A stretch of DNA of 45,438 nucleotides from an uncultured Pseudomonadota bacterium. GTDB lineage: Bacteria; Pseudomonadota; Gammaproteobacteria; Steroidobacterales; Steroidobacteraceae. The DNA is taken from the NCBI GenBank assembly GCA_903884235.1, contig CAISEB010000015.1, positions 1 through 45,438 on the forward strand, written 5' to 3'. A program made the translations under genes and the position numbers. Below the pieces are notes generated by a model. It was not told the DNA's origin. It saw nothing but the letters and a program-made list of their open reading frames with translations, and did not search any database. Position 1 is the first letter of the stretch. Every line of letters begins with the position of its first letter. Of this stretch, positions 1 to 45,438 are shown piece after piece.

Positions 1-2
1 CC

Positions 3-2654
3 GCGACGATGGCGCCGCTGGTGCGCGCGGCCGCCGCGCGCCTCGCGCCGGCGGATGCCGCCTGGCAGCCGCTCGCCGAGGCACCGCCCTGGCCCTGGCC
101 CACCGGCACCGCCGCGCTGCCGCTGTGGCAGCGCCTCGCGACGCTCTGCCTCACGCAGGCCGGCGGCTGGCGCAGGACGGTGAACAGGAACCAGGGCTTC
201 CCCGCGGACGACAAGGCGCAGAAGGCCAGCAAGGCGGCCTTCGTCGAGCTGCTGGCGCGACTGGCAGCGGAGCCGGGCCTCGAGGACGCGCTGCGGCACG
301 TGCTCGCGTTGCCGCCGGCGCGCTTCGGCGACGCCGAGTGGCAGGTCGTCGCGGCGCTGAACACGGTGCTGCTCGAGGCCGCGAAGCAGCTGGTCGCGGT
401 GTTCGCGGAGCAGGGCGTGGTCGACTTCCCGGCCGTGGCCGGTGCCGCGCTCGAGTCGCTCGGCAGCGCCGAGGAGCCGACCGACCTGACGATCGCGCTC
501 GATGGCCGCATCGAGCACCTGCTGGTGGACGAGTTCCAGGACACCTCGGCCGCGCAGGTCGAGCTGCTGCGGCGCCTGACCGGCGGCTGGTCGAGCGGCG
601 ATGGCCGCACGCTGTTCCTGGTCGGCGACCCGATGCAATCGATCTACCTGTTCCGCGAGGCGAACGTCGGCCTGTTCCTGCAGATCCGCGCGCAGGGACT
701 CGGCGCGGTGCGGCTCGAGCCGCTGACCCTCGAGGCCAACTTCCGGTCGCGGCCCGAGGTCGTCGACTGGATCAACGCCACGTTCGAGCCCGTGCTGCCG
801 GCGCACGACGCGCCGGACCTCGGCGCCGTGCGCTACTCGCGCTCACGCTCCACGCGGGCCGCCGAGGCGACGGCGGGCGTGCGGTTCTCGGTGCTCGCCG
901 AGGCGAGCCCCGCGACGGAGGCGGCGCACGTCGCGACGCTCGTCGCCGCGGAGCAGCGCCTGCGCGCGGATGCGCGCATCGCGGTGCTCGGCCGATCGCG
1001 CGCGCAGCTCACCGAGGTCGCCGCCGCGCTCGGCGCGGCGGGCATCCGCTACCAGGGCGTCGACCTCGTGCCGCTCGGCGAGCGGCCGGCGATCCGCGAC
1101 CTCGTCGCGCTGACGCGCGCGCTGCTGCACCCGGCCGACCGCACCGCCTGGCTCGCGTGCCTGCGGGCGCCGTGGTGCGGCCTCGAGCTCGGCGACCTCG
1201 AGGTGCTGGCCGCCGGCGACGACGCGCCGCTGCCGGCGCTGCTCGGCGACGCGGCGCGACTGGCGCAGCTCGGTGCCGAGGCGCGTGCCCGGCTCGATCG
1301 CACGCTCGGCGTGCTCGAGCGTGCCCGCTCGGAGCGCGGCCGCCGGCCGCTCGGCGCGTGGGTCGAGGCGGCCTGGCTCGCGCTCGGCGGGCCGGCGACG
1401 CTCGCGACCGAGGCCGACCTCGCGGACGTCGCCGCCTTCCTCGGCCGGCTCGACCTGCTCGCGCGCGCCGCCGACCTCGACGACCCGCCCTCGCTCGAGC
1501 GCGCGCTCGAGGACCTGTACGCGGCACCGGACCCGGGCGCGCCCGCGACGCTGCAGCTGCTGACGATCCACAAGGCGAAGGGGCTGGAGTGGGACGTCGT
1601 GATCCTGCCCGGCCTCGGCCGCGGCGTGCGCGGCCAGTCGCGCCGCCTGCTGGAGTTCTTCGAGTTCGCGCGCGCCGACGGCCGGCCCGGGCTGCTGCTC
1701 GCGCCGCACCTGTCGCGCAGCCGCGGGCACGAGCCGCTCGAGGCGTGGCTGCGCGAGCTCGGCGCCGAGCGCACGGCACTCGAGCTCGGGCGGCTGCTGT
1801 ACGTGGCCTGCACGCGCGCCCGCGAGCGCCTGCACCTCGTCACGCACGTCTCGGCGCAGCAGGACGGCGCGATGGCGCTGCCACGGCGGGGATCGCTGCT
1901 CGCCACGCTCTGGCCCGGCGTCGGCGCGGTACTGCCGGCGCTGGCGCACCTCGCGCCGGGGCAGGTGCGCGCGGCACCCCCCGCGGCGCCGGTGCCGCGG
2001 CTCGCGCGCCTGCCGGCCGACTGGTCCGCGCCGTGCGCCGCGCCCGCGGTCGTGCCGCTGCCCGCGCCGCTCGCCGGTGCCGGACCCACGGAGTTCGAGT
2101 TCGAATGGGTCACCAATGTCGCCCGCCATGTCGGCACCGTCGTGCACGAGGAGTTCGAGCGCCTCGCGGTGGCCGGCCTGCCGGTGGCAAGCGCGCTCGC
2201 CGGACGCGACGCGGCCTGGGCGCGGCGGCTCGCGGAGCTCGGCGTCGCCGGCCAGCAGCGGGCCGCGGCGCTTGCGCGCGTGCGCCGCGCGCTCGAGGAG
2301 ACGAGCCGCGACCCGCGGGGCGCCTGGGTGCTCGATCCTTCCCATGCCGCCAGCGCGAGCGAGCTCGACCTGTCCACGCTCAGCCAGGGGCGCGTCGAGA
2401 GCGCGCGCATCGATCGCACGTTCGTCGACGCCGGCGGCGTGCGCTGGATCGTCGACTTCAAGACGAGCGTGCACGAGGGCACCGACCTCGAGGGTTTCCT
2501 CGATCGTGAGTGCGAGCGCTATCGCGGCCAGCTCGAGCATTACGCGCGCCTGCTCGCGGCGCTGGAACCCGGCCGCCCGATCCGCCTTGGCCTCTACTTC
2601 CCGCTGCACGCCGGCTGGCGCGAGTGGGCGGCAGCGGATGCCCGGTCGGGTTGA
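3..2654 (+). CDS. RecB/AddA-like UvrD-family helicase-nuclease (5' end outside window)
   Basis: This is the C-terminal part of a superfamily 1A DNA helicase fused to a RecB-type nuclease, expected to act in double-strand break processing. The frame is open to the window edge, so the N-terminus and Walker A motif are missing. Numbering from the ATG at position 9, motif II (VDEFQDTS) is at about 173-180, then motif III (LVGDPMQSIY), motif IV (EANFRSRPE), motif V (TIHKAKGLEWD, about 519) and motif VI (YVACTRARERL, about 598). Near the C-terminus, IVDFKTS (about 814) followed by QLEHYA matches the D-x-K and Q-Y motifs of RecB-family PD-(D/E)XK nucleases. Partners of such proteins (AddB-like) are usually encoded just upstream, which is not visible here. 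It resembles the single-protein 'UvrD-helicase domain' form of many gammaproteobacteria more than classical RecB, but with the start missing I leave the symbol empty. Confidence 0.9.
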   Translation, partial: ATMAPLVRAAAARLAPADAAWQPLAEAPPWPWPTGTAALPLWQRLATLCLTQAGGWRRTVNRNQGFPADDKAQKASKAAFVELLARLAAEPGLEDALRHVLALPPARFGDAEWQVVAALNTVLLEAAKQLVAVFAEQGVVDFPAVAGAALESLGSAEEPTDLTIALDGRIEHLLVDEFQDTSAAQVELLRRLTGGWSSGDGRTLFLVGDPMQSIYLFREANVGLFLQIRAQGLGAVRLEPLTLEANFRSRPEVVDWINATFEPVLPAHDAPDLGAVRYSRSRSTRAAEATAGVRFSVLAEASPATEAAHVATLVAAEQRLRADARIAVLGRSRAQLTEVAAALGAAGIRYQGVDLVPLGERPAIRDLVALTRALLHPADRTAWLACLRAPWCGLELGDLEVLAAGDDAPLPALLGDAARLAQLGAEARARLDRTLGVLERARSERGRRPLGAWVEAAWLALGGPATLATEADLADVAAFLGRLDLLARAADLDDPPSLERALEDLYAAPDPGAPATLQLLTIHKAKGLEWDVVILPGLGRGVRGQSRRLLEFFEFARADGRPGLLLAPHLSRSRGHEPLEAWLRELGAERTALELGRLLYVACTRARERLHLVTHVSAQQDGAMALPRRGSLLATLWPGVGAVLPALAHLAPGQVRAAPPAAPVPRLARLPADWSAPCAAPAVVPLPAPLAGAGPTEFEFEWVTNVARHVGTVVHEEFERLAVAGLPVASALAGRDAAWARRLAELGVAGQQRAAALARVRRALEETSRDPRGAWVLDPSHAASASELDLSTLSQGRVESARIDRTFVDAGGVRWIVDFKTSVHEGTDLEGFLDRECERYRGQLEHYARLLAALEPGRPIRLGLYFPLHAGWREWAAADARSG

Positions 2655-2705
2655 CCCCTGCGCCGGCTCCGGTGCACGCTGCGCCCGGGGCTGCAAGGGA
2701 CGCTG

Positions 2706-3662
2706 ATGGCCGAGGACACCAGAGCGGGATTCAGGGAGGATCCGGACCGCACCGACGTGCTGCCCGTGCTCACCGAGGACGCGGCGAGCGTCGCCGCGGA
2801 GGCCGCGACGGACACGCCGACCGTGGTGGCCGAGGCACTCGGCATCGATCCCACGCAACCGCGCCTGCAGGCGCTGTCCGCGGCGCCCACGCCCGCCGAC
2901 CTGTACGCCGAGCGGGCGCGCTCGGCCGCGCTCGCACGCGAACTCGACGAGGCCCGGGTCACGATCCAGGGACTGGAGGATCGCCAGGCCCGCCTCGTCG
3001 CCGAACTCGAGTCACTGCGCCAGTTCGTGCCCGATCGCGACACCGCGCACGCCGGCCCCTTGCGCGCGGAACTCGCCCAGCTGCAGGCGACGGTGGCGGA
3101 ACACGAAGCCGAGCGCAGCGGCTGGCGCGAGACCCGGGAGGCGGCGTTCGCCGACGTGCAGCGGCTGTCCGCCGAGCTCGCGGCCGCCGATGCCGGGCTC
3201 GCGACGCTCAGGCGCGAGCTTGCCGCGACCAAGGGCGCGCTGGTGCGCACGCGCGCGACGCTGGTGGAGCGGGAAGCCGAGAACGAGGCGCTGCGGCTCG
3301 GCACGCCGGGCGCCGCCCGGGCGGACGAGGCGCCGTCGGTGCCGACCCTGATCCCGCTCGAGGGCGCACCGCCCGGCGTCGTGCGACTCGGCACCCGCAC
3401 GCGGATCGGCCGCGCCGAGGACAACGAGGTCATGCTCGACACGCCCTCCGTCAGCCGACATCACGCGATCGTGATCGCGACGCCGCGGGGCGTGTTCGTC
3501 GAGGACCTGAACAGCGTCAACGGCCTGTACGTGAACCGCAAGCGCGTGCGCCAGGCCCGCCTCGTCGACGGCGACGTGCTCGCGCTCGGCGGCGTGACGT
3601 TCCGCTACGGCGGGCCGCCGGTGGCGCCGCCGCCGTCGATCGACCCGACGAGGTCGGCGTAG
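2706..3662 (+). CDS. FHA-domain protein with N-terminal coiled coil
   Basis: This 318-residue cytoplasmic protein has an acidic N-terminal part, a long Ala/Glu/Arg-rich coiled coil (about 75-205) and a C-terminal forkhead-associated domain (about 225-302). The FHA signature residues are visible: G-R in 'RIGRAEDNE', S-x-x-H in 'SVSRHHA', and the later N-G in 'LNSVNGLYVN'. FHA domains bind phosphothreonine peptides, so a scaffold role downstream of a Ser/Thr kinase is the family expectation, but no kinase gene lies nearby. The ATG at 2706 is 51 nt after the helicase stop, so the two may be cotranscribed. The 3' end overlaps the convergent acetyltransferase gene by 58 nt, which is unusual but consistent with both reading frames being intact. 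Confidence 0.85.
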   Translation: MAEDTRAGFREDPDRTDVLPVLTEDAASVAAEAATDTPTVVAEALGIDPTQPRLQALSAAPTPADLYAERARSAALARELDEARVTIQGLEDRQARLVAELESLRQFVPDRDTAHAGPLRAELAQLQATVAEHEAERSGWRETREAAFADVQRLSAELAAADAGLATLRRELAATKGALVRTRATLVEREAENEALRLGTPGAARADEAPSVPTLIPLEGAPPGVVRLGTRTRIGRAEDNEVMLDTPSVSRHHAIVIATPRGVFVEDLNSVNGLYVNRKRVRQARLVDGDVLALGGVTFRYGGPPVAPPPSIDPTRSA

Positions 3663-3916
3663 CCGGGGTTGAGCGCGATGAACCGCGCGATGAACGGGCA
3701 GCGCGGCACGACGCGCTCGCCGCGGCGGCGCACCTCCTCGAGCGTGGCGGCGACCAGGCGCGTGCCGGCGCCGCGACCGGCGAGGGCCGGGGGGACCTCC
3801 GCGTGGGTGAGCACGAGCGTCATGCCGCGGCGGACGTAGGCGATGAACGCCACCCCGTCGCCGAGATCGAGCTCGAAGCGCGCGCGGTCCGGACGGTCGA
3901 GGATCCGCTCGGTCAT
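3605..3916 (-). CDS. Small GNAT-family N-acetyltransferase (Acetyltransf_CG type)
   Basis: This 103-residue protein matches the short, single-domain GNAT-like family (YjdJ/Gtn-like). The sequence shows beta strands reading 'RFELDLGDGVAFIAYV', then the acetyl-CoA binding turn 'PPALAGRGAGTRLV' (consensus R/Q-x-x-G-x-G/A), and a C-terminal 'VVPRCPFIARFIALNPGYADLV' style segment typical of this subfamily. The start chosen is the ATG at 3914-3916, because the longer frame upstream is Arg/Pro-rich and lies inside gspN. It begins 5 nt after the gspN stop, so it is probably the last gene of the gsp transcript. Its substrate is unknown. The 3' end overlaps the FHA gene on the other strand. Confidence 0.8.
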   Translation of the reverse strand: MTERILDRPDRARFELDLGDGVAFIAYVRRGMTLVLTHAEVPPALAGRGAGTRLVAATLEEVRRRGERVVPRCPFIARFIALNPGYADLVGSIDGGGATGGPP

Positions 3917-3921
3917 CGCCG

Positions 3922-4662
3922 CTAGAACGTCCCGGTGATCTCGAAGCTGCGGCGGCCGGCCGCATCCGGCAGGCCGAGGAATTCCACCGCGCGGCCCACC
4001 TCCGGGGATGCGCCGGGGCGTGGCGTGACCTCGCCCTGCAGCAGGTAGGACCGCGCGTGGCGGATCTCGAGCTGGCCGCGCACCAGCAGCGGCGCGTCCA
4101 CGTCGCGGACGCGCCCGATGAGCTGCTCCGCGGTGTTCGCGCGACCGTCGAACTCGATCGCATAGCCGCCGATCTCGAGCGTCGATCCGGGTGGCCGCAG
4201 GTGGGCGATCCCGAAGCTTCCGGTCAGGGCCACCGGCCATCCGCCCTCGAGGCGCAGGTGCTCGATCCGGCCGGTGAGCGTGCCCCCCCAGGCATCGTCG
4301 GCATGCTCCGGGTGCAGCGCGGTGATCGGCAGGTCGAGATCGAGGGCGTCGCCCTCGAGCGCCCCGGACAGCGTCGCCGCGACGCGCCCGCGCAGGAAGC
4401 CGTCCGGCCTCAGCACCTCGACGTGGTAGGCGAGCGAGCCGCGCAGCAGCGCGGCGGGTTCCACGTTCCAGGTCAGCGACCCGAGCGGCGCGCCGCGCAG
4501 GCGCACCTCGTCCGCGGCGCCGTTCCAGATCGAGCCGCTGACGCCCTCGACGGCGAGGTCGGAAGGCAGCCGGCTGGCGAGCAGCGAGGCGGGGAGGGTT
4601 GCGACGATCACCGCGGCGAAGACCGCGACGCCCACCAGCACGAGGAGACGGGTCTGCCGCAT
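3922..4662 (-). CDS. gspN: Type II secretion system protein GspN
   Basis: GspN is an inner-membrane accessory protein of the type II secretion system. The 246-residue product has an N-terminal transmembrane segment (about 5-26, 'LLVLVGVAVFAAVIVATLPA') followed by the periplasmic beta-rich domain with 'GVSGSIWNGAADEVRL' and 'LTWNVEPAALLRG', which are typical GspN landmarks. The length is usual for the family (about 250). The ATG at 4660-4662 was chosen because it starts directly before the signal-anchor; the frame extends further upstream but with Arg/Cys-rich composition overlapping gspM. The stop of gspM lies 4 nt upstream. GspN is the least conserved component and is absent from many systems, so its presence points to an Xcp/Xps-like arrangement. 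Confidence 0.85.
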   Translation of the reverse strand: MRQTRLLVLVGVAVFAAVIVATLPASLLASRLPSDLAVEGVSGSIWNGAADEVRLRGAPLGSLTWNVEPAALLRGSLAYHVEVLRPDGFLRGRVAATLSGALEGDALDLDLPITALHPEHADDAWGGTLTGRIEHLRLEGGWPVALTGSFGIAHLRPPGSTLEIGGYAIEFDGRANTAEQLIGRVRDVDAPLLVRGQLEIRHARSYLLQGEVTPRPGASPEVGRAVEFLGLPDAAGRRSFEITGTF

Positions 4663-4666
4663 CCGC

Positions 4667-5155
4667 TCAGGAGCGCGTGAACGTGAGGCTGGCGTTGACG
4701 CGGCCCGGCGACTCGGTGCGCTCGAGCGTCGCGGCCTGCACCGACAGCCCGTACTCGCGCTGCACGCGCAGCACCCAGTTCGCCAGCGAGTCGAAGGCCG
4801 CGCCCTCGAAACGCACGCGCACGCCATTGATGCCGGACGGCTCGGTGCCGCGCAGGTTCATGCCGAGCCCGCCGTCGCGGGTCGTCCGGTCGATCACGCT
4901 GACCAGCGACTGGCCGCCACCGGCCGGCAGCGGCGCGGCGCGCAACTCGCCGAGCACGCTCGTGATGTAGGCGATGTCGGCACGCTTCGCGGTGACGCGC
5001 TTGGCGGCGCCGTCGACCGCGCCGTGCAGGCGCAGCACGCCGCCGACGACGATCAGCACGCCCGCGCCGATGGCGCCGAAGCGCACGAGCACCTGCTCGC
5101 GTGGCTGCAGCGCCTCGTACCAGGCGAGGAGCTGGGTGCGCGCGGAGGCGCTCAC
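4667..5155 (-). CDS. gspM: Type II secretion system protein GspM
   Basis: GspM is a bitopic inner-membrane component that pairs with GspL in the assembly platform. The 162-residue product has a short cytoplasmic N-terminus, a transmembrane helix (about 23-46, 'VRFGAIGAGVLIVVGGVLRL') and a periplasmic ferredoxin-like domain ending '...VNASLTFTRS'. The length matches the family (about 160). The GTG start at 5153-5155 is supported by its 4-nt GTGA overlap with the gspL stop, the same arrangement seen at the gspI and gspJ junctions. A position just downstream of gspL is the conserved order. Confidence 0.9.
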   Translation of the reverse strand: MSASARTQLLAWYEALQPREQVLVRFGAIGAGVLIVVGGVLRLHGAVDGAAKRVTAKRADIAYITSVLGELRAAPLPAGGGQSLVSVIDRTTRDGGLGMNLRGTEPSGINGVRVRFEGAAFDSLANWVLRVQREYGLSVQAATLERTESPGRVNASLTFTRS

Positions 5156-6411
5156 GAGCCCGGCCCCTTGAGCTGCATGCGGCCCTCGTAGCTCTTGTCC
5201 TTCTGCGAGGCGCCCTGCAGCTGCGCGTCGTAGCCGCGGCCGCGCGCCGCCTCCTGCAGGCGATCGAGCGTGCCGACATCCGGCGCCGCGACCGTCAGGT
5301 CGGTGGTGCCGTCGCGATAGCTCAGCGATTCGATCTGCGCACCGGGCGCCTGGGACACGGCAGCGCCGAGCGCGCCGAGCGTGCCGAGCAGTCCCTCGGT
5401 GACCGCGGCGCGGGACTTGCGCACCCGGCTCTCGACGGCGAGGCGCACGCTCGGCAGGCGCGCCGGATTCTGCACGTCCGGCAGCGCCTCGGCCGCCAGC
5501 GTGCGCAGCTGCTGGTCGAGCCGCACCTCGTCCTGGTGCAGCCGCCAGCCGTCGATGCCGAGCGTCGCCGCATGCACGACGAGGAGCGCCGCGACGAGTC
5601 CGGCCGCCAGGCGCCAGCGCGGCCATTCGGCCGCGAAACCCTGGCGCACCGTGAACGCGCCCTGCAGCAGCGACAGCGGCGGGTTGGCGACGGCGCCTGC
5701 GGCGAGCAGCCCGAGCGGGCCGTCCGCGAGCACCTGCACGTTCAGGCTGGCGAGCTCCGGCCGCATGGCCTCGATGACCGGCTGCGCGCCCGCCCAGTCG
5801 GCGGGGCTCGCATACAGGATCACGTGGGCCGGCGCCGCCGGCTCGTCCCCGGCCGGGCGCGGCAGGCCGGCGACCGAGAGCGCCGCGGCGAGCGGCGTCG
5901 CATCGAGCGTCAGCGGCTGACCGCCGGGGCGGCGCACGACCAGTCGCCCGCCGTCGAGCAGCACCACGACGTGGGCCGGATTGTCAGGGACCGCCAGCGA
6001 GTCGGCGGCGAGCACCGCCGGGGCGAGGCCCGCGGCCGCCAGTGCGTCGAGCCAGCCCTGCAGCCGGCTGCGCTCCACCGCGGCGACCTCGACGCTCGAG
6101 TCGCCGGTGACGCGGCCGATCGCGAAGTGCATCGACTCGACCTCGGTCGCGAGGTGCTCCTCGAGGGCGAACGGCACGAGCTTCTGCAACCGCGAGGCGC
6201 TGCGGGTCGGCACGGCGGGGACCGCCAGAGTGACCTCGGCGCCCGGCACCAGCACGACGAGCCGCCGCCCGCCGCCCGCGGCGGCGGCCTCGGCGAGCGA
6301 ACCCCGACCGGCGGCGCCGGTCGGCACGCCATTGCCATCGACGACGATCCACTCGCACGCGGCGTGGGCGTCGTTGCCGAGGGGGTAGCGCAGGACGAGG
6401 GATTCAGCCAT
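5152..6411 (-). CDS. gspL: Type II secretion system protein GspL
   Basis: GspL links the cytoplasmic ATPase GspE to the inner-membrane platform. The 419-residue product starts with the actin-like cytoplasmic domain ('LVLRYPLGNDAHAACEWIVV', later 'KLVPFALEEHLATEVE', a strong GspL signature), has a transmembrane helix at about 262-282 ('LAAGLVAALLVVHAATLGI') and a periplasmic ferredoxin-like domain that interacts with GspM. The ATG at 6409-6411 follows the gspK stop by 3 nt. GspE itself is not encoded in this window, so this protein must pair with an ATPase encoded elsewhere. Confidence 0.92.
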   Translation of the reverse strand: MAESLVLRYPLGNDAHAACEWIVVDGNGVPTGAAGRGSLAEAAAAGGGRRLVVLVPGAEVTLAVPAVPTRSASRLQKLVPFALEEHLATEVESMHFAIGRVTGDSSVEVAAVERSRLQGWLDALAAAGLAPAVLAADSLAVPDNPAHVVVLLDGGRLVVRRPGGQPLTLDATPLAAALSVAGLPRPAGDEPAAPAHVILYASPADWAGAQPVIEAMRPELASLNVQVLADGPLGLLAAGAVANPPLSLLQGAFTVRQGFAAEWPRWRLAAGLVAALLVVHAATLGIDGWRLHQDEVRLDQQLRTLAAEALPDVQNPARLPSVRLAVESRVRKSRAAVTEGLLGTLGALGAAVSQAPGAQIESLSYRDGTTDLTVAAPDVGTLDRLQEAARGRGYDAQLQGASQKDKSYEGRMQLKGPGS

Positions 6412-6414
6412 CAG

Positions 6415-7359
6415 TCACTCGGTGCCGAGGGTGCGCAGCACGACGCGGGAGTAACCGCCTGGATTGCGCTCGATGAGACTGTACAGGGTGAGTTCGGTAG
6501 TGCCAATACTGACGATCGTCGTGCCGCGGAAGTACCGCGAGCTCTCGCCGATCAGCCGCGCCGCGGCGTCCTTCTCCAGCGGCTGGAGCAGTGGCTTGAT
6601 CATCGCGTTGACGTCGGCCGCGGTCGGGAAGCAGCCCTTCAGCCGGTTGCTCGCGAGCTGGTTGGCGTCCGCCGCGAACGCAGACAGGGACGGCGCGAGC
6701 GTGTCGAGCACCGGCCCGCTCGCCGTGCAGACGTTGAGCGGCGTGCCGACCGGCAGTGCCGCGATGTACGGCGCGAGGATGCGGTAGCGCTCGATCCCGA
6801 AGCCCGGCAGCGCGAGCAGCTCGCTCGTGCTCGTGATCGGCCGGTTGGGCGGGCGGTACGGCGGGCTGAACCCCGTGTACACGCCATCCTCGGCACCGTC
6901 CGCGCCGTCGGCGATCGTGTCCGGGTCGATCCAGTCGAGCGCGAGCGAGGCCCACTTCGGCTCCAACTGCAGCTTGGCGAGCAGCCGCTGGAACCAGGCG
7001 AAGGCGAACGGGTTCTTGGTGCCGTCGGCGTTCACGAGGTTGTTGATGTTGAAGCGGCCCTCGAGGTCCTCGAGCTGGCCGGTGAGCATGCCACCGTCGA
7101 TCGGCAGCGGTGGCAGCGGCGTCGCCCACGCCTGGTCGAGCGTCACCTGGCGGTTGTTGCGCTCGAAGTCCGTGCGCAGCACCTCGATCGCCCAGGCCTC
7201 CGCACCGAGCGCGATCTGGAAGCCCTGTTCCTGGGCGAGCAGCGTTGCCGCACGGCGCTGGTCGAGCGCGCTCTGCGCGCCGATGCGCGTGGCGAGCACC
7301 GTCGCCAGCGCGACGACGACGAGCGCGAGGATCAGCGCGACGCCGCGGCTGCGCCTCAT
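6415..7359 (-). CDS. gspK: Type II secretion system minor pseudopilin GspK
   Basis: GspK is the large minor pseudopilin that caps the pseudopilus tip together with GspI and GspJ. The 314-residue product begins 'MRRSRGVALILALVVVA', a prepilin-peptidase site after Gly6 with the hydrophobic helix; as in other GspK proteins the usual Glu at mature position +5 is absent (Leu here). The large globular insert contains 'DLEGRFNINNLV' and 'LALDWIDPDT', both hallmarks of GspK. The ATG at 7357-7359 overlaps the gspJ stop by 4 nt (ATGA). The length fits the family (about 310-330). Confidence 0.93.
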   Translation of the reverse strand: MRRSRGVALILALVVVALATVLATRIGAQSALDQRRAATLLAQEQGFQIALGAEAWAIEVLRTDFERNNRQVTLDQAWATPLPPLPIDGGMLTGQLEDLEGRFNINNLVNADGTKNPFAFAWFQRLLAKLQLEPKWASLALDWIDPDTIADGADGAEDGVYTGFSPPYRPPNRPITSTSELLALPGFGIERYRILAPYIAALPVGTPLNVCTASGPVLDTLAPSLSAFAADANQLASNRLKGCFPTAADVNAMIKPLLQPLEKDAAARLIGESSRYFRGTTIVSIGTTELTLYSLIERNPGGYSRVVLRTLGTE

Positions 7360-7982
7360 CCCGGCACCTCCGCCAGGCGCACGATGCGGCCGATGTCCTT
7401 CAGCTCGATGACGATCTCGACCGCCATCGGACGCAGGCCGAGCGAGGGCGTGCCCGCCGCGCCACCCATGCCGAGCGGCGGCCACTGGTCCTGCCAGGTG
7501 CGGGTCGAATCCATGAACCGCAGCGTCACGGTGCCGACGTCGCGCAGCAGGTCGCGGCGCACCGGCGCGTTGGCGAGCGTGGCGTCGAGCACCGTCAGGT
7601 GCTCGCGCACGAGGGTCGTGCCGTCGAGCCTGTAGGTCACGCGCTGCAGCGTGCCGCGCGGCAGCCCCGCGGTGTTCGGCCAGCCGCCGCGCGTCAGCGA
7701 CACGAGGTTCGTGGTGCGCGGGTCGGCGAGCAGCGCGGGCAGCACGGAGGTGCCGACGACGTCGCGCACCGGCCGCGGCTCGAGCTGCTGGAAGTCGCTG
7801 ACGATCGTGTGCATGGTCAGCTCGACCGCGCGCAGCCGCTCGAACGAGGCGGCGGTGATTTCCCGCGACTTGCGCACGTAGTTGAGCGACTGGAACGCGA
7901 AGGCACTGAGGACCGCGAGCAGGAAGACGGCGACCAGCACCTCGATCAGCGTGAAGCCGCGTCGCCGCGCGCGCGCACTCAC
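7356..7982 (-). CDS. gspJ: Type II secretion system minor pseudopilin GspJ
   Basis: The 208-residue minor pseudopilin starts 'VSARARRRGFTLIEVLVAV', with prepilin peptidase cleavage expected between Gly9 and Phe10 and Glu at +5. The C-terminal part contains the GspJ-type region around 'LTRGGWPNTAGLPRGTLQRV' and 'VTLRFMD'. The GTG at 7980-7982 overlaps the gspI stop (GTGA), which decides the start; the frame is open further upstream but inside gspI. Together with GspI and GspK it forms the pseudopilus tip. Confidence 0.92.
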   Translation of the reverse strand: MSARARRRGFTLIEVLVAVFLLAVLSAFAFQSLNYVRKSREITAASFERLRAVELTMHTIVSDFQQLEPRPVRDVVGTSVLPALLADPRTTNLVSLTRGGWPNTAGLPRGTLQRVTYRLDGTTLVREHLTVLDATLANAPVRRDLLRDVGTVTLRFMDSTRTWQDQWPPLGMGGAAGTPSLGLRPMAVEIVIELKDIGRIVRLAEVPG

Positions 7983-8455
7983 TTGGGCAGGCCCGTCTGC
8001 GGCTGCGGCGTGGTGGTCGGGGGCGGTGCGCCGCCGGCGGTGCCAGGACCCACGTCCCAGCTGGTGCCGGAGGGCTGCGCGGCCTGGGCCGTGCGTCCGA
8101 CGAAGCCCGACACGGTCGCGATCGGCGCGGCGGCGTCGGCATCGGCCTGGCGCACGCTGACATCGATGCGCCGCATGCCCGGCACCTCCGTCTGCGTGAC
8201 CGCCTGCTCCCACTTCCACTTCTGGCCGGCGTAGTCGAGGTCGCCGGTCGTCTTGTCGACGGAGGGCATCGTCGAGGCGAGGCGCGCCTCGGTGATCTTG
8301 TTCTGTGCGATCCAGCTCGCGAAGGTCCGGTCGCGGAAGTAGCCGGCGTTGCGCGCGGAATTGGTCACCACGGACAGCGCGGCCGCGAGCCCGAGCGCGG
8401 CGATCGCGAGCGCGACCAGCACTTCGATCAGGGTGAATCCGCCGGCGCGCCTCAC
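7979..8455 (-). CDS. gspI: Type II secretion system minor pseudopilin GspI
   Basis: The 158-residue minor pseudopilin begins 'VRRAGGFTLIEVLVALAI', with cleavage expected after Gly6 and Glu at +5. The following 'AWIAQNKI'-like stretch (here 'ASWIAQNKITEARL') is the typical GspI motif. It is longer than most GspI proteins (about 120-130) because of a Pro/Thr/Gln-rich tail of about 25 residues ending 'TTTPQPQTGLPK', which looks like a flexible extension and not a domain. The GTG start at 8453-8455 overlaps the gspH stop by 4 nt. Confidence 0.92.
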   Translation of the reverse strand: MRRAGGFTLIEVLVALAIAALGLAAALSVVTNSARNAGYFRDRTFASWIAQNKITEARLASTMPSVDKTTGDLDYAGQKWKWEQAVTQTEVPGMRRIDVSVRQADADAAAPIATVSGFVGRTAQAAQPSGTSWDVGPGTAGGAPPPTTTPQPQTGLPK

Positions 8456-8988
8456 GTCGTCGCCCCGGGCCGCGTGACCGACAGCGTGCCGTCCGCGTGG
8501 CCCTCGACGACGAAGGCGGCGTCGCTGCCCTCGCGCGTCAGCTGCAGCCGGTACGAGGAGCTGTCGCCGCCGGCATAGATCAGCACCTGCGGCACCGACG
8601 GCGTGTCGGGCCTCTCGGGCACGAGCAGGATCTGGCGGCCCTCGATCTCGAGGTGCGGCGCGAGCCCGGTGGGCAGCTCGTGCACGTCGTAGAGCCGGTC
8701 GTCCGGGACGGTCTCCCAGCGCTGGCGACGCTGGACGTAGGCCATCACCTCGTAGCGATCGGGACCGAACCAGATGCCGTAGTCGCGGCCCTCGAGCCCG
8801 GCCTGCTCGGTGGCGGCGGCGACGACGTCGGTGTAGCGGTCGCCCTCGTCGTCGAGGCCGCGATCCTTGCCGAGCACGCCGACCGACAGCACGGCGACGG
8901 TGGTCATCACGGCGATGATCACGACGACGACGAGGATCTCGATCAGCGTGAAGCCCGCCTCGCGACGGACGTGGCGGGCCTGGTGCAC
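8452..8988 (-). CDS. gspH: Type II secretion system minor pseudopilin GspH
   Basis: The 178-residue pseudopilin has the prepilin signal 'RREAGFTLIEILVVVVIIAV' with Gly12/Phe13 cleavage and Glu at +5. The remainder shows the beta-rich GspH/FimT-like domain ('DRYTDVVAAATEQAGLEGRDYGIWF' region at about 46-70, in which the E-x-x-L-x-G-R-x-x-G pattern is the GspH hallmark). The GTG at 8986-8988 gives a short leader peptide of 12 residues; it lies 23 nt after the gspG stop. An alternative start just upstream in the same frame cannot be excluded. Confidence 0.88.
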   Translation of the reverse strand: MHQARHVRREAGFTLIEILVVVVIIAVMTTVAVLSVGVLGKDRGLDDEGDRYTDVVAAATEQAGLEGRDYGIWFGPDRYEVMAYVQRRQRWETVPDDRLYDVHELPTGLAPHLEIEGRQILLVPERPDTPSVPQVLIYAGGDSSSYRLQLTREGSDAAFVVEGHADGTLSVTRPGATT

Positions 8989-9011
8989 GGTGTGGCTCGG
9001 CCCCGGACGGG

Positions 9012-9440
9012 CTACTGCGGATCCCGCGCGCTGATGTCCGCGTCGAGGCCCTGGCCACCGGGCTGGCCGTCGGCACCGAGCGACATCAGGTCGTACGGGG
9101 CGCCATTGAGGCCCGGCGACACGTAGACGTAGTCGTGGTTCCACGGGTCCTTGCGCAGCTGCTCGACGTAGCCCTCCGGGCGCCAGTTCTTGAGCGTCGG
9201 GTCGTTCGGCTTCTTGACCAGCGCCTCGAGGCCCTGGTCGGTCGTCGGATAGCGGAAGTTGTCCATCCGGTACAGGTCGAGCGCGCTCTGGTAGAGGCGC
9301 AGGTCGTTGCGCGCCTTGGTGACGCGCGCCTCGTCGATGCGACCGAGGATCTGGGGCGCCACGAGCGTGCCGAGGATCGCGAGGATCACGACGACGACCA
9401 TGATCTCGATGAGGGTGAAGCCGCGCGAACGTCGCATCAT
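9012..9440 (-). CDS. gspG: Type II secretion system major pseudopilin GspG
   Basis: GspG is the main subunit of the pseudopilus that pushes folded exoproteins through the GspD secretin. The 142-residue product starts 'MMRRSRGFTLIEIMVVVVIL', with cleavage after Gly7 and Glu at +5. The conserved features 'RYPTTDQGLEALV', 'PWNHDYVYVSPG' and the C-terminal Asp/Gly calcium-binding region ('MSLGADGQPGG') are all present. It is the first gene of a tightly packed run gspG-H-I-J-K-L-M-N. A GGAG Shine-Dalgarno lies about 9 nt before the ATG at 9438-9440. gspC, gspD, gspE and gspF are not upstream; the divergent neighbour is fabD. Confidence 0.95.
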   Translation of the reverse strand: MMRRSRGFTLIEIMVVVVILAILGTLVAPQILGRIDEARVTKARNDLRLYQSALDLYRMDNFRYPTTDQGLEALVKKPNDPTLKNWRPEGYVEQLRKDPWNHDYVYVSPGLNGAPYDLMSLGADGQPGGQGLDADISARDPQ

Positions 9441-9474
9441 GAGGTCCCACTCCGGGGTTCAGGTCCGTGTCCGA

Positions 9475-9483
9475 ATCATAACA
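9475..9483 (-). promoter_or_regulatory. Candidate extended -10 element for the gsp operon
   Basis: On the minus strand this reads TGTTATGAT, matching the extended -10 pattern TGn-TATAAT at all but one position. It lies 35 nt upstream of the gspG ATG in the 131-bp gap between divergent gspG and fabD. No good -35 hexamer is seen 17 nt further upstream, which extended -10 promoters tolerate. This is inference from sequence only. Confidence 0.35.
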
Positions 9484-9540
9484 GAAGGGTCCGCTGTCCC
9501 CGGACGCGCCGCCGCTCCACGGGGCGGCAGGTGGGAACGG

Positions 9541-9546
9541 TATACT
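9541..9546 (+). promoter_or_regulatory. Candidate -10 hexamer for fabD
   Basis: TATACT (5 of 6 matches to TATAAT) sits 25 nt before the fabD ATG in the gspG-fabD divergent gap. No convincing -35 element is visible, so the call is weak. If real, the leader would be very short. Confidence 0.25.
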
Positions 9547-9571
9547 CCGCGAAAGTGATGGGAGGGTGACG

Positions 9572-10513
9572 ATGTCATTGGCCGTCGTATTTCCGGGACA
9601 GGGCTCTCAATCCGTCGGCATGCTCGCCGCATTGGCGGCGGACCATGCGGTCGTGCGCCAGACCTTCGACGAGGCGTCGGCCGTGCTCGGCTACGACCTC
9701 TGGGCGCTCGTGCAGACGGGCCCCGAGGAGCAGCTGAACTCGACCGAGCGCACCCAGCCGGCGATGCTCGCCGCCGGCGTCGCCACCTGGCGCGCCTGGC
9801 GTGCCGCGGGCGCACCCGACCCCTCGGTGCTCGCCGGCCACAGCCTCGGCGAGTTCACCGCGCTGGTCTGCGCCGAGGCACTCGACTTCTCAGACGCCGT
9901 GGCGGCCGTTCAGTTCCGTGGCCGCGTGATGCAGGAGGCCGTTCCGGCCGGGCAGGGCGCGATGGCCGCGATCCTCGGGCTCGAGGATGCCGACGTCGAG
10001 GCCGCCTGCGCCGAGGCCGCGGCCGGGGAGGTCGTCGAGGCGGTCAACTACAACTCGCCGGGCCAGCTCGTCATCGCCGGCCACGCCGGGGCCGTCGGGC
10101 GCGCCGTCGAGGCCGCCAAGGCGCGCGGCGCCAAGCGGGCGCTCGTGCTGCCGGTCAGCGTGCCCGCGCACAGCTCGCTGCTGAGGGGGGCCGGGGAGCG
10201 CCTGCGCGAGCGGCTCGCGGACATCCCCGTCTCGGTCCCGCGCTGGCCGGTCTACGCGGTCGGGCTCGGCCGGCACGATTCGGCGGCCGCGGTCCGCGAC
10301 CAGGTCGTGGCGCAGCTGTCGAGCCCGGTGCGCTGGACCGACACCATCCGCGACATGCTCGCGCACGGCGCGACGCGGCTCGTCGAGTGTGGCCCGGGCA
10401 AGGTCCTGACCTCGCTCAACCGGCGCATCGAGCGCAACAAGGACATCACGATGATCGCGATCGAGGACCCGGCGAGCCTCGCCGCGGCCCTGTTCACCGG
10501 AGCACAGGCATGA
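9572..10513 (+). CDS. fabD: Malonyl-CoA:ACP transacylase
   Basis: FabD moves malonyl groups from CoA to acyl carrier protein to supply fatty acid elongation. The 313-residue product has 'VFPGQGSQ' near the N-terminus, the nucleophile elbow GHSLG with Ser91, and the catalytic His200 in 'SVPAHSSLL'; the length fits the family (about 310). The ATG at 9572 is preferred over the GTG at 9566 because GGAGG (9561-9565) is 6 nt before it. plsX and fabH, often upstream of fabD, are absent; the upstream neighbour is the divergent gsp operon. The stop overlaps the fabG start (ATGA). Confidence 0.96.
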   Translation: MSLAVVFPGQGSQSVGMLAALAADHAVVRQTFDEASAVLGYDLWALVQTGPEEQLNSTERTQPAMLAAGVATWRAWRAAGAPDPSVLAGHSLGEFTALVCAEALDFSDAVAAVQFRGRVMQEAVPAGQGAMAAILGLEDADVEAACAEAAAGEVVEAVNYNSPGQLVIAGHAGAVGRAVEAAKARGAKRALVLPVSVPAHSSLLRGAGERLRERLADIPVSVPRWPVYAVGLGRHDSAAAVRDQVVAQLSSPVRWTDTIRDMLAHGATRLVECGPGKVLTSLNRRIERNKDITMIAIEDPASLAAALFTGAQA

Positions 10514-11277
10514 CGAACGAGACGACGGTCGGTTTCCGGGTGGACGGCCAGATCGCGCTGGTCACCGGCGCCTCGCGCGGGATCGGGCGGGCGATCCTGC
10601 ATGCGCTCGCCGAACGTGGCGCGACGGTGATCGGCACGGCCACCACCGAGAAGGGCGCCGCCGAGATCGCCTCGACCCTCGCCGCGGCGGGACTGTCCGG
10701 GCGCGGGCTCGTCCTCGACGTCGCCAGCGACGCGAGCGTCGAGGCCGCGCTCAAGGACATCGAGGCGAAGGAGGGACCGGTCGGGATCCTCGTCAACAAC
10801 GCCGGCATCACCCGCGACGGGCTGCTGATGCGCATGAAGTCGGAGGACTGGGACGCGATCCTCAACACCAACCTGACCTCGGTGTTCCGCCTGTCGAAGG
10901 CGGTGCTGCGCGGCATGATGAAGGCCCGCACCGGGCGCATCATCAGCATCGCCTCGGTGGTCGGCCTGACCGGCAACGCCGGGCAGGCGAACTATGCGGC
11001 GGCCAAGGCGGGCATCGTCGGGTTCACGAAGTCCCTGGCCCGCGAGGTCGCCTCGCGCAACATCACCTGCAATGTCGTCGCGCCGGGCTTCATCGACACC
11101 GACATGACCCGCGCGCTCAGCGACGAGCAGCGTGCCGCGCTCGCCGGCCAGATCCCGCTCGCGCGCCTCGGCGCGCCGGCGGATATCGCCGCCGCGGTGC
11201 TCTACCTGGCCTCGCCCGCGGGGGCCTACGTGACCGGCGAAACCCTGTCGGTGAACGGCGGAATGTACATGCCCTGA
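10510..11277 (+). CDS. fabG: 3-oxoacyl-ACP reductase FabG
   Basis: FabG is the NADPH-dependent ketoreductase of type II fatty acid synthesis. The 255-residue short-chain dehydrogenase shows the Rossmann motif TGASRGIG (19-26), NNAG (96-99), Asn121, and the catalytic Ser149, Tyr162 and Lys166 ('SIASVVG', 'YAAAK'). The C-terminal 'VTGETLSVNGGMYM' is characteristic of FabG. It has about 10 extra N-terminal residues compared with E. coli FabG. The ATG at 10510 overlaps the fabD stop by 4 nt, so translation is probably coupled. Confidence 0.96.
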   Translation: MTNETTVGFRVDGQIALVTGASRGIGRAILHALAERGATVIGTATTEKGAAEIASTLAAAGLSGRGLVLDVASDASVEAALKDIEAKEGPVGILVNNAGITRDGLLMRMKSEDWDAILNTNLTSVFRLSKAVLRGMMKARTGRIISIASVVGLTGNAGQANYAAAKAGIVGFTKSLAREVASRNITCNVVAPGFIDTDMTRALSDEQRAALAGQIPLARLGAPADIAAAVLYLASPAGAYVTGETLSVNGGMYMP

Positions 11278-11283
11278 GTACCT

Positions 11284-11308
11284 GTCTTTTTCAACTGCTT
11301 GAAAAGAC
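11284..11308. repeat. AT-rich inverted repeat downstream of fabG
   Basis: The arms GTCTTTTTCAA (11284-11294) and TTGAAAAGAC (11299-11308) are complementary apart from one unpaired T, with a 4-nt loop CTGC. It begins 6 nt after the fabG stop. It has no following T-run on the plus strand, so it is not a standard intrinsic terminator. It may stabilise or process the fabDG mRNA 3' end, or act as an operator for acpP. Confidence 0.5.
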
Positions 11309-11316
11309 AACAAAAA

Positions 11317-11331
11317 CCTCGCATGGCGAGG
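11317..11331. repeat. GC-rich stem-loop between fabG and acpP
   Basis: CCTCGC-ATG-GCGAGG forms a perfect 6-bp stem with a 3-nt loop, directly after the AT-rich inverted repeat. It is followed by a G-run and not a T-run, so terminator function is uncertain. The pair of hairpins separates fabDG from the more strongly expressed acpP gene. Confidence 0.4.
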
Positions 11332-11346
11332 GGGCCAACTTTCCCC

Positions 11347-11352
11347 TAAAAT
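11347..11352 (+). promoter_or_regulatory. Candidate -10 hexamer for acpP
   Basis: TAAAAT (5 of 6 matches to TATAAT) lies 87 nt before the acpP ATG, in a locally AT-richer stretch. No good -35 is seen at 16-18 nt spacing. A separate acpP promoter is common in this gene cluster in other bacteria, so the position makes sense, but the sequence support is thin. Confidence 0.3.
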
Positions 11353-11439
11353 GCGCCGTCCGCGCATTGATCGAGGGGGCAGCCCCGTGATCGTGTCCGT
11401 GGGCCGGAATTGCCTTGCGTCACAGAGGATTAAATAACG

Positions 11440-11682
11440 ATGAGCAGCGTTGAAGAGAGGGTCAAGAAGATCGTCGCCGAGCAGTTGGGCGTCAAGGGAG
11501 AGGAAGTCACCAACGATGCCTCCTTCGTCGACGACCTGGGCGCCGACTCGCTCGATACGGTCGAGCTCGTGATGGCGCTCGAGGAAGAGTTCGAGACCGA
11601 GATTCCTGACGAAGACGCGGAGAAGATCACCACGGTCCAGCAGGCGATCGACTACATCAACGAGCATCAGGGCAAGGCCTGA
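11440..11682 (+). CDS. acpP: Acyl carrier protein
   Basis: The 80-residue acidic protein carries growing acyl chains on a 4'-phosphopantetheine arm. The attachment site Ser37 is in the invariant DSLD motif ('[19 protein letters not shown]'). The length and charge are typical. The ATG at 11440 is preceded by AGAGGA about 8-12 nt upstream. Its composition is less GC-rich than its neighbours, as expected for a highly expressed gene with many Glu/Lys codons. It sits between fabG and fabF as in most gammaproteobacteria. Confidence 0.97.
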
Positions 11683-11690
11683 GCTCCTGC

Positions 11691-11726
11691 GGGGCGATCG
11701 CGGCGCAATCGCGTCGCGATCGCCCC
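11691..11726 (+). terminator. Perfect 12-bp stem-loop between acpP and fabF
   Basis: GGGGCGATCGCG (11691-11702) pairs perfectly with CGCGATCGCCCC (11715-11726) around a 12-nt loop. It starts 8 nt after the acpP stop and ends 36 nt before the fabF GTG. Only a weak T-rich tail (GATTCATTTCC) follows, so a partial terminator or an mRNA-stabilising hairpin is more likely than complete termination. Partial termination after acpP would give more ACP than FabF, which fits their needs. Confidence 0.6.
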
Positions 11727-11762
11727 GATTCATTTCCGTATCTCGTCCAATTCGGAGGCGCC

Positions 11763-13007
11763 GTGTCCAAGCGTCGTGTCGTTGTCACGGGTCTTGGGAT
11801 CGTGTCCCCGGTCGGCAGCCAGGTCGACGAGGCCTGGGACAACATCGTTGAGGGCCGCTCGTTCATCGGCCCCATCACGCGCTTCGACGTGAGCGCGTAT
11901 CCGACCCGCTTCGCCGGTGACGTCCGCGGGCTGGTCGTCGACGACTACCTCGCGCCGAAGGACGCCCGGCGCATGGATCCGTTCCTGCAGTACGGGTACG
12001 CCGCCTCCTCGCAGGCGATCAAGGATTCAGGACTCGTCGTCACCGAGGCGAACGCGGGCCGCATCGGCGTCGCGATGGGCGCCGGCATCGGCGGGCTCGA
12101 CACGATCCAGGTCAACCACAGCAAGCTGCTGGAGGCCGCCGGTCCGCGCAAGGTGTCGCCGTTCTTCGTGCCCGGCAGCATCATCAACATGATCTCCGGC
12201 CACGTCTCGATCAACTTCGGCATCAAGGGCCCCAACCTCGCCCTCGTGACCGCCTGCACGACCTCGACCCACTGCATCGGCATCGCCGCGCGCCTGATCC
12301 AGTACGGCGACGCGGACGTGATGGTCGCCGGCGGCGCCGAGATGGCCATCAATCCGCTGGGGCTCGCCGGCTTCTGCCAGGCCAAGGCGCTGTCCGAGCG
12401 CAACGATGACCCGACCCGGGCGAGCCGCCCCTGGGACCGCGACCGCGACGGCTTCGTGATGGCCGACGGCGCGGGCGCGCTGGTGCTCGAGGAGTACGAG
12501 CACGCCAAGGCGCGCGGCGCGACGATCTACGGCGAGTTCGTCGGCTTCGGCATGAGCGGGGACGCGCACCACATCACCGCACCGCCTGAAGATGGCGACG
12601 GGGCGCGCCGCGCGATGGAGGCGGCGATCGCCGACGCGCACGTGGCGCCATCCGAGATCCAGTACATCAATGCCCACGGCACCTCGACGCCGCTCGGCGA
12701 CGTCGGCGAGACGATCGCGATCAAGCGCGCGTTCGGAGATGCGGCGCGCTCGCTCGCGGTCAGCTCGACGAAGTCGATGACCGGCCACCTGCTCGGTGCC
12801 GCCGGCGCCGTCGAGGCGATCTTCACCGTGCTCGCGCTGCGCGACCAGATCGCGCCGCCGACGATCAACCTGGACAACCCGGACCCGCGCTGCGACCTCG
12901 ACTACGTCCCGAAGGTCGCACGCCAGATGCCGATCGAGTTCGCCGTGTCGAATTCGTTCGGGTTCGGCGGGACCAACGGCAGCCTGGTGTTCCGTCGCCT
13001 CAGGTGA
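11763..13007 (+). CDS. fabF: 3-oxoacyl-ACP synthase II (FabF)
   Basis: FabF performs the Claisen condensation that elongates acyl-ACP with malonyl-ACP. The 414-residue product has the Cys-His-His triad: Cys165 in 'VTACTTSTH', a His at about 305 in '[11 protein letters not shown]', and a His at about 341 in '[15 protein letters not shown]'. The '[14 protein letters not shown]' C-terminal motif is conserved. The start is the GTG at 11763 with CGGAGG 4-9 nt upstream. The gene is followed closely by pabB. Confidence 0.96.
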
Positions 13008-13014
13008 CCCCGTC

Positions 13015-14397
13015 GTGCCCGACGGTCCGGTGACGGGCGAGGGGATCGCGCGACCGCTCGGCCGGTGGCGCCCGGACTTCCTCGCCGTCCACGCTGCGGA
13101 TCCGGCGCGATTCCCGTTCCTGCTCGAGAGCGCCAGCGGCGGCACCCGGCAGGGCCGCTGGGACGTGCTCATGCAGGCGGGCACCGAGACCCTGTGGCTG
13201 GATGCGGCCGGTGGCCTGCACGGCGCCGCCGACGGCGCGCGGCGCTTCCTGCCGGCCCTCGACCAGTGGTTCAGCCGCGAACGGCGAAGCGGGCCCGCCG
13301 GCCCGCTGCCCTTCACCGGCGGCTGGTTCGTGTACCTCGGCTACGAGCTGGCCTCGGAAATCGAACCCCGGCTGAGGCTGCCGCCCGGCGCGGGTCCTGC
13401 GGCCTTCGCCTGCCGCGTGCGCTCGGCGGCCCTCTACGACCACGCGACGGGCGCGCTGTGGCTGGTCGCGGAGGCCGGCGCCGAGGCGGAACTCAGCCGC
13501 CTCGAGTCGCGGCTCGTGCCGCTTGCAGATCCTGCTCCGCCGCCGCCGCCGATCCCGGCGCTGGTGCTGGAGGAGGAGGATCCCGCGCGCTACCGCGCGG
13601 CGGTCATCCGCGCCCTCGAGTACGTCGCCGCCGGCGACATCTACCAGGCGAACCTGGCACGCGAGTGGCGTGCGCGCCTGCCCGAGGGCGTCGGCGCGCC
13701 CGCGCTCTACGCCCACCTGCGGCGCGCCAACCCAGGGCCCTTCGCCGCGCTTGCGGCACTGCCGGGGATGACCGTACTGTCGACCTCGCCCGAGCGCCTC
13801 GTGTCGGTGCGCGATCGTCGGGTGGAGACGCGTCCGATCGCAGGGACCCGCCCGCGGCGCGGCGACGATGCGCTCGTCACCGCGGAACTGCGCGCCAACC
13901 TCAAGGAACAGGCCGAGCACGTCATGCTGCTGGACCTCGAACGCAACGACCTCGGGCGCATCTGCGTGGGTGGCAGCGTCACGGTCGACGAATTCATGAC
14001 GATCGAGAGCTACGCGCACGTGCACCACATCGTTTCGAACGTCTGCGGCACCGCTCGCGAGGACGTGACGCCGGGACAGGTGATCCGCGCCCTGTTCCCG
14101 GGCGGCACGATCACCGGCTGCCCGAAGGTCCGTTGCATGGAGATCATCGCCGAGCTGGAGGGACGACCGCGCGGCGCCTACACCGGCTCGCTCGGCTACC
14201 TGAACCGCGACGGCAGCCTCGACCTCAACATCCTGATCCGCACCGCCACCGTCCGGTCGCGGCCGGAGCGCGGGCGTGAACTCAGCATCCTCGCCGGCGC
14301 CGGCATCGTCGCCGACTCGGACCCGGGCCGCGAACTCGAGGAAACCCGTGCCAAGGCGCGCGGCCTCGTCCGCGCGCTCGGCGCGGAGCCCGCCTGA
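13015..14397 (+). CDS. pabB: Aminodeoxychorismate synthase component I
   Basis: PabB converts chorismate to 4-amino-4-deoxychorismate using ammonia from the glutaminase PabA, the first committed step to p-aminobenzoate for folate. The 460-residue product has the N-terminal Anth_synt_I domain ('GGWFVYLGYELASEIEP') and the C-terminal chorismate-binding domain with 'ETRPIAGTRPRRG', 'MLLDLERNDLGRI', 'HHIVSNVCG' and 'GGTITGCPKVRCMEII'. In PabB the tryptophan-ligand and lysine positions differ from TrpE; the 'PIAGTRPRG' and following 'GCPKVR' favour PabB. pabC is directly downstream, which supports the call. The start is taken as the GTG at 13015, 7 nt after the fabF stop; the GTG at 13030 is possible. 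No pabA is present in the window. Confidence 0.92.
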   Translation: MPDGPVTGEGIARPLGRWRPDFLAVHAADPARFPFLLESASGGTRQGRWDVLMQAGTETLWLDAAGGLHGAADGARRFLPALDQWFSRERRSGPAGPLPFTGGWFVYLGYELASEIEPRLRLPPGAGPAAFACRVRSAALYDHATGALWLVAEAGAEAELSRLESRLVPLADPAPPPPPIPALVLEEEDPARYRAAVIRALEYVAAGDIYQANLAREWRARLPEGVGAPALYAHLRRANPGPFAALAALPGMTVLSTSPERLVSVRDRRVETRPIAGTRPRRGDDALVTAELRANLKEQAEHVMLLDLERNDLGRICVGGSVTVDEFMTIESYAHVHHIVSNVCGTAREDVTPGQVIRALFPGGTITGCPKVRCMEIIAELEGRPRGAYTGSLGYLNRDGSLDLNILIRTATVRSRPERGRELSILAGAGIVADSDPGRELEETRAKARGLVRALGAEPA

Positions 14398-15203
14398 TGC
14401 TGTGGCTGGACGGCGCGCCCGTCGAGGGGTCCATCGGCCTCGATCGCGGCCTCGAGTTCGGCGACGGGCTGTTCGAGACCATCGCGGTGCGCGACAACCG
14501 CGCGCGGCTCCTGTCGCGACACCTCGCGCGGCTCGCCGACGGTTGCCAGCGACTGGGCCTCGCCGCCCAGGATGCGGCGCAGCTGAAGGCCGAAATCACG
14601 CGTGCGGCGCGCACCCCCGGCGTCGGCGTCCTCAAGCTGATCCTGACGCGCGGCGTCGGCGGGCGCGGCTATGGCTGCGATCCGGTCGCCCCCGTGCGTC
14701 GCTGGCTCGCGGCGCTGTCGCCGCGCGCGCGTCCGGCCCGCCACGCGGTCGATGGCGTCGCCGTGCAGACGCTCGTGACGCGCCTCGCCGAGCAGCCGCT
14801 GCTTGCCGGACTCAAGCACCTCAATCGACTCGAGCAGGTGCTGGCACGGCGCGAGCTCGTCGACCCGGCCATCGGCGAGGGCCTGATGCTCGATACCTCC
14901 GGGCGCGTCGTGTGCGGCACCATGTCGAACCTCTACGCGGTCATCGGCAGCCGTGTCGTGACCCCGGCGCTCGAGCGCGCCGGCGTCGCCGGCGTCGTGC
15001 GCGCGGCACTGCTCGATGCATGGCGCGAGGACGGCGTCGAGGTCGAGATCCGCGACGTGCTGCCGGCGGAGCTTGCCGAGGCGAGCGAGCTGTTCCTCAG
15101 CAACGCGCTGATCGGCGTCTGGCCGGTCGCCTCGCTGGATGGCCGGCGCTACGCGCCGGGGCCGGTCGCGCGTAGGGCCGGCGCCTGGGTCGAGTCGTGG
15201 TGA
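14397..15203 (+). CDS. pabC: Aminodeoxychorismate lyase
   Basis: PabC is a fold-type IV PLP enzyme that splits 4-amino-4-deoxychorismate into p-aminobenzoate and pyruvate. The 268-residue product has 'LEFGDGLFETI' at the N-terminus, the PLP lysine in 'AGLKHLNRLEQVLAR', and 'GRVVCGTMSNLYAV', all matching the family. Length is typical (about 270). The ATG shares one base with the pabB stop (TGATG), and the end overlaps the mltG start, so the genes are translationally coupled. Confidence 0.94.
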   Translation: MLWLDGAPVEGSIGLDRGLEFGDGLFETIAVRDNRARLLSRHLARLADGCQRLGLAAQDAAQLKAEITRAARTPGVGVLKLILTRGVGGRGYGCDPVAPVRRWLAALSPRARPARHAVDGVAVQTLVTRLAEQPLLAGLKHLNRLEQVLARRELVDPAIGEGLMLDTSGRVVCGTMSNLYAVIGSRVVTPALERAGVAGVVRAALLDAWREDGVEVEIRDVLPAELAEASELFLSNALIGVWPVASLDGRRYAPGPVARRAGAWVESW

Positions 15204-16231
15204 GACGCCGGGCGCGACTGGCGCTCGGCGCGCTGCTGGCGCTCGCGGTGGCCGCCGGCGGCGGCGGGTTCGCCGCCGAGGCCTGGTTCCATGCCCCGCT
15301 CGCCTCGATCGCGGCACCCGTGATCGTCGAGATCGAGCCGGGCGACAGCTTCGGGCGCGTGGCGGAGCGGCTCGCCCGGCAGGACATCATCGCCGCGCCG
15401 CGCCTCTACACGTTCCTGGCCCGGCGCGCCGGCGGCGCCCAGCGCATTCGTGCCGGCGAGTACGAGATCCTGCCCGGCACCAGCCCGGCGACGCTGCTGC
15501 AGCAGTTCGTCGAGGGTCGCGTGCGCCTGCATCCGGTGCTCATCGTCGACGGCCGCACGTTCAGGGAGGCGCTCGAGGCCTTGCGCGCGCTGCCGCAGCT
15601 GCAGCACACGATCGGCGATCCCGTGCCGCCCGAGCTGATGGCGCGCCTTGGCGCCGACGGCGTGGCGCCCGAGGGGCAGTTCTACCCGGACACCTACCTC
15701 GTCGCGAAGGGCACGAGCGATTTCGAGGTGCTGAAGCTCGCGCCCGCGCGCCTTGTCTCCGAACTCGAGGCCGCCTGGCGCGCGCGGCGGCCGGACCTGC
15801 CGCTGGCGACGCCCTACGAGCTGCTGATCCTTGCCTCGATCGTCGAGAAGGAGACCGCGGCGCCCGACGAACGCCCGCACATCGCCGCGGTGTTCGTCAA
15901 TCGGCTGCGCCGCGGCATGCGCCTGCAGACGGATCCGACCGTCATCTACGGCATGGGACCCGACTACGACGGCCACATCCATCGCCGGGACCTGCAGACC
16001 GACACCCCGTACAATACTTACACCCGTGACGGCCTGCCGCCGACGCCGATCGCGCTGGTCGGCAGCGCGGCGCTCGCCGCCGCGGCCCACCCCGTCGACA
16101 GCGACGACCTGTATTTCGTGGCCACGGGCACGGGCGATGGGCACCACCGCTTTTCGGCCACGCTCGAGGCGCACAATGCGGCGGTTGCGCGGTACCTGGC
16201 GGAGCGACGCGGTGGAGGTGGACGGCGATGA
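15197..16231 (+). CDS. mltG: Endolytic murein transglycosylase MltG
   Basis: MltG cleaves nascent glycan strands in the periplasm and sets their length. The 344-residue protein has an N-terminal transmembrane anchor (about 8-30), a LysM-like section ('VEIEPGDSFGRVAERLARQ') and the YceG catalytic domain with 'APEGQFYPDTYLVAKG', the catalytic glutamate motif 'ASIVEKET' (about 213-220) and 'RLQTDPTVIYG'. The start is GTG at 15197 or the next codon, also GTG; it overlaps the pabC stop. Position between pabC and tmk is the standard gammaproteobacterial order. Confidence 0.95.
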   Translation: MVRRRARLALGALLALAVAAGGGGFAAEAWFHAPLASIAAPVIVEIEPGDSFGRVAERLARQDIIAAPRLYTFLARRAGGAQRIRAGEYEILPGTSPATLLQQFVEGRVRLHPVLIVDGRTFREALEALRALPQLQHTIGDPVPPELMARLGADGVAPEGQFYPDTYLVAKGTSDFEVLKLAPARLVSELEAAWRARRPDLPLATPYELLILASIVEKETAAPDERPHIAAVFVNRLRRGMRLQTDPTVIYGMGPDYDGHIHRRDLQTDTPYNTYTRDGLPPTPIALVGSAALAAAAHPVDSDDLYFVATGTGDGHHRFSATLEAHNAAVARYLAERRGGGGRR

Positions 16232-16857
16232 CGCGGGGTCGGTTCATCACTTTCGAGGGCGTCGAGGGCGTCGGCAAGTCGACGCAGGTCGCGCGCCTGG
16301 CGCAGGCCCTCGGCGCCGCCGGGCGCGAGATCGTCGTCACGCGTGAACCCGGCGGCACGCCCCTCGCGGAGCGCATCCGCGCGCTCGTGCTCCATGACCT
16401 GACCGAACCCATGCCCGACGCCGCGGAACTGATGCTGATGTTCGCGGCACGCTCGGTGCACACGGAGAACCTCATCCGTCCCGCGCTCGCGCGCGGCGCA
16501 TGGGTGCTCTGCGATCGGTACACGGATGCGACCTACGCCTACCAGGGCGGCGGGCGCGGGGTGCCGGACGAGGCGATCGCGCCGCTCGCGCGACTTGCGC
16601 AGCGCGGCCTTGCTCCGGACCTGACGGTGCTGCTCGACGCGCCGGTCGGTGCGGCGCTGCGGCGCGCCCGGGCGCGCACGGTCGCGGCGGACCGCATCGA
16701 GGCGCAGACGACCGCCTTCTTCGAGCGGGTCCGCGCGAGCTACCTCGCACTCGCCGCGCGGGAGCCGGAACGGGTCCGCGTGGTGGATGCGAACGGGAGC
16801 ATCGACGAGGTCGCCGCACGCGTCGCCGCGCTGGTCGGGACGCTCGCCGATGGCTGA
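16228..16857 (+). CDS. tmk: Thymidylate kinase
   Basis: Tmk phosphorylates dTMP to dTDP. The 209-residue enzyme has the P-loop 'GVEGVGKST' (about 11-19), the DRY-like motif 'LCDRYTDATYAYQGGGR' and the LID segment 'RARARTVAADRIE'. Length is typical. The ATG at 16228 overlaps the mltG stop by 4 nt and the 3' end overlaps the holB start by 8 nt. Confidence 0.96.
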   Translation: MTRGRFITFEGVEGVGKSTQVARLAQALGAAGREIVVTREPGGTPLAERIRALVLHDLTEPMPDAAELMLMFAARSVHTENLIRPALARGAWVLCDRYTDATYAYQGGGRGVPDEAIAPLARLAQRGLAPDLTVLLDAPVGAALRRARARTVAADRIEAQTTAFFERVRASYLALAAREPERVRVVDANGSIDEVAARVAALVGTLADG

Positions 16858-17872
16858 ACCGGCCGCCACGGACCTGTCGATCGGGCGCATCGCATCGGCG
16901 CCCTGGCTCGCCCCGGCGCGCGAGCGCGTGCTGCAGATGCTGCGCACGGGACGCCTCGCGCACGCGCTGCTGCTGCAGGGCCAGCCCGGCCTCGGCAAGC
17001 AGGCGCTCGCGGAGTGGATCGGGCGGGTGGCACTGTGCGAGTCGCCGAGCGACGGCCCGTGCGGGGAGTGCGCCTCGTGCCGGCTGCACGGCGCCGACTC
17101 CCACCCCGACCTCGTGCGCGTCGGCATCCGCGAGGACAAGAAGCAGATCCTCGTCGATGACGTCCGCGAGATGATTGCCGGGCTCACGCTCAAGAGCTAC
17201 CGCGGGCGCCGCAAGGTGGCGCTGATCGACCCGGCCGACGCGATGAACACCAACGGCGCGAATGCGCTGCTGAAGACGCTGGAGGAGCCCGCTGGCGAGA
17301 CGCTGCTCGTGCTCACGGCATCCAGGCCTGAGCGCCTGCCGGCCACGATCGCGAGTCGCTGCCAGCGCCTGAAGATCGCGGCGCCCTCGCGCGCCACGGC
17401 GCTCGAGTGGCTGCGGGAAATCGATCCGGGCGTCGAGTGGGGGCCGCGGCTCGCGCTCGTCGCCGGCGCGCCCCTCGCGGCGCTGGCGCTCGCCAGGGTG
17501 GCGCCGGTCGACAAGGACATGGCCGAACTGACCAGCCTGCTGGCGCGGGGGGAGGGCGACGTGGTGGCCCTGGCGGAGCGGTGCCAGAAGGCACAACCGG
17601 GGGAGCGTCTGCGCTGGATGGAGAACTGGGTCACCGAACGGATCCGCAAGGGGCTCACCGCGCCTGCTGCGGATCACACTCCGGGAAGTCCGGGCTTGCC
17701 AGCGGCCCTCCGAAGGCGACATATTCAGGGCCTGTACGGCATTCTGGACGAGACCCGGGCCGCACGGGCGGCGCTGCAGGGCCCTGCCAGCGTTGCGATG
17801 CTGTTTGAGCGCCTGTTCGTGAAGCTGGCGCGGGAGCTGGAAATGCTGCGGACCGCTCGCGGGCGCGGCTGA
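16850..17872 (+). CDS. holB: DNA polymerase III subunit delta'
   Basis: HolB is part of the clamp loader that places the beta clamp on DNA. The 340-residue product has an AAA+ domain with 'HALLLQGQPGLGKQAL' (Walker A-like; the usual Ser/Thr after Lys is Gln, in line with delta' being a non-hydrolysing subunit), a four-cysteine zinc module ('CESPSDGPCGECASCRLH', about 60-77) and 'NANALLKTLEEP'-like sensor region ('NGANALLKTLEEPAG'). The ATG at 16850 overlaps the end of tmk. The delta' C-terminal helical domain is complete. Confidence 0.94.
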   Translation: MAEPAATDLSIGRIASAPWLAPARERVLQMLRTGRLAHALLLQGQPGLGKQALAEWIGRVALCESPSDGPCGECASCRLHGADSHPDLVRVGIREDKKQILVDDVREMIAGLTLKSYRGRRKVALIDPADAMNTNGANALLKTLEEPAGETLLVLTASRPERLPATIASRCQRLKIAAPSRATALEWLREIDPGVEWGPRLALVAGAPLAALALARVAPVDKDMAELTSLLARGEGDVVALAERCQKAQPGERLRWMENWVTERIRKGLTAPAADHTPGSPGLPAALRRRHIQGLYGILDETRAARAALQGPASVAMLFERLFVKLARELEMLRTARGRG

Positions 17873-17886
17873 CGTCAAGGAGCATG

Positions 17887-18237
17887 ATGCGACAGCCGAC
17901 GAACAAACCCGGACTTCTCACGCTGACGATCAAGGACAAGAGCGCGCTCTACCTTGCGTACATGCCATTCGTGAAGAATGGCGGCCTGTTCATTCCGACC
18001 AACAGCAACTATCGCCTCGGCGACGAGGTGTTCATGCTCCTCAACCTGATGGGCGAGGAGGAGAAGCTACCGGTGGCCGGACGCGTGATCTGGGTGACGC
18101 CGAAGGGCGTCGCGGGACGGCGGGTCGCCGGCATCGGCGTGCAGTTCTCCGACCAGGATCGTGGCAACACGCAGAAGAAGATCGAGACCTACCTGGCGGG
18201 CGCGCTCGGGGGCGACAAGCCGACCCACACGATGTAG
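17887..18237 (+). CDS. pilZ: Type IV pilus-type PilZ domain protein
   Basis: This 116-residue protein is the small PilZ that follows holB in many gammaproteobacteria and is needed for type IV pilus assembly through PilB/FimX partners. The sequence 'LTLTIKDKSALYLAYMPFVKNGGLFIPT' (spread over about 10-38) is characteristic. The R-x-x-x-R and D/N-x-S-x-x-G c-di-GMP-binding residues are not both present, as is known for this PilZ class. AAGGAG at 17877-17882 favours the second ATG (17887) over the ATG at 17884. tatD, the usual next gene, is missing; a broken receiver gene follows. Confidence 0.9.
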   Translation: MRQPTNKPGLLTLTIKDKSALYLAYMPFVKNGGLFIPTNSNYRLGDEVFMLLNLMGEEEKLPVAGRVIWVTPKGVAGRRVAGIGVQFSDQDRGNTQKKIETYLAGALGGDKPTHTM

Positions 18238-18277
18238 CGCGCCGCCCGCGAGCGCGAGCGGGTCGGGTCGGGTGACG

Positions 18278-18609
18278 ATGACCGGTTCCGCGCGCATCGG
18301 CGTCATTGAAGACGAGCCGATCGGGGCAGCGCTGCTCAGCCGCCTGCCGTCCAAACTGGGCCAATCCGTATCGATCGCTCCGGATGCAGCGAAGGCGCTC
18401 GCGCTGCTGCGCGCCGCTGGCGAGATCGATCCCATCCTGCTCGACCGGCGGCTGCCGGACATCGACGGGCTCGAACTGCTGGACGCCATCAAGGTCGACG
18501 AGCGCCTGGCGCGCTAGCCCTGATCTTCGCCACGGCGCTCGACGCGCAGACGGACGAGCCGGCGGGGTTCGCGTGCGCGTGGCCGCCAGGCCCGCAGCGG
18601 GCGTACTGA
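18278..18609 (+). pseudogene. Frameshifted response regulator receiver remnant
   Basis: The first frame (18278-18517) gives 79 residues that read as the first half of a CheY-type receiver: 'IGVIEDEP' (acidic pair), then 'PILLDRRLPDIDGLELLDAI' with the phospho-acceptor Asp, ending at a TAG. Directly overlapping, a second frame from 18514 to 18609 continues with 'LIFATALDAQTDEPAGFACA', which is the beta4/TA-switch and following helix of the same fold. So one indel near 18512-18516 breaks the domain. The lysine-containing beta5 region is not recognisable and no output domain follows. The layout is like that of the receiver in the HD-GYP protein at 23946-25094. It could still express a short protein, but a decayed gene is the simpler reading. 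Confidence 0.65.
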
Positions 18610-18864
18610 TCGTCTCGATCCGTGCGTCGAGTGAATCGGCGCCGCACGCCGAAATCGAGACACGGTTCCTGCCACGGTTCGAAGCGCGCGAGGGGTGCCG
18701 GGGAGCGGCGCCAGCGCCGGCTGGGCGCAGGCGAGGCGCCCGCTTCGCGGGATCGGCGCGTCGCTCGCGGTCGTCGCGTCCGGCGCGCGCGGGCCGCACG
18801 CGTGCTCGCGGTGCCGGCGGAGGGGCGCTGGGAGCCCGGTGATCCGTGCGACGCGGGGTCGGGC
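18610..18864. other. Non-coding stretch between receiver remnant and hybrid kinase
   Basis: No credible gene is visible here. It is GC-rich, Arg/Ala-rich in every frame and probably holds the decayed end of the receiver gene. The hybrid kinase gene ends at 18865 on the other strand. I see no clear terminator with a T-run. Confidence 0.5.
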
Positions 18865-21800
18865 CTAGTGCGAGGCCGTCGGCACGACGCCGGCCTCCCA
18901 AAGGAGATGGTTGGCAAGGTCGTAGTCGAACGCCTGCATCGCGAAGACGAGCGGCGCGAAATGCTCGCCAAGCCCCGCCTGCAGCAGGGGGCGGTGCCGC
19001 TCGAGCAGCGCGCCGGCCTCGAAGTGGCCTTCGGCGAGCAGGCGGGCGAGCGCGGCGCACACCGCCTCGAGCTCGCGCCGGTCGACGGGCGGCGGCGGGG
19101 CGGGCGATTCGCGTGACTCGGCAGGAAGGCGGCGCTCGAGACGCAGGACGAGGCCACCGAGCGTTGCCGCGAGCCTCGTGATTGCCGGCTCAAGCTCGGT
19201 TGCTGCCGCCACGCCGCCGCGCAGTGCGTTCTCGATGACCGCGGCGTCGTCCTTCAGCGCATCGGCACCCAACGTCGCTGCGACGCCTTTCAGCGAATGG
19301 GCGAGGCGCTCGGCCGCCTTCAGGTCGCCGTTGCCGATGGCGTCGGCGATCTGGACCGCCGCGCCGCGATGGCTGGCGACGAACTTGCGCAGGACCGACA
19401 GGTAGACCGCGCTCGATCCGCCGACCCGGCGCAGGCCCTGCTCGATGTCGAGGCCATCCAGGGGTCCTCCGAGCAGGCCGGGGGGGGTCGTCACCGGCAT
19501 TCTCCGGGACGCACGGACGCGCCTGTCCTCCGACGGCGACTGGCCGATGGCGTCCAGGAGTTTCGTCCAGAGTTCCGTCGGGACGATCGGCTTCGGGATG
19601 TGGTCGTTCATCCCGGCCGCCAGGCACTGCTCGCGATCTCCCTGCATGGCGTTGGCGGTCATCGCGAGGATCGGCAGCGAGGCGTGCCGGGGATCGCAGC
19701 GGATCTGGCGGGCGGCGGTCAGGCCATCCATGACGGGCATCTGCATGTCCATGAGCACGGCGTCATAGGTCGCGTCCTGGATCCGTTGCAGCGCGACGCT
19801 GCCGTCCTCGGCCTGGTCGACCACGATGCCGACGGATCGCAGCAGCTCGGTGGCGACCTCGCGGTGGAGTTCATTGTCCTCGACCAGCAGCACGTGCCGG
19901 CCGCGCAGGGCGGCGAACCGCTCCTCGCTGGCGGCGGGTCCCGCGTGCGCGGTCGGTGCCGTGCCGCCGCCGAGGACGCGGAGTGCCGTGTCGAACAGCG
20001 TCGAGGCCGTGACCGGCTTGACGAGCGCCTCCTCGACGCCGACGTCGAGCAATTGCTGGAGCAGGTGATCCCGGTCGAAGGCGGTCACCATGACGATCCG
20101 CAGCGACTCACCGCCGTTCGCCCCGCGCAGCCGGCGGGCGGTCTCGACGCCATCCAGCTGCGGCATGTTCCAGTCGAGGAATACGATTTCGTAGGGCGCG
20201 CCGGCGAGCGCCGCGCGGGTCACCTCCTCGACGGCCGCCTGCCCCGATTCCACCTCGGTCGTCGCGAAGCTCATGCGCTCGAGCTGCGCGCGCAGCACGG
20301 TGCGCGCGGAGGCGTTGTCGTCCACGACGAGGACACGGCGACCGCGCAGGTCGGGCTGCGGAACGAGCTCGCGCTTGCGTCGCAGGCTGCGTCCGAGGCG
20401 TGCGGTGAACCAGAACGTCGAGCCGGCACCGAGCTCGCTCTCGACGCCGACCCGACCACCCATCATGCCGGCCAGGCTCTTGGAGATCGTCAGGCCGAGC
20501 CCGGTGCCGCCATGCTTGCGCGTCGTCGAGGTATCGGCCTGCTGGAAACTCTCGAACACCGCGTCCAGCTGCTCCGGCGGAAGCCCGATCCCGGTGTCCC
20601 GGACGGCAAAGTACAGCTCCACTTCCGTGTCCGTGCACTCGCGGACCCGCATTTGTAGCACCACCTCGCCGTGCTCGGTGAACTTGACGGCATTGTTGGC
20701 GTAGTTGATCAGGATCTGGCCGAGCCGCACCGGGTCCCCGAACAGGTAGTCCGGTGCATCCGCATCGATGTCGAGCAGCAGCTCGAGGCCCTTCGCCGTG
20801 GCGCGCTCGTGCACGAGCGAGACGGCCTTGTCGAGGACCTGCTCGAGCTCGAACTCGATGTGCTCGACCGTGAGCTTGCCGGCCTCGATCTTGGAGAAGT
20901 CCAGGATGTCGTTGATGATGCCGAGCAGGTGCTCCCCGGACAGCTGGAGCTTCTCCATGAAGTCCTGCTGGCGGCGCGTCAGCTCGGTCGTGCGCATCAG
21001 GTGCGACATGCCGATGATCACGTTCATCGGCGTGCGGATCTCGTGGCTCATGTTCGCGAGGAAGTCCGACTTCATCTGGGTCGCCTCCTCGGCGAGCTCC
21101 TTGGCGCGGCGCATCGCCGTCTCGGCGACGTGCACGGTCGTGACGTCGTCGACGACCCCCACGACCCCTTCCTCCGGGTGTCGCGGATCGATGTGGCGTG
21201 CAACGAGTCGCGCGACGAACGTAGAGCCGTCACGGCGGCGCGCGTCGACTTCGACGTTCAGCTCGCTCGGTGCATCCTCGTCGAGGGTCTGCGCGATGAG
21301 CCGGCCGACTCGCTCGTACGTCGCGTCGTCGGCGTACCAGATGCGGGATTGCTGCCCGACGAGCGTCCCGGGGCCGTATCCGAGCAGCTGCTCGAAGTGG
21401 CGGTTGCAGCGCACGACCTCCCGATTGCGCGTGAACACGATGCCCATCGAGGCGGTCTCGAAGATGATCTGCTGCTCGTGGTTGGTGCGGCGCAGCGCGT
21501 CTTCGCTGACCTGCACGCGACTAAGCGCCTCGGTGAGCGCGTCGGTGCGGTCGCGGACCAGGTCCTCCAAGTGGTGCCGATAGGTCTCGAGCTCGCGTTC
21601 GGCGAGTGTCGTTGCCGTCGTGTCGCGAACGATCGTGATCAGCGTATCGGCGCTGCTCGACATCACGCGCGCCTCGAAGTGGTGCGTGGCGTCGCCGATA
21701 CTCAATTCGTATTTCACCTCCTGCACCTCGCGCGTGCTCTGGGCCCGCTCGAAGGCGTCGGCGAAGCGCCGGCAGAGCGGCGCGGGGAGGATGTCCGAGA

Positions 21801-23859
21801 TGTTCCGGCCGATGAATTCGCTCGGCGGCACGTGGAGGAGCGAGGCGTCCGGAGCGTACGCATCGAGATACTTGCCCTCGATGCTGTTGACGAAGATCAG
21901 GTCCGGAATCGCGGCGATCAGCGCGCGGATGCGCGCCTGGCTCTCGACGAGTTCGCGCTTGGCATCCAGGCTTTCGAGGCCGAACGAGACGTCGCCCGCC
22001 ATCGCGCTCAGCAGCGGCAGCATTTCGGCGTCGAACACGCCGGGCTCCTCGTTGTACACGGTGAGCACGGCGTAGATCTTCTGTCCGCGGAAGATCGGGA
22101 AACTCGCGCTTGAGTTCCAACCGGCGCGTCGCGCGCGCTCGTGCCAGGTCGCCATCGCCGGGTTGTGCAGGGTGTCGTCGTTCACGACCAGCTTGCCCGT
22201 GCGCCACGCCGTGCCCGATTGGCCACGCCCTTCAGGCACGTCCTCGCGGGTGGAGATGACGATCCCGTCGAGGTAGTCGGTGTGCCTGCCAAATTGATAG
22301 CGGGGCACGAGCCGCTGAGTCGCGGGGTCTTCGGTGCCGATCCACGCCATCGCCATCAGGCCGCTCTCGACCGGGATCCGGCAGACGAGCTCGAGGAGCT
22401 CCGCTTCCGATTCCGCGCGCAGGATCGCATCGCTGATGCGCGACAGGTCCGCGTAGATCAGCCGCAGCCGCTCGGAACGCTGCTCGCGCTGGCGACGGTC
22501 GGTGATGTCGATCGCCACGCCGTCCCAGATCGTCGTGCCGTCCGGTCGGCGATAGGGTTGCGACTGCACCTGCAGCCAGCCGCGGCCGCCGTCCGGTCGG
22601 CTGAAGCCGAGCGTCGCGCGAAAGGGCGCGAGGTCGCGCAGGCTGGACGTCAGCGCCTCGGCGTAGGCCTGGCGGCTCTCCGGGTCCATCTGCCGCAGCA
22701 GCAGTTCGGGTTCGCCGAGCACGGCATCCGCCGCCACGCCGTTGGTCCTGCCCACGCCCTCGCTGATGTAGCTGAAGCGATGCGTCCCCGTCGGCGCGAC
22801 TTCGTAGCGGTAGACGAACCCGTTCGGGAGGTTGTTGCCGAGCGAGCGCAACTGGCGGTCCGCCTGGGTGCGGGCTGTCTCGGCCTCCAGGGCGCCGAGG
22901 TACTGCTGCTGGCGGACCAGCCGCCACAACGCGAGCGCGAGCCCCGTGAGCGCGAGGAGGCTGATCGCGACGATCCACCGCACCGCGCGCCACATCGGAG
23001 CCAAGACTTCGCTGCGGTCGATGCGCGCGACGAGGCGCCAGTTCGTGTTGCGGATCGGCCGGTAGGCGGCGAGCGTGTCGATGCCGGCGTCGTCCTTGAC
23101 GCGCAGCCGCCCGGCGTCGGTTGCCGCCAGTGCCGCGCCGAGGCCGAAGCCGGGTTCGGCAAGTGGCACGCGGTGCGTCAGCGGCGCGACCTGCGGACGC
23201 TGGGTTCCCGTGATGAAGAGGGCGTTGGCGCCATCACGCCGCAACAGCAGCCCCTCCGCGGATTGGCGCGCCGTGGGCCACGCCCGGACCATCGGGATCA
23301 GGTACGTGGCGGGCTCGGCGCGCAGCACGACGACGGCGAGCACGCGTCCGCCGGTCGCGCCGGGCGCGAGGATCGGGATGGCCCAATCCATGTGGATGTC
23401 GCCATCCGGCTCCAGGTAGAGCTCCGTGCGCACGATCTCGTCGCTCTGGATCGCCCGCGCGACGGCATTCGCGAGCACGTCAGGGACGTCAGCGTCATCG
23501 CCGACCCGCAGCGTGACGACGCCGGCGGGGTCGAGCACGAGGACGCCGAGGTAGCCGTACGAGGCACGGACGGCCTCGAGCGGGATGCGGACATGGTCGG
23601 TTACGGCGGGATCGGCGGGCGTCGCGTAGAGCCCCGCCAGCTCCCCGGCCAGGATCGAGTTGTTCTGCAGCGTGCGGGCGTCGCCAAGCCGCTCGTCGAG
23701 CCAGTTCTCGACCTGGTCGGACTTGAGGCGAGCAACGCTCTCGAGGTCGTGGAAGGCGCCGTCCTCGAGCTCGCCGGTCTGCAGCTGCGCATACACCAGC
23801 CCGAGCAGCCCGGACAGCAGCAGCGGGGCGAGCAGCAGCCAGATCGGTCGTTTGTGCAT
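18865..23859 (-). CDS. Hybrid sensor histidine kinase (PAS-GAF-PAS-PAS-HisKA-HATPase-REC-REC-HPt)
   Basis: This 1664-residue inner-membrane sensor kinase carries a full internal phosphorelay. In order: transmembrane helix (about 5-25), periplasmic Cache-like sensor (about 30-285), second helix (about 294-313), PAS (about 340-455), GAF (about 470-630), PAS (about 640-755), PAS (about 790-910), HisKA with His939 in 'NMSHEIRTPMN', HATPase with N box around Asn1055-1056 and 'DTGIGL' and 'GTGLGL' glycine boxes, receiver 1 with Asp1229 ('FLDWNMP'), receiver 2 with Asp1371 ('LMDMQMP'), and an HPt domain with His1521 ('AHSLKG'). A further helical tail (about 1585-1664) follows. All key residues are intact. 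The start is the ATG at 23857-23859 just before the membrane helix. The gene lies 86 nt downstream of the HD-GYP response regulator on the same strand, so the two are probably an operon and a signalling pair. Confidence 0.93.
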   Translation of the reverse strand: MHKRPIWLLLAPLLLSGLLGLVYAQLQTGELEDGAFHDLESVARLKSDQVENWLDERLGDARTLQNNSILAGELAGLYATPADPAVTDHVRIPLEAVRASYGYLGVLVLDPAGVVTLRVGDDADVPDVLANAVARAIQSDEIVRTELYLEPDGDIHMDWAIPILAPGATGGRVLAVVVLRAEPATYLIPMVRAWPTARQSAEGLLLRRDGANALFITGTQRPQVAPLTHRVPLAEPGFGLGAALAATDAGRLRVKDDAGIDTLAAYRPIRNTNWRLVARIDRSEVLAPMWRAVRWIVAISLLALTGLALALWRLVRQQQYLGALEAETARTQADRQLRSLGNNLPNGFVYRYEVAPTGTHRFSYISEGVGRTNGVAADAVLGEPELLLRQMDPESRQAYAEALTSSLRDLAPFRATLGFSRPDGGRGWLQVQSQPYRRPDGTTIWDGVAIDITDRRQREQRSERLRLIYADLSRISDAILRAESEAELLELVCRIPVESGLMAMAWIGTEDPATQRLVPRYQFGRHTDYLDGIVISTREDVPEGRGQSGTAWRTGKLVVNDDTLHNPAMATWHERARRAGWNSSASFPIFRGQKIYAVLTVYNEEPGVFDAEMLPLLSAMAGDVSFGLESLDAKRELVESQARIRALIAAIPDLIFVNSIEGKYLDAYAPDASLLHVPPSEFIGRNISDILPAPLCRRFADAFERAQSTREVQEVKYELSIGDATHHFEARVMSSSADTLITIVRDTTATTLAERELETYRHHLEDLVRDRTDALTEALSRVQVSEDALRRTNHEQQIIFETASMGIVFTRNREVVRCNRHFEQLLGYGPGTLVGQQSRIWYADDATYERVGRLIAQTLDEDAPSELNVEVDARRRDGSTFVARLVARHIDPRHPEEGVVGVVDDVTTVHVAETAMRRAKELAEEATQMKSDFLANMSHEIRTPMNVIIGMSHLMRTTELTRRQQDFMEKLQLSGEHLLGIINDILDFSKIEAGKLTVEHIEFELEQVLDKAVSLVHERATAKGLELLLDIDADAPDYLFGDPVRLGQILINYANNAVKFTEHGEVVLQMRVRECTDTEVELYFAVRDTGIGLPPEQLDAVFESFQQADTSTTRKHGGTGLGLTISKSLAGMMGGRVGVESELGAGSTFWFTARLGRSLRRKRELVPQPDLRGRRVLVVDDNASARTVLRAQLERMSFATTEVESGQAAVEEVTRAALAGAPYEIVFLDWNMPQLDGVETARRLRGANGGESLRIVMVTAFDRDHLLQQLLDVGVEEALVKPVTASTLFDTALRVLGGGTAPTAHAGPAASEERFAALRGRHVLLVEDNELHREVATELLRSVGIVVDQAEDGSVALQRIQDATYDAVLMDMQMPVMDGLTAARQIRCDPRHASLPILAMTANAMQGDREQCLAAGMNDHIPKPIVPTELWTKLLDAIGQSPSEDRRVRASRRMPVTTPPGLLGGPLDGLDIEQGLRRVGGSSAVYLSVLRKFVASHRGAAVQIADAIGNGDLKAAERLAHSLKGVAATLGADALKDDAAVIENALRGGVAAATELEPAITRLAATLGGLVLRLERRLPAESRESPAPPPPVDRRELEAVCAALARLLAEGHFEAGALLERHRPLLQAGLGEHFAPLVFAMQAFDYDLANHLLWEAGVVPTASH

Positions 23860-23945
23860 ACGCCAACGGCGAATGGGCGAATGGGCGGAAAGGCGAGCTT
23901 CAGGGTACCAGAGGGTTCCGCACCCCCGGCACGGTAACTTCCGAA

Positions 23946-25094
23946 TCAGCCCCCGAGGGGTGGCGTGGGCGCGACCTCGTCGCGATAGCGCCGGACGATC
24001 GCCCGGAACTGCTCTTCGCGGGCCAGGAAGGCATCGACGATGTCCGGGTCGAAGTGGCTGCCCCGACCGGCCGTGATGATGGTGACGGCGTCCTCGAAGG
24101 ACAGCGGTTCCTTGTAGGCCCTGCGCGAGATCAGCGCGTCGAGGACATCGGCCAGGGCCATCAGGCGGGCCGAGAGCGGGATCGCCTCGCCTTCGAGTCC
24201 ATCCGGGTAGCCGCTCCCGTCCCAGCGCTCGTGGTGGGAGCGGGCGATGTCCATCGCGTGGTACAGGAACTCGATGCCCTCGTGGTCCGGCTCGTGCTCG
24301 ACCGCGCGCCAGATCGCCTCGGCCCCGACCTGGGCGTGCGTCTTCATGATTTCCCACTCCGCGGCGTCGAGCTTGCCACGCTTGCCGAGCACGTAGTCCG
24401 GGATCCCGACCTTGCCGATGTCATGCAGCGGCGCCGCCTTCGTGTACATCTCGACGAGGTCCGGCGTCAGGGCCTGCGCGTGGCGCGGCGAGGTGGCCAG
24501 CTGGCGCGCGAGTTCGCCCACGTAACCCTGCGTGCGCATGATGTGGTTGCCGGTCTCCTGGTCGCGCGCCTCGGCGAGGCTCGCGAGGGCGCGCATGCTG
24601 ACGTCCTGGATGGTCTGGTTCTGGCGCAGGCGTCGGCGGACCTCGGCGTCGAGCCAGGCATTGCGGTCGCGCAGCAGGTCACGGGCGTCCTTGAGTTCCA
24701 GCTGCGAGCGGACCCTGGCGAGCACGATCGCGGGCCGCAGGGGCTTGGTGATGTAGTCCGTCGCGCCGAGCGCCAGCCCGTGGGCCTCGTCCTCGTCGTG
24801 GTCGAGGGCGGTGATGAACACCACCGGGATGTCCGCCGTGCGTTCATCGGCCTTCAGCTGTCGCAGCACCTCGTACCCGTCCATCCCCGGCATCATGATG
24901 TCGAGCAGCACGAGGTCGGGGTGCGGCTCGGTCACCGCCGCCTGCAGGGCCCGTTCGCCCGAATTCGCGATGCGCACGTCATACGAAGGCGCCAGCAGTT
25001 CGCCGAGCACGACGAGATTGCCGGGCGTGTCATCCACGACGAGAACGTGGTGACGCCTCGTTCGCAGCGGTTCGGGGTCGCCGTCGGGTGGCAT
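23946..25094 (-). CDS. Response regulator with HD-GYP phosphodiesterase domain
   Basis: This 382-residue two-domain protein has an N-terminal receiver (about 15-125; acidic pair Asp21-Asp22, phospho-acceptor Asp65, Lys117), a helical linker and a C-terminal HD-GYP domain (about 165-365). The HD pair is in 'PLHDIGKVGIPD' (His224-Asp225) and the signature in 'HHERWDGSGYPDGL' (Gly295-Tyr296-Pro297), so c-di-GMP hydrolysis is expected. The family (RpfG-like) lowers c-di-GMP on phosphorylation. It is upstream of the hybrid kinase, whose HPt domain is the likely phosphodonor. The ATG start is at 25092-25094. Confidence 0.95.
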   Translation of the reverse strand: MPPDGDPEPLRTRRHHVLVVDDTPGNLVVLGELLAPSYDVRIANSGERALQAAVTEPHPDLVLLDIMMPGMDGYEVLRQLKADERTADIPVVFITALDHDEDEAHGLALGATDYITKPLRPAIVLARVRSQLELKDARDLLRDRNAWLDAEVRRRLRQNQTIQDVSMRALASLAEARDQETGNHIMRTQGYVGELARQLATSPRHAQALTPDLVEMYTKAAPLHDIGKVGIPDYVLGKRGKLDAAEWEIMKTHAQVGAEAIWRAVEHEPDHEGIEFLYHAMDIARSHHERWDGSGYPDGLEGEAIPLSARLMALADVLDALISRRAYKEPLSFEDAVTIITAGRGSHFDPDIVDAFLAREEQFRAIVRRYRDEVAPTPPLGG

Positions 25095-25128
25095 GGGGTA
25101 CCGTCAGCCTCCGAAGGGGCGGACGGCC

Positions 25129-25137
25129 ATCATAGCA
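25129..25137 (-). promoter_or_regulatory. Candidate extended -10 element for the HD-GYP/hybrid kinase operon
   Basis: The minus strand reads TGCTATGAT, an extended -10 (TGn-TATGAT), 35 nt before the HD-GYP ATG. The same pattern occurs the same distance upstream of gspG. There is no matching -35 at 17 nt spacing. Inference from sequence only. Confidence 0.35.
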
Positions 25138-25250
25138 AGCTGCGGCGCCACGCGATCCGGCTGGACGCCCGTTGACAGCCGCCCCGCGGGACTGGACAGT
25201 GGGGTCGTGTCGGCCTGTCGTGCCGGCCCGAATGCCACAGGAGGTCAGGA

Positions 25251-25829
25251 ATGCTTCAGGGAATGTGGAAAAGCGCGGCGTTCGCCTGCGCATTGCTGCT
25301 CGCCGGCTGCGGTTCCCACGAGCACGTCGTGATCTCCTCGAGCAGCGACGGGCTCACGGTCTCGGATGGCAAGGTGGTCCTGCACGGCACGGGCGGATCG
25401 ACCGCCGAAATCGTGGCGGACGGGGCGTTGACGATCGACGGCAAGCCCGTCCAGGTGACCGACGCGCAGCGCGCCACGCTCGAGCACTACCACGCGACTG
25501 CGTTGCAGTTCATCGAGCACGCGAAGGCGACCGGCGAGGCTGGGGCCGAGGTCGGCGTCGCCGCGGTCACGGAGGTGGCGAAGGGGCTGTCCTCGGGCGA
25601 TACGTCGAAGATCGGCGAGCGCATCGAGGCGAAGGTCGGCCCGGTGAAGGAGGCGGCCGGCAAGTTGTGCACGGACCTCGCGACGATCGTCGAACTGCAG
25701 ACTGCCCTCGCCGCGGATCTCGCGGCCTTCAAGCCGTTCACCGTGATCGGGGACGGCGAGGCGTCCAAGTGCCGCAAGGATCTAGCCAAGGGTCCGGGCG
25801 AGAAAGGCGATCCCGCCAAGGCAGGTTAG
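25251..25829 (+). CDS. Putative lipoprotein, possibly YggN/DUF2884-like
   Basis: The 192-residue product starts with a lipoprotein signal peptide ending in the lipobox 'LLAGC' with Cys20, so it is likely lipid-anchored in the periplasm. After a polar section, 'VADGALTIDGKPVQVTDAQRATLEHYHA' positions 60-88 resemble the DUF2884/YggN pattern in which a predicted strand is followed by 'Q-x-x-L-x-x-Y'. The C-terminal part is helical with two cysteines (about 143 and 178) that could form a disulfide. The start is well supported by AGGAGG at 25239-25244, 6 nt before the ATG. A TTGACA hexamer at 25172-25177 could be a -35 but lacks a good -10. Function is unknown. Confidence 0.75.
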   Translation: MLQGMWKSAAFACALLLAGCGSHEHVVISSSSDGLTVSDGKVVLHGTGGSTAEIVADGALTIDGKPVQVTDAQRATLEHYHATALQFIEHAKATGEAGAEVGVAAVTEVAKGLSSGDTSKIGERIEAKVGPVKEAAGKLCTDLATIVELQTALAADLAAFKPFTVIGDGEASKCRKDLAKGPGEKGDPAKAG

Positions 25830-25832
25830 CCG

Positions 25833-26894
25833 TCAGGCGCGGCGCGCGAGTTCCGCCACGGTCATTCCGCCCGACAGCACCTGGGAGTCGAAGCCGCGCT
25901 CGTTCAGGATGAACGAGCCGGCCGAACTGCGCCGGCCAGTGTCGCAGACGACGATGTAGCGCAGCTTGGGGTCGAGCTGGCGCAGCTTGAGCCGCATGAA
26001 ATACAGCGGCACGTTGATCGCGCCCGGCAGGTGCCAGGTGTCGAACTCCGACGGCAGTCGGACGTCCAGCCACTTTGCTTCGCCGGCATCGACCATGGCC
26101 GCCGCGTCCTCGTAGCTGACGCGATGCTGCATCGGCTCGTTGAGGAGCGTGGTGAAGTCGCTCTTGTTGAGGCGCATCAGCACCGCGTCGGCTGCCGCGG
26201 CGACGGTCGCGTTGCGCTTCGCCTCGGAGATCAGCGCCTCTTCGCCGAAGGTGTCCCCCGGCCCGAGTTCGGCGAGCTTGATGCCTTCGCGGTTGAGCGG
26301 CGTCTCACGGGTCACGGAGCAGCGCCCGGAGACGATCACGTAGAAGAAGTCGCCTTCGTCGACTTGCTTGACGATTGCTTCGCCGGTCCGGTACGCCACG
26401 CGCTGCATGCGCATGAAGATGGCCTGCAGGTTGGACGGCGGTACGCGATGGAACGCCTTGGTCTGCAGCAGGGTGGTCATCCAGTCGTCGCCCGAGGGCG
26501 TGTCGCCGGAGGACAGCTCGCTGACTTCGTAGCTGCCGGTCTGGTCCCAGGTGAGCAGGACGTCGAGCAGGTCGCTGTCGATGGCGAGATATTCGATCGG
26601 GGTGGCGGCGCGGGCCGTGAAGCGGCGCGGAAGGCCAGGGGCGATCGGGTTGCGGGCCTCGACACTGCCGCCGCGCACGGTGCCGACCACCTTCGTGCCC
26701 ATCAGCAGCTCGACCTCGCCGCTGACAAGGTAGAACGTCCGCTTGTCGGTGTCTGACTCGCGGAACAACGTGCGACCCGCCGGCAGCTCCTTCAGGGAGG
26801 TCTTGCGCGCGAGCGCGGCAAGGTTGTCCTTCTTGAAGCCGTCGAACGGCGTGAACACACGCAGCAGCTTCGGGTCTAGAGACTCGTTCTCCAA
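25833..26894 (-). CDS. Double cyclic-nucleotide-binding domain protein with C-terminal rhodanese domain
   Basis: This 353-residue cytoplasmic protein has two cNMP-binding folds (about 14-120 and 142-252) followed by a rhodanese domain (about 258-350). The second cNMP fold keeps the phosphate-binding cassette ('FGEEALISEAKRNATV': Gly217-Glu218, Arg227, Ala229-Thr230), while the first has lost it. The rhodanese has Cys317 in the active loop 'CDTGRRS', so it could be catalytic. No DNA-binding domain is present, so it is not a Crp-type transcription factor. The frame opens with TTG at 26892-26894 just after an in-frame TAG; no ATG is near, and the Shine-Dalgarno is weak. It converges on the lipoprotein gene with 3 nt between stops. 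The role is unknown; cNMP control of sulfur transfer is a reasonable inference. Confidence 0.88.
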   Translation of the reverse strand: MENESLDPKLLRVFTPFDGFKKDNLAALARKTSLKELPAGRTLFRESDTDKRTFYLVSGEVELLMGTKVVGTVRGGSVEARNPIAPGLPRRFTARAATPIEYLAIDSDLLDVLLTWDQTGSYEVSELSSGDTPSGDDWMTTLLQTKAFHRVPPSNLQAIFMRMQRVAYRTGEAIVKQVDEGDFFYVIVSGRCSVTRETPLNREGIKLAELGPGDTFGEEALISEAKRNATVAAAADAVLMRLNKSDFTTLLNEPMQHRVSYEDAAAMVDAGEAKWLDVRLPSEFDTWHLPGAINVPLYFMRLKLRQLDPKLRYIVVCDTGRRSSAGSFILNERGFDSQVLSGGMTVAELARRA

Positions 26895-26967
26895 GATCTA
26901 TTACTTATTTCGCGGTGTTCTGGAGCGGGGACTTTAACATGACGGCGGACCTGGAACGTGCGCTGCC

Positions 26968-28998
26968 TCACGGCTTGAGCGAGAACCAGTGTGGATCCGG
27001 CCGGAACCGTTTTCCGTGCCGCGCTTCGAGCTCCCTGAGGCGGGCGATGACCGCGCCAAGCCCACGTCGCCGGGCATAATAGAGGGGCCCGCCGCGGAAC
27101 GGCGCGAAGCCGGTCCCGAACACGATCCCCGCATCGAGCAGGTCCTCGTCCGCGACGATGCCGGCACCCAGGCAGGCCACGGATTCATTCAGCATCGCGA
27201 GGATCAGCCGATCCTCGAGGTCCGCGGGTGGCGCCACGGTGGTCGTCGCGCGCACCGGCTTGCCGTCCCGCCACTCGTAGAGTCCGCGCCCGGTCTTGCG
27301 ACCGAGCTCGCCGGCGGCGACCTTCGGCTCGAGCACGGCGGGACGCGGCGTGTCGAACGCGGCGGACAGGACGCCACCGACGTGCAGTGCGATGTCGAGA
27401 CCAACGGTGTCGGCGAGCTCGATCGGACCCACCGGCATGCCGAAGCGGGTGGCCACCGCGTCGATGACCTCGAGTGGCACGCCTTCGCCCGCGGCGATCA
27501 TCGCCTCGGTCAGGTACGGGAACAGGATGCGGTTGACGAGGAAGCCCGGGGCACTGCGGCAGGGCACCGGCAGCTTGTCCAGGCGTCGCGCGAACGACAT
27601 CGCCGCGGCGACCGCAGCGGGGTCGGTGCGCCCGGCATGGATCACCTCGACGAGCGGCATGCGCGCCACCGGGTTGAAGAAATGCAGCCCGACGAGGCGC
27701 GTCGGATCCGCAAGCGTGGTCGCGAGCGCGCCGAGTTCCAGGCTCGAGGTGTTGGTCGCGAGCAGCGCGCCGGACTTCAGGCGCGGCTCGATGGAGACAT
27801 ACAGCGCTTGCTTGGCCTCCGCATCCTCGTAGATCGCCTCGATCACGACCTCCGCATCCGCAATGCCGTTGCCGGCGCTGTCGGCGTGCAGTCGAGCGGC
27901 GAACGCCTCGGCCTCCGCAGCCGAGCGCGCGCGGTCGCCGTACTCCTTGCGCACCCGCTCGATTGCCCGCGCGACCAGGTCCTCGGACCGATCCTGCAGC
28001 GTGACCTCGAGCCCACGCCGCGCGCACCATGCCGCGATGTCGGCGCCCATGGTGCCGGCGCCGACCACGTGTACCCGTGACACCGGCAGCTCGGCCTTGC
28101 CGCCAAGCGCCTTGAGCCGGTCCTGCAGGAAGAACACCCGCACGAGGCTACGCGAGGTGTCGGTACAGAACAGCGTGGCGATCGATCGCGCCTCGGCGAC
28201 GTAAGCGGCCTCGCCGTGCGCGCCATAGCGGCGCCACAGGTCGATCACCGCGTACGGCGCGGGATACTGGTCCTCGCGCACGCGCCGCGACACCGTCGCT
28301 CGCGCCTGGGCTGCGACGATCGCGCGCATCGGCGGGTAGGACAGCAACCGGTCCAGCCACGGCGCACGCCGCGGTGTCGGCGCCTCGAGCGCGACGGCGG
28401 CGGCAACGTCCCGGAGCGCCTCTCGCGGGCAGAGGCGATCGACGAGCCCGAGCGCCAGGGCCCGCTTGGCGCGGACCGGCTTGCCGCTGAGCGTCATGTC
28501 GAGGGCAGCCCGGCCCCCGATCAGTCGCGGCAGGCGCACGGTGCCGCCGAAGCCGGGATGGACACCGAGCTGGACCTCCGGCACCCCGAGGCTGACGGTG
28601 TCCTCGTCTGCCGCGACGCGATAACGACACGCCAGAGCGAGTTCGAGCCCGCCACCGAGTGCGAATCCGTGGATGGCGGCGACGGTCGGGCAGGGCATGC
28701 GTGCCAGGCGCTCGATGACCAGCTGGCCGGACCGGATCAGGTCGAACCCCTGCTCCGGCGTGACCAGGTTCTTGAATTCCGAGATGTCTGCGCCGGCGAT
28801 GAAGCCATTGCGCTTGGCGGACCACACGACGATGGCGCGTGGCCGTGCGGCCTCCGCCTGCGCCAGGCGTTCGTTCAGAGACTCGAGGACCTCCCGCGAC
28901 AGGACATTCGTCGAGGCGCCCGCGCGATCCGCGCCGAGCCAGCCGATGCCACGCTCATCGACGGTCCAGGTCCAGTGGTTCGGGAATGCTGCTGCCAT
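26968..28998 (-). CDS. FadB/FadJ-like enoyl-CoA hydratase/3-hydroxyacyl-CoA dehydrogenase
   Basis: This 676-residue bifunctional enzyme should hydrate trans-2-enoyl-CoA and oxidise L-3-hydroxyacyl-CoA to 3-oxoacyl-CoA in fatty acid beta-oxidation. The crotonase half carries the oxyanion-hole segment 'IHGFALGGGLEL' and the catalytic pair Glu119 and Glu141 (Glu119/Glu139 in E. coli FadB). The dehydrogenase half starts at about 317 with 'VVGAGTMGADIA', has 'NTSSLELG' and 'GLHFFNPVARMPLVEVI' with the catalytic His, and both 3HCDH C-terminal repeats. It is somewhat shorter than FadB (729) and FadJ (714). No thiolase gene (fadA or fadI) is adjacent, so it works with a partner encoded elsewhere. The start is the ATG at 28996-28998. 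Confidence 0.92.
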   Translation of the reverse strand: MAAAFPNHWTWTVDERGIGWLGADRAGASTNVLSREVLESLNERLAQAEAARPRAIVVWSAKRNGFIAGADISEFKNLVTPEQGFDLIRSGQLVIERLARMPCPTVAAIHGFALGGGLELALACRYRVAADEDTVSLGVPEVQLGVHPGFGGTVRLPRLIGGRAALDMTLSGKPVRAKRALALGLVDRLCPREALRDVAAAVALEAPTPRRAPWLDRLLSYPPMRAIVAAQARATVSRRVREDQYPAPYAVIDLWRRYGAHGEAAYVAEARSIATLFCTDTSRSLVRVFFLQDRLKALGGKAELPVSRVHVVGAGTMGADIAAWCARRGLEVTLQDRSEDLVARAIERVRKEYGDRARSAAEAEAFAARLHADSAGNGIADAEVVIEAIYEDAEAKQALYVSIEPRLKSGALLATNTSSLELGALATTLADPTRLVGLHFFNPVARMPLVEVIHAGRTDPAAVAAAMSFARRLDKLPVPCRSAPGFLVNRILFPYLTEAMIAAGEGVPLEVIDAVATRFGMPVGPIELADTVGLDIALHVGGVLSAAFDTPRPAVLEPKVAAGELGRKTGRGLYEWRDGKPVRATTTVAPPADLEDRLILAMLNESVACLGAGIVADEDLLDAGIVFGTGFAPFRGGPLYYARRRGLGAVIARLRELEARHGKRFRPDPHWFSLKP

Positions 28999-29015
28999 CG
29001 GCGGGTTCCCGGAGA

Positions 29016-29777
29016 TCAGGTGGGCGGTGGACTACGCGCCGCGCCGGTGACCTCGAAATCGCAGACGAGCGGCAGGTGATCGGAGTAGCGCACGGCCGGC
29101 ATCCGGAATTCGCGGATCTCGATTCCGGCCGTGTACAGGATGAAGTCGAGCTCCCGACGCGGATTGTTGCTCGGGTAGGAGGGTAGCCCTGCGACGTTGG
29201 CGCTGCGCAGTCCCGCAGCCTGCATGAACAGGTAGATCTCGTGCTCGCCCCAGAACGTGTTGAAGTCGCCGGCCAGCAGCACGGGCTTCGTCGAGCGCGT
29301 CACGAGGTCATGAAGCGTGCGCAGCTGCGCCTGGCGGTGACGGTACTTCAGCGAGAGATGGACGAGGAAGATGACGGCGTCCTCGAGTTCGAGCTCGATG
29401 ATCAGCCGCTTGATGCCGGTGTCGAAGTAATGGAATCGCTCGCCGTGGACCCGCGGCGCCGCGAGAAACGCGTTGCATTGCTTGCGCACGATCGGCATCA
29501 GGCTCTGGATCGACTCCGTGCCGTACTTGCACTCGTAGATGGAGTAATGGCCGAGCTCGGCGGCGATGAATTCGGCCTGGTTGATCATCCCGCTGCGGAT
29601 CGAGCCCGTATCCACCTCGACGAGGCCCACGACGTCGGGGTCCTCGGCCTTGATGAAGCGCGTGATGTCGGTCAGCGCCTGGCGATTGCTGCGCAGGTAC
29701 CCGGCACCGGGCACGGGCAGGTGGAAGGAGGCGCCGGTTCCGGTCGCGTAGCGGATGTTGTAGACGAGGATGCGCAT
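29016..29777 (-). CDS. Endonuclease/exonuclease/phosphatase (EEP) family protein
   Basis: This 253-residue protein has the EEP (DNase I-like) fold. The catalytic residues are visible: Asn7 in 'VYNIRY', Glu54 in 'VGLVEVD', His140 in 'FLVHLS', Asp171 and Asn173 in 'LAGDFNTF', Asp211 ('ELDFIL') and the terminal Asp233-His234 ('YSDHLPL'). Substrates in the family range from DNA to inositol phosphates and sphingomyelin, and nothing here decides between them. It has no signal peptide. The start is the ATG at 29775-29777. It is divergent from the TIR-like gene with 99 nt between starts. Confidence 0.88.
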   Translation of the reverse strand: MRILVYNIRYATGTGASFHLPVPGAGYLRSNRQALTDITRFIKAEDPDVVGLVEVDTGSIRSGMINQAEFIAAELGHYSIYECKYGTESIQSLMPIVRKQCNAFLAAPRVHGERFHYFDTGIKRLIIELELEDAVIFLVHLSLKYRHRQAQLRTLHDLVTRSTKPVLLAGDFNTFWGEHEIYLFMQAAGLRSANVAGLPSYPSNNPRRELDFILYTAGIEIREFRMPAVRYSDHLPLVCDFEVTGAARSPPPT

Positions 29778-29876
29778 GTCGGGAGAGGCGCTCCGATTTC
29801 CGCGCCGCAGCGGCATCTTATCGTGTTGGTCGCCGGGCCGTAGGCTAAACTCAAGCCCTCGATGCGAGGTCCAGAC

Positions 29877-30332
29877 ATGATCTCCCAATCCGACCCGGTA
29901 CGCATCTTCGTCGGCCACTACTGGCAGACCGACGATGACTACCTGCGCGTGTTCGAGTATCTGGAAAGCGCACGGAACTTCTTCTACGCCAACTCCAGTC
30001 GCCCCGAGCCCCGGCCGGACGGTGGCCGCGAGGCGGAGCGCGAGGAGCTGCGTCGCCAGATCGCACCGGCCGAGGCGGTCATCCTGGTCGCCTCCCACCA
30101 CCGCCGCGCGCCGGAATTGATCGAATTCCAGGCACGTTTCGCCAAGGCGGCGAAGAAGCCGGTGATCCTGATGATGAGCTTTGGGGGCACCAGCGTGATC
30201 GCGCGCGACCTGCAGGTGCTTGCGGACACGACGATCGACTGGAGCGAGCGGGCGCTCACCCAGGCGCTGAGACGCTATGCGCGCAAGGAAGACACGGCCC
30301 GCTGGGACACGATCGACTTCAAGCTCGACTGA
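29877..30332 (+). CDS. TIR-like (MTH538/DUF1863, ThsB-like fold) domain protein
   Basis: The 151-residue single-domain protein resembles the MTH538 TIR-like family. It has a first strand 'VRIFVGHYW', a helix 'DDDYLRVFEYLESARNFFYANSS', then 'LRRQIAPAEAVILVASHH' and 'APELIEFQARFAKAAKKPVILMM'. In ThsB-type TIRs a glutamate in the helix before the fourth strand is catalytic; Glu80 or Glu83 lies at the equivalent place. The ATG at 29877 is preferred over the one at 29862 because GAGG (29866-29869) is 7 nt upstream. No ThsA gene is near, so a Thoeris system is not claimed. It could instead be a flavodoxin-like regulatory or housekeeping TIR-like protein. Confidence 0.72.
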   Translation: MISQSDPVRIFVGHYWQTDDDYLRVFEYLESARNFFYANSSRPEPRPDGGREAEREELRRQIAPAEAVILVASHHRRAPELIEFQARFAKAAKKPVILMMSFGGTSVIARDLQVLADTTIDWSERALTQALRRYARKEDTARWDTIDFKLD

Positions 30333-30335
30333 GCG

Positions 30336-30725
30336 TCATGCCTCGGCGGCGAACAGGGTGTGCACGTCGGCGCCGCCGTCCTCCGCGCCACTGGCGGGCA
30401 CCGCGCGCATCGCATCCTCGACCGGGCGAGGGCTGCTCAGCCGCGCGACCTGCCCGAACAGCGTCACCACCCGCGCCGCGAGTTCCTCGGCCTGCTCGTT
30501 CGACATCTTGCGGACGGTCGACTGCACCGCTGTTTCGCCGCGCAGCGGCGCCACGGACTCGAACGCCGCCAGCAGCGCGCTGAGGTCGGCGCGCAACGAC
30601 GGCGGCAGGTCGCCCGCGTCGAGTTCAGTCAAATACTTCGAGAAAGTCACCATAAGCCTCTGTTTCAGAGGCGTTCCCTTGCTCAACTCAAGGGCTGCGG
30701 AGTGCAGCTTTCCCCAGGCGCTCAT
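30336..30725 (-). CDS. Conserved-looking small protein of unknown function
   Basis: I do not recognise this 129-residue protein. It is mainly helical with no signal peptide or membrane segment, and starts 'MSAWGKLHSAALELSKGTPLK'-like (the first 20 residues look amphipathic). It contains 'LTELDAGDLPPSLRADLSALL' in the middle and an Ala/Gly-rich tail. Codon composition fits the genome. Its stop is 3 nt from the stop of the TIR-like gene, so the two converge. A perfect stem-loop lies inside its 5' coding part (30656-30672). A possible promoter lies at 30852-30879. Confidence 0.6.
   Translation of the reverse strand: MSAWGKLHSAALELSKGTPLKQRLMVTFSKYLTELDAGDLPPSLRADLSALLAAFESVAPLRGETAVQSTVRKMSNEQAEELAARVVTLFGQVARLSSPRPVEDAMRAVPASGAEDGGADVHTLFAAEA
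30656..30672. repeat. Perfect short hairpin inside the small unknown gene
   Basis: GCCTCTG-TTT-CAGAGGC forms a 7-bp stem with a 3-nt loop. It lies about 18-23 codons into the minus-strand gene. It could be chance given coding constraints, or an mRNA structure that affects early translation. Confidence 0.3.
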
Positions 30726-31267
30726 TCGTTGTTCTCGGTCCCGTCAGACACGCGCGGCGCGCCACCGTCGCGTGGCTTGCACTGCAGAGCTTATGTAGTT
30801 TCGAAGGTCCTGGGGGGCGGTTTTTGGCCGTCCTATCAAGCCTCTGCACCGACTATAACCAGCGACGGTGAAAATGCAACGCCGAAAGAATTGTGGCGGG
30901 GCCGCAGCCTCCGGTGGCGACTGGTCGGGCCCGTACTTCGTGTAATGCGTTCAGTAGAATTGGCAAACTACTGTAATGAATAGCAATAGTGCTTTCTTGC
31001 GTATACGCGACGCCTCCGGCCCATGCTCCGACGCGCCGGTGCCCGCAGATCCCGATTTCGCATCCGGGCGGCCGGTGCCCAGCGGTCGGTTCAATGTTCG
31101 GTACCGGACAAATGTGATCTGCGTCCCACAAATCCAGGCCGACGCTAAAGGCCGACAGAAAATGTGAAATCGCCCGCCTCCCGCCGGCAGACCCACCTTC
31201 ACCATCCTCCGTGAAAGCCGCAGGACGCCGCTGGTGTACGGGCGACTGCTCACGGAGGATCCGCCAC
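30726..31267. promoter_or_regulatory. 542-bp intergenic region with several palindromes
   Basis: No gene is credible here. The region is clearly more AT-rich than its surroundings and separates divergent genes, so it probably holds both promoters. It contains the inverted repeat CAGTAG-N10-CTACTG (30952-30957 and 30968-30973), a direct repeat of TGTAATG (30941 and 30972, 31 nt apart), the palindrome GCGTATACGC (30999-31008) and the palindrome CGGTACCG (31099-31106). These are candidate operator sites for control of the downstream signalling operon. None matches a regulator that I can name. Confidence 0.5.
30852..30879 (-). promoter_or_regulatory. Candidate promoter for the small unknown gene
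   Basis: On the minus strand TTGCAT (30879-30874) is followed after 16 nt by TATAGT (30857-30852), the latter with 5 of 6 matches to TATAAT. The leader to the ATG at 30725 would be about 120 nt. Weak, sequence-only call. Confidence 0.25.
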
Positions 31268-33208
31268 TTGTCAGCCGCACAGCAATCCATCGGAGCCGCG
31301 CCGACCCCCCGGTCACCCGCGCCGCAGCCGGCGAAGCGCGTGAGCGTGCTGCTCGTCTCCGCGGACTCGACGGTGTGGCGCGCCCTCTCGGCCGTGCCCG
31401 GCGCCGAACAGATCATGCAGTTCGACACGGTCGCGGAACTGCTCGGCGCATGGCCGCGGAACCGTGCGGCCGTGGTGGCGCTCGATAGCCGATCGGTGGG
31501 CGATCTCGCGGCTGCCCTCGACGCCCTTGGCGCCCACGGTTCGGCCCTCGTTGGCATCGCGCTGGTCGACGAGGAGCGGCGTGTCGGCGCGGCCGTGCTC
31601 GAGCGCCAGCGCCGCCTGTTCGAACACCTGTTGCTGCCACTCGATGCCGGCACGGCGAAGAGCGTGCTGGAGCACGCCTCGGAGGAAGCCCAGGCACGGC
31701 GTGTGCTGGAGGTCGGGGACCCGACGCCCGAGGCCGCGCCCGTAGACCCCTCGCCGCAGGCGGCTGCGCCCGTCGTCGCGACGCCCGCGCCGGCCAGCTC
31801 AGCCGAAGCACCGCGACGCCACCGGCGCACCACCGCAGCCCCCGCGGCGCCGGCTGCACCGGCCTCGAGCGCCGGGTCGCCGCGGCGCCGCCTCTGGATC
31901 GGCGCCGCCGCCGTGGCGGCCCTGGCCGCAGCGACCGGCGTCTGGTACCTCACGCACGGCACGGACTCCCTGCCGGCGCCGAAGGCGCCTGTCGTCGTCC
32001 CGACGCCGGCTGCGGCTTCATCGCCCGCGACGCCACCCGCGGCGGTCCCCTTGGCTTCGGTGGAAGAACAGGTCGACCCACTGCTTGACCGGGCGCGCGC
32101 GGCGATGCGCGACCGGCGCTACATCGATCCGCCGGACGACAACGCGTTCGCGCACTACAAGGCGGTGCTGGCGCTCGACGGGAGGAACGGCGAGGCCCGG
32201 CAGGGGCTCGCGCGGATCGCCGAACTCCTGCTCGTGCGCGCCGCCGGTGCACTTGCCGCCCGCGACAACGCCGCCGCGCTACGCTCGCTCGAGGCGGCGC
32301 GCGCGATCGCGCCGGATCACCCGCGGCTCGCCGCGCTCGATTCCCAGGTCAGTGCACACGCCTCCGAACTCTCCGCAGGCCAGGTCCAGGCCGCGATGCA
32401 GGCGGGGGCCTTCGCGCGCGCCGCGACCCTGCTCGGCCAGGGCGAGAAGGCCGGCGTCATCAGCGCGGGAGATGCGGCGAGCCTGCGCCAGGAACTCGGG
32501 CGGCGCACGGCTGCGGCCCAGATCACCGAGCTTATGCGCCTCGTGCAGGCGCGCATCAGCCAGGGGCAACTGCTGGAACCCGCCGGCGACAGCGCCAAGG
32601 GCTACCTTGCCGCCCTTGCGGAGCGCGGCGGCCCGGGGATGGCGGAGGAGGTCGCCCGCCTGACGGATCTCTATCAGAAGCGGGTGACCGCGGAAGCACG
32701 CGCGGCGATCGCGGCCGGCGCCTGGACGCAGGCCGACGCCTGGGTCGCTGAGTTGCGCACCACAAAGGGTGGCAGCGCGCTTGCGCAGCCGATCCAGAAG
32801 GACATCGACCGGCACGCTGCGGACAGCCGTGCCCCCGAGCCCACCCGTGCCGCACCGCCGCCGGTGGACGCACCCCCGGCCCCGGTCGTGGCCCCGATCA
32901 CGACGGCGGCGCCCGCGCCGGGCATCGCATCGCCCGCGCACCTCGCCAAGCCGCTCAAGGTCGACTACCCGCGCGCGGCGGCACTCGCCAACGCGTCGGG
33001 CTGGGTGACGGTCGAAGCCGAGATCGACGGCAATGGCCACGCCTCCGCTGTCCGCGTGCTCGCAGCCGAACCCACCGGCCTGTTCGAGAGCGCCGCGCAG
33101 GATGCGGTGCGCCGCGCGACGTTCCTCCCGGCCACGGCCACCGACGGCAGCCACCCGCGCACCACGGTGTCGCTGCGCGTCCGTTTCAGGCTGGACGACC
33201 GCCCGTGA
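31268..33208 (+). CDS. Degenerate receiver / transmembrane / TonB C-terminal domain fusion
   Basis: This 646-residue protein has an unusual build. Residues about 24-140 look like a CheY-like receiver ('VSVLLVSADS', 'AAVVALDSRS' with Asp73 at the phospho-acceptor place), but the first acidic pair and the beta5 Lys-Pro are missing, so it is probably a pseudo-receiver. A Pro/Ala-rich linker leads to one transmembrane helix (about 209-228). The periplasmic part has TPR-like helices (about 265-540), a second Pro/Ala linker and a TonB_C domain (about 560-645; 'DYPRAAALANASGWVTVE', then 'ATFLPATATDG'). The start is taken as TTG at 31268 with GGAGG at 31254-31258; a GTG at 31211 is in frame but lacks a site. 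It is the first of four same-strand genes with a kinase, a CheY-like protein and CheX. Classic TonB features (ExbBD-type helix with His, Pro-rich Glu-Pro/Lys-Pro span) are weak, so it may not energise TonB-dependent receptors. Confidence 0.82.
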   Translation: MSAAQQSIGAAPTPRSPAPQPAKRVSVLLVSADSTVWRALSAVPGAEQIMQFDTVAELLGAWPRNRAAVVALDSRSVGDLAAALDALGAHGSALVGIALVDEERRVGAAVLERQRRLFEHLLLPLDAGTAKSVLEHASEEAQARRVLEVGDPTPEAAPVDPSPQAAAPVVATPAPASSAEAPRRHRRTTAAPAAPAAPASSAGSPRRRLWIGAAAVAALAAATGVWYLTHGTDSLPAPKAPVVVPTPAAASSPATPPAAVPLASVEEQVDPLLDRARAAMRDRRYIDPPDDNAFAHYKAVLALDGRNGEARQGLARIAELLLVRAAGALAARDNAAALRSLEAARAIAPDHPRLAALDSQVSAHASELSAGQVQAAMQAGAFARAATLLGQGEKAGVISAGDAASLRQELGRRTAAAQITELMRLVQARISQGQLLEPAGDSAKGYLAALAERGGPGMAEEVARLTDLYQKRVTAEARAAIAAGAWTQADAWVAELRTTKGGSALAQPIQKDIDRHAADSRAPEPTRAAPPPVDAPPAPVVAPITTAAPAPGIASPAHLAKPLKVDYPRAAALANASGWVTVEAEIDGNGHASAVRVLAAEPTGLFESAAQDAVRRATFLPATATDGSHPRTTVSLRVRFRLDDRP

Positions 33209-33287
33209 GCGATCCCGACGGCCGCAACGATTTCAATGCTGGGCGGTGCCACGCCGAAGATGACGGGCGCTGCCGGAGATCCATCCG

Positions 33288-35480
33288 ATGAAGAGCTTGC
33301 TTGCCCGGTTGCCCGCGATCCGTGGACCCCTGATGGTCGGACTGGCGCTGACGATCTTCGCGCTGGCCGTATTGCTGCCGGGCTTCCAGCTTGCCGGCCG
33401 GCTCGACGACACGACGGCCGCGCTGCGGCTGGTCAGCGAGCAACGTCGCCAGGCCGACGTGATCGCGGCCGCCCTCGGCGGCCTGCGCGACCGCCTCGAG
33501 AACTTCGGCTACGTCGACGAGCCCCTCAACGAAGTGCGCAACAGCATCGCCGAGCTCGATGCGCTCGTGCGCACGCTGCGCACCGACCCGTCCTCCGCCG
33601 GGCGCTTCACGGTCAGTGCGTCGCGTCCGATCCTGTCCGAGAAGGCGCTGACGACCGACCTCGAGGCCTTCGAATCGACGTGGGAGCATTTCCGTCAGGG
33701 TCTCGTGCCCGTCGCGGCCTTCCAGGGCGTCCCGTACGCGGACAGCGAGTCCGCGGGCGTGAAGCTCAACGAAGGCGGCCGGATGCTCTCGAACGAGTCG
33801 CGCAAGGCGATCGCCAACGCGCGCAAGGACGGCGTGCGCATGACCGCGGCGCTCGGCCAGCTCGCCGGCGCGCTCGAGGCCGAATCGGCGCGCCTCTCCG
33901 CCTACCTGCGCTTCCTGATGCTCGTGGCACTGGCCGGCACCCTCGCGTGTGGCGCCGTGCTCGGCTACTTCGCGGTCTCGCGGCGTCGCCAGGCCGTGAT
34001 GCTGGCCGACGCCAAGCGCCAGACCGAGGGCATCCTGCAGACCGTGAAGGAGGGCCTGTTCCTGCTCGATCCACAGGGCCGGATCGGTGCGGCCCACTCG
34101 GCCTCGATGCGCAAGCTGTTCAAGCGCGACCCGGTCGCGGGGCTCACGCTCGAGGAGCTGCTGCGGCCGATCGTCCCGGAGAAGTCGTTGCACACCGCGC
34201 TGCGGTTCGTCGAGGTCCTGTGGTCGGAGCGCACCAAGGAAAATCTCGTCAAGTCGATCAATCCGCTGCAGGAAGTGGAGGTCGTGTTCGAGACCGGCAG
34301 CGGCGGCCAGGAGACGCGCTGGCTCGAGTTCGACTTCCACCGCGTGCGCGAGGACGGCAAGGTTGCCCACCTGCTGGTTTCCGTCAACGACGTGACCGCC
34401 CGCGTTCGCCTCGGTCGCGAGCTCGCGGAACTGCGTGAACGGGCCCAGTCCCAGGTCGACACGCTGCTCGGCGTGCTGCAGGTCAATCCCGAACAGCTGC
34501 GATCGTTCCTTGCGGACACCGATACCTCGATGCGCATGATCAACGCCATGCTGAAGGACCCGACGCACGACGATGCGGGGCTGCGCCGCAAGATCGAATC
34601 GATCTTCCGCCAGATGCACGCGATCAAGGGCGAAGCGTCCGCGCTTGGTCTCACGACCGTGCAGAGCAGGGCGCACGATTTCGAGGAAGGGCTCAAGTCG
34701 CTGCGCGAGCAGGACGTCATCGGTGGCGGTGACTTCCTCCCGCTCGCAGTGCGACTCGACGACCTCTTCTCCCACCTGGAATCCCTTGGCGAGCTGGTCG
34801 AGCGCCTGGCACAGCAGGGACTGGATGCCACCACCGCCGATGAGACCGGCAATGGTGCCGTTGCCCGCGCGGCCCCACGGGTGACCGAGCAGGCACGCGC
34901 GGCCAATACCCTGATCGACACCCTCGACCAGCTCGTCGAACGGGTCTCGCAGGATCGCGGCAAGGCGGCACGGCTCGTCACCCACGGCCTCGACACGGTG
35001 CCGGAGCCGTACCGGCGCGCGGTGAAGGACATCGCCGTGCAGGCGCTGCGCAATTCACTGGTCCACGGCATCGAGCCGGCCGACCTGCGACAGATCGGCG
35101 GCAAGCCGCCGACCGGCACGCTCACCGTGCATTTCAAGGACGAGGGCCAAACCGGCTTCAGGCTGGTCATCGAGGACGACGGCGGTGGCCTCAGCCTGCG
35201 TCGCATCCGCGAGGCGGCGGTGGAGCGGGGCATCCTCACGCGAGAGGACGCCGCGCGCCTTGACTCCAAGCAGCTCCTGCCGCTGCTGTTCCGCGCGGGT
35301 TTCTCGACCCAGGCTGAAGCGGACGGCGACGCCGGCCGGGGCGTCGGCATGAGCGTCGTCGCGGAGATCGTCAAGGATCTCAATGGCCGGCTCGGGATCT
35401 CGAGCGGCGAGGGGCGCTACACGCGACTCAGCGTCGTGCTGCCGGCGCTCGGCACGGTCCAGTCCGCGGCGGTGGCCTGA
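33288..35480 (+). CDS. Membrane-anchored CheA-like kinase with PAS, HPt and HATPase domains
   Basis: The 730-residue product has two transmembrane helices (about 14-36 and 208-230) enclosing a helical periplasmic sensor, a PAS domain (about 243-372), an HPt domain with His444 in 'MHAIKGEASALG', a helical linker that may dimerise (about 485-575) and a CheA-type ATPase domain (N box 'ALRNSLVHGIEP' with Asn589, 'IEDDGGGL', 'GRGVGMSVV'). This is the CheA order HPt then ATPase, but with a sensor in place of CheA's P5/CheW-binding domain, which is absent. So it should autophosphorylate in trans on the HPt and pass phosphate to the CheY-like protein encoded 15 nt downstream. The ATG at 33288 lies 79 nt after the TonB-like gene. 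GGAG lies about 14 nt before the start. Confidence 0.88.
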   Translation: MKSLLARLPAIRGPLMVGLALTIFALAVLLPGFQLAGRLDDTTAALRLVSEQRRQADVIAAALGGLRDRLENFGYVDEPLNEVRNSIAELDALVRTLRTDPSSAGRFTVSASRPILSEKALTTDLEAFESTWEHFRQGLVPVAAFQGVPYADSESAGVKLNEGGRMLSNESRKAIANARKDGVRMTAALGQLAGALEAESARLSAYLRFLMLVALAGTLACGAVLGYFAVSRRRQAVMLADAKRQTEGILQTVKEGLFLLDPQGRIGAAHSASMRKLFKRDPVAGLTLEELLRPIVPEKSLHTALRFVEVLWSERTKENLVKSINPLQEVEVVFETGSGGQETRWLEFDFHRVREDGKVAHLLVSVNDVTARVRLGRELAELRERAQSQVDTLLGVLQVNPEQLRSFLADTDTSMRMINAMLKDPTHDDAGLRRKIESIFRQMHAIKGEASALGLTTVQSRAHDFEEGLKSLREQDVIGGGDFLPLAVRLDDLFSHLESLGELVERLAQQGLDATTADETGNGAVARAAPRVTEQARAANTLIDTLDQLVERVSQDRGKAARLVTHGLDTVPEPYRRAVKDIAVQALRNSLVHGIEPADLRQIGGKPPTGTLTVHFKDEGQTGFRLVIEDDGGGLSLRRIREAAVERGILTREDAARLDSKQLLPLLFRAGFSTQAEADGDAGRGVGMSVVAEIVKDLNGRLGISSGEGRYTRLSVVLPALGTVQSAAVA

Positions 35481-35495
35481 CATGGTCGTGCACGC

Positions 35496-35876
35496 ATGAA
35501 TGCCTTGCGCATGCTGAGGCTGATGATCGTCGATGACTCGAACATCATCCGGCGCCGCATCGAGCGGTCGCAGCAGATCGATCGGCTGGAATTCGTCGGG
35601 GCGGCGGCGAATGGCGTCGAAGCCATCAGCCTCTTCGCGAGCACCGACCCGGACGTCGTGACGATGGACCTGACGATGCCGGAAATGGATGGCGTCGAAT
35701 GCGTCGAGCGCCTCGTCGCGCTCAAGCCGGAACTGCGCATCCTGGTCGTGTCGGCCCTCGCGGACAAGGCAACCGCCGTGGAGGCGATCGCGCGCGGCGC
35801 GAATGGCTTCCTGTGCAAGCCCTTCACCGATCGGCAGCTGAACGACGCGCTCGCGGAATTGCTCCAGGACGTCTGA
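35496..35876 (+). CDS. Single-domain CheY-like response regulator
   Basis: The 126-residue receiver is complete: Asp13-Asp14 ('IVDDSN'), phospho-acceptor Asp58 ('TMDLTMPEMDG'), Ser86 in 'VVSAL' and Lys108 ('FLCKPF'). There is no output domain, so it acts by protein binding or as a phosphate sink. It resembles the CheY-like proteins found with CheX in other bacteria more than motor-binding CheY, but the target cannot be read from sequence. The start is the ATG at 35496; the ATG at 35511 is also possible. The next gene starts 1 nt after its stop. Confidence 0.93.
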   Translation: MNALRMLRLMIVDDSNIIRRRIERSQQIDRLEFVGAAANGVEAISLFASTDPDVVTMDLTMPEMDGVECVERLVALKPELRILVVSALADKATAVEAIARGANGFLCKPFTDRQLNDALAELLQDV

Positions 35877-35877
35877 G

Positions 35878-36327
35878 GTGGTGAACGAGGCCGAAATCCG
35901 GACGTTCCTTGAAGGCGCCGTGAATTATTTCGACGTCAGCGCGCGGCAGCCCGTGGCGGTCGGGGTTCCCTACCTCGTGACCACCGGTTCACCGCCGGTG
36001 CATGACTACACCGGCATCATCGCGGTGTCGGGACGGCGCAACGGTGCCGTGTGCTTCACCGCGCCACGCTCGATGCTGATGGTCCTGCTGATGAGGATGA
36101 ACGAGCCGGACACCAGCGACGCGAACATGCGCGATCTGGTCGGCGAAGTCGCCAACACGATTTCCGGCAATGCGCGCCGCGACTTCGGCAAGGATTTCTC
36201 GATTTCCGTGCCAAACGTGGTCGAGGCGAGCAGCGGCCCGTTGCCGCTGCCGCGGGACCTGCGCCCGGTCGTGATTCCGCTCAATTGGCGCAGCCACAGC
36301 GCGCGCCTGATCGTCTGCCTCTCCTGA
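35878..36327 (+). CDS. CheX-like CheY-P phosphatase
   Basis: The 149-residue protein fits the CheX/CheC family. The catalytic E-x-x-N pair is in 'DLVGEVANTISGNARRDFG' (Glu90 and Asn93). CheX proteins dephosphorylate CheY-P as dimers, so the likely substrate is the receiver encoded immediately upstream. The GTG at 35878 is 1 nt after the upstream stop, with AGGA at 35866-35869; the next codon is also GTG. This ends the four-gene module, and the gene stops 6 nt from the convergent TPR gene. Confidence 0.88.
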   Translation: MVNEAEIRTFLEGAVNYFDVSARQPVAVGVPYLVTTGSPPVHDYTGIIAVSGRRNGAVCFTAPRSMLMVLLMRMNEPDTSDANMRDLVGEVANTISGNARRDFGKDFSISVPNVVEASSGPLPLPRDLRPVVIPLNWRSHSARLIVCLS

Positions 36328-36338
36328 GGGTCCTCAGG
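36323..36338. terminator. Palindrome spanning two convergent stop codons
   Basis: CCTGAGG-GT-CCTCAGG (36323-36329 and 36332-36338) is a perfect 7-bp inverted repeat with a 2-nt centre. Both stop codons lie inside it: TGA 36325-36327 of the CheX gene and TGA (minus) 36334-36336 of the TPR gene. It may act as a bidirectional transcript end, but no T-run flanks it. Confidence 0.4.
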
Positions 36339-37077
36339 GCGAGCGCTCGCGCTCCGCGATCCGATACCACTCGCCCTGGCTGCGCCGGACGTGCGCCGGC
36401 GCGATCGCCGCGCTGCGCTTAACCTCGTCGAAGATCTGGTTGGCGTCGGCGAGGCGACCCAATTGCTTCAGCAGCTGGGCATGGCGAACCTTTGCCTGTG
36501 CCCCGGGGAAGTAGGCGGCGACGGCGCGGTATTCGCGCTCGGCGGCCGGCAGGTCGCCAAGCTCCTCGAGGGTGCGCGCGAGGAGCAGGTGCGCGTCGGG
36601 GGACCGGAACTCCGGGTTGTGGGAGCGCAGCGCCTCGAGGCTCAGCCGCGCTCCCGCCGCGTCGCCCGTTGCATGCTGCGCGATCGCGAGGCCCTGCAGC
36701 AGCGTCGGGTCGAACTCATACAGGCCCTTCAGGCCACTGCGGAACGTCTCGATCGCTGCGGCGTGGTTCCCCCGGCGCGTCTGTTCCTCGCCCAGGCGCA
36801 GCTTCGAGGCGACCGTGTCGGTGACTGCGGCGCCGACGGTCGCGGCCCGGAGGTCACGGTTCGGGTCCGCCACCCGCTGCAGGCCCCGCAGCCCCTGACG
36901 CACGCCCCGGGACCCCATCAGCTCCGGTAGCAGCTCGACGATGAAGTAGGCGACGGTGCCGACTGCCGGCAGCAGCAGCAGCGCCCAGATCCACATCGTG
37001 TTCCGGCCTGTACGGAGCACGTGCACGACCAGCGCGATCTGGAGCAGGAACACGATCGAAAGACCGGCGAAGGGCAT
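36334..37077 (-). CDS. Membrane-anchored TPR protein (PLDc_N-like N-terminus)
   Basis: The 247-residue protein has two N-terminal transmembrane helices (about 3-22 and 27-50, 'MWIWALLLLPAVGTVAYFIV', resembling the PLDc_N/Cls-N type hairpin) and then tetratricopeptide-like repeats from about 90 to 225 ('ARTLEELGDLPAAEREYRAV' is the clearest). Such proteins act as scaffolds; no specific partner is visible. The start is the ATG at 37075-37077. Confidence 0.8.
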   Translation of the reverse strand: MPFAGLSIVFLLQIALVVHVLRTGRNTMWIWALLLLPAVGTVAYFIVELLPELMGSRGVRQGLRGLQRVADPNRDLRAATVGAAVTDTVASKLRLGEEQTRRGNHAAAIETFRSGLKGLYEFDPTLLQGLAIAQHATGDAAGARLSLEALRSHNPEFRSPDAHLLLARTLEELGDLPAAEREYRAVAAYFPGAQAKVRHAQLLKQLGRLADANQIFDEVKRSAAIAPAHVRRSQGEWYRIAERERSP

Positions 37078-37158
37078 GGGTACTCGCGGTAGGCCCGGTG
37101 GGAGGCGAACACTAGCGAACTGCGCCGGAGGGAGCCAGTGGCAGGGGCGGCCAGGCCC

Positions 37159-37174
37159 CCTTAAGAGTCCTTAA
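37159..37174 (+). promoter_or_regulatory. Tandem CTTAA half-sites upstream of small exported protein
   Basis: CCTTAA-GAGT-CCTTAA gives two CTTAA half-sites with a 10-bp repeat distance (37160 and 37170). This resembles direct-repeat boxes of OmpR-family regulators such as PmrA/QseB, whose boxes have an 11-bp distance. It lies 75 nt before the ATG of the small exported protein, in an otherwise GC-rich gap. Whether a QseB/PmrA-type regulator exists in this genome cannot be seen. Confidence 0.4.
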
Positions 37175-37249
37175 TCCCCGTCGGCAGCGGCCCCGGACCG
37201 GCGTTCCCCTGATCATCGGCCCATCCCGGGCGAGCCAGAGGAGAAGATC

Positions 37250-37594
37250 ATGTTCACCCGTCCCGTCGCCGCGGTCGCGACCGCGCTCATCACCGCCGGT
37301 CTTGCGCTCGGTTCCCTCGCTGCGGTTGCCGCGAACGGCACGGAGTGGCGCGAACAGCACCCGCGCCGCGCGGAAGTCAATGCCCGACTCGCACACCAGC
37401 AGTCCCGGATCCACGAGGAGGTCCGCGAGGGTGACCTGACCCGCGCGCAGGGCGCCCAGCTGTCCGCGCAGGACCGTTCGATCCGTCGCCAGGAGCGGAA
37501 CCTGGCGGCAGGACAGGGTGGTCATATCACCGCCGCGCAGCAGCACGAGCTGAATCGCGAGGAGAACAGGGTCAGCCGCGAGATCCCGCGCTAG
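37250..37594 (+). CDS. Small exported protein with HPRRAEV motif
   Basis: The 114-residue product has a signal peptide cleaved around 'AVAANG' (about 27-29). The mature part is charged and helical: 'WREQHPRRAEVNARLAHQQ', then 'REGDLTRAQGAQLSAQDRSI', then 'GGHITAAQQHELNREENRVS'. I recognise this as a widespread family of small periplasmic proteins in beta- and gammaproteobacteria with no assigned function. GAGGAG (37238-37243) is well placed before the ATG. It is a stand-alone gene with its own probable terminator. Confidence 0.82.
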   Translation: MFTRPVAAVATALITAGLALGSLAAVAANGTEWREQHPRRAEVNARLAHQQSRIHEEVREGDLTRAQGAQLSAQDRSIRRQERNLAAGQGGHITAAQQHELNREENRVSREIPR

Positions 37595-37600
37595 CGGATT

Positions 37601-37634
37601 CACCGAGGACGTGCCGAGCAGCGCGTCCTCGGTG
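37601..37634 (+). terminator. 11-bp stem-loop after small exported protein gene
   Basis: CACCGAGGACG (37601-37611) pairs perfectly with CGTCCTCGGTG (37624-37634) with a 12-nt loop, 7 nt after the stop. The stem is strong, but no T-run follows, so it may be an mRNA-protecting hairpin rather than a classical intrinsic terminator. Confidence 0.55.
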
Positions 37635-37836
37635 GCCGTCGAGCGATGGATTCCCGCTCCCTGAGCGGTCGCCTTACCTGCATCCGGATTGGTATTTTCG
37701 CTGGTATCGTTGCGGAAATGCCGTGGGCACGATGAAAGCCGAACGCGACAATCGCCGGCTGAATCGGAGACAATCGACGCACTCGGGAAGGGACCTCCGG
37801 GACCCGACGTTCGCGTCGTTTGCACGAGTTCGCGCG

Positions 37837-39144
37837 ATGACCTTTTCCCAGACCACACCCTCCCTCAGTCCGGCGATCGCCGACCTCGTGCGCGCATTCC
37901 CCCTGCCCGCAGCGGCCGTCCACCTGGACGGACTTGTCGGTTTCGTCAACGACCGCCTCGCTGCGTGCTTTGGCGCAGCCTGCCTCGAGACGAGCGCGCT
38001 GCGCGAGGTGATCAGTCGCTCCGATCCCGTTTGGCGTGCGCTTCGCTTGCGCACGGTCTCTGGCGAAGAAGTCGACGTGCTGGCGCAGTCGATCCGCCAT
38101 TTCCCGTACGTGATCCTGATGATCGACGACACCACGGGCGCGGAATGCGCTGGTGAAGTCGAGGGGCTGCGGCGCGCGCTGCTCGAGCGCCAGGGCGTGA
38201 TTCCGGTCGACGCCGGCGCAACCACGGACGCCGACGGTCGGTCGCACATCGACACGGTGATGGACGCCGAGATGACGAGGAGCGGCCGCTACAAGCAGCC
38301 GCTCTCGCTGGCGTTGATCGAGATCGACCGGGACGGGGCTGCAGGCAAAGAGGACGAACGGCGCGCGGCCTATCCCGTGCTGGCGGAATTGATGCGCACG
38401 TTGCGCGCCGGGCTGCGGATGGCGGACCAGCTGTTCCGCTGGGACGATGATCGGTTCGTCGTGCTGGCTCCCGTGACGGATTATCGGCATGCCTATACGT
38501 TGGCGACGGGCCTGCGCATCATCGTGCAGAAGCACGAGTTCGCGAGTGGCAGTCCACTGACGGTGAGCATCGGGGTCTCCGAGCTCATGGACGGCGAACA
38601 ACGGGACGCGTGGTTCGGTCGGGCGGAGCGCGTGCTGCGCGACTCGAAGGACACCGGCGGCAACAGCGTCGCCGTGGACCCGCGCGGCCGGGCGGACGCC
38701 TGGGTCGTGTCCGGTGAGACGAGGCCGTCGCGGCTGGTCTGGCTGGATAGTTACGAATGCGGACATCCCCTGGTCGATGCCCAGCATCGGGAGTTGTTCG
38801 AGCTCACCAACGAACTGCTGGAGATCACCACCGGCGGCACCGCGGACTCAGCGAGGGCGCACGACGCGCTGCAGCGCCTCCTGGCGCACGTCGGCCGCCA
38901 TTTCGCGGATGAGGAGCGAATCCTCGCGTCGATCGAGTATCCGTTCCTCAGAACCCACCGGCTTGCCCACCGCGAGCTGCTGCAGCGGGCCAGGGCGGTG
39001 GCAGAGCGGGTCGCGGCACCGGGCCAGGGCTACGGGCAGGTCGTCGAGTTCCTCACGACCGAGGTGGTTGCCAACCATGTTTTTGGCTGCGATAGCGACT
39101 TCTTCGCCCTCGTAAGGCAGCACTGCAGTACGGGCACAGCCTGA
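37837..39144 (+). CDS. PAS-like / degenerate GGDEF / bacteriohemerythrin protein
   Basis: The 435-residue cytoplasmic protein has an N-terminal PAS-like part (about 15-100), a GGDEF fold (about 134-285) and a C-terminal hemerythrin domain (about 301-428). The GGDEF signature reads DDDRF (203-207, in 'FRWDDDRFVVL'), so diguanylate cyclase activity is unlikely. The hemerythrin domain has a complete di-iron ligand set: His317, His355, Glu359, His374, His378, His414 and Asp419, so O2 or NO binding is expected. The start is taken as the ATG at 37837; an upstream GTG at 37723 would add 38 residues that do not look like native protein. Hemerythrin-GGDEF proteins are known, for example in Vibrio, with the opposite domain order. 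Confidence 0.88.
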   Translation: MTFSQTTPSLSPAIADLVRAFPLPAAAVHLDGLVGFVNDRLAACFGAACLETSALREVISRSDPVWRALRLRTVSGEEVDVLAQSIRHFPYVILMIDDTTGAECAGEVEGLRRALLERQGVIPVDAGATTDADGRSHIDTVMDAEMTRSGRYKQPLSLALIEIDRDGAAGKEDERRAAYPVLAELMRTLRAGLRMADQLFRWDDDRFVVLAPVTDYRHAYTLATGLRIIVQKHEFASGSPLTVSIGVSELMDGEQRDAWFGRAERVLRDSKDTGGNSVAVDPRGRADAWVVSGETRPSRLVWLDSYECGHPLVDAQHRELFELTNELLEITTGGTADSARAHDALQRLLAHVGRHFADEERILASIEYPFLRTHRLAHRELLQRARAVAERVAAPGQGYGQVVEFLTTEVVANHVFGCDSDFFALVRQHCSTGTA

Positions 39145-39263
39145 CGCTCGCGAGGCGGCGCTGTATCCGCACGGGGTGCCGGGCGCTAAGCTTGACGAAG
39201 GCCACCGCCTGCCCGGAGTCCGCAGCATGATGATGTCCAAGCGCCCTCCCGACGTGCCGCCGC

Positions 39264-39689
39264 ATGGCTTCTGACGCGACCCCCGTCACGGGCCAGGATG
39301 GATTGTCCCGCCGCCAGCTGCTGCTACGCTGGGGGCTCGCCGGCGTACTGATTCCCGGCGTGCTCGGCGGGCTGTCTTGGCTGTGCTTCGAGGCGCGGAT
39401 TGGCGCGCTGTTTGACGGGCTCGCGAACCTGTCGCTGTTCGCCGCACCGTTCTGGCCCTTCGTCCTCAAGGCGTTCCAGCATCGCACCGCGCCTGGGATC
39501 GGCCCGTATGCGGTGGCCGGCGCGGCCGTGTTCGCCAACGCGCTGCTCTACCTGGTCGTGGGCGCCCTGCACTGGCGCCTCCGGGCGCAGCCCACGGTCA
39601 ATCAAATGCTCTGGCTGACGGTCGTGATCGGGGTCGGCTTCTCGCTGCTGCGGTTCGCCGCCATGGTGGGCGCCTTCGCACTCGGCTGA
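39264..39689 (+). CDS. Small integral membrane protein of unknown function
   Basis: The 141-residue product has about four transmembrane helices (about 21-43, 52-71, 82-104 and 114-139) with an Arg-rich N-terminus ('SRRQLLLRW'), suggesting the N-terminus is cytoplasmic. I do not recognise a family. The ATG is at 39264; the Shine-Dalgarno is not clear. No operon partner is evident: the next gene downstream converges from the minus strand. Confidence 0.6.
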   Translation: MASDATPVTGQDGLSRRQLLLRWGLAGVLIPGVLGGLSWLCFEARIGALFDGLANLSLFAAPFWPFVLKAFQHRTAPGIGPYAVAGAAVFANALLYLVVGALHWRLRAQPTVNQMLWLTVVIGVGFSLLRFAAMVGAFALG

Positions 39690-39757
39690 CGCGGAGGTCG
39701 CCGGCTTCAGCGACGCCGCCCTCGTCTCGTCGCGGTGTTTCGTATCCCGTATCCGGC

Positions 39758-41071
39758 CTAGCCCGGCGTGAGCGCATTGCCGGCGCGCTCGACCGCCTGC
39801 TCGATGCCGCGGCCGCTGCGCCACCAGTGAAATGCCGACCACAGCCCGACCAGCGTCAGCGGCGTGAGTGCCATGCGCAACGACTCTGTGCCATATCGCG
39901 CGGCCAGCGCGTCGCTCGCGAAGCCGATCAGCTGCGGGGCGACGATCAGGTTGCCGACATTGCTCGCGATCATGAGCATCGCCAGTCCCTGCGCGCGCAT
40001 GTGCGGTGGAAACAGGTTCTGCATCAGCGAATAGGGCGGGCCGAAGACGGCGTAGGTGATCGGCACGAACACCCACAACGCGATCGTCGCGGTCGCGGGC
40101 GAGGTGGTCGTGAAGGCGAGAATGGCCGCCGGTGTCCCGCAGATGCAGGCCAGCGCGATGAAGTTCGGCACCGCCTGCGGCGAGCGATTCTGCAGCACTT
40201 TCATGACGGCGCTGGTCGTGAGCAGGACGGCGGTTCCGCCGATGCCGTGGATGAGCGCCAGCGTGCGGCCAGCGTCGGTCAGGCTCATGTGCATGGACCG
40301 CACCAGGAACGACGGCGTCCACCACAGCAGGCCCCAGGCCCAGAGGCAGTACAGGAAGGACGCCGCCAGGCAATGCCGGATGGGCGCGCTGCTGCGGATG
40401 AATGCAAAGAGCTCGGGGAGCTGCGCACGGGCCGGTACGGGCGCAGCTTTGCCATCCAGTCTGCCACGAACCGGTTCGCGGATCGTGAGCACGAGGATCA
40501 CGGCGAGGACGAGACCGGGCACGCCGAGCAGGAAGAACGTCGTGCGCCAGCCCCAGGTCTCGGCGACGTAGCCCGCGCCGGCGCCGATCATCGACCCGAC
40601 CGCCGCGCCCAGCGAGTAGAGAGACAGCGCGAATGCCCGGCGTCGCCAGCCGAAGAAATCGGAGATCAGCGATCCGGACGGTGGTGTGCCACCGGCCTCG
40701 CCGACGCCGACCAGAACACGCGCGAGGAGCAATTGCCAGTAGGTGCGGGTGATGCCGCAAAGCGCCGTGAATAGCGACCACGCCGCCAGCGATGCCGCGA
40801 TGAGTCGAACCCGGTTGGTGCGGTCGGCCAGCGCCGCCATCGGCAGCCCCGCCGTGACATAGAAGAAGGCGAGCGACACGCCGGTGAGGAAGCCGATCGC
40901 GGAGTCCGTGAGGTGCAGGTCCGTGCGAATCGGTTCGATCAGCACCGACATCACGTAGCGATCGGCGATGTTGAGGGCATAGACCGCCGCGAGCATCGTC
41001 ACGACGTAGGACGCGTACGGGGCGTCGCCCGATTGTGCGGTGGGTGCCGGTCGTGACTGCGCAATCGCCAT
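39758..41071 (-). CDS. MFS transporter, Spinster-like
   Basis: The 437-residue protein has 12 predicted membrane helices and the MFS motif between helices 2 and 3 ('LADRTNRVRLIA', consensus G/A-x-x-x-D-R-x-x-R). 'LNIADRYVMSVLIEPIR' near the N-terminus and 'SDFFGWRRRAFALSLYSLG' are typical of bacterial Spinster-type members. The ATG at 41069-41071 is supported by GGAGAG about 5-10 nt upstream; an upstream in-frame ATG would add 19 residues. It is divergent from the molybdenum hydroxylase operon (152 nt apart), so it may carry that enzyme's substrate or product. Confidence 0.88.
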   Translation of the reverse strand: MAIAQSRPAPTAQSGDAPYASYVVTMLAAVYALNIADRYVMSVLIEPIRTDLHLTDSAIGFLTGVSLAFFYVTAGLPMAALADRTNRVRLIAASLAAWSLFTALCGITRTYWQLLLARVLVGVGEAGGTPPSGSLISDFFGWRRRAFALSLYSLGAAVGSMIGAGAGYVAETWGWRTTFFLLGVPGLVLAVILVLTIREPVRGRLDGKAAPVPARAQLPELFAFIRSSAPIRHCLAASFLYCLWAWGLLWWTPSFLVRSMHMSLTDAGRTLALIHGIGGTAVLLTTSAVMKVLQNRSPQAVPNFIALACICGTPAAILAFTTTSPATATIALWVFVPITYAVFGPPYSLMQNLFPPHMRAQGLAMLMIASNVGNLIVAPQLIGFASDALAARYGTESLRMALTPLTLVGLWSAFHWWRSGRGIEQAVERAGNALTPG

Positions 41072-41161
41072 CGTCTCTCCACGGGTCGGCGTCCCCGATC
41101 CTCGCCGCATCGAACCATGTCCCGGCACCCGATACTAGTGGTTTTCCGAAGCTGGCCTGCC

Positions 41162-41191
41162 TTGCGATTCTCGATGCCCGGCCCCTAGCAT
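41162..41191 (+). promoter_or_regulatory. Candidate promoter for the molybdenum hydroxylase operon
   Basis: TTGCGA (41162-41167) and TAGCAT (41186-41191) are separated by 18 nt and each match the consensus at 4 of 6 positions. They lie 32 nt before the GTG start chosen for the large subunit. Weak call. Confidence 0.25.
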
Positions 41192-41223
41192 CGCGGGGCG
41201 CCCTCATTCTCGCCCAGGGTACC

Positions 41224-43482
41224 GTGCACAATCCATCAATCGACGGCGCTCGCCATGTCCCTGCCGAGGATGCGCCGGCGAAGGTCTGTGGCGAACTCCG
41301 CTACGCGACGGACCTCACGCGTCCGGGGCTTCTGCACGCCTGCCTCGTGTTGAGTCCGCACGGGCATGCCGACGTCCTTGACATCGACGCGACCGAGGTC
41401 CTCGCGCTCGAGGGCGTCGTCGGCGTCTACTCGCACGCGAACGCGCCGGACACGCCGTACTGTCGATATCGCATCCTACCGGGCCAGCCTGGCTGCATCG
41501 ACGACGAGGCCCTGTTCGCGAGAACGGTGCGTTGCGTCGGTGATCGCGTGGCCGCCGTCGTCGCCACGACGCGGCATGCGGCCCGCACTGCGGCGCTGCG
41601 CCTGCCGGTCCGCTTTCGCCTGAAGGACGTCCTGCTGGACGCCGAGGCGGCGCTCGCCGACGGTGCGCCACCCATTCACCCGGGTGGCAACCTGGTGCAC
41701 GAATTTGCCCACGCGGCCACGTGCGACGGCGTGCCGGCCGGCACGGGCATCACGATGCAGTCCGACGTGGCGACCCAGATGCTGCACCACGCCGCGCTCG
41801 AGCCGCACACGTGCCTCGCGGACTGGGATGCCGCCGGTCGCCTGACGATCTGGTCGCCGTGCCAGAGCGTCTACGGCGTGCGCACGGTGGTCGCCGACCT
41901 GCTGCAGCTTCCCTATAGCCGCGTCCGGGTCATCAAGGTGCCCATGGGCGGCTCCTTCGGCGGCAAGCAGGAGGCGATACTCGAGCCGATCACCGCGTTT
42001 CTGGCGATGCGCAGCCGGCGTCCGGTGCAGCTGACGCTCGACCGCGAGCAGTGCGTGCGCGCGACGATGGTGCGCCCGGCGCAGCGGTCCCACGTGCGAA
42101 CCGTGACGTCGCGGGACGGCCGCCTACTGGAGCTCGAGGTCGATACGCTGCTCGCGGCGGGCGGCTACGCGAGCAGTTCGCCCGACTACGCGGAGGCGAT
42201 GGCGAAGAAGGTCACGCGCCTGTACCGCATCGGCCGGTACCGTCACGCGGGCCGGGTCGCCTACACGAACACGCCCGTGGCCGGCGGCATGCGCGGTTGG
42301 GGGGCGCCTGACATCGCCACCTGCGTGGAGATTCACCTGGACCGGGTTGCGCGCGTGCACGCGATCAATCCGCTGGAACTGCGGCGCCGCAACCTTGTCG
42401 CGGCATTGGACGTGGATCCGATGTCCGGGATGTCGGTTGGGGATGCCCGTGTCGGTGACTGCCTGGAGCGCGGCGCGCAGGCCTTCGGCTGGGCCAACCG
42501 CTTCGCCACCGAGCCCGGTTCGGGCCGTTATCGTCGCGGCGTGGGGCTCGCCTGCGGCGCACACAAGAATGGAATGTACCGCCCGGATTCCCCCGATTCG
42601 AGTTCGATGACCCTCAAGATGAACGAGGACGGCAGCCTCGATCTCAACGCGACGATCCACGAGGTTGGCGCCGGCAGCCTGCCGACCCTGCGGGGTATCG
42701 TCGCGCGGGTGCTCGATGTTCCGGTAGGGCACGTTTCCGCCGGCGAGGCCGACAGCGAAACGTCACCTTTCGACTTTGGTTGCTTCGGCAGTCGCATGAC
42801 TTACGTATGCGGGGCCGCGGCGCATGCGGTCGCCAATGAGCTCCTCGGTCTGTTGCGACGGCGTGCCGCGGCGCTGCTTGGCGCGGAGCCGTCGACGCTC
42901 GTCCCCCGTAATGGCCACCTCCACGCCCCGGACGGCCGGGCGCTCTCCTACGGCGAGGTGGTCGTTCGCTCCCGGATGGCCGATGGAAGCGACCTGATCG
43001 TGACCCACACCTATCGAGCTCGCTCGAATCCCGGCTCCTATTCAGTCCAGTTCGCCGGCGTCGAGGTCGACACGCTGACCGGTCTTGTTCGCGTGACCGA
43101 CATGGTCTGCACCGTCGACATCGGCCGCGCACTCGACCGTACGCGCGTCGAGGGGCAGTGCCGCGGTGCAATCCAGGCCGGAATCGGCAGCGCGCTGTGC
43201 GAGGAGGTCCGGCTCGACGAGGCGGGACGACCAGCCTCCGGCGGATTTCGCAGCTATCACATCGTCAATGCGGCCGACATGCCGCCCGTGACGGTCGTGC
43301 TCGTGGAACATGAGGGTGACGACGGCCCGTTCGGGGCCAAGAGCGTCGGTGAGATCGCGGCGGTGCCCACGACCGCTGCGGTGGTCAACGCCGTGAACCA
43401 CGCGCTCGGCACGTCGCTGTCGACATTGCCGTTGACCCCGGAGCGCATCCTCGAGGCGTTGGATGCGGAGCACCACCCGTGA
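41224..43482 (+). CDS. Molybdenum hydroxylase large subunit (xanthine dehydrogenase family)
   Basis: This 752-residue subunit holds the molybdopterin cofactor and active site of a xanthine dehydrogenase/aldehyde oxidase-family enzyme. Landmarks are 'LRYATDL' near the N-terminus, 'HHAALEPHTCLADWD', 'VPMGGSFGGKQE' (Mo-cofactor binding), 'GGMRGWGAPD' (the R-G-x-G-x-P/G-x motif) and the C-terminal catalytic Glu in 'GAKSVGEIAAVPT'. It does not have the AYxCSFR loop of form I CO dehydrogenase. The GTG at 41224 gives the normal N-terminus; the frame runs further upstream into the divergent gene but without a family match. Its stop overlaps the next gene (GTGA). The substrate (purine, N-heterocycle or aldehyde) cannot be decided. 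Confidence 0.9.
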   Translation: MHNPSIDGARHVPAEDAPAKVCGELRYATDLTRPGLLHACLVLSPHGHADVLDIDATEVLALEGVVGVYSHANAPDTPYCRYRILPGQPGCIDDEALFARTVRCVGDRVAAVVATTRHAARTAALRLPVRFRLKDVLLDAEAALADGAPPIHPGGNLVHEFAHAATCDGVPAGTGITMQSDVATQMLHHAALEPHTCLADWDAAGRLTIWSPCQSVYGVRTVVADLLQLPYSRVRVIKVPMGGSFGGKQEAILEPITAFLAMRSRRPVQLTLDREQCVRATMVRPAQRSHVRTVTSRDGRLLELEVDTLLAAGGYASSSPDYAEAMAKKVTRLYRIGRYRHAGRVAYTNTPVAGGMRGWGAPDIATCVEIHLDRVARVHAINPLELRRRNLVAALDVDPMSGMSVGDARVGDCLERGAQAFGWANRFATEPGSGRYRRGVGLACGAHKNGMYRPDSPDSSSMTLKMNEDGSLDLNATIHEVGAGSLPTLRGIVARVLDVPVGHVSAGEADSETSPFDFGCFGSRMTYVCGAAAHAVANELLGLLRRRAAALLGAEPSTLVPRNGHLHAPDGRALSYGEVVVRSRMADGSDLIVTHTYRARSNPGSYSVQFAGVEVDTLTGLVRVTDMVCTVDIGRALDRTRVEGQCRGAIQAGIGSALCEEVRLDEAGRPASGGFRSYHIVNAADMPPVTVVLVEHEGDDGPFGAKSVGEIAAVPTTAAVVNAVNHALGTSLSTLPLTPERILEALDAEHHP

Positions 43483-43946
43483 ACCTCGAATTCATCCTCA
43501 ACGGCCGCGCGGTCCGGCTCGAGGCCGCCGCCGATGCGCGCCTGATCGACCTGCTGCGTGAGCCGCTCGGACTCACGGGCACGAAGGAGGGCTGCGGGGA
43601 GGGGGAGTGCGGCGCCTGTACCGTGCTCGTCGATGACCGACCCGTGAATGCATGCCTGTTGCTGGTGATGCACGTTGCCGGGCGCAGCGTCGTGACGATC
43701 GAGGGGCTCGGGTCGGCTGCCGCGCCCAGCACGCTGCAGCAACGCTTCATCGACCTCGGCGCCGCGCAGTGCGGCTTCTGCACGCCGGGGATGCTGATGT
43801 CGGCGACGGCACTACTTTGGCGCAATCCTCACCCGACCCGCGACGATGTCCGCGAGGCCATCGCCGGCAACCTGTGTCGCTGCACCGGATACGACGCCAT
43901 CATCGAGGCGGTCCTCGCCGCCGCCCGCGACGGGGTTGCGCCGTGA
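43479..43946 (+). CDS. Molybdenum hydroxylase 2Fe-2S subunit
   Basis: The 155-residue electron-transfer subunit has both clusters: a plant ferredoxin-type [2Fe-2S] site ('KEGCGEGECGACTV' with a fourth Cys in 'NACLLL') and the alpha-helical [2Fe-2S] site ('AQCGFCTPGM' and 'NLCRCTGYD'). All eight Cys are present. The GTG start overlaps the large-subunit stop by 4 nt and the end overlaps the FAD subunit by 4 nt. The length is typical. Confidence 0.95.
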   Translation: MNLEFILNGRAVRLEAAADARLIDLLREPLGLTGTKEGCGEGECGACTVLVDDRPVNACLLLVMHVAGRSVVTIEGLGSAAAPSTLQQRFIDLGAAQCGFCTPGMLMSATALLWRNPHPTRDDVREAIAGNLCRCTGYDAIIEAVLAAARDGVAP

Positions 43947-44824
43947 GTGGCCCGTCGCTCGACGCGCCCGGTTCGCTCGAGGAACTGGCCGCGCTCCTCG
44001 GCACGGCGACGGACTCGACGCGCGTCGTCGCCGGATCGACCGACCTCACCTTGCAGCTGCCGGCCTCACGCAAGCGGCCTGACCGGCTGATCGACCTCGG
44101 GCGGGTACCCGAGTTGCGTGGCATTTCACTGTCCGGTGACCGCATGCGAATCGGCGCGATGGCGACGTTCGCGGAGATTGCATCGAGTGCCTGCGTTCAG
44201 CAGCGGGCGTCCTGCCTCGCAACCGCGGCGCGTCGGGTCGGCTCCATCCAGGTCCGGGGCGTGGCAACCCTCGGGGGCAATGTCGCCAACGCGGCCGCCT
44301 GTGCGGATGGCGTTGCGCCGCTGCTCGTGCTCGATGCGGACGTGGGTGTCCTGGGCGCCGGCGGTGGAATCGAGCGCCGGCCGCTGGCCGCGCTGTTTGC
44401 CAGCCACGGGGGTAGTGCTCTTCGACCCGGCGAGGTGATCGTTGATTTTTCCTTCCGGGCGCTCGACGCCCAGGAGACCAGCGGGTTCGCCAAGCTCGGC
44501 GTTCGGACGTCGATCGCCGTCTCGCGGCTGAACGCGGCGGCGGTGCTCGCACTCTCGCCGGACGGCGCGACCTGCCTCGGAGCACGCGTCGCCTACGGCT
44601 CGCTCGCGGCGTCCGCCCGGCTCAACACGGATGTCGCGAAGGTGCTGGTGGGCCGGCGCCTCGACGGCAAGGCGCTGGCGGAGTTCATGCAGGCGAGTTC
44701 GGCCTACGTCGACCAGGCCATTCCGGATCGCCCTTCGCGGGCCTACAAGCGGGGCGCTATTCGGGGCGTGGTGGTCGATCTTTGGTCGGCGCTGGGGCTC
44801 GAAGCTGACGCTGCCCGGCGCTGA
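43943..44824 (+). CDS. Molybdenum hydroxylase FAD-binding subunit
   Basis: The 293-residue subunit passes electrons from the iron-sulfur clusters to the final acceptor through FAD. 'VVAGSTDLTLQL' and 'VRGVATLGGNVANAAACADG' match the two FAD-binding motifs (consensus A-G-G-T-D and T-I-G-G-N-I). The CO dehydrogenase flavoprotein C-terminal domain follows. There is no extra [4Fe-4S] insertion like that of 4-hydroxybenzoyl-CoA reductase. The GTG start overlaps the upstream stop (GTGA). The gene order large-small-medium is less common than small-medium-large. No XdhC-type maturation gene follows. Confidence 0.92.
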   Translation: MSGPSLDAPGSLEELAALLGTATDSTRVVAGSTDLTLQLPASRKRPDRLIDLGRVPELRGISLSGDRMRIGAMATFAEIASSACVQQRASCLATAARRVGSIQVRGVATLGGNVANAAACADGVAPLLVLDADVGVLGAGGGIERRPLAALFASHGGSALRPGEVIVDFSFRALDAQETSGFAKLGVRTSIAVSRLNAAAVLALSPDGATCLGARVAYGSLAASARLNTDVAKVLVGRRLDGKALAEFMQASSAYVDQAIPDRPSRAYKRGAIRGVVVDLWSALGLEADAARR

Positions 44825-45196
44825 CCGCTGTACGGCTTCTAGGCGACCGGAAGGCGTACTAGGAACCCGGCAAGGACCTGGCGCGACAGGTCGGTTCCAG
44901 TAGGCGTTGATATCCGAGGCTTCCCCGGCGGCACCGGGAGCCCACCAGCGACCACCAGAGGATCGGCGGACTCGACGTGAGGCCGTTGCCTTTTCCTGAT
45001 CTGCTTGCAGTCCTGAATCCGACAGGATCGGCGTAGCCGCTGCCGGGTGATGGCGACTGCCGTGTGTGCAGGAGGGTCTGCGGTCTGGTGCTCATTGGCG
45101 CGGATGCTGCGGGGCCTGCCGCCGCTGTAGAACTAGCTGGAGGGGGTATTTCGGTGCAGCCAGCACCCGAATTTTTTAAATGGCCCCTACACGCAT
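44825..45196. other. Non-coding stretch between hydroxylase operon and group II intron
   Basis: No reading frame here looks like a known protein. Downstream (minus-strand sense) of the intron boundary, a short AT-rich run (TTTTTTAAA around 45172-45180) and the sequence GTAGGGGCCATTT resemble the edge of a mobile element, but I cannot assign a family. It may be a degraded insertion sequence serving as the intron's target. Confidence 0.4.
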
Positions 45197-45438
45197 GTAG
45201 AGTAGGCGTCCGGCGCCGAGCGAGAGTTTCCTCCCGGGGTTTCCGGACGCCTCTCACCGAACCCGGCGTGCGCCTTTCGATACGCACCGGGCTCTCCAGA
45301 GATGTTGACGCGACGTTGCCGGCGCGCGATCGAACGGCCCGCTTGCTCTGGAGTCGGGCAGAGCCCGAACGCGGCGTACACCGCTTTCCCCAGCGACGGA
45401 ACCGTCGCTCTCATCTCCTGCCTCCCTTCGCCTTGTAC
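45197..45438 (-). mobile_element. 3' end of a group II intron (minus strand, partial)
   Basis: The minus strand ends with a canonical group II intron domain V (45294-45259) and domain VI (about 45255-45197). Domain VI has the stem GGCGTCCGG/CCGGACGCC, a bulged branch-point A at 45203 that is 7 nt from the 3' end, and the intron ends CTCTAC (AY rule) at 45197. The reverse transcriptase/maturase gene and 5' part should lie beyond position 45438. No convincing intron-encoded protein C-terminus is readable in the remaining 144 nt. Confidence 0.8.
45259..45294 (-). ncRNA. Group II intron domain V
   Basis: The 36-nt hairpin reads GAGCCCGGTGCG, loop with CGAAAG, then CGCACGCCGGGTTC on the minus strand. 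It contains the AGC catalytic triad at the base, the GAAA-type tetraloop region and the 2-nt bulge on the 3' strand, all features of domain V. Confidence 0.85.

Follow-up and report, generated by a model that had tools for sequence, protein, structure and literature searches.

Organization of the operon

Four neighboring genes occupy the + strand at positions 31268 to 36327 of the window, the whole 45,438-nucleotide stretch of DNA analyzed here. The window is contig C15 of the host genome, which measures 4.12 Mb and is 95% complete. ORF analysis of the window shows the genes to be open, collinear, and tightly spaced. Pfam assigns TonB_C to the first gene; PAS_4, Hpt, and HATPase_c to the second; Response_reg to the third; and CheX to the fourth. 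ORFs, domains, and coordinates confirm the four gene types proposed by the initial annotation. The features are as follows.

31268..33208, + strand: gene 1, 646 aa with a TTG start, ordered pseudo-receiver, transmembrane (TM) helix, helical stretch, TonB_C (ORF, TonB_C match, model)
31331..31735, + strand: gene 1 pseudo-receiver domain, residues 22-156 (alignment of 17 sequences and predicted fold)
31883..31954, + strand: gene 1 TM helix, residues 206-229 (hydrophobicity and model)
32963..33193, + strand: gene 1 TonB_C domain, residues 566-642 (domain match)
33288..35480, + strand: gene 2, membrane sensor kinase of 730 aa, ordered two TM segments, PAS, HPt, HATPase (ORF and Pfam)
34047..34409, + strand: gene 2 PAS_4 domain, residues 254-374 (Pfam)
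34497..34775, + strand: gene 2 HPt domain, residues 404-496, with the His444 codon at 34617-34619 (Pfam and residues)
35037..35447, + strand: gene 2 HATPase_c domain, residues 584-720, with N589/H593, DDGxG, and GRGxG (Pfam and residues)
35496..35876, + strand: gene 3, single-domain CheY-like receiver with Asp13/14, Asp58, Ser86, and Lys108 (Pfam and residues)
35878..36327, + strand: gene 4, CheX phosphatase with Glu90/Asn93 (Pfam and residues)

The kinase carries hydrophobic segments at residues 15-33 and 203-221, so the stretch between them should be periplasmic. Hpt and HATPase_c are present in 20/20 kinases, and the best solved matches of the ATPase region are CheA chains, with an E of about 1e-45. 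The H-kinase_dim domain (P3) is called by Pfam in 0/20, yet the profile aligns with CheA from position 489 on; this domain is often missed by HMMER, according to a published survey (PMC10542144). The window's protein ends 10 residues past HATPase_c, and none of the 20 kinases, the window's included, matches the CheW domain (PF01584) at an E of 0.1. Since that survey detected the CheW domain in all CheA sequences (PMC10542144), the kinase is not a CheA by that definition. Its sequence nevertheless suggests that the chemistry may be the same as that of CheA.

The third gene encodes a receiver with the DD, D, S/T, and K positions and no output domain, and is a single-domain CheY-like regulator. 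The fourth scores 69.6 bits against PF13690, for which the cut-off is 27, and its profile matches the solved CheX structure 3hm4 at an E of 4.8e-14. It is the sole PF13690 match found in the 95% complete host genome.

The phosphorylation and dephosphorylation residues, which had been described as complete in kinase, receiver, and phosphatase, are near-invariant in the alignments of relatives. Among the titled loci (the best 80 of 204 relatives), His444 is kept in 74/74 alignable kinases with 4 gaps, the six key CheY positions in 79/79, and CheX Glu90/Asn93 in 80/80. Outside the order, the CheY positions are kept in 13/13 copies and His444 in 12/12, locus L174 being omitted from the kinase residue count (12 of 13 copies). 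The Arg of the G2 box is replaced by His in two of these 12 kinases. The CheX Glu is kept in 14/14 and the Asn in 12/14, both exceptions being Ser in locus L179, where a trio copy and an extra CheX account for one each. Conservation of the catalytic residues argues for a working kinase-receiver-phosphatase set.

Conservation within and beyond Steroidobacteraceae

Linkage of the four genes was assessed in a titled-genome search seeded with CheX, from which the best 80 of 204 relatives were kept. These 80 loci represent Steroidobacteraceae and unclassified relatives; the CheX relatives (best 80 of 204) include Povalibacter uvarum, Peristeroidobacter agariperforans, P. soli, and Steroidobacteraceae MAGs, and many others are titled merely Proteobacteria or Gammaproteobacteria. 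The module is present in the cultured strains Povalibacter uvarum DSM 26723 and Peristeroidobacter soli JW-3. A locus was eligible if the sequence upstream of CheX spanned at least 450 bases for CheY, 2800 for the kinase, and 4200 for the TonB-like gene, and loci cut by contig ends were excluded from the eligible counts. Within the best 80 of 204, CheY adjoins CheX in 79/79 eligible loci, the kinase is present in 67/67, and the TonB-like gene is linked in 59/59 (52 upstream and 7 downstream, all on one strand), counts that are not independent trials because the titled set shares members with the unnamed one and all the loci have common ancestry. The synteny check called for by the initial annotation was therefore passed for all four genes. 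On the kinase tree, which was quickly built without frames shorter than 600 aa and has several long branches, the downstream placing of the TonB-like gene corresponds to a single change.

A kinase-CheX unit was found in 23/60 relatives searched, with the host's own genome counted and some loci cut by contig ends. At one locus (L050, G019:C254), the kinase adjoins CheX with the CheY gene absent between them, which may reflect either genuine loss or an assembly error.

The distribution beyond the family was followed in a draw of 369 genomes of the class, where a CheX of this type was defined by an E below 1e-40 and a full-length kinase by a score over 250 bits, with at most three kinase candidates scored per genome. 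Such a CheX occurs in 12/369 genomes, and the same 12 hold a full-length kinase; ten of them lie outside the order. A further 19 class genomes have weaker CheX matches only. Across a phylum draw of 398 genomes, 18 match the CheX profile at an E of 1e-10, all from the same class, and the strong CheX type is confined to G000 and G144. Full-length-type kinase paralogues with neither CheY nor CheX beside them are present in G313 and G408.

Kinase, CheY, and CheX are adjacent in 13/13 copies of the ten genomes outside the order, and the TonB-like profile has no match in the stretches fetched around these 13 copies. The kinase-CheY-CheX trio is older than the TonB-like linkage. As the trio occurs elsewhere without the TonB-like gene, the TonB-like protein stands outside the core mechanism. 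The four-gene module originally described thus holds as a linkage within the family, while its core comprises three genes, with no TonB-like gene beside the trio outside the family.

Two of the trio loci outside the order depart from the usual layout. At L174 (G215:C25), the kinase is split across two reading frames, with CheY and CheX open. At L179 (G144:C4), two neighboring trio copies are accompanied by an extra CheX, and Ser replaces the catalytic Asn in 2/3 CheX.

Probable array-free signaling and candidate outputs

CheA-type kinases are usually seen as slaves of receptor arrays. The module shares with CheA-CheY-CheX pathways an HPt phospho-site, a CheA-like ATPase, a CheY, and a CheX-type phosphatase with the E-x-x-N motif. 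It differs in that its kinase is a membrane protein with a PAS domain and without a CheW domain, and in that no receptors or CheW are linked to it. Matches in the host genome number one for MCP, one for H-kinase_dim, and three for CheW; they cluster in about 8 kb of contig C12, and the module's own contig has no MCP or CheW match. The H-kinase_dim match sits in a 1908-aa ChpA-like frame, and the group is read as a Pil-Chp-like cluster. A search of 20 proteins near the trios outside the order found no MCP or CheW.

These observations bear on whether the module could consist of conventional chemotaxis genes that have moved out of an array cluster. The CheA-like ATPase and the CheY and CheX families are what such an origin would leave behind; however, the kinase has no CheW domain (0/20), the host genome has no further MCP or CheW match, and 0/20 proteins near trios outside the order belong to either class. 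Displacement is thus very improbable and was rejected. We favor, with a probability of about 0.7, an array-free kinase-CheY-CheX two-component unit, as read from the sequences. The initial proposal of a stand-alone signaling system with a built-in reset is well supported by the co-conserved unit, the lack of a CheW domain in 20 kinases, and the retained CheX E-x-x-N, and its view that this is not a chemotaxis array agrees with the placement of all MCP, CheA, and CheW matches in the Pil-Chp-like cluster on another contig. The term phosphorelay was too strong, given that a single His-to-Asp step is visible.

By analogy with the protein families, the membrane kinase, with its periplasmic helical sensor and PAS domain, would autophosphorylate its own HPt at His444. 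The phosphate would then pass to Asp58 of the adjacent CheY, from which the adjacent CheX would remove it, yielding a resettable signal. The operon is a variant form of CheA/CheY/CheX-type signaling, and searches of an open-access library turned up no description of it. With a conserved CheA-like kinase serving as its own receptor and with a dedicated CheY and CheX, it offers the pathway in minimal, array-free form.

The output of this unit may be sought at the flagellar motor. Array-free flagellar control would have CheY-P bind FliM, with CheX standing in for CheZ where flagellar cheA/cheZ are absent, and there is precedent in the HpaS-VemR-FliM system of Xanthomonas, described as a sensor kinase and an orphan single-domain receiver that binds FliM (PMC7036368). 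The receiver there is an orphan rather than a member of a kinase-CheY-CheX set. The host genome carries a flagellar gene set on contig C18 (L199, L200; G000:C18:60000-95000). Both there and in G006 (L203, G006:C206), mot genes come immediately after fliA, without intervening che genes (names from translations); neither genome has a CheZ match, and the host genome has one CheA. The host FliM retains LEPEEIDALLKG, an EIDALL peptide; together with the lack of che genes at fliA-mot, this makes motor control by the module's CheY possible in this bacterium. To our knowledge, the HpaS-VemR-FliM system has no CheX and no TonB-like partner.

Of the family's genomes, 17/22 that carry the module have a FliM match, against 6/15 that lack the module (Fisher p 0.038, uncorrected for kinship, size, or completeness). 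However, five module genomes (G003, G005, G015, G019, and G020) have no FliM match, G005 and G020 being 97% and 98% complete. Of the family genomes that are flagellated, 7/9 lacking another CheA or CheZ carry the module, as do 9/13 that have one; the count omits the ambiguous G024 (8/10 if it is counted as CheA-less) and displays no clear enrichment. A genome lacking both the module and CheA (G026) holds a similar FliM peptide, and the module's CheY finds its best curated matches in CheB-type receivers (93 bits) and the archaeal CheY model (81 bits), ahead of the enteric CheY model (54 bits). Flagellar control is accordingly an unlikely explanation, and as a general function it is weakened by the five FliM-less module genomes and the absence of clear enrichment in CheA-less flagellates. 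A second CheA is also found in FliM-less genomes, so any tie of that CheA to flagella is putative.

Cross-talk with type IV pili, in which the kinase or CheY would feed the host's Pil-Chp-like system, is suggested by the presence of that cluster and by PilJ-type sensor domains in related kinases. PilJ (PF13675) is found in 1/20 family kinases (alignment A2), the window's not among them; outside the order, where 10 of 13 kinases were scanned, four score above the cut-off, one just below, and five are weaker or lack it. Nevertheless, many relatives have long ChpA-like frames whether or not they carry the module, and no pil genes are linked among the window genes scanned, which leaves cross-talk improbable.

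The trans-envelope protein, the Ser/Thr-kinase variant, and flanking genes

Within Steroidobacteraceae, the array-free unit is permanently linked to the trans-envelope protein encoded by gene 1. All 17 gene 1 sequences, the window's included, have TonB_C, a domain shared with TonB energy transducers. A TM His near the N-terminus that couples to ExbB is a marker of those transducers. Gene 1 instead has an N-terminal receiver fold and a TM segment near residues 170-230, where no His is found in any of the 17 sequences. The predicted model has a mean pLDDT of 80.4, and both the model and a fold comparison identify the N-terminal domain as a receiver fold; the comparison (VIA-align) covers mainly residues 22-156 and barely extends to the helical stretch and TonB_C. 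Asp73 is kept in 17/17 and the receiver Lys is missing in 14/17, the window's included. As many orthologues also carry D-D near the usual acidic pair, residual receiver chemistry is possible.

In architecture, gene 1 most resembles GltG (PglI) of Myxococcus, a 640-aa protein with a cytosolic FHA domain, a TM segment, a periplasmic part, and a TonB domain at 570-637, belonging to the AglRQS-Glt gliding complex (PMC3169522). GltG has in common with gene 1 a cytosolic signaling domain, a TM segment, a periplasmic part, and a C-terminal TonB domain, a likeness of architecture. The two differ in that GltG has an FHA domain where gene 1 has a pseudo-receiver, and in that GltG is linked to AglRQS-Glt and gene 1 to kinase-CheY-CheX. 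The likeness gives a weak lean to an output role, which may be slightly favored over input. For output, we propose that CheY or the kinase is the most likely docking partner of the cytosolic pseudo-receiver, and that the helical stretch and TonB_C could link the switch to a partner in the periplasm or outer membrane.

The opposite direction was implied by the initial annotation, with gene 1 as an envelope sensor: it would sense the state of the envelope or outer membrane, and its pseudo-receiver would modulate the kinase. A protein that spans the envelope with a cytosolic receiver fold and is linked to the kinase in 59/59 eligible loci (best 80 of 204) is suited to such a role. However, the kinase already has a periplasmic region and a PAS domain, and the trio lives without gene 1 outside the family, so input through gene 1 is a tentative reading. 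What activates bacterial pseudo-receivers is posed as an open question in a published article (PMC12632262), and a linked pseudo-receiver-TonB_C protein would be a concrete case for it.

A variant of the operon brings two bacterial phosphorylation systems together. In 11/59 eligible loci (best 80 of 204), gene 1 and the kinase are separated by a gene for a receiver-like domain joined to a Ser/Thr protein kinase. The pattern needs three changes on the kinase tree, which fits one gain with losses, one loss being in the window's lineage; more than one gain is possible. Six loci (L036, L037, L039, L040, L054, and L055) supplied the Ser/Thr-kinase profile, and their own matches are by construction. 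Five more distant family kinase paralogues that were fetched (L054-L058), built of PAS, HPt, and HATPase domains, all lie beside a receiver-like Ser/Thr kinase gene, the call at L057 coming from the custom profile alone, and have no CheY or CheX alongside; L056 also has a TonB-like gene. Among the 20 proteins scanned near trios outside the order, one recalls these family loci: at L177, a Ser/Thr kinase whose receiver is intact comes after the trio. The other 19 are of various kinds or have no match.

These loci indicate that the same kinase type is wired to CheY-CheX or to a Ser/Thr kinase, and sometimes to both. The HPt sensor kinase may conceivably be a plug-in platform with CheY-CheX as its ancestral partner. 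The family would then have added a GltG-like trans-envelope effector, and paralogous kinases would have given up CheY-CheX in favor of a receiver-Ser/Thr kinase, turning His-Asp signaling into Ser/Thr phosphorylation. This scheme is speculative; if true, the gene 1 effector would let a CheY-type signal act across the cell envelope.

Genes flanking the module vary among the lineages that carry it. No fixed neighboring process was found. A GGDEF-hemerythrin fusion gene at 37723-39144 of the window, the third gene downstream of CheX, has no match above 40 bits in 28 relative loci. Genes sized like a kdp operon, a guess from their sizes, lie 3' of the module in up to 34/80 loci. A TPR gene follows the module in 5/6 loci fetched from the window's genus.
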